Position numbers and translations under genes: made by a program. The notes below the pieces were generated by a model that searched no databases, was not told the origin of the DNA, and worked only from the letters and a program-made list of their open reading frames with translations. Shown in pieces: positions 1 through 34,906 of a stretch of DNA of 34,906 bases. The stretch spans positions 1 through 34,906 of the forward strand of contig VTPO01000012.1 of NCBI GenBank assembly GCA_008638205.1, read 5' to 3'. Numbering within the stretch: the first letter of the stretch is position 1; the number at the start of each line of letters is the position of its first letter. This DNA is from Pelagibacteraceae bacterium (GTDB lineage Bacteria > Pseudomonadota > Alphaproteobacteria > Pelagibacterales > Pelagibacteraceae).

Positions 1-342
1 CCTATGGAGCAAGGGTTGAGAGCTGCTGGTACAGTAGAGTTTGGAGGCTTGAATAATCCACCTAGTCCCAAAAGGATACGATATGTTACACAAGAATCTA
101 AAAAAATGATTTCTAATCTTCCCGATCCTTATGATAGCTGGATGGGATTTAGACCTAGCCTCCCAGACTTTGTTCCTGTGATTGGAGAATCTAAACATTA
201 TAAAAATATATTTTATGCTTTTGGTCATCATCATTTAGGATGGACTTTAGCAGCTATTACAGGAAGTGTGATTTCAAAAATTATTTGTAAAGATGGCGTA
301 AATTTAAATTTTTCAAAATACAGCTCGGATCGATTTATTTAG
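1..342 (+). CDS. DadA-like FAD-dependent D-amino-acid dehydrogenase, 3' fragment
   Basis: The frame is open at the left edge and ends at TAG 340-342, so only the last ~113 residues are present. The Met encoded at 4-6 is internal: the run PMEQGLRAAGTVEFGGL matches the substrate-domain strand seen in the middle of DadA-type DAO-superfamily enzymes. The C-terminal part has the family signature GFRPSLPDFVPVIG followed by FYAFGHHHLGWTLAAITG, which closes the FAD site. The family oxidises D-amino acids or D-hydroxyproline to 2-oxo acids and passes electrons to the respiratory chain at the inner membrane. The N-terminal Rossmann motif lies outside the window, so the exact substrate cannot be judged. 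The gene converges on gcrA across a 56 bp gap. Confidence 0.8.
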   Translation, partial: PMEQGLRAAGTVEFGGLNNPPSPKRIRYVTQESKKMISNLPDPYDSWMGFRPSLPDFVPVIGESKHYKNIFYAFGHHHLGWTLAAITGSVISKIICKDGVNLNFSKYSSDRFI

Positions 343-358
343 GCTGCTGAGACAAACG

Positions 359-392
359 AACCCAAATAAGGGTTTAAAATAAAGGCTTATTT
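359..392 (+). terminator. weak possible terminator between dadA-like gene and gcrA
   Basis: AACCC (359-363) can pair with GGGTT (370-374) over a 6 nt loop. Just downstream an A/T-only pairing, AAATAA with TTATTT, ends in a T run at 388-392. This is the only convergent gene pair in the window with space for a terminator. The GC stem is only 5 bp and no T tract follows it directly, so the call is weak. Confidence 0.22.
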
Positions 393-398
393 TTATAA

Positions 399-908
399 TT
401 AGGCTGTTTTGATCTTTTTTTCGATAAAATCTGGAAGCTCTTCATTTTGAGCGTTATTCTCTTTATCTTCTTTCCAGCCCTTAGGTTGGTAGGCATGCAT
501 TACATGTAATTTACAATACACTCTGCTTTCCATGGAAGATCTTCCACAAAAATAAAAGTCTTTTTCATCTGGGTGACCAATAGGCCATCTACAAACTTTA
601 TCTGTCAATTTTTCTAATGGTATAGGATTTTCAGGTTCAAAATCTTTTTCAATAACAATAGCTCTAAGACCTCTTGGTCTTCTAGTTTTTTTCTCATTTC
701 CCTGTCCATCATCAAAAGTTCTACTGTTTACTTTTGGAGAAGAGATCATTCTCGATTGAGCTCTTCCTTGAAGATTTAGCCTATGAGATTTTCCAATGAC
801 TGCATTTCTAGAAATACCATTTCCTAATAATTTTGAAATTTGACTGGCAGTATGCCCTTCAGCCCAAAGTTTTTTTAATTGTTCTGTTTTTTCTTCTGTC
901 CAAGCCAT
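399..908 (-). CDS. gcrA: GcrA cell-cycle regulator
   Basis: A 169-residue protein matching GcrA end to end. The N-terminal helix-turn-helix begins MAWTEEKTEQLKKLW and continues with GISRNAVIGKSHRL, the DNA-binding part. The C-terminal part has the conserved CRWPIGHPDEKDFYFCG followed by CKLHVMHAYQP, the region that contacts sigma-70 RNA polymerase. In Caulobacter, GcrA works with the CcrM methyltransferase at GANTC-methylated promoters to time cell-cycle genes, so its presence predicts ccrM elsewhere in the genome. I found no GANTC in the 909-1063 gap. The start is ATG at 906-908. A -10-like box lies only about 9 nt upstream, so the mRNA may be almost leaderless. Confidence 0.93.
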   Translation of the reverse strand: MAWTEEKTEQLKKLWAEGHTASQISKLLGNGISRNAVIGKSHRLNLQGRAQSRMISSPKVNSRTFDDGQGNEKKTRRPRGLRAIVIEKDFEPENPIPLEKLTDKVCRWPIGHPDEKDFYFCGRSSMESRVYCKLHVMHAYQPKGWKEDKENNAQNEELPDFIEKKIKTA

Positions 909-916
909 TAATCGTT

Positions 917-944
917 GTTATATCCCCATATATTGCATAAGCAA
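917..944 (-). promoter_or_regulatory. possible gcrA promoter
   Basis: On the minus strand TTGCTT (939-944) is followed after 16 nt by TATAAC (917-922), a 5/6 match to the sigma-70 -10 box. Predicted initiation near 910 would leave only about 2 nt before the gcrA ATG. The -35 match is poor (3/6). The rest of the 909-1063 gap is AT-rich and also holds CACA-TTTT-TGTG (1018-1029), ahead of the ABC permease. Confidence 0.33.
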
Positions 945-1063
945 GTAAAGAAAACACAACATGTTGATTAAAAAATGCATGTAAATGGAGATTTTTTAAT
1001 AAATAGCTATTCTATCCACATTTTTGTGCATTTTTGCCACTTTAATTGATACTAGAATGGTTC

Positions 1064-1876
1064 ATGACAACAATTGAGCAAAAATATAAAATCGGAACTA
1101 GAAGATTTGGAAGAGTTAACTGGATTGGTCTTTACACTCTTTATTTAAAAGAAGTGTTAAGATTTTTTAATGTTTGGATTCAAACTATTCTTTCACCTAT
1201 CGTTACGTTCCTTCTTTTTTTAGGTGTGTTTAGTTTAGCAATTGGAAATGGGAGAGCAGATGTTCTTGGGTATAAATATACTATTTTTTTAGTCCCAGGT
1301 TTAATTGTAATGCAGATGATGCAAAATTCTTTTGCCAACACATCGTCCTCATTGGTCATTTCTAAAATGCAAGGTAACATCGTAGATCTTTTGTACCCAC
1401 CTTTGTCCTCACTAGAAGTGACGGTAGCTATGTTGTGCGGGGGAATTACCAGAGGTTTGGTGGTAGGTTTTTTTTCGGTTATGGTTTCTATTATTTTTAT
1501 TCACGTTCCTATTCACAGCTTAATTTTTATTTTAATTTATGGAATACTAGGATCCTCTTTACTTGCTAGCCTTGGATTTCTAGCTGGATTGTGGTCAGAA
1601 AAATTTGATAATATGGCAGCAGTCACTAATTTTATTATTGTACCTCTTTCATTTTTATCAGGAACGTTTTATTCTATTAAAAATTTAAATGTTTATATTG
1701 AAACGGTTAGTAGCTTTAACCCTTTCTTTTATGTGATTGATGGATTTAGATATGGATTTTTAGGAGTTTCCGATGGCTCCATAACCACAGGATTGATTGT
1801 TTTAATTAGCGTGAATATATTCACATGGTTTAGTTGTTATTATTTATTTAACAAAGGTTACAAAATTAAATCTTAA
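1064..1876 (+). CDS. ABC-2 type transporter permease (YadH-like)
   Basis: This is an integral membrane protein of about 270 residues with six hydrophobic segments, matching the ABC-2 (YadH/NodJ-like) permease family. The conserved N-terminal run WIGLYTLYLKEVLRFF precedes the first membrane segment, and the late SFLSGTFYSI and NPFFYVIDGFRYG motifs are typical. The family exports lipids, polysaccharides or drugs together with a separate ATP-binding protein. No ATPase gene is next to it here. I chose ATG 1064. A longer frame from TTG 1046 adds six residues without a ribosome-binding site. It sits 5 nt before argD and is probably co-transcribed with it, although no arginine-related role follows from that. 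Confidence 0.85.
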   Translation: MTTIEQKYKIGTRRFGRVNWIGLYTLYLKEVLRFFNVWIQTILSPIVTFLLFLGVFSLAIGNGRADVLGYKYTIFLVPGLIVMQMMQNSFANTSSSLVISKMQGNIVDLLYPPLSSLEVTVAMLCGGITRGLVVGFFSVMVSIIFIHVPIHSLIFILIYGILGSSLLASLGFLAGLWSEKFDNMAAVTNFIIVPLSFLSGTFYSIKNLNVYIETVSSFNPFFYVIDGFRYGFLGVSDGSITTGLIVLISVNIFTWFSCYYLFNKGYKIKS

Positions 1877-1881
1877 AAATT

Positions 1882-3048
1882 ATGAGTAGTTTAGCAAATA
1901 ATTATAATAGAAAAAAAATTGCTTTTTCAAAAGGAAAAGGGTCTTTTCTTTATTCAACTAATGGAAGTAAATATTTAGATTTTGTTCAAGGAATTGCGGT
2001 GAATTCTTTAGGACATGCTCACCCCAAGCTAGTAGCCGCTTTAAATAAGCAGTCTAAAAAAGTATGGCATGTGTCTAATGCATTTCAAATACCGGAGGGA
2101 GAAAAGTTAGCCAAAAAATTAACCCAACACACATTTGCTGATTATGTGTTGTTTCAAAATAGTGGAGCAGAAGCAACCGAGGCAGCAATAAAGGTTGCTA
2201 GAAGATACTTTTATTCTATTGGCCAGCCTAAAAAAAATAGAATTATTTGTATAAAAGATTCTTTTCATGGAAGAACTTTAGCAACTATTTTTGCCAGCGG
2301 TTCCAAAAAAATGACAGAAGGTTTTTATCCCAAAGTTCCAGGCTTTGATCACTTTAAATTTGGAGACCATACAAAATTAAAAAAATTAATAACTAAAAAA
2401 ACTGCTGCCATTATGGTGGAAACAGTAATGGGTGAAGGTGGAATCAAGGTGATACCAGACTGGTGTTTGAAGGGATTAAGAAAGCTTTGTAATGAAAAAA
2501 AGATTTTATTAATTCTAGACGAAGTTCAGTGTGGAATTGGAAGAACAGGAAAATTCTTTGCATTTGAACATGCCAAGGTCAAACCAGATATAGTTCCTAT
2601 AGCCAAAGGTATTGGAGGAGGATTTCCTATGGGTGCTGTATTAATGAATAAAAAAACAGCCTCGGGAATGATTGCGGGCACACATGGATCTACTTTTGGA
2701 GGAAACCCTTTGGCAATGTCAGTGGGAAGCGCGGTATTAGAAGTTATTTTGAAAAAAGGTTTTTTAAAAAATGTGACAAAAATATCTAGCTATTTTCACT
2801 TAAAATTAAACAAATTACAAAAACAGTATCCAAAAATTATTAAAGAGGTAAGGGGCGCTGGGCTACTCGTGGGCTTGCAACTTCATAAAGATCAGACTAC
2901 ATTTATAAAAAAATTAATGGATAATAAGCTCTTAACTATTAGAGCTGCCGAGAACGTAATAAGATTACTACCTCCTCTTACTGTTAAAAAAAATGAAATT
3001 GACTTAGCTATTAGTATTATCGCCAAGGTCTGTAAAAACTATAAATAA
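1882..3048 (+). CDS. argD: acetylornithine aminotransferase
   Basis: A 388-residue fold-type I PLP aminotransferase. It carries GIAVNSLGHAHP near the N terminus, the phosphate-binding QNSGAEATEAAIKVAR, DSFHGRT, the cofactor Asp in LILDEVQCGIGRTG, and the Schiff-base lysine K242 in PIAKGIGGGFPMGA. The closing THGSTFGGNPLA motif is also intact. It converts N-acetylglutamate semialdehyde to N2-acetylornithine in arginine synthesis. ArgD enzymes often also act as succinyldiaminopimelate aminotransferase in lysine synthesis, which is plausible here but not shown. argF follows after a single base, and the argD-argF pair after gcrA is a familiar alphaproteobacterial arrangement. Confidence 0.93.
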   Translation: MSSLANNYNRKKIAFSKGKGSFLYSTNGSKYLDFVQGIAVNSLGHAHPKLVAALNKQSKKVWHVSNAFQIPEGEKLAKKLTQHTFADYVLFQNSGAEATEAAIKVARRYFYSIGQPKKNRIICIKDSFHGRTLATIFASGSKKMTEGFYPKVPGFDHFKFGDHTKLKKLITKKTAAIMVETVMGEGGIKVIPDWCLKGLRKLCNEKKILLILDEVQCGIGRTGKFFAFEHAKVKPDIVPIAKGIGGGFPMGAVLMNKKTASGMIAGTHGSTFGGNPLAMSVGSAVLEVILKKGFLKNVTKISSYFHLKLNKLQKQYPKIIKEVRGAGLLVGLQLHKDQTTFIKKLMDNKLLTIRAAENVIRLLPPLTVKKNEIDLAISIIAKVCKNYK

Positions 3049-3049
3049 A

Positions 3050-3973
3050 ATGAACCACTTTTTAGATCTTGGCCAAATTGACAAAAAGGAACTGAGAAAT
3101 ATTGTCGAAGAAGCAAAAAGAAGAAAAAAGAAATATTCTATAAAGAAAAAAGTGTCCGTCACGGAAGCTAGTAACGCACAAGACAAACTGCTTTTAATGA
3201 TTTTTGAAAAGCCTTCGACTAGAACAAGATTATCTTTTGATCTTGCTATGAGACAGCTGGGTGGACAAACGATTGTTATGAATGCAAATGATATGCACCT
3301 AGGAAAAGGAGAGGAGAGCATTGAAGATACAGCAAAAGTTATTTCTTCGTTTTCCGATATTGTTATGTTTAGAACTTTTTCACATAAATCATTATTAGAA
3401 TTGTCTAACTTGTTAAATATTCCATTAATTAATGGATTAACAGACCATTCACATCCATGCCAACTATTAAGCGATGTGCTTACTTTTGAGGAAAATAAAG
3501 GTTCTATCAAAGGAGCTACAGTTGCCTGGATTGGAGATGGTAATAACGTAACCAACTCTGCAATTGAAGCTGCGGTTCAATTTGATTTTCAGTTAAATAT
3601 TTCATGTCCCAAAGGATATATGCCATCTAAAAAAACTTTAGATTGGGCAGATAAAAAAAATGGTAAAATTAATATTATTCAAGATCCTAAAAAAGCAGTA
3701 GCAGGAGTAGATGCTATTATGAGCGATAAGTGGATTTCAATGGGGGACAAGGTAAATGTAAAACAAAAAAAGAAAGCCCTAAAAGATTACCAAGTAAATA
3801 AAAAGATGATGAGCCTTGCTAGTAAAGATGCAATTTTTATGCATGTTCTACCGGCGGCAAGAGGGGAAGAGGTATCGGCAGAAATTATTGATGGAAAACA
3901 GTCTGTTGTGTGGCACCAAGCAGAGAATAGATTGCATGGCCAAAAAGCCATTATTGATTGGTGTTTAGACTAA
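3050..3973 (+). CDS. argF: ornithine carbamoyltransferase
   Basis: A 307-residue carbamoyltransferase, the usual length for anabolic OTC. The carbamoyl-phosphate loop S56-T57-R58-T59-R60 sits in FEKPSTRTRLSFD. DHSHPCQ and the ornithine-side SDKWISMGD (the SMG loop that separates OTC from aspartate carbamoyltransferase) are present. It makes citrulline from ornithine and carbamoyl phosphate. One oddity: the ornithine-site motif HCLP reads H265-V266-L267-P268, encoded CAT GTT CTA CCG, so the normally conserved cysteine is valine. The reading frame is otherwise clean. Its 3' end overlaps convergent trkH by 4 nt (3970-3973, CTAA, giving stops to both genes). Confidence 0.92.
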   Translation: MNHFLDLGQIDKKELRNIVEEAKRRKKKYSIKKKVSVTEASNAQDKLLLMIFEKPSTRTRLSFDLAMRQLGGQTIVMNANDMHLGKGEESIEDTAKVISSFSDIVMFRTFSHKSLLELSNLLNIPLINGLTDHSHPCQLLSDVLTFEENKGSIKGATVAWIGDGNNVTNSAIEAAVQFDFQLNISCPKGYMPSKKTLDWADKKNGKINIIQDPKKAVAGVDAIMSDKWISMGDKVNVKQKKKALKDYQVNKKMMSLASKDAIFMHVLPAARGEEVSAEIIDGKQSVVWHQAENRLHGQKAIIDWCLD

Positions 3974-5415
3974 TCTCTCCAAAAAGACGGAAGAAATAAA
4001 ACTAAAACGGTAAAGAACTCTAACCTTCCAAGCAACATAGCAATACTCAAATACCATTTAGTTAGATCAGGTAAGTATTTAAAGCTTCCATTAGGTCCAA
4101 TAATTTCGCCAAGTCCAGGACCCACATTGGAAAGAGAAGTGGCTGCAGCAGAAATAGCAGTGGTAAAGTCAAGGTTGCTCAATGATAGTAGGGCGGTAAG
4201 AAGAAAGAAAATAAAAATATACAAAAAAACAAAAGTTAAGACTGAGGTTAAAAAAGTGTCTCCAATTACTTCACCACGATATTTAATGGGAAATACCCCG
4301 TTGGGATAAATAATTTGTTTGATTTGTTTTTTAATAAATAAATTCAGAATTTGAAATCTAAATATTTTAATTCCACAGGTAGTAGAAGCAGCACAACCTC
4401 CAACAAACATTAGTATTAGAAAAAAGAATAATGAAAAATTACCCCAAGTTCCAAAATCTTGAGTGGTAAAACCAGTGCCACTTATAATCGAGATGACATT
4501 AAAAGCAGACTCTCGAATATTGTCAGGCAAAAAATCTTTCACAAAAAAATAACAATAAATAGTTACAATAACTGTCGATAAGGAAACAAAATAAAGAAAA
4601 CCTTTTATTTGAGTGTCTTTAAAAAAGGCAGTTTTTTCTCCTTTTAAGAATTTTAAGTAAGTTAAAAAAGGAACACTTCCACAAATAATAAAAATCATAG
4701 TAATGATTTCTATGGAGACAGAATTAAACTGTCCAATAGAACCACTGTACGTAGAGAAGCCACCAGTTGAAATAGTAGTTAAAGAATGGGCTACTGCATC
4801 AAAAGCATTCATGCCAAAAAGATAAAAGCATAAGGCGCAAATGGCTGTTAAGATAAAATAAATTTTAGTACAGACCATTGCTATTTCTTTTGAGCTTGGA
4901 AGAATTTTTTCAAACTCTGCACCCTCCGATTTAAACAAAGACATTCCACCAATATTAAGAAGCGGCAACACTGTAATTGCCATCACTACAATTCCTATAC
5001 CACCCAGCCATTGTAGAATGGCTCTCCAAATTAATACTCCCTTAGAAGATCTTTCTATATCGTCTAAAATAGTTGATCCAGTAGTGGTAATTCCGGACAT
5101 CGATTCAAAAAAAGCATCGGTAAAGGAAAGCTGCAAAGAGGAATACATTAATGGGAAAGAGGCAAATAAAGTTATGGCGATCCAGGAAAAAGAGGTCATC
5201 ATAAAAGCCTGTTTGATGTTAAGACTTTTTTCTTCAGTCTGGTTCGTGATGAGCAAAAGAAATCCAATAAAAATGGAAAAAAAAGACCAAAATAAAAAGT
5301 TATGAGATTTGTCTCCAATGGTGATTTCTACCAAGTAGGGAATAAGCATAAATAGACCCAAAATAATAAGCAATGCGCCTATAACTAAAAAAACTGTTTT
5401 GGTTCCATCTTTCAT
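3970..5415 (-). CDS. trkH: TrkH-family potassium uptake protein
   Basis: This 481-residue membrane protein has the four pore-loop repeats of the Trk/Ktr/HKT superfamily. The filter-containing stretches are GITTTGST, TISTGGFSTYSG, ISGTGFTTQDFG and SLSNVGPGLGEI. The membrane-pore segments and the GGCAASTTCGIKIFR run are also typical of TrkH. It imports K+ across the inner membrane, normally gated by the cytosolic NAD-binding protein TrkA, whose gene is not in this window. The gene stands alone on the minus strand, converges on argF with a 4 nt overlap and diverges from lysK over a 100 bp gap. Confidence 0.93.
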   Translation of the reverse strand: MKDGTKTVFLVIGALLIILGLFMLIPYLVEITIGDKSHNFLFWSFFSIFIGFLLLITNQTEEKSLNIKQAFMMTSFSWIAITLFASFPLMYSSLQLSFTDAFFESMSGITTTGSTILDDIERSSKGVLIWRAILQWLGGIGIVVMAITVLPLLNIGGMSLFKSEGAEFEKILPSSKEIAMVCTKIYFILTAICALCFYLFGMNAFDAVAHSLTTISTGGFSTYSGSIGQFNSVSIEIITMIFIICGSVPFLTYLKFLKGEKTAFFKDTQIKGFLYFVSLSTVIVTIYCYFFVKDFLPDNIRESAFNVISIISGTGFTTQDFGTWGNFSLFFFLILMFVGGCAASTTCGIKIFRFQILNLFIKKQIKQIIYPNGVFPIKYRGEVIGDTFLTSVLTFVFLYIFIFFLLTALLSLSNLDFTTAISAAATSLSNVGPGLGEIIGPNGSFKYLPDLTKWYLSIAMLLGRLEFFTVLVLFLPSFWRD

Positions 5416-5487
5416 ATTTTCCTAATGATCTCAAAAATATATCAATTCGTTTTTAAAACAAATAATGATTCCTAGTAAAATACCTGA

Positions 5488-5504
5488 CAAAAAATTGTTT
5501 TTTG
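5488..5504. repeat. A/T hairpin ahead of lysK
   Basis: CAAAAAA (5488-5494), TTG loop and TTTTTTG (5498-5504) form a perfect 7 bp inverted repeat 11 nt before the first lysK start codon. It lies in the trkH/lysK divergent gap. AAGGA (5511-5515) abuts the ATG at 5516. No function can be assigned, and chance is possible in such AT-rich DNA. Confidence 0.3.
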
Positions 5505-5515
5505 AGCTATAAGGA

Positions 5516-7093
5516 ATGCATTCGCAAATGATTGATACTGAGTATTTAGATTCAAAAGCCTGGCCATTTGTTGAGGCTAGAGCACTTTTAAAAAAAAGAA
5601 AAAAACTTTTTGACAAAAAGGGTTATGCTTTATTTCAAACTGGATATGGCCCAAGCGGGTTACCACACATAGGTACATTTGGAGAGGTTTGTAGAACCAC
5701 AATGGTTATTCAAGCATTTCAAAAACTAACAGACATACCTGTAAAATTATTTACTTTTTCAGATGATATGGACGGTCTTCGAAAAGTCCCTGACAATATT
5801 TCAAATAAAGAAGTCTTAGAGCAAAACCTTAATAAGCCCCTAACAAGTGTTCCAGACCCCTTTGGAAAATATAATAGCTTTGGAGAGCATAATAACGAAA
5901 GGTTAAAAAGTTTTTTAGATCAGTTTGGTTTTCACTATGAATTTAAGAGCTCCACGGAATTATACCAATCTGGTATTTTTGATGACACCTTAAAACTTGT
6001 TCTGGATAAGTTTGATTCAATTATGAATATCGTTCTCCCAACTCTTGGAGAAGAAAGAAAAAAATCTTACAGCCCATTTCTTCCTATATGCCCTGAAACT
6101 GGAAAAGTATTGGAAGTAGCTATTTTAGAAAGAGATGTTGTGAATGGAGAAATTGTATACGAAAGTAACGGTAAAAAATTTAAAACAAAAGTAACAGGGG
6201 GCAATTGCAAGCTTCAATGGAAAGTAGACTGGGCTATGAGATGGCATGCCCTAGAAGTAGATTTTGAAATGTACGGAAAGGACTTAATTCCAAGTGCTGA
6301 ATTATCCCAACAAATATGCAAAACTCTTGGACACACTCCTCCCAATGGATTTTACTATGAATTGTTCTTAGATGAAAAAGGAGAAAAAATTTCCAAATCA
6401 AAAGGAAATGGAATTTCAATTGAAGATTGGTTGAGGTATGCAAATCCGGAAAGTTTAGCTTTGTATATGTTTCAAAACCCTCAAAGAGCTAAAAAATTAT
6501 ACCCGCAAGTCATACCGAAAGCTGTAGATGAATATTTGTCTTTTTTAGAAAAATTTGAAACACAACCAATCAAAGAACAGTTGGGAAATCCTGTCTGGCA
6601 TGTCCATAATGGAGTCCCACCAAAAGAAAAAAACATTATTAACTTTGGCGTTCTTTTAAATTTAGTTAGCGCAAGCAATGCGGATAATGAGGAAGTTTTA
6701 TGGAAGTTTATTCAAAATTTTGCACCTGATACAGACAGGTCTAAATACCCAATATTAAATCAGTTAGTAAAGAATGCCATTTCTTATTTCAATGATCATG
6801 TGAAGATTCACAAAAAATATCGCAATGCTAATGAGCAAGAAAAAAAGGCTCTACTAGAATTAAATGAAGAGATAAAAAAGATGCCAGAGGGAATGACGCC
6901 TGAAGAAATGCAGACAGTCGTGTTTACCGTAGGAAAAAAATACTATCCCAAAGAAGAATTGCGTAACTGGTTTAAGGCTATTTACGAAGTGGTATTTGGA
7001 GACGAACAAGGACCTAGAATGGGCTCTTTTATTTGTTTTTTTGGCAAACAAGAAACCATAGACTTGATTAATAAATCGTTAAGTAGAAACTAG
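5516..7093 (+). CDS. lysK: lysyl-tRNA synthetase, class I
   Basis: This 525-residue class I aminoacyl-tRNA synthetase has the HIGH-type motif P50-H-I-G53 in GYGPSGLPHIGTFGE and the KMSKS-type loop K291-ISKS-295 in EKISKSKGNGIS. DSKAWPFVEARALL near the N terminus is typical of the archaeal-type LysRS-I found in many alphaproteobacteria instead of class II LysS. It charges tRNA-Lys. The first ATG (5516) abuts AAGGA with no spacer. The second ATG, codon 5 at 5528, lies 12 nt from it, so the true start may be 5528. pyrD follows after 5 nt and is probably co-transcribed. Confidence 0.94.
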   Translation: MHSQMIDTEYLDSKAWPFVEARALLKKRKKLFDKKGYALFQTGYGPSGLPHIGTFGEVCRTTMVIQAFQKLTDIPVKLFTFSDDMDGLRKVPDNISNKEVLEQNLNKPLTSVPDPFGKYNSFGEHNNERLKSFLDQFGFHYEFKSSTELYQSGIFDDTLKLVLDKFDSIMNIVLPTLGEERKKSYSPFLPICPETGKVLEVAILERDVVNGEIVYESNGKKFKTKVTGGNCKLQWKVDWAMRWHALEVDFEMYGKDLIPSAELSQQICKTLGHTPPNGFYYELFLDEKGEKISKSKGNGISIEDWLRYANPESLALYMFQNPQRAKKLYPQVIPKAVDEYLSFLEKFETQPIKEQLGNPVWHVHNGVPPKEKNIINFGVLLNLVSASNADNEEVLWKFIQNFAPDTDRSKYPILNQLVKNAISYFNDHVKIHKKYRNANEQEKKALLELNEEIKKMPEGMTPEEMQTVVFTVGKKYYPKEELRNWFKAIYEVVFGDEQGPRMGSFICFFGKQETIDLINKSLSRN

Positions 7094-7098
7094 AGTAC

Positions 7099-8154
7099 AT
7101 GATTTACAAAACAATAAGCACACTGCTTCAAAAAGCAGACCCAGAGCTTGCGCATAGCTTGGCGATCAAATTTTTAAAAAATAGTTATTTGCCGTTTAAT
7201 CTACTAACTGATGTTCCCTCTTCAAAATTAGAAATAAATATTTTAGGTAAAAATTTTAGCAATCCAGTCGGGCTAGCAGCAGGTTTTGATAAAAATGCAG
7301 AGATTTATAACTCTATATTTAAATTAGGATTTGGTTTTTCAGAAGTGGGGACGGTTACTCCCTTACCTCAATATGGAAACCCTAAACCAAGGGTATTCAG
7401 ATTGATAGAAGACGAGGCAATTATTAATAGGTTGGGATTTCCTAGTCTAGGAATGGACAAAGTTCAATCTACCATCAAGAACAATCCCCCCAAAGGAATA
7501 TTAGGAATTAATATTGGCCCCAACAAAGAAAGCACATCAAAGATAGAAGACTACTTAAAATGCTTCGAGCATTTTTGTAATTTATGTGATTATATCTGTA
7601 TTAATATATCCTCTCCTAATACACCCAATTTAAGAGATCTTCATGAAAAGAGCAAAATTGAAGAATTGTTAATAGCTATTAAACTAAAACAAAAGCAACT
7701 TAACAATAAAACTAAAATTTTATTAAAAATCTCACCAGATATCACTAGTAAAAATATTGCAGAGCTAAGTACTATAGTTTTAGATCAAAAAATTGATGGA
7801 TTGGTATTGACCAATACCACTATTTCTAGAGACCAAAACTTACAAAATATTAATCAAACAGAATTCGGAGGTCTTTCCGGAAAACCTTTGCAGCAATCTT
7901 CAAATCTTATTATCCAAGAGTTTTACAAATCTTTAGGAACAAAAATACCGATCATTGGAGCGGGCGGGGTTTTTGACGGCAAATCAGCTTTTGATAAAAT
8001 TAAATCAGGTGCCTCCTTAATTCAATTATACACTTCAATGGTTTATCAAGGTCCCTATGTGGTAAATAAAATTAATAAAGAATTAGAAGTGCTATTAGAA
8101 GCGGAAGGGTTTGAGAATTTAAAAGATGCTATAGGTAAAGATTGTATAGAGTAA
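7099..8154 (+). CDS. pyrD: dihydroorotate dehydrogenase (quinone), class 2
   Basis: A 351-residue FMN barrel with an N-terminal helical extension (residues 1-45), the membrane-facing quinone tunnel that marks class 2. Motifs in order: NPVGLAAGFDKNAE, GFSEVGTVTPLPQ with GNPKPRVFRL, NIGPNKE, the active-site loop NISSPNTPNLRDL with the class 2 catalytic serine, LVLTNTT, GGLSGKPL, and the FMN phosphate site IGAGGVFDGKSAF. It oxidises dihydroorotate to orotate with ubiquinone at the inner membrane, the fourth step of pyrimidine synthesis. Its last 36 nt overlap the opposite-strand DUF3429 gene. Confidence 0.95.
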   Translation: MIYKTISTLLQKADPELAHSLAIKFLKNSYLPFNLLTDVPSSKLEINILGKNFSNPVGLAAGFDKNAEIYNSIFKLGFGFSEVGTVTPLPQYGNPKPRVFRLIEDEAIINRLGFPSLGMDKVQSTIKNNPPKGILGINIGPNKESTSKIEDYLKCFEHFCNLCDYICINISSPNTPNLRDLHEKSKIEELLIAIKLKQKQLNNKTKILLKISPDITSKNIAELSTIVLDQKIDGLVLTNTTISRDQNLQNINQTEFGGLSGKPLQQSSNLIIQEFYKSLGTKIPIIGAGGVFDGKSAFDKIKSGASLIQLYTSMVYQGPYVVNKINKELEVLLEAEGFENLKDAIGKDCIE

Positions 8155-8556
8155 AATAAAGTGAGCCAAAATAACATTTCCTGTTAAAAAAAATCTCATT
8201 CGCATATAGCCAGAAAGATCATTGTTAACTGTTTTTTTATCGCAAAGATAAATGAGCATATAGATTAGAATATAAACTACTGTTTTCAGCATATAAGTTA
8301 CAAACATCTCTGATATCATACCAATAAGAGGAAAAAGAACAGATAAGCACTTGAATAAAAGATTGTGTTTTTGTTCAGGAAGTAAAATTAGTTTCATCCA
8401 CAAAGAGCCAGATAAAAAACAAAGAATAATTACAGAGTATAAAAAGAAAATATCAATAAAAAAATTGTAATGTTCGAAAGTGCTTGTTATGGAAAGGATA
8501 TAAAAAGGAATTAAGCCAGCATATCCAAGAATGTTATTCCATTTATTGAATGTCAC
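8119..8556 (-). CDS. DUF3429-like small membrane protein
   Basis: A 145-residue protein with about four hydrophobic segments. LGYAGLIPFYIL near the N terminus, IILCFLSGSLWM in the middle and the late YMRMRFFLTGNVILAH resemble DUF3429 family proteins, which have no established function. It starts at GTG 8554-8556, which overlaps by one base the TAG stop of the upstream TauE/SafE gene (8556-8558), pointing to translational coupling. At its 3' end it overlaps convergent pyrD by 36 nt, the longest overlap in the window. The family assignment is from pattern memory and moderately sure. Confidence 0.7.
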   Translation of the reverse strand: MTFNKWNNILGYAGLIPFYILSITSTFEHYNFFIDIFFLYSVIILCFLSGSLWMKLILLPEQKHNLLFKCLSVLFPLIGMISEMFVTYMLKTVVYILIYMLIYLCDKKTVNNDLSGYMRMRFFLTGNVILAHFILLYTIFTYSIF

Positions 8557-9614
8557 TATAAGAATTTTTTAAAGCTAAAAGCAGCTAAAACTCCAACCAA
8601 AATTGCAATGGACATAGATGCTATGGCATATGACCAAGGAAAGACTTGAGAAGCATGTATTGCAAAATCAGCAAGAGCATTAGTATTGCCAGGCTGCAAT
8701 ACAGAAGTAATATCTGCTGAAGGAATAATTTTATTAAAAAACAAATCATAACCAAATTTAAATCCAAAAATTAATACCAACAAAGACATCATAGCTCTTA
8801 ATTCTTCTCCCTTTAACTTAATGCTAATTTTGGTTCCTAATTGAGCACCGATACCTGAGCCAACTACTAAAATGAGAACTAAAAAAATATCCACGGAGTT
8901 GTGATTGATGGCATGTAAGAACGTTACAACAATCATAATAAAAATCATTACAAAAAGAGAAGTTCCTGCAACGAGTCGAGCAGGCATACCTAAAATATAA
9001 ATCATAATGGGGACTAATAAAAAACCTCCTCCTACACCAAGCATAGAAGAAAGAATTCCAACCACTACTCCAAAAAAAACAGGGGGTATAATGCTTATGT
9101 ATAATTTAGATTTGTGTATTCTGATTTTAAAAGGAAGATTATGAACCCAATAGTGCGTATGTAATTTTCTTCTGATAAACCTATTAAGTCGAATTCTTCT
9201 TATTTCTACTAAGCTTTCAATCAGCATTGAGATTCCAATCCCAGATAGCAAAATACAATACATGATGGAAATAATTTTATTAACACTTCCCTGCAATAGA
9301 AAATATTTAAATAAAAAAATACCAAAAATTGCTCCCACGACCCCACCAACGATGATGAGGATACCCATTTTGATATCAAGCTGATCTTTAAACCAATGTC
9401 CTATCGTCCCGGAAACAGATGCGGCTAAAATATTATTTGCACCATTGGCTACTGCATAAATTGGAGGGATACCTAAAAAAATCAAAATAGGTGTAAGTAA
9501 AAAACCACCACCAATTCCAAGCAAACCCGCAAAAAAACCAACAACAACACTAACAAAGAGTAAGGTGGCTACGTTAATGGTTACTTCGGCAATAGGTAAA
9601 TAAATTTGTAGCAT
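8556..9614 (-). CDS. TauE/SafE-family anion permease (sulfite exporter-like)
   Basis: A 352-residue membrane protein with the internal duplication typical of TauE/SafE. The first half carries [20 protein letters not shown] and the second [39 protein letters not shown] and [12 protein letters not shown] follow at equivalent places in each half. A charged loop of about 50 residues (roughly 135-170) joins the halves. Members export sulfite or sulfoacetate or import organosulfur compounds; the substrate cannot be read from sequence. It is divergent from rpmB and precedes the DUF3429 gene, with the two linked by an overlapping stop/start. The start has no nearby Shine-Dalgarno sequence. Confidence 0.88.
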
Positions 9615-9685
9615 TAATTAAACAAAAACTCCTAATAGTGCATTATTCTTCAAGGACTCAAATGTCAAATTGCTTAAATTATGAC

Positions 9686-9714
9686 TTGACCAGAAAACTT
9701 TATCAAAATATACC
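9686..9714 (+). promoter_or_regulatory. likely rpmB promoter
   Basis: TTGACC (9686-9691) and TATACC (9709-9714) are separated by 17 nt. Both hexamers are close to the sigma-70 consensus. Predicted initiation near 9721 sits right at the GGAG ribosome-binding site (9722-9725), so the leader would be only about 10 nt. Location directly ahead of rpmB supports the call. Confidence 0.45.
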
Positions 9715-9730
9715 CCTGTTCGGAGAAGCT

Positions 9731-10012
9731 ATGGCAAAAGTATGTGAATTAACTGGAAAGAGACCAATGAGTGGAAACACCGTGAGTCATTCTAACAATA
9801 AAACAAAAAGAAAATTCTATCCAAATCTTAAAAAAGTAAGTTTAAGAAGTGAATTATTGAATAAGAATATTAGCTTTAAAATTTCTACCAGAGCTTTAAA
9901 GGCAGTAGATTTTAGAGGCGGAATTGACGAATTTCTTATTCGTGCCAAGAATGCAAAGTTAGCATTAAGAGTAAAAAAAATAAAAAAACAAATTCTTTCC
10001 AAGTCTGAATAG
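9731..10012 (+). CDS. rpmB: 50S ribosomal protein L28
   Basis: A 93-residue protein beginning [20 protein letters not shown], the standard L28 N terminus. [13 protein letters not shown] and a C-terminal basic tail follow, and [16 protein letters not shown] matches alphaproteobacterial L28. The upstream frame is open to 9638, but ATG 9731 is the true start: it is preceded by GGAG at 9722-9725, one of the few good Shine-Dalgarno sequences here, and nothing upstream resembles L28. It is a structural protein of the large ribosomal subunit. A VUT transporter gene follows after 3 nt. Confidence 0.96.
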
Positions 10013-10015
10013 AAC

Positions 10016-10588
10016 TTGAAAAACCTAAAAATTATCCCATTTGTATTTGCCATGATGCTAATCGTATTGGCATCTAATTATCTAGTTCAATTTCCTTTTC
10101 AATATTTTCAACTGAGCCACATTCTTACATGGGGTGCGTTTACCTATCCAATTGCATTTTTAGTTACAGATATTGCAAATCGATTATATGGTTTTTTATT
10201 TACTAGAAAAATTATTTTTATTGGTTTTGTCTGGGGCGTGGGTGTTTCCTACTTTTTTACTTTAAGCCCTATAGATTTAATTGGAATTCGAATTGTTGTA
10301 GGTTCTGGAATTGCTTTTTTAATAGCTCAAACAATGGATGCTAAAATATTTGACAAATTAAGAAATAGCAAAAAATGGTTTGTTCCCCCTTTTATTTCTT
10401 CTCTCTTCTCTTCAGCAGCCGATACCGTTCTTTTCTTCTCGATTGCTTTTTATGGAACGGGTGTTCCTTGGGTTACTTTAGGACTAGGAGATTTTTCTGT
10501 AAAACTATTATTAGCAATTATGATGCTTGTTCCTTTTAGACTAATTATTGCAAGTTTAGTTTCAGTTAAACGTTCTTCTATCAGCTAA
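10016..10588 (+). CDS. VUT family (YhhQ-like) queuosine-precursor transporter
   Basis: A membrane protein of about 190 residues with six likely helices. [31 protein letters not shown], the charged loop near [17 protein letters not shown], and [14 protein letters not shown] match the VUT/YhhQ family. E. coli YhhQ imports the queuosine precursors preQ0 and preQ1, so queuosine salvage is the likely role; substrate identity here is inference. No ATG is found at the expected N terminus. TTG 10016, 3 nt after the rpmB stop, gives the family-like [16 protein letters not shown] start, while the first ATG (10052) would cut 12 residues. The 3' end overlaps cobT by 27 nt. Confidence 0.85.
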
Positions 10589-12337
10589 AAATAAAGCAAC
10601 TAATCGATCAACCATTGCATCTCCTAATTCTTGAACATCTGCAATTTTAATAGCTTGCTTATAATAGCTTGAAACATCATGGCCAATACCTATGGCATTA
10701 ATTTCAACTTCCTTGCTCTCTTCTACCCACCTCACTACTTTTTTAAGATGCTGCTCGAGATAATTTCCTGAGTTAACCGACAGGGTAGAGTCATCTACTG
10801 GAGCACCATCAGAAATAACCATAATAATTTTTCTCTCTTCTTTCCTTTTCTTTAAACGATTAAAGGCCCATAGAATAGCCTCTCCATCAATATTTTCTTT
10901 TAAAATTCCCTCTTTCAGCATGAGACCCAAATTGTTTTTTGCTCTTCTCCAGGGGGTGTCTGCAGATTTATAAATTATATGACACAAATCATTTAGCCTT
11001 CCAGGATGTGTTTTTTTATTTTTCATCCAAAGTTCCCTGCTTTTTCCTCCCTTCCAATTTAAAGTAGTAAATCCTAAAACCTCGACTTTCACAGAACATC
11101 TTTCGAGAGTTCTGGACAAAATATCCGCACAGATAGCTGCAATCGATATAGGTCTTCCTCTCATAGAACCAGAATTGTCTATTAATAAAGTAACCACCGT
11201 ATCCTTAAACTCGATATCTTTTTCTTTTTTATAAGATAGAGAATTAAAAGGATCCATAATAACCCTCGGTAATTTAGAGGCATCTAAAATACCTTCCTCC
11301 AAATCAAAGCTCCATGACCTATTTTGTTTTGCAAGAAGCTTTCTTTGTAATTTATTAGCTAGTCTAGATATAAAATTTTGAAGGCTCGATAGTTGTAAAT
11401 CTAAGTTATTTCTTAGCTTTTTAATTTCATCTTCCGTGACCAATTCTTTTGCATCAATAATTTTATCAAATTGGTTTGTGAAGACAGAGTATTTTCTGGG
11501 ATCCCCATCCTTCAATGGTTGTCTTTGTCCTTGGGGAATATTTTCGTCATCACTTTCCTCAAGCATAGTTTCTTGTTCACTTAAACTAGGATCAAATTCA
11601 ATTTCAGGAACAATATTCTCCATATCAAATTCTTGATTTTTAGACTGTTCATTTTGTTCGTCTTCTAAAGACTGTTCTTGATTTTGGCTATTATCACTAT
11701 TTTCTTCATTATTTTCATTTTCTACATTCTCTGGCTCATTTTTTTCATTTTCTATTTGAAGGTCCTGAAGAATAGAAGACATCAAGGAAGTATATTCTGT
11801 CTGGTCATGCAAAGATAAATTGAGATCCTTAATTTTATTAGATATGTTTTTTTCAAATAAATCATCCCATTGTTTAAAATCTTTTTTTTTACTTTCTTGG
11901 ATTTTTAGATTCATCATATTTTTTCTTAAATAAGCTTCAAATGCATCGGCAATAAAATTTTGTGAATGGACATCACTATCCATAATTTTTTTTTGATAAA
12001 AGTTATTTAGGTTATTTTGAATTCCTATGTATTGATCTGATCCTATTTTTTCATATCTAATTTTTTCGGCAATTTTGTATAAACTTTTACTAACCGTTCC
12101 TTTTGGCTCATTTTTTTTAAAAATAGTTTCATCACTATGTCGAATACGAAGAGCCTCTGAATCTGCATTCGCTCTAGCTTCTAACATTTCTTCATGGTTG
12201 TTTATTGAAATAATCTTGGGTGCAGTGATCTTATCTAATTGCTTTTGATCTTCTAAAGATATGGATTTTCTTGCTATAGCTTTGGCAGTAGAAAAAACTG
12301 CATTTTTAAATTTTTCTAGTTCTTGATTATTATCCAT
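10562..12337 (-). CDS. cobT: CobT-like VWA subunit (cobaltochelatase CobT family)
   Basis: A 591-residue protein. Residues 1-190 form the helical CobT N-terminal region. About 195-268 is a low-complexity linker rich in Asn, Glu and Gln. From about 378 there is a von Willebrand A domain with an intact metal site, D387-N-S-G-S391, a later [10 protein letters not shown] and SDGAPVDD. The C terminus [18 protein letters not shown] is standard CobT. In cobalamin producers CobS and CobT form a chaperone-like complex that drives cobalt insertion by CobN. No CobN or other B12 gene is in view, and CobST pairs also occur in alphaproteobacteria without aerobic B12 synthesis, so the client may differ. It overlaps cobS by 8 nt. 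Its stop is TGA. Confidence 0.9.
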
Positions 12338-13322
12338 TATTTTTCTCTACTGATTTAGCAGTAGAAGAAGTGTTTAATTCACTACCAAAGCATCGCTGAT
12401 AGTATTCTGCAACAATGGAGCGTTCTAGTTCGTCACATTTGTTTAAGAAAGATAGTTTAAATGAATGAGGAAGATCTTTAAAAATATTATAATTATCTGC
12501 CCATGTAATCACTGTTCTTGGACTCATGACTGTAGAAATATCACCATTAGCAAAACCTTTTCTTGTTAAATTGGCAACTTTCACCATATTGCTTACTAGT
12601 TTTTTTCCATCCGCAGTATCTAAAAATTTACATTTAGATAGTACAATCTCAGCTTCTTTTTCAGGTGGTAAATAGTTCAGTGTAGATACAATATTCCATC
12701 GATCCATTTGTCCTTGGTTTATTTGCTGAGTTCCGTGATAAAGCCCGCTAGTATCACCCAAACCAATCGTATTGGTTGTTGCAAATAATCTAAATTGTTT
12801 ATGTTGTTTAATAACCTTGTTTTTGTCTAGAAGGGTAAATCTACCATCTGTCTCTAAGACTCTCTGAATAACAAACATGACATCAGGTCTACCAGCATCA
12901 TATTCATCAAATACTAATGCGACAGGATTTTGCAAAGACCAAGGAAGCACACCCTCTTTAAATTCTGTAATTTGTTTACCATCTTTTACAACAATTGCAT
13001 CTTTACCTATCAGATCAATTCTACTTATGTGGCTATCTAAATTTACACGGACACATGGCCAATTTAAGCGTGCAGCTACTTGCTCAATGTGAGTTGATTT
13101 CCCCGTTCCATGAAAGCCTTGAATCAAAACTCTTCGATTATGAGAAAAACCAGCTAGAATAGCTAAGGTTGTTTCTCGGTCAAAAATGTAGCTATCGTCA
13201 ATTTCAGGAACGTAGTCATTTTTTTTAGAAAAAGCATCAACAGTCATCTCACTATCGATATTAAAAACTTTTTTTACTGAAACTTTTATATCTGGTTCGT
13301 TTTGAAATGTGGGGGTACTCAT
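12330..13322 (-). CDS. cobS: CobS-like MoxR-type AAA+ ATPase
   Basis: A 330-residue AAA+ protein. Walker A is GFHGTGKST (69-77), Walker B ALVFDEYD (about 135-142), sensor 1 FATTN (180-184), and an arginine-finger-like R208 sits in GQMDRW. The short N-terminal part with [16 protein letters not shown] is typical of CobS. These ATPases form rings with a VWA partner, here CobT, and remodel or load a metal-enzyme client in the cytosol. The ATG overlaps the stop of the upstream J-domain gene as ATGA (13319-13322), and the 3' end overlaps cobT by 8 nt, so the three are almost certainly one translationally coupled operon. Confidence 0.92.
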
Positions 13323-13969
13323 GCAACCTCAGTGTTTTTGTTTATAGAATTGTTTAAGAAAGTGTAAGCAAGGGTAATTTCTTTAAGCTTTTCCTCATAT
13401 TGTTTATTGCCGGCATTAATATCAGGATGATATTTTTTAACAAGCTTTTTAAACTGAACTCTAATATCGCTCCAATTTACTTCTGAATTTAACTCCATTT
13501 TTTTTAAGGCTATGATTTGAGTAGGACTATATCTGCGACCAGAATAGGAAGAGGAGTTTTTAAACTTATTAATAAACAGTAACTCATCCTCAATAGCATT
13601 GTTCCAAAGTTTTTGGAAAAAAGAATCTTTATTACCAAATTTTTGAGTTTTTTTATGAAATGTTAAGTCGTCATACATAAAATTTTCTATAGCAGATTGG
13701 GACATTCCGTCAAAAAAATCCCATTTTTGATTGTAAATTTTAATATGATCTTCACAAAACCAAAGAAAAGAATCTTCATTTTTGCTTGGAGCTTTAAATT
13801 CCCCGATTTTATCACACAGCTCCCAATCACATTCTAATTTTTGCTTATCAACATATTCTTTGTGGTGGTCAAAACAGTACCAATGGTACTCTTTATTTTT
13901 TTTATCTTTAATCAAAACTTGTTTAAAAGCACGTTCTTTACAAAGATATTTTTCACAATTTTTTTTCAT
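13319..13969 (-). CDS. J-domain protein with two Cys/His modules (CobS-linked)
   Basis: A 216-residue protein. The C-terminal part is a J-domain with the HPD tripeptide at 181-183 (KKYHPDIN), preceded by [15 protein letters not shown], so it should stimulate a DnaK-type Hsp70. The N-terminal 80 residues hold two similar modules: C5-x4-C10...C32-x2-H35 and C47-x4-C52...C72-x2-H75. The second, followed by WDFFDGMS, is the form I recognise in alphaproteobacterial relatives. The first looks like an extra copy. Both could bind zinc, which is inference from spacing. It begins the cobST operon, 38 bp from divergent bolA, with no Shine-Dalgarno sequence. Confidence 0.85.
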
Positions 13970-13988
13970 AAGCGGTAAATATTGATAC

Positions 13989-14002
13989 TATAATAAATTA
14001 TA
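13989..14002. promoter_or_regulatory. symmetric divergent promoter, bolA / J-domain-cobST
   Basis: TATAAT (13989-13994, + strand) and ATTATA (13997-14002), which is TATAAT on the minus strand, are separated by AA. Each is a perfect -10 box pointed at its own gene: bolA ATG at 14008 and the J-domain ATG at 13969. No good -35 is seen for either. Initiation would fall near 14001 and 13990, so the two transcripts would compete for the same DNA. Confidence 0.4.
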
Positions 14003-14007
14003 TAAAT

Positions 14008-14271
14008 ATGGAAAAAAATTTTGCTACTATTATTGAAGATAAAATAAAAGATTCTCTTGGATTAAAAAAAGTGAAAGTTGTTAACAATTCTCACCTACAC
14101 CGGCACCACAGCTCCTCTCCCAAAAGTGGGAATAGTCATTTCCAAATAATACTTTCTTACCAAGAAATGGAAGGTATGAGTCGCATTCAGGTTCATAAAA
14201 AAATTTATTCGGAGTTAAAAGAAGAGATGAATGATTATGTCCATTCTCTAGAGATTACGCTGGAGGATTAG
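14008..14271 (+). CDS. BolA family protein
   Basis: An 87-residue BolA-fold protein. VKVVNNSHLHRHH supplies the His-rich loop region and GNSHFQIILSYQEMEGMSRIQVHKKIY the class helix-turn-helix-like core, ending with VHSLEITLED. BolA proteins pair with monothiol glutaredoxins to handle [2Fe-2S] clusters; in E. coli BolA also acts as a regulator. Alphaproteobacterial genomes commonly keep bolA divergent from the J-domain/cobST genes, as here. Which BolA subtype this is cannot be settled by eye. Its last 17 nt overlap the convergent CNNM/CorC gene. Confidence 0.9.
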   Translation: MEKNFATIIEDKIKDSLGLKKVKVVNNSHLHRHHSSSPKSGNSHFQIILSYQEMEGMSRIQVHKKIYSELKEEMNDYVHSLEITLED

Positions 14272-15535
14272 AGTTTTTACTGGGAAGAGTTAGATGTATT
14301 TGTGTAATTTGGTTTTTATTTTTATTAATTATCTCATAGATTATACCATCGAAGGAAAAAACCTGACCAACATTTGGAAAAGATTCTGTTTTATCAATTA
14401 TATAACCTGCAATTGTAGAGGATACATTGTCTGGTATTTCAATATCTAACTCTCTATTAATATCCCTTATATTAACATCGCCCCTTATTTTATAAGATCT
14501 TTCACTAGTTTTTCTAATCCCAATTGTAGAAAAGTCTTTTTCGTCAAAAATGTTTCCTACAATTTCTTCAATAATGTCCTCCATCGAAATTAAACCCATA
14601 AGCTCACCATATTCATCAACAACAAAAGCAAGCTTTTCTTTTCTTGCGATAAATTCGCTTAATTGATCTTTTGCCTTTGTAGTTTCTGGTATAAACCATG
14701 GCTTGATCAAATTGTCTTTAATTTTAGAGATATCTAACTGGCCATTGTCATTTAAATTAGTCAGAACATTCTTTGCATGAATGAGTCCTAAAATATTATT
14801 AGGATTTTCTTCCCAAACTGGAATTCTACTAAAAGAGCTTTTTGCAATAGTAGAAAAAAAATCCTGTTTATTATTCAGATCAATGGAATAAATTTTTTTT
14901 CGGTGAGTCATTATTTTTTCCACTGTAATTTCTTTTAAATCCAAAATGGCATTGAGCATGTCTCCTTCATCCTTGAGCAATCTTCCCTCATCCTCATGCA
15001 TATCAATAATATTTCTAATATCCTCTCGTGCCGTTTTGGAAGTGGTCTTGTTTTCCATGTCTATTTGCATGATTTTAAAAAAAAACCAATTTACAAATTT
15101 TACAAATAGCATTACGGGAAAAACAATTTTTAAAAAAATAGATAAATATTTTGCCATACCTAATGCAAATTTCTCAGGTCTTAATAGAGCATAACTTTTT
15201 GGCAAAACTTCTGAAAATATTACAATGAGCAAAGACATTATAATAGTAGAATAGATAACCCCTTTATCACCATAGAATTTAATTAGGATTGCAGTTGCAA
15301 GTGCTGAAGCTAAAATATTTACAAAGTTATTTCCTATTAACAAAGAGCTAATCAAATCATTTTTCTTATTGATTATATTCATTAGAATTTTAGCTCTTTT
15401 GTCACCTCGAATAGATAGCTTGTGCACTTTGCTCTTTGCAACTGAGGTAATGGAAGTTTCAGATCCAGAAAAAAGGCCAGATAAAATCAGCAAAAAAACT
15501 ACTGCCACAATAGAAAAAAAAATATTTTCAAGCAT
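14255..15535 (-). CDS. CNNM/CorC-type transporter-associated protein (DUF21-CBS-CorC_HlyC)
   Basis: A 426-residue protein with three parts. Residues 1-175 are the DUF21/CNNM membrane domain, with LSGLFSGSETSITSVAKSKV and the conserved IVIFSEVLPKSYAL. About 195-325 is a CBS pair, with DLKEITVEKIMTHR and AFVVDEYGELMGLISMEDIIEEIVG. The last ~90 residues are the CorC_HlyC domain. Relatives (YfjD/CorB, CNNM) act in Mg2+ or Co2+ efflux; the older annotation hemolysin is misleading. It is the last gene of the aroK-aroB run, an order common in alphaproteobacteria, and its start overlaps the aroB stop by 8 nt. Confidence 0.9.
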   Translation of the reverse strand: MLENIFFSIVAVVFLLILSGLFSGSETSITSVAKSKVHKLSIRGDKRAKILMNIINKKNDLISSLLIGNNFVNILASALATAILIKFYGDKGVIYSTIIMSLLIVIFSEVLPKSYALLRPEKFALGMAKYLSIFLKIVFPVMLFVKFVNWFFFKIMQIDMENKTTSKTAREDIRNIIDMHEDEGRLLKDEGDMLNAILDLKEITVEKIMTHRKKIYSIDLNNKQDFFSTIAKSSFSRIPVWEENPNNILGLIHAKNVLTNLNDNGQLDISKIKDNLIKPWFIPETTKAKDQLSEFIARKEKLAFVVDEYGELMGLISMEDIIEEIVGNIFDEKDFSTIGIRKTSERSYKIRGDVNIRDINRELDIEIPDNVSSTIAGYIIDKTESFPNVGQVFSFDGIIYEIINKNKNQITQIHLTLPSKNSNPPA

Positions 15536-16646
15536 TCTTCAGTTCATTTTTTACAAATGGCATCAGTGTTTTTTCTAGAGTAGTTTTATAAATAAATGCT
15601 TTTCCAATTCTTTTTAATAATATTAAATTAATATTTTTTGAGTTATTTTTTTTATCTTTTTTCATAATTTTAAAAAAATTATTTAGCTGATTATTTTGTA
15701 TATACCTCTTAAAAGAATCGTTTAGACCTAACCTTTGGTATAAATCTTTTATAGCTTGTAGTTCTTGATTTTTTAAAAAATTTTTCTTATGAGAAATTGT
15801 TGATGCTGCCATCATCCCAATAATTACTGCTTCACCATGGTTTAGTTTGTTTGAATATTTTAAATGAGATTCTAATGCATGTCCCAAGGTATGACCAAAA
15901 TTTAATATTGCTCTAAGACCTTTTTCTTTTTCGTCTTTACCCACAATAATAGATTTACTTTTACAACTGATCTCAATTGCCTTTAATATCGACAAGGTAC
16001 TGCTTCGGTTAATAATATTTGCTCCTTCTTTACACAACCATAAAAAAAACTTTTTATTCATAATAAGTGAGTATTTTAAAATTTCAGCAAAACCAGATAC
16101 CATTTCTCTCTTAGGTAGTGAGCCAAGAACTGCTATATCGATTAATACAAACTTAGGATGATAGAAAGTCCCAATCAAATTTTTGCCATAAGTATTATTT
16201 ATCCCAGTTTTGCCACCTACGGAAGAATCTACTTGTGATAAAAGAGTAGTAGGAACCTGAATAAAATTTATTCCTCTTTTAAAAATACTAGCAGCAAATC
16301 CAGCTGCGTCTCCCACAACACCACCCCCTAAAGCAGCCACAGTATCATTTCGATCAAAATTATGGATCGTTAAAAAATTTAAGATTTTGTTAACTTCTAG
16401 TAAATTCTTATTTTTTTCTCCAGATGGAATATTAATAATAAAGCACTCATTTTTTTTAGGGAGCATTTTTTTAATGCTATAAAAATACTTATTAGGAATT
16501 TTAGTGTTTGTTATAAATAAAATTTTTTTTGATTTTGGACAAAATCGTAAATAATTTTTATTAAAATTTTTTAAAATATTATTACCTATAAGTATTGGGT
16601 AAGAACCACTTTCCGTTCGAATATTAATTTTTTTTGGATAGTTCAT
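15528..16646 (-). CDS. aroB: 3-dehydroquinate synthase
   Basis: About 372 residues. Motifs: PSGEKNKNLLEV, the NAD site AALGGGVVGDAAGFAAS, FIQVPTTLLSQVDSSVGGKT, NLIGTFYHPKFVLID, the metal-site region GFAEILKYSLI, and FGHTLGHALE. It makes 3-dehydroquinate from DAHP, the second shikimate step, in the cytosol with NAD+ and a divalent metal. I place the start at ATG 16644-16646, giving MNYPKKINIRTESGSYPILI as in relatives. The frame is open to a TTG at 16668-16670, which would add eight residues inside aroK and is less likely. It overlaps aroK by 23 nt and stops at TGA within the start of the CNNM gene. Confidence 0.94.
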   Translation of the reverse strand: MNYPKKINIRTESGSYPILIGNNILKNFNKNYLRFCPKSKKILFITNTKIPNKYFYSIKKMLPKKNECFIINIPSGEKNKNLLEVNKILNFLTIHNFDRNDTVAALGGGVVGDAAGFAASIFKRGINFIQVPTTLLSQVDSSVGGKTGINNTYGKNLIGTFYHPKFVLIDIAVLGSLPKREMVSGFAEILKYSLIMNKKFFLWLCKEGANIINRSSTLSILKAIEISCKSKSIIVGKDEKEKGLRAILNFGHTLGHALESHLKYSNKLNHGEAVIIGMMAASTISHKKNFLKNQELQAIKDLYQRLGLNDSFKRYIQNNQLNNFFKIMKKDKKNNSKNINLILLKRIGKAFIYKTTLEKTLMPFVKNELKNA

Positions 16647-17145
16647 ATTTTTTTTTAATTTCACTGGCAACTTTTTTTTTACTTATGTTAGTTGCTTTGA
16701 TTTTGATATTAGCCAATTGATAAATAGGAGATCGTTTCGTCAGAATACTAGTAATTGAACCTTTTAGGTCTTTGTAATCTAGCATAGGACGAATATTTTT
16801 AGAGATCTTCATTCTTTTTACAATAGTCGAAATATCAACATCAATCCATACTGATATAGATTTTTTTAAAACAATTTCCCTAATTTTTTTGTTTAAAAAA
16901 GTTCCTCCTCCGAGAGCTATTACCTTCTCATCTCCATTAATTAACTCAATGCATATTTTTTCTTCAATTTTTCTGAAGTAGTTTTCTCCCTTATTTTTAA
17001 AAATGTCTGGGATTGTCATATTTAACTTTTTTTCAATTTCTAAATCTGTATCATAAAATTTTAAGCCCAGAATATTAGACAGCTCTTTTCCAATAGAGCT
17101 TTTTCCCGAACCCATCATTCCCGTTAAAACTAGGGTATTATTCAT
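16624..17145 (-). CDS. aroK: shikimate kinase
   Basis: A 173-residue P-loop kinase. Walker A is GMMGSGKSS near residue 9. The shikimate-binding elements are FYDTDLEIEKK (the DxD Asp), the Arg in NYFRKIEE, GGGTF near residue 80, and a lid with RPML. RSPIYQLA supplies the C-terminal Arg. It phosphorylates shikimate at O3. The gene leads the aroK-aroB-CNNM operon. On the minus strand a perfect TATAAT lies at 17157-17162, about 12 nt from the ATG, implying a leader of only a few bases. No matching -35 was found. Confidence 0.94.
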   Translation of the reverse strand: MNNTLVLTGMMGSGKSSIGKELSNILGLKFYDTDLEIEKKLNMTIPDIFKNKGENYFRKIEEKICIELINGDEKVIALGGGTFLNKKIREIVLKKSISVWIDVDISTIVKRMKISKNIRPMLDYKDLKGSITSILTKRSPIYQLANIKIKATNISKKKVASEIKKKYELSKKN

Positions 17146-17156
17146 TGATATTTATT

Positions 17157-17202
17157 ATTATATAAATTATTAACATATTTTAGACTTAAATTTTTATATA
17201 CT
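17157..17202. promoter_or_regulatory. divergent -10 boxes between aroK and the 50-aa ORF
   Basis: This 67 bp gap is almost pure A/T. TATAAT on the minus strand (17157-17162) points to aroK, and TATACT on the plus strand (17197-17202) points to the small ORF at 17213. Both would give leaders under 10 nt. Neither has a clear -35, and A/T richness makes chance hexamers likely. Confidence 0.3.
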
Positions 17203-17212
17203 AAATTTACTA

Positions 17213-17365
17213 ATGTTGAAAAATAAACTCTTCTGGCAAGTAATTTTACTTACTTCATTGATCCTTGGGTCGATAATTTTTGTAAATTCTTTAGATATTT
17301 CGCCTCCTTCCAAACAAGTAGAAAAAAAATTACCTAATGAGAAAATTTTGGAAGTTGTTAAATAG
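17213..17365 (+). CDS. possible 50-residue membrane-anchored peptide
   Basis: A short frame of 50 codons, ATG 17213 to TAG 17363-17365. It begins MLKNKLFWQVILLTSLIL and continues hydrophobic to about residue 25, then turns polar ([15 protein letters not shown]). That is the layout of a single-pass inner-membrane peptide or an uncleaved signal anchor. It fills what would otherwise be a 190 bp gap, starts about 10 nt after a TATACT box, and overlaps the start of the next gene by 29 nt in another frame. I do not recognise a family. It could equally be an untranslated leader. Confidence 0.42.
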   Translation: MLKNKLFWQVILLTSLILGSIIFVNSLDISPPSKQVEKKLPNEKILEVVK

Positions 17366-19124
17366 AGCGATCTTTTTAACCATATTCTTAATACCTATAT
17401 TTTTGCAGCCATCCTCAGCTGATGTAAAGGATATTTGGAAACAGTCTCAAAATATAAAAAAAATTGAATCTAAATCTGATTCTGAATTTGGTAGTCAGCA
17501 AGAATTACCCCCGACTACAATTAATCCAACATCCCAACAACAGTTGGGCACTTCTGGTATTCAAGAAGTGAAAATTAAAAAAGAAACGAACGAAGTTATT
17601 TTTGGAATTTATGATCCTGCAACAACTGGTATACCAGTGAATTTTTGGTCTGGAATTGACAGCAAGTTATTCCAAGGTCTTTCGTTAGATTTGTTAAGTG
17701 ATACAAATAGCTTTGCAACAAATTACACAATTAAAAAAATTTTTTTTAGTAAAGTTAATCTTTCAGAATTTGACGATAAGGGAATCTCTTATCTGAACTT
17801 CATAAGCCTTTTTCTTGCGAAGCAAAAAGATATAGATTTAATAGACTCGGTCATCAATCAAAATAACTTACTTTTAAATAATGAAAAATTATTAAATTAT
17901 TTAATTAACGATAACTTTGCCTCTTATGAAATTAAAAAAACTTGCAAATACGCTTCGCAGCTAGGTGCAGAGATCTCAAATTTTGAACTACAAAAGTTTA
18001 AAGTCTTTTGCTTAGTTCAGGCAAAGGAAAACAGAAAAGCATTAGCACAACTCGAGCTAATGAAAGAAGCTGGCTTTAAAGACAGTTTTTTTGTACAAAA
18101 AATAAATTATTTGCAGGGAATGCTACTGTCTAAAAAGGGAATTGAAAATACAGATAGTTTGCTGAATATTCACTTGTCCATTCTATCTGACCCTGAGTTT
18201 AATCCTAATTATTCTATTTTTAAGAATAATTTAAATAAAAAAAAATATTTTTTTAAAAGTCCCCTTATAGAAAAAGTTATTGATAAAAATAATACTTTAG
18301 AATCTGGATATACTACCGAAGATGAATTTGAATTAATTAAATTTTTAGAAAGTGGTTCTGACGCAAATATTTTTCCTATTGATAAACTCCTTCCTTTTTA
18401 TAAAAAAATAATTTTTGGAATAGATGATTTACTTAGCCCGCTGGAAACTTATTCAAAATATCATCCCTCCAAAGGAAGAGCCCTATTATATCAGGCTATT
18501 CTTTTGACACGAGATCCAGAGCAAAAATTAGCATTTATGCTAGAGCTCAAAAAAAACTACATTCAAAACAAAACTCCTGTGCTGGCAAATGCTTTGTATT
18601 TCCAATTAGTCAAAAACATTAATAAAAAATATTTAAGCAAAGACTTGTTAAGTGAAATTCAGACATATAATGAAAATAGTAATAAAAAAATTACTAGTGT
18701 AGAGACAAACAATGCATATCTCCACAGGTCTGATGCAATTTCTTTATTAGCTGAAAAAAAAATAAACAAAACAAAATTGAAAGTTTTAAATAAATTTTCT
18801 AAATTAGTGGCTAAAAAAAAATATCAATTAAATGAAAAAGATCTTGCCATGATTTATTTGTTGTCTGAAAAAAAAATCTCACTTCCTGGAGAATTGAAAA
18901 AATCTTTAAACTCAGAAGAAATTTATATTCCTAATAAAATTTATAATTTATTGGAAAAAAATCAGCTAGATTTGGCAACAATAGAATTATTAAAATTAAT
19001 TAAGAACCTTAAAGAAAGTAAAGATTACGTTAGAGATTTCAGAATAATAAACAAGATATTTGATCGATTGGGTTTTGATCTATTAAAAAATGATTTTAAT
19101 AAGTACGAGCTTTTAGTTAGCTAG
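17337..19124 (+). CDS. unrecognised exported protein, 595 aa
   Basis: I do not recognise this protein. Residues 1-28 look like a Sec signal peptide: basic [10 protein letters not shown], a hydrophobic core, and a cut after QPSSA. A Ser/Gln/Pro/Thr-rich stretch follows (about 40-80). The rest is Lys/Leu/Asn-rich and mainly helical, with segments such as [20 protein letters not shown] that resemble helical-repeat (TPR/SEL1-like) proteins, though no clean repeat register is visible. A periplasmic or envelope scaffold is the most I can infer. It starts inside the 50-residue ORF, is divergent from aroK, and overlaps glcB by 12 nt at its 3' end. The frame is intact over 595 codons. Confidence 0.75.
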
Positions 19125-21275
19125 TTTTTTTTCTAGCCTTCTTTGATGCAAGACCGGCTCTGTATATCCTGAAGGCTGTTCCATTCCTTTAAACACCAAA
19201 TCACAAGCTGCCTTAAACGCTATAGAATGATCAAAATTAGGTGCCATGGGAACATAGTGCTTGTCAGAATTGTTTTGTTCATCAACCACTTTTGCCATTT
19301 TTTTCATTATTTCCATCACTTTATCCTTTGTGCAAATTTGGTGATGCAACCAGTTGGCAATATGTTGAGAGGAAATTCTCAAAGTAGCTCTGTCTTCCAT
19401 TAAACCGATATTATTAATATCTGGAACTTTAGAACATCCCACACCTTGATCAATCCATCTAACTACATAGCCAAGAATACCTTGGGCATTATTTTCAATT
19501 TCTTTATTGATTTCTTCTTTAGACCAGTTGGGTCTGTCTGCCATAGGAATATTTAAAATATCATCTATGTTTGCCTTATCTCTGGACGATAATTCTTGCT
19601 GTCTCTCAAAAACATTTATTTTATGATAGTGGGTAGCATGTAACGTAGCAGCAGTAGGGGAAGGAACCCATGCACAATTAGCTCCTGCAATAGGATGACC
19701 TGCTTTTTGGTCCAACATGTCCTTCATTCTGTCGGGCATTGCCCACATTCCTTTACCAATCTGAGCTTTTCCTGAAAATCCACAGCTTAATCCTATATCC
19801 ACATTCCAATTTTCGTAAGCTAACAGCCATTTAGATTTTTTCATTTCACTTTTAAAAATCATTGGTCCTGCCTGAAAAGAGGTATGCATTTCATCTCCAG
19901 TTCTGTCTAAAAAACCAGTATTAATAAAGGCAATTCTTTTTTTAGCCTGCCTAATACATTCTTTTAAATTCACAGTAGTTCTTCTTTCCTCATCCATAAT
20001 TCCTATTTTTACTGTATTAGGTTTTAAGTTTAGAACTTTTTCCACGTGAGTAAAAATTTCATCTGCAAAAGCAACTTCCTCTGGACCATGCATTTTTGGT
20101 TTAACTATATAGACAGAGCCAGCTCTTGAATTAAGCTTATTTTTCATGTCATGAAGTGCACAAAGCGTAGTTATGAAAGCATCCATTATTCCTTCTGGAA
20201 TTTCAGATCCATCATCTAATAAAATCGATGGATTGGTCATTAGATGACCTACATTTCTTAACAAAATTAAAGATCTACCGTGAAGACTAATTGGATTGTC
20301 ATTTGTATCTAAATATTTTCTATCCGAATTTAGTTTTCTTATAATTTTCTTTCCGTTCTTTTCCATTTCAGCTTGAAGAGTTCCTTTTGCTATCCCAAGC
20401 CAATTTCTGTAGCAATTAATTTTATCTTCAGCGTCTACTGCAGCCACAGAATCTTCTAAATCCATAATAGTTGATATTGCTGATTCAATGACAATGTCAC
20501 TTATATGAGATGGATCATCTTTTCCAATAATGTGTTGGGAATCTATTTGCAGCTCAACATGTAAATAATTATTCTTTAATAGAATAGAACTAGGTTTATT
20601 TTTGTCTCCCACATAACCTATGAATTTTTCTTTATTTTTTAATTGCGTTTTAGATTGATCAGATAGATGAATAGTCAAGTTTCCATTTTCTATTAAAAAT
20701 CCTGAAACATCTTTCCAGTTACCTTTGTCTAAGGGAGCGATTTGATTTAAAAAATCTCTTCCACTGTCTATGACTTTTTTCCCTCTTTTTGGATTGTATG
20801 ATTTTAATTTTTCACAACCATTTTCATCGGAGATTGCATCTGTTCCATACAGCGCATCGTAAAGACTACCCCATCTTGCATTTGCTGCGTTTAATGCATA
20901 CCTCGCATTATCTATAGGCACCACAAGTTGTGGGCCTGCAATCTTAGAAATTTCGTCATCAACATTTGCAGTTTCTATTTTAAAGTCTTCCTGCTCATCA
21001 ACAAGGTAACCAATTTCTTTTAAAAAAATTTTGTACGACTCAAGGCTAAAATTATCTTTATTATCAACATGCCAAGTATCCACACTCTTTTGAAGATCGT
21101 CTCTTTTTTTTAAGAGAGACTTATTTTTTTTAGCCAATTCATTTGAAGAGGAAACAAAGCCTTTCCAAAAAATATCTTTGTCTATCGAAGTACCTGGAAT
21201 AATTTCATTACTAACAAAATTATATAGGTCCTCGTTAATTTTGGTTTTTGCTACGTTAATAAAGTTTGATGTCAT
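19113..21275 (-). CDS. glcB: malate synthase G
   Basis: A 720-residue protein, the single-chain G isoform length. [14 protein letters not shown] supplies Mg-site acidic residues. [15 protein letters not shown] carries the catalytic Arg, and [34 protein letters not shown] and the catalytic-Asp region [19 protein letters not shown] are intact. It condenses glyoxylate with acetyl-CoA to malate. No isocitrate lyase gene is nearby, so the glyoxylate could come from glycolate oxidation. In Pelagibacter ubique glcB is controlled by a glycine riboswitch; I could not find that core upstream here. It is divergent from accA across 142 bp holding a tandem AAAAAGTC repeat. Confidence 0.95.
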
Positions 21276-21298
21276 TTTTTGAAGGGCTAAAATGGACT

Positions 21299-21314
21299 AA
21301 AAAGTCAAAAAGTC
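21299..21314. repeat. tandem 8-bp repeat upstream of glcB
   Basis: AAAAAGTC occurs twice head to tail (21299-21306, 21307-21314). On the minus strand, toward glcB, it gives two TTGACT hexamers 8 nt apart (21311-21316 and 21303-21308). The flanking GACT-AAAA-AGTC (21295-21306) is a short inverted repeat. It could be a double -35 or an operator for glcB. No convincing -10 accompanies it. Confidence 0.35.
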
Positions 21315-21366
21315 AATTTATTTAAGATATTAAAATTAATTCTATTTAATTGCAGGTATCAATTAA

Positions 21367-21395
21367 TTGTTATTTTTGTTTCATGTATATACAAT
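21367..21395 (+). promoter_or_regulatory. likely accA promoter
   Basis: TTGTTA (21367-21372) and TACAAT (21390-21395) are spaced 17 nt, matching sigma-70 at 4/6 and 5/6. Initiation near 21402 leaves a leader of about 16 nt before the accA ATG (21418). This is one of the best promoter candidates in the window. Confidence 0.5.
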
Positions 21396-21417
21396 AATAA
21401 AAACTTATATTTAATTA

Positions 21418-22503
21418 ATGCAGTATTTAGACTTTGAAAAAGAGCTTGAGCAGCTAGATTCCAACATAGAGAATCTAAAGAATCCTTTTGAAAATACGGG
21501 ACTGTCTTCTTTAAATAATGAAGAAATACAAAAAGCACAGTCCGAAATTGATAAAAAAACGAGTGAAATTTATCAAAGTCTTGATGGATGGAAAAAAACT
21601 AAAGTTGCAAGACACAGTGAAAGACCTAAGTCGAATTTTTATATTGAAAATATTTTTGAACATTTTCAGCCCATCTCAGGAGATCGGTTATTTGGTGAAG
21701 ATGAGGCTATCATCGCCGGTTTTGCAAAGTTAGAAAGTCAATCTGTTTTGGTTTTGGGCCAAGAAAAAGGAAGAGATACAGAAAGTAGATTAAAAAGAAA
21801 TTTTGGCATGATGCGTCCAGAGGGTTACAGAAAATGCATTCGTTTAATGAAATTAGCTGAAAAATTTAAGATTCCAGTAATAACTTTTATTGATACTCCA
21901 GGTGCTTATCCAGGAAAAGGAGCAGAAGAGAGAGGTCAAGCAGAGGCAATAGCAAAGTCTATTGATTGCTGTCTTTCAGTTTCACAACCAATTATATCGG
22001 TAGTGATTGGGGAGGGTGGATCCGGCGGTGCCATTGCACTTGCTACTTCCAATAAAGTTTTGATGCTTGAGCATGCTATTTATTCAGTTATTTCTCCAGA
22101 GGGATGTGCTTCTATTTTATGGAAGGATGCATCTAAATCAAAAGAAGCAGCAGAATCTATGCAAATAACTGCACAAAATTTATTAGGCCATCAGATAATA
22201 GACGAGATTATACAAGAGCCGCTTGGAGGAGCCCACAGAAACCCCAAAGAAGCCGCGATACACATCAAGCAAAGTTTAGTAGAAAATTTAAAGTCCTTTT
22301 CTGGAAAAAGTGCAGATGAAATTCTGAAAGAAAGAAAAGATAAATTTCTGTCCATTGGTACAAAGCTGCCAGAGGAAACCAATATATTTAACCACGAAAA
22401 TGCAATGTATTTCTCAAGAAAAAGTTTTATTAAGAATAAAAAAGCATTTATTATTTTAGGAGCTTTGATTTTAGTAGGTACGATAATGTGGTGGTTATAC
22501 TAA
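21418..22503 (+). CDS. accA: acetyl-CoA carboxylase carboxyltransferase alpha subunit with C-terminal membrane helix
   Basis: Residues 1-314 are a standard AccA. The N-terminal helices end in VARHSERP; the carboxyltransferase core has GRDTESRLKRNFGMMRPEGY, FIDTPGAYPGKGAEERGQ, VIGEGGSGGAIAL and SVISPEGCASILWKD; the core closes with KERKDKFLSIG. With AccD it transfers the carboxyl group from biotin to acetyl-CoA in the first step of fatty acid synthesis. Known AccA proteins end near this point (E. coli 319 residues). Here about 47 more residues follow in frame: a polar linker, a basic RKSFIKNKK, then a hydrophobic helix at 343-361 running to the C terminus, like a tail anchor. The 3' end overlaps convergent secA by 9 nt. 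Confidence 0.95.
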   Translation: MQYLDFEKELEQLDSNIENLKNPFENTGLSSLNNEEIQKAQSEIDKKTSEIYQSLDGWKKTKVARHSERPKSNFYIENIFEHFQPISGDRLFGEDEAIIAGFAKLESQSVLVLGQEKGRDTESRLKRNFGMMRPEGYRKCIRLMKLAEKFKIPVITFIDTPGAYPGKGAEERGQAEAIAKSIDCCLSVSQPIISVVIGEGGSGGAIALATSNKVLMLEHAIYSVISPEGCASILWKDASKSKEAAESMQITAQNLLGHQIIDEIIQEPLGGAHRNPKEAAIHIKQSLVENLKSFSGKSADEILKERKDKFLSIGTKLPEETNIFNHENAMYFSRKSFIKNKKAFIILGALILVGTIMWWLY

Positions 22504-25098
22504 AGATCCACAGCACTGCTTGAATTTTTTTCCAGTCGCAGGACACTTTTCATTCCTTGAAATTTTTTCTTTGGGATTACTAGATAATAAACAGCCTTCA
22601 ATTTTATTTTGCTCTAATGCTTTATCGCTAGGTTCGTTCTTATTATTGGTTTCATCTAAAGATACTTCTAGATTTGATAAGAAAAGTATTAAATTTTCTT
22701 TAATTTTATCTAATAGATTTTGAAACAATCCAAAGCTTTCTCTTTTGTATTCATCTAGAGGGTTTTTTTGACCATACCCTCTTAAACCAACAGACTGTCT
22801 AAGTTGCTCTAAATATTGAAGGTGATTTCTCCATTCAAAATCTAAGTTTTGTAAGAATATTTTTCTCTCAATATCCTGATTGTTGATATCTGTTATTTTA
22901 TCAATTCTTGATGCTCTTTTATTCTTAAAATTATTTTCTAAAAGCTCTACTTTTTTTTGTTTTGAACTTGAAATAAAATTTTTAAAATCAAGATCGGACA
23001 TTCTAATTCCACATACTCTTTCAATCTTATTTTTAATATTTTCTTTTCTTTCATTATCTTCTTCTAAATTAGTGCTCTGCAAAAGTATGTTATCAATTAT
23101 TTCTTTGAAAATGTTATCTACAATAGAGTAAATATTTTCGGTTTTCATAACATCTAATCTTTGTTCGTAGATAACTCTTCTTTGGTCACTCATCACGTCA
23201 TCAAATTGAAGAATAGTTTTTCTAATATCAAAATTTCTTGCTTCAACTTTTTGTTGAGCTTTTTCAAGAGCTTTATTAATCCAAGGATGATCAATCGACT
23301 CCCCCTCTTTGAATCCTAATTTTTGCAACATATAGTCAATTTTTTCTGATCCAAAAATTCTCATAAGGTCATCTTCAAGACTTAAATAAAAAATAGTTTT
23401 TCCAGCATCTCCTTGTCTTCCCGACCTACCTCTTAATTGATTATCTATTCTTCTACTTTCATGTCTTTCAGTTCCTATTACAAATAACCCTCCTGATTGG
23501 ATGACTGCCTCCTTATCTTGTTTGTGTAATTCTTTTTCAGATTCGTTATTAGTTGCATTCTTTAATCTAACGTCTAGATTTCCCCCCAACTGAATATCGG
23601 TTCCTCTTCCAGCCATATTTGTTGCAATAGTTACCGATTCAGGACACCCAGCTAATTGAATAATTTCAGCCTCCTTTTCATGCTGCTTAGCATTAAGGAC
23701 ACTATGTTTAATCCCTTCTTGTTTTAATATATTGGATATTTTTTCTGACTTTTCTATACTAGTTGTGCCTACCAAGACAGGCTGCTTATTATTACGAGCT
23801 TCTTTAATATCTTGCACAATTGCATTTAATTTTTCTTTCTCAGTTCGAAAAATCTGATCATTTAAATCTTTACGAGACATCACTACATTCGTGGGAACTT
23901 CAACTACATCCAGTCTATAGATGTCATAAAATTCTTCTGCTTCTGTTATGGCGGTACCCGTCATCCCTGCAAGTTTTTTATAAAGTCTAAAATAGTTTTG
24001 GTAGGTAGTAGATGCGAAAGTTTGATTTTCACTTTGAATAGGAACTCCCTCCTTGGCTTCTATTGCCTGATGCAATCCATCTCCATATCTTCTTCCCTCC
24101 AACACTCTTCCAGTAAATTCATCAATAATTTGAACTTGATTATCTCTTAAAATGTAATCTTTGTCTTTGATGAATAAAATATTTGCCTTAAGAGATTGGT
24201 TAATATGATGAACAAGAGATAAATTGCTTGGATCGTAGAAGTTACTACCTTGTAAAAGTTTCATCTTTGAAAGTTTTGATTCAACCGAATCGATGCCAGA
24301 GTCTGTTAGGTTAATATTCTTATCTTTTTCATCAACCTGGTAATCAGTCACCTTTAGCTCTTGAACAAGCTTATTGCATACAAAATAATTAGAAGAGTCT
24401 GTTTCGGAAGGACCCGATATTATTAGTGGAGTTCTAGCTTCATCAATTAGAATGCTGTCAACTTCATCTACAATGCAGTAATGAAAATCTCTTTGAACCA
24501 TCTCATCAAGAGAAAGTTTCATGTTGTCTCGCAAGTAATCGAAAGCAAACTCATTGTTTGTTCCATACACTACGTCACAATTATAAATTTTTTTCCTATC
24601 TTCGTCTTGGACATTTGCTGTTAAACAACCAACACTTAACCCTAAAAACTGATAAATCTGACCCATCCATTCCGAATCTCTTTTTGCTAGGTAGTCATTT
24701 ACGGTTACAACGTGAACCCCTTTTTCTTGCAAACTGTTTAAGTATACGGGAAGAGTCGCAACTAGCGTTTTTCCCTCACCTGTTTTCATCTCAGAAATTT
24801 TTCCCTGATGTAAAATAATTCCACCCATCAACTGAACATCAAAATGCCTTTGACCAATTACTCTTTTACTAGCCTCACGAACTGCTGCGAAAGCTTCAGG
24901 CAAAATTATATCGAGGGTATCTTTATCTTGGAGTCTTTTTTTGAATTCATTAGTTTTATTTTTTAGCTCTGTGTCAGATAGTGCTGCAAATGACTCTTCT
25001 AGCTTATTGATCTGCTCAACCGTAGAGTTTAAAGCAGAAATTTTTCGCTGGTTGGTGGAACCAAAAATTTTTTTTAGAAAATTTAAATTTTTCAACAT
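22495..25098 (-). CDS. secA: protein translocase ATPase SecA
   Basis: This 867-residue SecA has Walker A MKTGEGKT (104-111), the DEAD-like IVDEVDSILIDEARTPL, the preprotein cross-linking region, GTTSIEKSEKIS, TNMAGRGTDIQLGG and RGRSGRQGD of the second motor half, and a helical scaffold ending in GLRGYGQKNPLDEYK. It drives Sec-dependent export through SecYEG. The C-terminal SEC-C zinc tail, normally CPCGSGKKYKQCH, reads C852-PATGKKFKQ-C862-C863: the second cysteine is replaced and the loop is one residue shorter, leaving three cysteines. Divergent from argJ across 83 bp; this secA/argJ arrangement is common in alphaproteobacteria. Confidence 0.96.
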   Translation of the reverse strand: MLKNLNFLKKIFGSTNQRKISALNSTVEQINKLEESFAALSDTELKNKTNEFKKRLQDKDTLDIILPEAFAAVREASKRVIGQRHFDVQLMGGIILHQGKISEMKTGEGKTLVATLPVYLNSLQEKGVHVVTVNDYLAKRDSEWMGQIYQFLGLSVGCLTANVQDEDRKKIYNCDVVYGTNNEFAFDYLRDNMKLSLDEMVQRDFHYCIVDEVDSILIDEARTPLIISGPSETDSSNYFVCNKLVQELKVTDYQVDEKDKNINLTDSGIDSVESKLSKMKLLQGSNFYDPSNLSLVHHINQSLKANILFIKDKDYILRDNQVQIIDEFTGRVLEGRRYGDGLHQAIEAKEGVPIQSENQTFASTTYQNYFRLYKKLAGMTGTAITEAEEFYDIYRLDVVEVPTNVVMSRKDLNDQIFRTEKEKLNAIVQDIKEARNNKQPVLVGTTSIEKSEKISNILKQEGIKHSVLNAKQHEKEAEIIQLAGCPESVTIATNMAGRGTDIQLGGNLDVRLKNATNNESEKELHKQDKEAVIQSGGLFVIGTERHESRRIDNQLRGRSGRQGDAGKTIFYLSLEDDLMRIFGSEKIDYMLQKLGFKEGESIDHPWINKALEKAQQKVEARNFDIRKTILQFDDVMSDQRRVIYEQRLDVMKTENIYSIVDNIFKEIIDNILLQSTNLEEDNERKENIKNKIERVCGIRMSDLDFKNFISSSKQKKVELLENNFKNKRASRIDKITDINNQDIERKIFLQNLDFEWRNHLQYLEQLRQSVGLRGYGQKNPLDEYKRESFGLFQNLLDKIKENLILFLSNLEVSLDETNNKNEPSDKALEQNKIEGCLLSSNPKEKISRNEKCPATGKKFKQCCGSLV

Positions 25099-25181
25099 TT
25101 CTACTTAGGTTTTGCTTAAATTATTAATAGTAAAGTTTGTATTTCTAACTTATAAACCACTTCTTTATCAAATTATTAATT

Positions 25182-26438
25182 ATGGCAATAAAATTTAGTG
25201 AAATTTTTGGCATTAAAGGCCAGCAAGGCAAGACCACTCAAGACCTTCCAGCAATAGAAGGAATGGAGTTATCGACTGCTTCTGCGGGTCTCTATAAAAA
25301 ACAAAGAGATGATGTTTGTTTTTTTTATTTCAAAGAAGGAGCTAATTTTGCAGGCGTTTATACAAAATCTTCAACCAAATCTCACTGCATTGTATGGAAT
25401 CAAAGCATCACATCAAAAAAAATCAAAGCTCTTTTTGTAAATACAAAAAACGCAAACACTTTAAATGGACAGCAAGGTTACACGGCCATTAAAGAACTCG
25501 CTTATTTAATTTCCAGAAATAAGAATATTTCTCAAAAAGATATTTTATTTGCTTCAACGGGGGTAATTGGTGAAAAATTTCCTCTTCTTAAAATTAAATA
25601 TTCTATAGACAAGCTAATGGAAAGATCGGTAAAGCCTAATAAATTTGAATGGATTGGTGCAGCTAACGCAATAATGACAACAGATACAATTTCCAAGATG
25701 GCCTATGAATCTTTTGATATTAATAATAAAAAAATTAACATTTCAGGAATTGCAAAAGGATCTGGCATGGTTTTTCCTAATATGGGAACCATGTTTGGTT
25801 TTATATTTACAGATGCAAATATTTCCCCCTCTGTGTTAAATTATTTTTTAAAAAAGAATGTAGAAGAAACTTTTAATGCTATTTCAGTGGACGGCGATAC
25901 GTCAACCAATGATATGGTTTTGTTATTTTCCACCAATAAATCAAAAAATAAATTAATAACAAATAAAAACTCTCCAGCAGCAAAAATATTTGAGCAAAAA
26001 TTAAAAATAGTTATGTTGGATCTTGCAAAACAAATTGTTGCCGATGGTGAGGGAGCTCAAAAATTAATAACCATTAATATAACCAATTGTAAAAATAAAA
26101 ATTTAGCAAAAACTATTGGATTTTCAATCGCGAATTCCCCCCTGGTAAAAACAGCAATTGCAGCGGAAGATCCTAATTGGGGTAGAATAATGATGGCGAT
26201 CGGCAAGGTTAGTCCTGATATAAAAATAGAAAAAGTGTCATTGAAAATTGGGCCAACTTCAATTTTTAGAAATGGAGAGATTGTAAAAAATTATAAAGAG
26301 TCAGATGTAAAAGAGCACATGAAGAATAGAGAGATTTTAATCCATGTGGATATGAGATCGGGTAAAAATAATTTTTCAGTTTACACTTGTGATTTGACTA
26401 AAGAATATATTTCAATTAATGCAGACTACCGAAGTTAG
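25182..26438 (+). CDS. argJ: glutamate N-acetyltransferase / amino-acid acetyltransferase
   Basis: A 418-residue self-cleaving ArgJ. ANAIMTTDT and GIAKGSGMVFPNMGTMFGFI frame the processing site; the nucleophile Thr203 follows Gly202, where most family members have Ala. SVDGDTSTNDMV, ADGEGAQKL, AAEDPNWGR and the C-terminal YISINADYRS are intact. It transfers the acetyl group from acetylornithine to glutamate, recycling it in arginine synthesis, so with argD and argF here the organism likely uses the cyclic route. Whether it also uses acetyl-CoA cannot be told from sequence. It leads the + strand operon with mutT 2 nt downstream. Confidence 0.94.
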   Translation: MAIKFSEIFGIKGQQGKTTQDLPAIEGMELSTASAGLYKKQRDDVCFFYFKEGANFAGVYTKSSTKSHCIVWNQSITSKKIKALFVNTKNANTLNGQQGYTAIKELAYLISRNKNISQKDILFASTGVIGEKFPLLKIKYSIDKLMERSVKPNKFEWIGAANAIMTTDTISKMAYESFDINNKKINISGIAKGSGMVFPNMGTMFGFIFTDANISPSVLNYFLKKNVEETFNAISVDGDTSTNDMVLLFSTNKSKNKLITNKNSPAAKIFEQKLKIVMLDLAKQIVADGEGAQKLITINITNCKNKNLAKTIGFSIANSPLVKTAIAAEDPNWGRIMMAIGKVSPDIKIEKVSLKIGPTSIFRNGEIVKNYKESDVKEHMKNREILIHVDMRSGKNNFSVYTCDLTKEYISINADYRS

Positions 26439-26440
26439 TT

Positions 26441-26857
26441 GTGAAGATTGTATTGGTATCCTCTTGCATTTTACTTAAAAAAAATAAAATTTTAACCACC
26501 AAAAGACCTGCAGATAAACCCTTTCCTCATTACTGGGAATTCCCTGGTGGAAAATTAGAAAAGGGAGAAAGTTTTTACGATGCCATTATTAGAGAGTTAG
26601 AAGAAGAGTTGGGAATTAAAATTAAAAGCAAAGATCTCTCAATTATTGATAATGTCTCGCATAGCTACGAATTAAATAGCATTGTTATAATGGCTGTTTT
26701 TTGTATAAGAAAATGGACCGGAATAGTGAAAGCTAAGGAGGGTCAGCAAATCCAATGGTTAACTGCAGCAGATTTGTGTAAGGTAAAATTTTTAGAAGGC
26801 AGCAAAACAATACTAGATAAAATTAATGCAAACTTATATGGATTTACTCATGGGTAA
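26441..26857 (+). CDS. mutT: 8-oxo-dGTP diphosphatase MutT
   Basis: A 138-residue Nudix protein. The Nudix box GX5EX7REUXEEXGU fits exactly at residues 37-59, from G37 through E43, R51-E52, E55-E56 and G58. RPADKPFPHYWEFPGGKL just before it is typical of MutT. The enzyme removes 8-oxo-dGTP from the nucleotide pool to prevent A:T to C:G changes. Start codon is GTG, 2 nt after argJ; argJ-mutT adjacency near secA is common in alphaproteobacteria. Its 3' end overlaps the next gene by 8 nt. Confidence 0.9.
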   Translation: MKIVLVSSCILLKKNKILTTKRPADKPFPHYWEFPGGKLEKGESFYDAIIRELEEELGIKIKSKDLSIIDNVSHSYELNSIVIMAVFCIRKWTGIVKAKEGQQIQWLTAADLCKVKFLEGSKTILDKINANLYGFTHG

Positions 26858-27383
26858 AATTAAAAATATTTTTTTAGCCATTCTTTTACTGTCTGTGCTA
26901 AATAGTTGCTCAACCATGAAACTTGAAGAATTTAAATTAAAGAAACCAGAGTTAAAACTAGAGGAATATTTTTCTGGCAAAACTACTGCAAGAGGTGTTT
27001 TTGAGGATAGGTTTGGAAATATAAAAAAATCTTTTATTGTTTATATAGATGGAACATGGGATGGAAAAACACTCATTTTAAAAGAAGATTTTATTTATGA
27101 TGATGGAAGTAAAGAATTTCGTGAATGGACGATTACCAAAGAGGGTGAAAATTTCTATACAGGTTTTGCAGATGGAGTTATTGGTAAAGCTTCTGGATCA
27201 ATTAGTGGTAATGCTTTTAATTGGAAGTACACATTTAATTTACCAATTGGATCAAAAAAAATAAAAGTTAATTTTGATGATTGGATGTTCCTGCAGGATA
27301 AAAATTATTTGATTAATATCGCAAAAATTAATAAATTTGGATTTAATTTAGGAACTGTTATTCTTTTCTTTAATAAAGATTAG
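26850..27383 (+). CDS. DUF3833 lipoprotein
   Basis: I place the start at ATG 26850 rather than 26826: it gives MGKIKNIFLAILLLSVLNSC, a clean lipoprotein signal with acylated Cys at residue 20, whereas the earlier ATG adds eight residues before the basic region. The mature part matches DUF3833: LKLEEYFSGKTTARGVFEDR, EDFIYDDGSKEFREWTI, ADGVIGKASGSISGNAFNW, FDDWMFLQDKNYLINIA and a final KFGFNLGTVILFF. The family has a lipocalin-like predicted fold and no settled role. A membrane-attached periplasmic protein is the inference. It overlaps mutT by 8 nt and precedes the DUF1178 gene by 19 nt. Confidence 0.87.
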   Translation: MGKIKNIFLAILLLSVLNSCSTMKLEEFKLKKPELKLEEYFSGKTTARGVFEDRFGNIKKSFIVYIDGTWDGKTLILKEDFIYDDGSKEFREWTITKEGENFYTGFADGVIGKASGSISGNAFNWKYTFNLPIGSKKIKVNFDDWMFLQDKNYLINIAKINKFGFNLGTVILFFNKD

Positions 27384-27402
27384 TTCTTGGGCCATTAAAT
27401 TT

Positions 27403-27825
27403 ATGATCAAGTATCAACTTAAATGCGAATGTGGAAAAGAGTTTGAGAGCTGGTTTAGCTGCTCCAAAGAGTTTGATAGGTTAGAGAAAAAAAACTTGCT
27501 TAGTTGTATATGTGGAGTTTCTAAAAAAATTTCCAAACAAATTATGTCCCCGCAAGTAGTGAGTAGCAAAAAAGAGACTAACGATAACCAGCAAAAAAAA
27601 ATCTTTCAAAATGTTCAAAAAAAATTAACAGAACTTAGAAAATATGTAGAAAAAAATGCAGAATATGTAGGAGATAATTTTGCATCTGAAGTTCGCTCTA
27701 TTCACTATGATAAAAAAAATGTGAGAAATATTTATGGCAAAACTAGTCTAGAAGAACATAAAGAATTAATCGAAGAGGGAATAGAAATTAATTCTATACC
27801 TTGGGTAGACAAAACTGACAGTTAG
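27403..27825 (+). CDS. DUF1178 family protein (CxC zinc-ribbon-like)
   Basis: A 140-residue protein matching DUF1178. It begins MIKYQLKCECGKEFESWF with a C-x-C pair at residues 8 and 10, and a second pair follows in LLSCICGVSKK; four cysteines in this layout suggest a zinc ribbon. The C-terminal half has AEYVGDNFASEVRSIHY, a GKTSLEEHKELIEEGIEI motif and SIPWVDK, the conserved DUF1178 end. Function is unknown. It closes the argJ operon and overlaps convergent ubiG by 4 nt. Confidence 0.88.
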   Translation: MIKYQLKCECGKEFESWFSCSKEFDRLEKKNLLSCICGVSKKISKQIMSPQVVSSKKETNDNQQKKIFQNVQKKLTELRKYVEKNAEYVGDNFASEVRSIHYDKKNVRNIYGKTSLEEHKELIEEGIEINSIPWVDKTDS

Positions 27826-28550
27826 CTTTTTGTAAAGCAGGTCATGTAATTTACAGAAGCATCATTGCTTAAGGACCATTTATTAAGAATAGGATTAAAA
27901 GTAACTCCCTTAGTTTCCTGGTGTATTAACTGTTGAGTAGATACGTAGTTAATCATTTCCTGAGGTTTTACAAACTTCTTCCAATCGTGCGTTCCTATAG
28001 GTAACCACCTTAAGACATACTCTGCACCGACAATCGCAAATAAATAAGATTTAGGATTTCTATTAATTGTTGCAAAAAATATAATTCCATTTTTATTTAA
28101 AAGTTTTGAGCAGCTTTCGATAAAAAAATTAACATTATCAACATGCTCAATCACTTCCATACATAAAATGACATCAAATTTTTTATTTTTTATTTCTTCT
28201 GGAAGTTTATTTAAATATTGAATTTGCAAATTTGTTTTTTGCGCATGTACTTTTGCCACCTCAATGTTATTTTTAGAAGCATCAATTCCTGTAACTTGTG
28301 CACCCAATCTGGCAAAAGGCTCACATAACAAACCTCCGCCACAACCAATATCTAAAAGTGTTAAGTTTGAAAATGAAAAATTTTTATCAAGGTTCAATGA
28401 AAAGTGAGAGGAAATTCTGTCAATTAAGTATTCTTGTCTTACAGGATTGAATTTGTGTAAAGGGGAAAACTTCCCATTAGGATCCCACCACTCAGAAGCC
28501 ATATCGGAAAACTTTTTGACTTCTTGCTCATTAGCTGTTTTTTTATTCAT
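27822..28550 (-). CDS. ubiG: ubiquinone biosynthesis O-methyltransferase
   Basis: A 242-residue class I SAM methyltransferase. The UbiG-specific N terminus FSDMASEWWDPNGKFSPLHK and NPVRQEYL precede motif I LLDIGCGGGLLCEPFARLG and VTGIDAS. MEVIEHVDN and FFATINRNPKSYL follow, and GTHDWKKFVKPQE is diagnostic of UbiG. It does both O-methylations in ubiquinone synthesis at the inner-membrane face. It is divergent from lysC across 62 bp, a conserved alphaproteobacterial neighbourhood. Confidence 0.94.
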   Translation of the reverse strand: MNKKTANEQEVKKFSDMASEWWDPNGKFSPLHKFNPVRQEYLIDRISSHFSLNLDKNFSFSNLTLLDIGCGGGLLCEPFARLGAQVTGIDASKNNIEVAKVHAQKTNLQIQYLNKLPEEIKNKKFDVILCMEVIEHVDNVNFFIESCSKLLNKNGIIFFATINRNPKSYLFAIVGAEYVLRWLPIGTHDWKKFVKPQEMINYVSTQQLIHQETKGVTFNPILNKWSLSNDASVNYMTCFTKS

Positions 28551-28612
28551 AGTCTTTTGTGTTATTGCTTATTTTTATTTAGCAGAGTAATTATGTTAAA
28601 AATATACTTTAT

Positions 28613-29830
28613 ATGTCTAAAATTGTAATGAAATTTGGTGGTACCTCTGTCGCAGATACAGATAGAATCTCACATGTTGCTAATATAGTTAAAGCAAAGA
28701 TTGATCAAAACCACAAAATTGCAGTGGTAGTTTCTGCTATGGCCGGCGTTACTAATGATTTAATTCAAAAATCTAAAAAAATTTCAGATAGTTTTCCCGG
28801 CGATGAATATGATGCTCTTTTATCTTCAGGCGAGCAAGTTACTGCTACGTTGTTAGCGGCAGCTTTGCAAAAAATTGGAATTAAATCGAGATCTTGGCTA
28901 GGATGGCAAATACCTATTGTGACTGAAGGAGATCACAAAAACAGTAGAATTATTTCGGTTAATTCAAAAGTATTAAATGACTGTATAGATCAAGAGATTG
29001 TTCCAATCATTCCTGGATTTCAAGGTCTGACAGAAGGTAATAGAATTAGTACAATCGGTAGGGGTGGTTCGGATGCATCCGCAGTTGCAATTGCAAAATG
29101 TTTAGATGCAGACTTTTGTGAAATTTATACAGATGTAGATGGTGTATTCACTACCAATCCAGATTTAGAGAGCAAAGCAAAAAAAATTGAAAAAATCTCA
29201 TATGAGGAAATGTTAGAGATGGCCTCACTGGGAGCCAAGGTGATGCAAAGCAGTTCTGTACAAAAAGCCATGATTAATGATGTTGATATTTATGTAAAAT
29301 CTACATTTTCTAATAATTCAGGAACCAAAATTGGTAGCCAGGATAAGGTTTCATACGATAAGGTTATCACAGGAGTGGCTTACTCAAGTGACGATGCAAA
29401 AGTTACTTTGCAAGGAGTAAAGGATAAGCCTGGGGTTGCCTCTTCAATTTTTAAACCTTTGTATGAAAATAATATAGTTGTTGATATGATTGTTCAAAAT
29501 GTTTCAGCAGACAATTCTAAAACAGATGTAACATTTACTATCAAAAGAGATGATTTACAAAAAACTACTTTAGTTTTGGAAAAATTAAAAGAGCAGCTAA
29601 ATTTTGATAAACTATTAACTGATGGTCATGTTTCTAAGATTTCAATTGTGGGTGCTGGCATGATTACTCATCCCGGAGTTGCCTATAGAATGTTTGATGC
29701 ATTATCGTCCAAAAAAATAAATATTATGGTTATTTCTACTTCCGAAATTAAAATTTCAGTATTAATTGATGAAAAAAATACTAAAGAAGCTGTGAAAACA
29801 ATTCATCAAATTTTTGAGTTAGATAAATAA
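28613..29830 (+). CDS. lysC: aspartate kinase
   Basis: This 405-residue protein is of the monofunctional type. The kinase domain has [15 protein letters not shown] at the N terminus, [26 protein letters not shown] and [13 protein letters not shown]. From about residue 260 two ACT domains follow, [16 protein letters not shown] and [22 protein letters not shown], the usual site of lysine/threonine feedback control; the effector cannot be inferred. It phosphorylates aspartate for lysine, threonine and methionine synthesis. ispG follows after one base. A TATACT lies at 28603-28608, only 4 nt before the ATG, too close to serve that start. Confidence 0.95.
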
Positions 29831-29831
29831 A

Positions 29832-30935
29832 ATGAGTACCATTAGACCTTTTAGAACAATTAATAGAAGAAAATCTAAACAAATTCATGTTGGGGATGTT
29901 TTGGTTGGTGGTGACGCCCCTATATCGGTTCAATCCATGACTAACACCCTGACGACAGATATTGTCGGAACCGTAAAGCAAATCAATGACCTGGAAGAGT
30001 CAGGGGCTGATATTGTGAGAGTTTCGTGTCCAGATGAAGATTCTACAAAAGCTCTATCGCAAATAGTGAAACAAACTAACATTCCCATTGTTGCAGACAT
30101 ACACTTTCATCATAAGAGAGCGATTGAAGCTGCAAAGTCTGGTGCAAGCTGCTTAAGAATTAATCCAGGAAATATTGGATCCAAGGATAGAGTTGCAGAT
30201 ATAGTAAAAGCTGCAAAAGATTTTGATTGCTCTATTAGAATTGGAGTAAATGGAGGATCGTTAGACAGTGCATTATTAGAAAAATATAAAGAACCATGCC
30301 CGGAGGCATTGGTTGAAAGCGCTATGTTAAACATAAAAATTTTAGAGGATTTAGATTTTTTTAATTTTAAAATTAGTGTTAAAGCTTCTGATATTTTTTT
30401 AGCAACCAGCTCTTACAGACTCTTAGCTTCTAAATGCAATTACCCGTTACATCTTGGAATAACAGAAGCAGGCAGTTATTTTGTAGGTACTGTTAAATCT
30501 TCAATTGGAATGGGAATGCTTCTCATGGATGGTATTGGAGATACTATTAGAGTTTCTCTTTCTTCAGATCCTATAGATGAGGTTAAGGCTGGGCTGGAGA
30601 TCCTAAAAAGTTTAAATTTAAAACATAGAGGCGTAAAAATAATTTCCTGTCCTTCATGTGCTAGACAGGCATTTGAAGTAATCAAGACTGTGGAAATTTT
30701 AGAAAAAAAATTATCACACATTAAAGAATCTCTTACTTTATCTATTATTGGCTGCGTGGTTAATGGTCCGGGTGAAGCCTCTCAAACTGACATTGGTTTA
30801 ACAGGAGGTGGCAAGGGAAATAATATGATTTATTTACACGGTCTTGCAGATCACAAGGTGGCATCAGAAGAAATCATTGATCACGTTGTATCTTTAGTGG
30901 AAAATAAAGCTGCTGAAATTAGAGCAGAAAGCTAA
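29832..30935 (+). CDS. ispG: 4-hydroxy-3-methylbut-2-en-1-yl diphosphate synthase
   Basis: A 367-residue IspG of the short bacterial two-domain type. The TIM-barrel part has [36 protein letters not shown] and LGITEAGS. The [4Fe-4S] domain supplies C273 and C276 in [10 protein letters not shown]308 and Glu315 in [11 protein letters not shown], the complete cluster ligand set. It makes HMBPP in the MEP isoprenoid route. It sits 1 nt after lysC and 10 nt before prfA; many alphaproteobacteria have ptsP in this slot, which is absent here. Confidence 0.95.
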
Positions 30936-30945
30936 GCACTAACTC

Positions 30946-32019
30946 ATGATATCTTTAGAAAAATTAGAAAGTATTGTTAATCGCTATAATGATTTAGAAT
31001 CTAGCCTTTCGAAAACTGATATTGACAAAAAAGAGTTTGTTAAAAATTCTAAGGAATATTCTTCAATTGGAGAAATAATAGAGACCATCAAGAGTTATAT
31101 TGATGTCATAAAAGACAAGGAAGATCTGAAAAAAATCTTATTAGACAAGAATTCAGATACTGAAATTAAAGAGATGGCAGAACATGATCTCGAAGAAATT
31201 AAATCCAAAGAGCAAGAGTATGAAAAAAAAGTCAAAGTATTTTTACTTCCAAAAGATGAGGCAGATGAAAAGAATGCCATCGTGGAAATTAGGGCTGGCA
31301 CAGGTGGTTTGGAAGCTTCTCTATTTGCCTCAGATTTATTTAACATGTATCAAAAAGTGTCATCTATCAATGGATGGAGAGTGGAGGTGTTAAGTGTTTC
31401 CGCTAGTGAGGCTGGAGGATACAAGGAAATTGTCTTCACAATTACAGGAAAAAATGTGTTTTCTAAGCTAAAATTTGAATCTGGAGTGCATAGAGTTCAG
31501 CGTGTACCCGATACAGAAACCCAAGGACGAGTTCACACATCTGCAGCAACCGTTGCAGTTCTAGCGGAAGCAGAAGAGGTAGATGTTAAGATTGATGAAA
31601 ATGATTTGAGAATAGATGTTTTTCGATCTGGAGGTCCGGGCGGACAATCTGTTAATACAACCGACAGCGCAGTTAGAATTACACACATTCCAACAGGTGT
31701 AGTGGTTGCAATACAAGATGAAAAATCTCAACACAAAAACAAAGCCAAGGCAATGACTATTTTAAGATCCAGGCTGTATGAGGCAGAAAGATTAAGATTA
31801 GAAAAAGAACGTTCGGTTGCAAGAAAAAGTCAAATTGGAACTGGAGACCGGTCGGAACGAATTAGAACTTATAATTTTCCTCAAGGAAGAGTTAGCGATC
31901 ATAGAATTAATTTGACTTTACACAAATTAACAGGATTTTTGGCAGGTGATGATTTTGCAGAAATGTCTGATGCTTTACAAATGAAGCATCAGGAAGAATT
32001 ATTAGAAGATGTTAAGTAA
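30946..32019 (+). CDS. prfA: peptide chain release factor 1
   Basis: A 357-residue class I release factor. The catalytic loop is RSGGPGGQSVNTTDSAV with G232-G233-Q234, whose Gln is the substrate of PrmC. The stop-codon recognition tripeptide is PDT in QRVPDTETQGRVHTSAATV, the P-x-T form that marks RF1 (UAA/UAG) rather than RF2. The C-terminal domain GRVSDHRINLTLHKL is standard. prmC, which methylates the GGQ glutamine, follows after 3 nt, a very widespread functional pairing. Confidence 0.96.
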   Translation: MISLEKLESIVNRYNDLESSLSKTDIDKKEFVKNSKEYSSIGEIIETIKSYIDVIKDKEDLKKILLDKNSDTEIKEMAEHDLEEIKSKEQEYEKKVKVFLLPKDEADEKNAIVEIRAGTGGLEASLFASDLFNMYQKVSSINGWRVEVLSVSASEAGGYKEIVFTITGKNVFSKLKFESGVHRVQRVPDTETQGRVHTSAATVAVLAEAEEVDVKIDENDLRIDVFRSGGPGGQSVNTTDSAVRITHIPTGVVVAIQDEKSQHKNKAKAMTILRSRLYEAERLRLEKERSVARKSQIGTGDRSERIRTYNFPQGRVSDHRINLTLHKLTGFLAGDDFAEMSDALQMKHQEELLEDVK

Positions 32020-32022
32020 TGC

Positions 32023-32877
32023 ATGACTACAGTTTTAGAAGCCTTAAAAAAAAATTGTAAGAATTTATTAAATATTAATATCAAAACTGCAAAAATAGAT
32101 TCTGAAATAATTTTAGCTTCAGTTTTAAAAACCGATAGAATTAATCTATCTACTCAACACAATTTAATTCTAAATAAATCTCAAGAACTTCTCATGAGTC
32201 AGCTGATGGAGAGAAGAAAAAATAAAGAACCAGTAGCCTATATTTTAAATAAAAAAGATTTTTGGAACGAAACTTATTTTGTAGATCAAAGAGTTTTGAT
32301 TCCAAGACCAGAAACAGAAATTCTAATTGAAATGGTTTTAAAAAAAATTAAAGACAAATCAAAAGTATTGCAGCTTTTGGACATTGGGTGTGGTTCTGGA
32401 TGCCTACTAATTTCCTGCTTAAGAGAGCTTACAAAAAGTATTGGCATCGGACTAGATACTAGTTCAGATGCTTTAGCGGTTACAAAAATTAACGTTAAGA
32501 ATTATAAGCTTAATAAAAGAGTTGAGCTTCATAAAGAAAGTATCTTTAACTTTCTTACATTAAAAAAATTTGACGTAATTTTATCTAATCCTCCTTACCT
32601 GTCTTCAGCTGAGTATGACAATTTAGAAATAGATGTTAAAAATTTTGAGCCAAAAACCGCACTGAAGGGCGGACATGATGGAACATCTCATTATAAAAAA
32701 ATTATTACCTTTGCGTCCATGTCTTTAAAAAAAAATGGATTACTAGCCCTAGAGCTGGGTGACCAACAGTTTTTTAAAATAAAAGAGATGTTGGCCGAGA
32801 ACTCTTTTAGAGTTTTAGACAAATACCGATTAATCAATGGGGAAATAAGATGTATTCTAGCATCTAAAATAGGATAA
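32023..32877 (+). CDS. prmC: release factor glutamine methyltransferase PrmC
   Basis: This 284-residue SAM methyltransferase has an N-terminal helical domain with RRKNKEPVAYIL and VLIPRPETE, SAM motif I LLDIGCGSGCLLISCL, and the catalytic N189-P-P-Y192 in ILSNPPYLSS. ALKGGHDGTSHYKKII follows. It methylates the GGQ glutamine of release factors. It lies directly downstream of its substrate gene prfA, and an 85 bp gap with its own promoter separates it from the DUF4167 gene. Confidence 0.94.
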   Translation: MTTVLEALKKNCKNLLNINIKTAKIDSEIILASVLKTDRINLSTQHNLILNKSQELLMSQLMERRKNKEPVAYILNKKDFWNETYFVDQRVLIPRPETEILIEMVLKKIKDKSKVLQLLDIGCGSGCLLISCLRELTKSIGIGLDTSSDALAVTKINVKNYKLNKRVELHKESIFNFLTLKKFDVILSNPPYLSSAEYDNLEIDVKNFEPKTALKGGHDGTSHYKKIITFASMSLKKNGLLALELGDQQFFKIKEMLAENSFRVLDKYRLINGEIRCILASKIG

Positions 32878-32884
32878 ATTTCTT

Positions 32885-32913
32885 TTGACAAATGTTTAAG
32901 AATATGTGATTTT
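32885..32913 (+). promoter_or_regulatory. likely promoter of the DUF4167 gene
   Basis: TTGACA (32885-32890) is a perfect -35, followed after 17 nt by GATTTT (32908-32913) preceded by TG, an extended -10 arrangement. Initiation near 32920 leaves a leader of about 43 nt. The -10 hexamer itself is poor. Confidence 0.42.
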
Positions 32914-32962
32914 AAAACATCTATTAAATAATATTTTAAAATAGAATTAAAAAATAATCTAA

Positions 32963-33403
32963 ATGCCAAATTTTGTAAGAAGACCGAGAGGTCGTAATAA
33001 CCCAAGAAGTAATGGTCGTAGACCTAATGCTAATTTTAGAAACAGTGGGTCAGGCCAAATAGTTTCTCTTGGAGAATCGGGTAATAACAATAATTTTTCC
33101 AGAAATAGAAATAGCAATCGTGGAGGCGGGAACGCAACTAAAATGTTTGATAAATATAAAACATTGGCTAATGACGCCCTTTCTGTTGGAGATATTATTT
33201 TGGCAGAAAGCTATTTTCAGCATGCAGATCATTATGCAAGGTTATTACCACCAGAACCCAAGCCAGTTGTTAAAAGTGAAGAATCTTTAAATGAGCCAGA
33301 GAATGAAAATACAGAAACTGAAGAAAGCGTAGTTTCGGAAGATGCTGCGAAAGCAGAAGCTGTTGCCTCAAAGACTGTAACCGAAGAAGCTGTCGAGAAG
33401 TAA
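32963..33403 (+). CDS. DUF4167 protein with Arg/Gly/Asn-rich N terminus
   Basis: A 146-residue protein. The first ~55 residues are very rich in Arg, Asn and Gly (RRPRGRNNPRSNGRRPNANF and later RNRNSNRGGG), resembling RGG-type RNA-binding segments. Residues about 58-95 are the conserved DUF4167 core, FDKYKTLANDALSVGDIILA then ESYFQHADHYARLL. The tail is acidic and Glu/Ala-rich. The family is alphaproteobacterial and of unknown function; nucleic-acid binding is inference from composition. It commonly sits between prmC and clpB. One base separates it from the convergent peptidase gene. Confidence 0.9.
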   Translation: MPNFVRRPRGRNNPRSNGRRPNANFRNSGSGQIVSLGESGNNNNFSRNRNSNRGGGNATKMFDKYKTLANDALSVGDIILAESYFQHADHYARLLPPEPKPVVKSEESLNEPENENTETEESVVSEDAAKAEAVASKTVTEEAVEK

Positions 33404-33404
33404 A

Positions 33405-34706
33405 CTATTTATTAGTTCTAGAAATTTCTGCCAATTGATCAATTCTTTGTTTTTCTAAATTAAAATTTCCCATTTCATTTTTTGACAATTTTTTCCCTGA
33501 GGGAAGCTTTAGTCTTTGCGAATTAATTCTTTTATTATTTACCAATACTTCATAATGAAGATGAGGCCCAGTTGATCTACCAGTGCTTCCTACATAGCCA
33601 ATAATTTGTCCTTGTCTAACTTTTTTCCCAGCTTTAATATTTCTTCCAAACTTAGATAAGTGTGCATAAGCAGTTTTGTAAGTGGAGTTGTGTCTTATTC
33701 GAACATATTTTCCATACGCTCCGAACCACGATGCTCTCTCCACTGTTCCTGAACCAGAAGCCATAACAGGTGTTCCTCTGCGTGCAGCAAAGTCCGTTCC
33801 TTGATGTAATTTATTGTAACCTAATATAGGATGTTTTCTAAATCCAAAGCCGGAAGATAATCGTGCACCATTGATTGGTGTTTTCATTAAAGCTTTTTCA
33901 ATACTTTTTCCATCGGGTGTAAAATAACCAATGTTGTTTTTGCTATCTTTATATTGGTAAAGCTTAATTTCTCTTCCACTGTTTTTTAAATAAGCAAATA
34001 AAATGTTTCCATTTTTAAAATTTTCTCCTTCGTCATCCTCAAACCGTTCATAAAAAATTTGAAACTCATCATTTTTTCGTATGTCTCTTTGAAAGTCTAT
34101 TTCAAATCCAAATATTCTTGCAAACTCAACTATAACTTCAGCATCTACGTCGATTTTTTGAGCTGAGGCAAATAAGCTATTTACAATAACTCCTTTTGCT
34201 AAAAAATTTACCTTCTCTAAATTTTTTTGATTAAGTCTAACTTCGTAATCATCTACTTTGTCACGGTAGTAAATATAAGCTGTAGAAAGTTCATCTACTT
34301 GAAAAGTTATTCTAGATATTGATGGCTTATTTTGTTTTGTTCGAAATACAATAGTTATGGTTTGTCCCTGCCTTATTTTTGTTAAATCAACTATACCTTT
34401 AATCTTTTGGTAAATTTTATTGACCTCTTCCTTGGAAATTTTTTCTTTTAATAAAATTTTTTGTAGCGAATCTCCTGCAACAACTTTAATAATTTTCTTA
34501 TTAGGGATAAAATCGGTATTGAAAAAAAAAGAATAGGCGTCTTTAAATTCTTTCTTTGTTTTTTTTGCAGATTCTTGACGCTCATTTTGATGACCCTTAA
34601 ATACAAAATCTTTGGAAGAAAAAATAAAATACAAAAGAGCAGAAAAAACTAAAATTAAAAATATTATTAGATAATTCGGATGAGTTTTTTGGTGATTTTT
34701 TTTCAT
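33405..34706 (-). CDS. M23-family murein endopeptidase (MepM/LytM-like)
   Basis: A 433-residue protein. A basic N terminus and one membrane segment (about 11-30) anchor it with the rest in the periplasm. Residues about 58-105 form a LysM/OapA-like part with VVAGDSLQKILLKEKISKEE and IRQGQTITI. The C-terminal LytM domain has the zinc ligands H301-x3-D305 in LHQGTDFAARRG and H384 in GPHLHYEV, with YAHLSKFG supplying the further active-site His, so it should be catalytically competent against peptidoglycan crosslinks. The frame is complete. It is divergent from whatever + strand gene begins beyond the right edge. Confidence 0.92.
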   Translation of the reverse strand: MKKNHQKTHPNYLIIFLILVFSALLYFIFSSKDFVFKGHQNERQESAKKTKKEFKDAYSFFFNTDFIPNKKIIKVVAGDSLQKILLKEKISKEEVNKIYQKIKGIVDLTKIRQGQTITIVFRTKQNKPSISRITFQVDELSTAYIYYRDKVDDYEVRLNQKNLEKVNFLAKGVIVNSLFASAQKIDVDAEVIVEFARIFGFEIDFQRDIRKNDEFQIFYERFEDDEGENFKNGNILFAYLKNSGREIKLYQYKDSKNNIGYFTPDGKSIEKALMKTPINGARLSSGFGFRKHPILGYNKLHQGTDFAARRGTPVMASGSGTVERASWFGAYGKYVRIRHNSTYKTAYAHLSKFGRNIKAGKKVRQGQIIGYVGSTGRSTGPHLHYEVLVNNKRINSQRLKLPSGKKLSKNEMGNFNLEKQRIDQLAEISRTNK

Positions 34707-34795
34707 TTTTCTATATTTTATATACTTACAGTTGATAATTAATTAAAAAAGGAAAAAAAGCCTTTAAAAATGCTATTTTTTTATATTTATAGCTA

Positions 34796-34824
34796 TTGAC
34801 TTGTTGCTTATTTATCAATATTTA
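34796..34824 (+). promoter_or_regulatory. possible promoter of the gene beyond the right edge
   Basis: TTGACT (34796-34801) and TATTTA (34819-34824) are 17 nt apart. The -35 is 5/6, the -10 only 3/6. It lies in the 200 bp AT-rich gap 34707-34906, which holds no gene that I can see. Confidence 0.3.
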
Positions 34825-34833
34825 CTCGAGTCC

Positions 34834-34866
34834 TTGCACTGAATAATAACTGTTATTTAGGTGCAA
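34834..34866. repeat. 33-bp imperfect inverted repeat upstream of the right-edge gene
   Basis: TTGCAC (34834-34839) mirrors GTGCAA (34861-34866), with an inner AATAA-CTG-TTATT hairpin. The arms are joined by unequal loops (TGAAT and TAG). It lies downstream of the possible promoter and about 30 nt before a purine-rich ribosome-binding site, so it could be an operator or a folded 5' leader. It does not fit the CIRCE element. Confidence 0.45.
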
Positions 34867-34891
34867 TTTATACAAAAAACATAACAAAATT

Positions 34892-34898
34892 AAGGAAA
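34892..34898 (+). promoter_or_regulatory. ribosome-binding site of a gene starting past the window
   Basis: AAGGAAA at 34892-34898 is a good Shine-Dalgarno sequence placed so that an ATG would fall at or just beyond 34906. In related alphaproteobacteria clpB commonly follows the DUF4167 gene on this strand, so clpB is a reasonable guess for the missing gene. Confidence 0.4.
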
Positions 34899-34906
34899 AT
34901 TCTTTC

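Follow-up and report, generated by a model that had tools for sequence, protein, structure and literature searches.

Whether an ornithine carbamoyltransferase (OTC) that lacks the cysteine of its HCLP motif is still an ornithine enzyme is the question raised by argF in a 34,906-nucleotide stretch of a Pelagibacteraceae genome (GCA_008638205.1; contig VTPO01000012.1, positions 1 to 34,906), hereafter the window. Codons 265-268 of this gene, CAT GTT CTA CCG, encode HVLP and are followed by AARGEEVS. The loci nearest to window argF that carry a name are from Pelagibacteraceae, a family that we take to be SAR11, and include HIMB114. An earlier note on this DNA had proposed that the valine either leaves ornithine binding intact or reflects a shift to acetyl- or succinyl-ornithine. 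Judged from sequence comparison, the gene very probably encodes a functional anabolic OTC in which a clade-wide replacement of the cysteine is tolerated. The features considered are collected in Table 1. Elsewhere in the window, the frame at 5516-7093 is presumably a class I (archaeal-type) lysyl-tRNA synthetase gene.

Table 1. Coordinates of argF, its motifs, and arginine pathway genes in the window
Feature	Position	Strand	Basis or remark
argF, anabolic ornithine carbamoyltransferase (OTC), 307 aa, ATG start	3050..3973	+	open frame, OTC models, fold
HVLP, residues 265-268, HCLP position of other OTCs	3842..3853	+	V266 corresponds to Cys273 in E. coli ArgI
Carbamoyl-phosphate motif STRTR, unaltered, residues 56-60	3215..3229	+	
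HPCQ carbamoyl-phosphate motif, residues 135-138, intact	3452..3463	+	inside DHSHPCQ
Ornithine loop DKWISMG, an unaltered DxxxSMG, residues 226-232	3725..3745	+	
argD, acetylornithine transaminase, immediately upstream of argF	1882..3048	+	
argJ, ornithine acetyltransferase, source of free ornithine	25182..26438	+	

Assignment of the Window argF Product

The argF product scored above the cut-offs of two OTC models (NF001986, 403.5 bits versus 306; TIGR00658, 346.7 versus 280.85) and below those of five narrower OTC models (NF011380, NF003286, NF002470, NF009213, and NF011379). Scores also fell below the cut-offs for N-acetylornithine carbamoyltransferase (NF003384, 137.5 versus 288 bits) and for the putrescine model (248.7 versus 500 bits). 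The characteristic OTC elements SxRT (as STRTR), HPxQ (as HPCQ), DxxxSMG (as DKWISMG), and HxLP are present, and only the cysteine of HCLP is replaced. This cysteine is treated here as a conserved rather than a defining feature of OTC because PMC7004355 describes it as not essential for catalysis.

Residue comparison with E. coli ArgI as reference revealed that the substrate residues Lys53, Ser55, Thr56, Arg57, Thr58, Arg106, His133, Gln136, Asn167, Asp231, Ser235, Met236, Leu274, and Arg319 are kept. Of the carbamoyl-phosphate and ornithine residues in Table 1 of PMC4581275, the exceptions are Cys273 and Gln82, the latter being His in the window protein; His also occupies this position in human OTC, as stated in that source.

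The nearest solved structure by sequence is the Brucella melitensis OTC (4oh7). HCLP was present in every solved chain compared: five aligned with the window protein, including two from P. furiosus, and five with E. coli ArgI, including two from E. coli. A structure model of the window OTC, built from a 14-sequence alignment (mean pLDDT 91.4), gave its best match with Arabidopsis OTC bound to ornithine (Z 42.9, rmsd 1.5 over 302 residues). The best 50 entries of the fold search were all OTCs or putrescine enzymes; the absence of N-acetylornithine enzymes among these 50 carries no evidential weight.

Distribution of the Cysteine Replacement

The same valine was found in four of the five other genomes of the genus (G001, G002, G004, and G005), in which ArgF is 86, 82, 86, and 98% identical to the window protein, respectively; in the fifth, which is 79% complete (G003), argF was not found. 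The alignment across sister genomes that the earlier note had called for thus yields valine throughout the genus wherever the motif was read. In total, the valine genera comprise the window genus (all five genomes with the motif read) and two further genera, one including HIMB114, and the valine codon varies within this clade (GTT, GTC, and GTA).

A survey of the order with a codon-blind pattern gave matches in 106 of 397 genomes. These comprise 107 rows, counted by eye, two of which are not OTC (G484 and contig C37 of G002). The 105 genomes with a true motif match carry cysteine (91), valine (10), or aspartate (4), with the valine rows lying in genera g1 (5), g8 (1), and g10 (4) and the aspartate rows all in g6. 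The 291 genomes that did not match belong mostly to genus g4. Three g4 genes (L032, L105, and L106) have HCLP directly before RG, a form missed by the pattern, and three other g4 genomes match it, with cysteine. Among named loci, 11 have valine, HIMB114 (L037) being one of them, and six of these duplicate genes from surveyed genomes.

Within the class, 79 of 289 alphaproteobacterial genomes matched the codon-blind pattern; read by eye, 78 have TGY, with this window the sole exception, the count of 78 in 79 referring to matching genomes and not to the other 210. Cysteine was present in all 29 of the class loci outside the window whose full sequence was read, which include L102 (HCLP) and L092 (HCMP). 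In a search of 58 class genomes, 14 gave no match, and the matches read were those with a locus. A similar pattern applied across the phylum matched 223 of 398 genomes, and the codon is TGY in the matches listed except in this window and in G1002. A pattern limited to codons not starting with T was matched by 2 of 398 genomes, namely this window and G1002, whose locus (L074) is a non-OTC frame; T-starting codons other than TGY were judged among the matches listed only. In other phyla, sampled through part of the nearest loci and the solved structures, all aligned loci have cysteine. Six duplicates were omitted from the residue alignment, as were L001-L003 and L062, and its table lacks L059 and L061.

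The earlier description of the valine as real and unusual is therefore upheld, by the codons themselves and by its recurrence in four other congeneric genomes and in two further genera, and the clade-wide valine is confirmed as a rare natural variant of a known enzyme. The titles and abstract starts listed from the open-licence literature yielded no cysteine-free SAR11 OTC. The same note had pointed to AARG in place of the usual AHRG beside the motif; the change is present but unremarkable, since the histidine position is occupied by Ser, Asn, Gly, Ala, Gln, Lys, or Arg across the SAR11 family rows and sometimes by Lys, Arg, or Tyr in other alphaproteobacteria.

Arginine Pathway Context

A gap of 1 base separates the end of argD from the start of argF, which suggests that the two genes are co-transcribed. 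In the 1.12-Mb genome, PF00185 was found in argF and in one weaker locus on contig C5, which is 28% identical to window ArgF and which we take to be pyrB; this PF00185 search did not find a second OTC gene. The argJ gene lies in the window, and contigs C9 and C10 carry argG and argH; all three genes score above cut-off. Among nine SAR11 genomes, matches over the cut-off were obtained for argJ in nine, argG in nine, and argH in eight (G022 being below). Because ArgJ releases free ornithine, ornithine is the expected substrate of the window OTC. The enzyme is likely to be active with it, since the pathway is retained and no other OTC was found.

Role of the Cysteine and Probable Tolerance of Its Replacement

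Published accounts of this residue differ. In PMC4581275, the HxLP side chains are described as making no direct contact with substrate, contact being made by main-chain oxygens. PMC7004355 reports that the E. coli C273A variant has kcat/KM values 3.2-fold lower with ornithine and 2.8-fold lower with carbamoyl phosphate, with a KM for ornithine of 0.73 versus 0.53 mM, and melts at 57 instead of 68 degrees; it also cites previous work in which, under other conditions, C273A caused a loss of ∼25-fold, and an earlier report of a thiolate salt bridge to ornithine. Given the ∼25-fold report, the salt bridge, and the lower melting temperature, loss of the cysteine is not neutral for the E. coli enzyme. 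Even so, with the mild effect of C273A and the lack of side-chain contact, a non-thiol residue would be expected to work, perhaps at a cost.

Window argF would thus be the single working anabolic OTC of a SAR11 bacterium of the HIMB114 clade, converting free ornithine to citrulline for arginine synthesis. Once the cysteine was lost, valine would have become established in three sampled genera and aspartate in a fourth. Such tolerance probably arises because the HxLP motif acts mainly through its backbone, that is, through the main-chain oxygens of position 266 and the next leucine, the unusual conformation of that leucine, and the cis-proline. The amino groups of ornithine would be held by Asp226, Ser230, Met231, Asn166, and the Leu267 carbonyl, all of which are kept.

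Several observations sit less easily with tolerance. The strong conservation of the cysteine elsewhere suggests a selective value that tolerance leaves without explanation. Valine is larger than alanine, and C273V is not among the variants in the available part of PMC7004355. The replacement in the sister genus, aspartate, is charged, and the window protein scores too low for the five narrower OTC models.

Alternative Explanations

It is improbable, although less so than the other alternatives, that the protein is still an ornithine enzyme in which loss of the thiol was itself adaptive, through less inhibition by zinc or oxidants or through a changed pH or ornithine optimum. The E. coli OTC is inhibited by zinc through the motif cysteine, which counts in favor of this explanation, as do the fixation of the replacement across the clade and the second replacement in the sister clade. 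Against it, other SAR11 lineages have altered other OTC motifs yet kept the cysteine, and OTC in SAR11 looks to be under general relaxation. There is a small chance that the thiol-free SAR11 OTCs descended from one loss differ measurably from the OTCs studied so far in their affinity for ornithine, in their sensitivity to zinc or oxidants, or in the range of second substrates.

Altered OTC motifs were observed in several of these lineages. In L031, L032, L105, L106, and L107, the cysteine is kept and other motifs are changed, with SLN, SMN, or GLN for SMG, and SLRTR; the glutamate of AENR is leucine in L032 and valine in L031, and a two-residue loss in L032 and L105-L107 gives HCLPRG. Outside SAR11, the alphaproteobacterial OTC L092 has HCMP and SMS for HCLP and SMG. 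In another alphaproteobacterial genome (G069:C1:509921-510833), the OTC gene lies in two overlapping frames, and a second OTC copy elsewhere in that genome covers nearly the whole query.

Use of N-acetyl- or N-succinylornithine, the second of the earlier proposals, is very unlikely. It has in its favor that the change sits in the motif called ornithine-binding and that some bacteria use such enzymes. However, PMC4581275 places cysteine at the same position in AOTCase (C294), SOTCase (C274), and the putrescine enzymes, so that its loss is no pointer to an acylated substrate. The same source has AOTCase and SOTCase holding the second substrate without DxxxSMG, through a lysine of the 240s loop, and bearing a proline-rich loop, whereas OTC uses DxxxSMG, which the window protein possesses as DKWISMG. 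The low score on the N-acetylornithine model and the presence of argJ, whose product would strip the acetyl group before the carbamoylation step, argue in the same direction. Of the two proposals, then, tolerated ornithine binding fits the data and the acylated substrates are unsupported.

Drift of the valine/aspartate clade toward a different amine, for example a diamino acid with a shorter chain, is equally hard to credit. HDLP, found in the sister genus g6, is typical of the 2,3-diaminopropionate (DPTCase) and 2,4-diaminobutyrate (DBTCase) enzymes according to PMC4581275 and PMC6022934. In PMC6022934, however, these enzymes have Thr or Ser for the DxxxSMG aspartate, and the valine and aspartate rows keep DKWxSMG. 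Moreover, G000, G010, G023, and G031 yielded a single OTC plus a second match of about 28% identity, and argJ, argG, and argH are kept in G000, G010, and G023.

Sequencing or assembly error and gene decay are negligible as explanations: the locus lies on a single contig of a 24-contig assembly, but the residue recurs in independent genomes of three genera with varied codons, dN is low against dS to the nearest genome (0.007 versus 0.151 against G005, a single pair), and, as the earlier note had observed, STRTR, DHSHPCQ, and SMG (within DKWISMG) are intact, so that both a pseudogene and an assembly error were rejected.

Evolutionary History of argF

In the argF tree, the valine sequences form one clade (100/99) and the aspartate sequences another (100/100), the two being united at 98/96, with all cysteine rows on the other side; the tree is drawn rooted at its midpoint, with two long outer rows. 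A single loss of the cysteine, in the ancestor shared by the valine and aspartate clades, is probable. Because GTN and GAY are one base apart, a single loss followed by divergence is the simplest history.

Among the rows compared, no covariation was seen that would indicate a compensating change at the position of E. coli Tyr229, next to the cysteine. This position is methionine in the window and in most SAR11 family rows, including many that bear cysteine, and mostly valine in other alphaproteobacteria. Within the family, the 18 valine/aspartate rows are distinguished from the 17 with cysteine by thirteen columns, the motif site included; these look like plain clade differences.

The adjacent argD (1882-3048; the same in G005 and G002) groups inside the argD genes of cysteine-bearing SAR11 (starred supports 100/98 and 100/99). 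It is ∼80% identical to several of these and only 65% identical to argD of G001 and G004 from the same genus. Unlike argD, argF follows its own clade. It looks as if argD was replaced by recombination from another SAR11 lineage, with a border near the argD/argF junction.

Comparison with Known Systems

Two related clades thus seem to make arginine with valine or aspartate at the cysteine position. They offer a natural experiment on a residue described in print both as forming a thiolate salt bridge to ornithine and as making no direct contact, and a natural hint that the cysteine is dispensable at the ornithine site. They also warn that the HCLP cysteine is unsuitable as a test of OTC function.

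With anabolic ArgF (NF001986/TIGR00658; 4oh7), the window protein shares length, fold, SxRTR, HPxQ, DxxxSMG, substrate residues, the argD neighbor, and the pathway; it differs by HVLP for HCLP and has methionine at the E. coli Tyr229 position. The E. coli C273A enzyme likewise has a non-thiol residue at the same position and retains activity (PMC7004355), but it is a laboratory alanine mutant, whereas the window carries a natural clade-wide valine. The N-acetyl- and N-succinylornithine carbamoyltransferases have the superfamily and the carbamoyl-phosphate motifs in common with the window protein, but keep the cysteine and use other residues for the second substrate (PMC4581275). DPTCase and DBTCase share HDLP with the sister SAR11 genus (L013, L014, L015, and L115) and not with the window, which has neither HDLP nor Thr or Ser for the aspartate. 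Since the sister genus combines HDLP with DKWISMG, keeping, as both SAR11 clades do, the aspartate that DPTCase and DBTCase replace, its enzyme too is read as a putative OTC.
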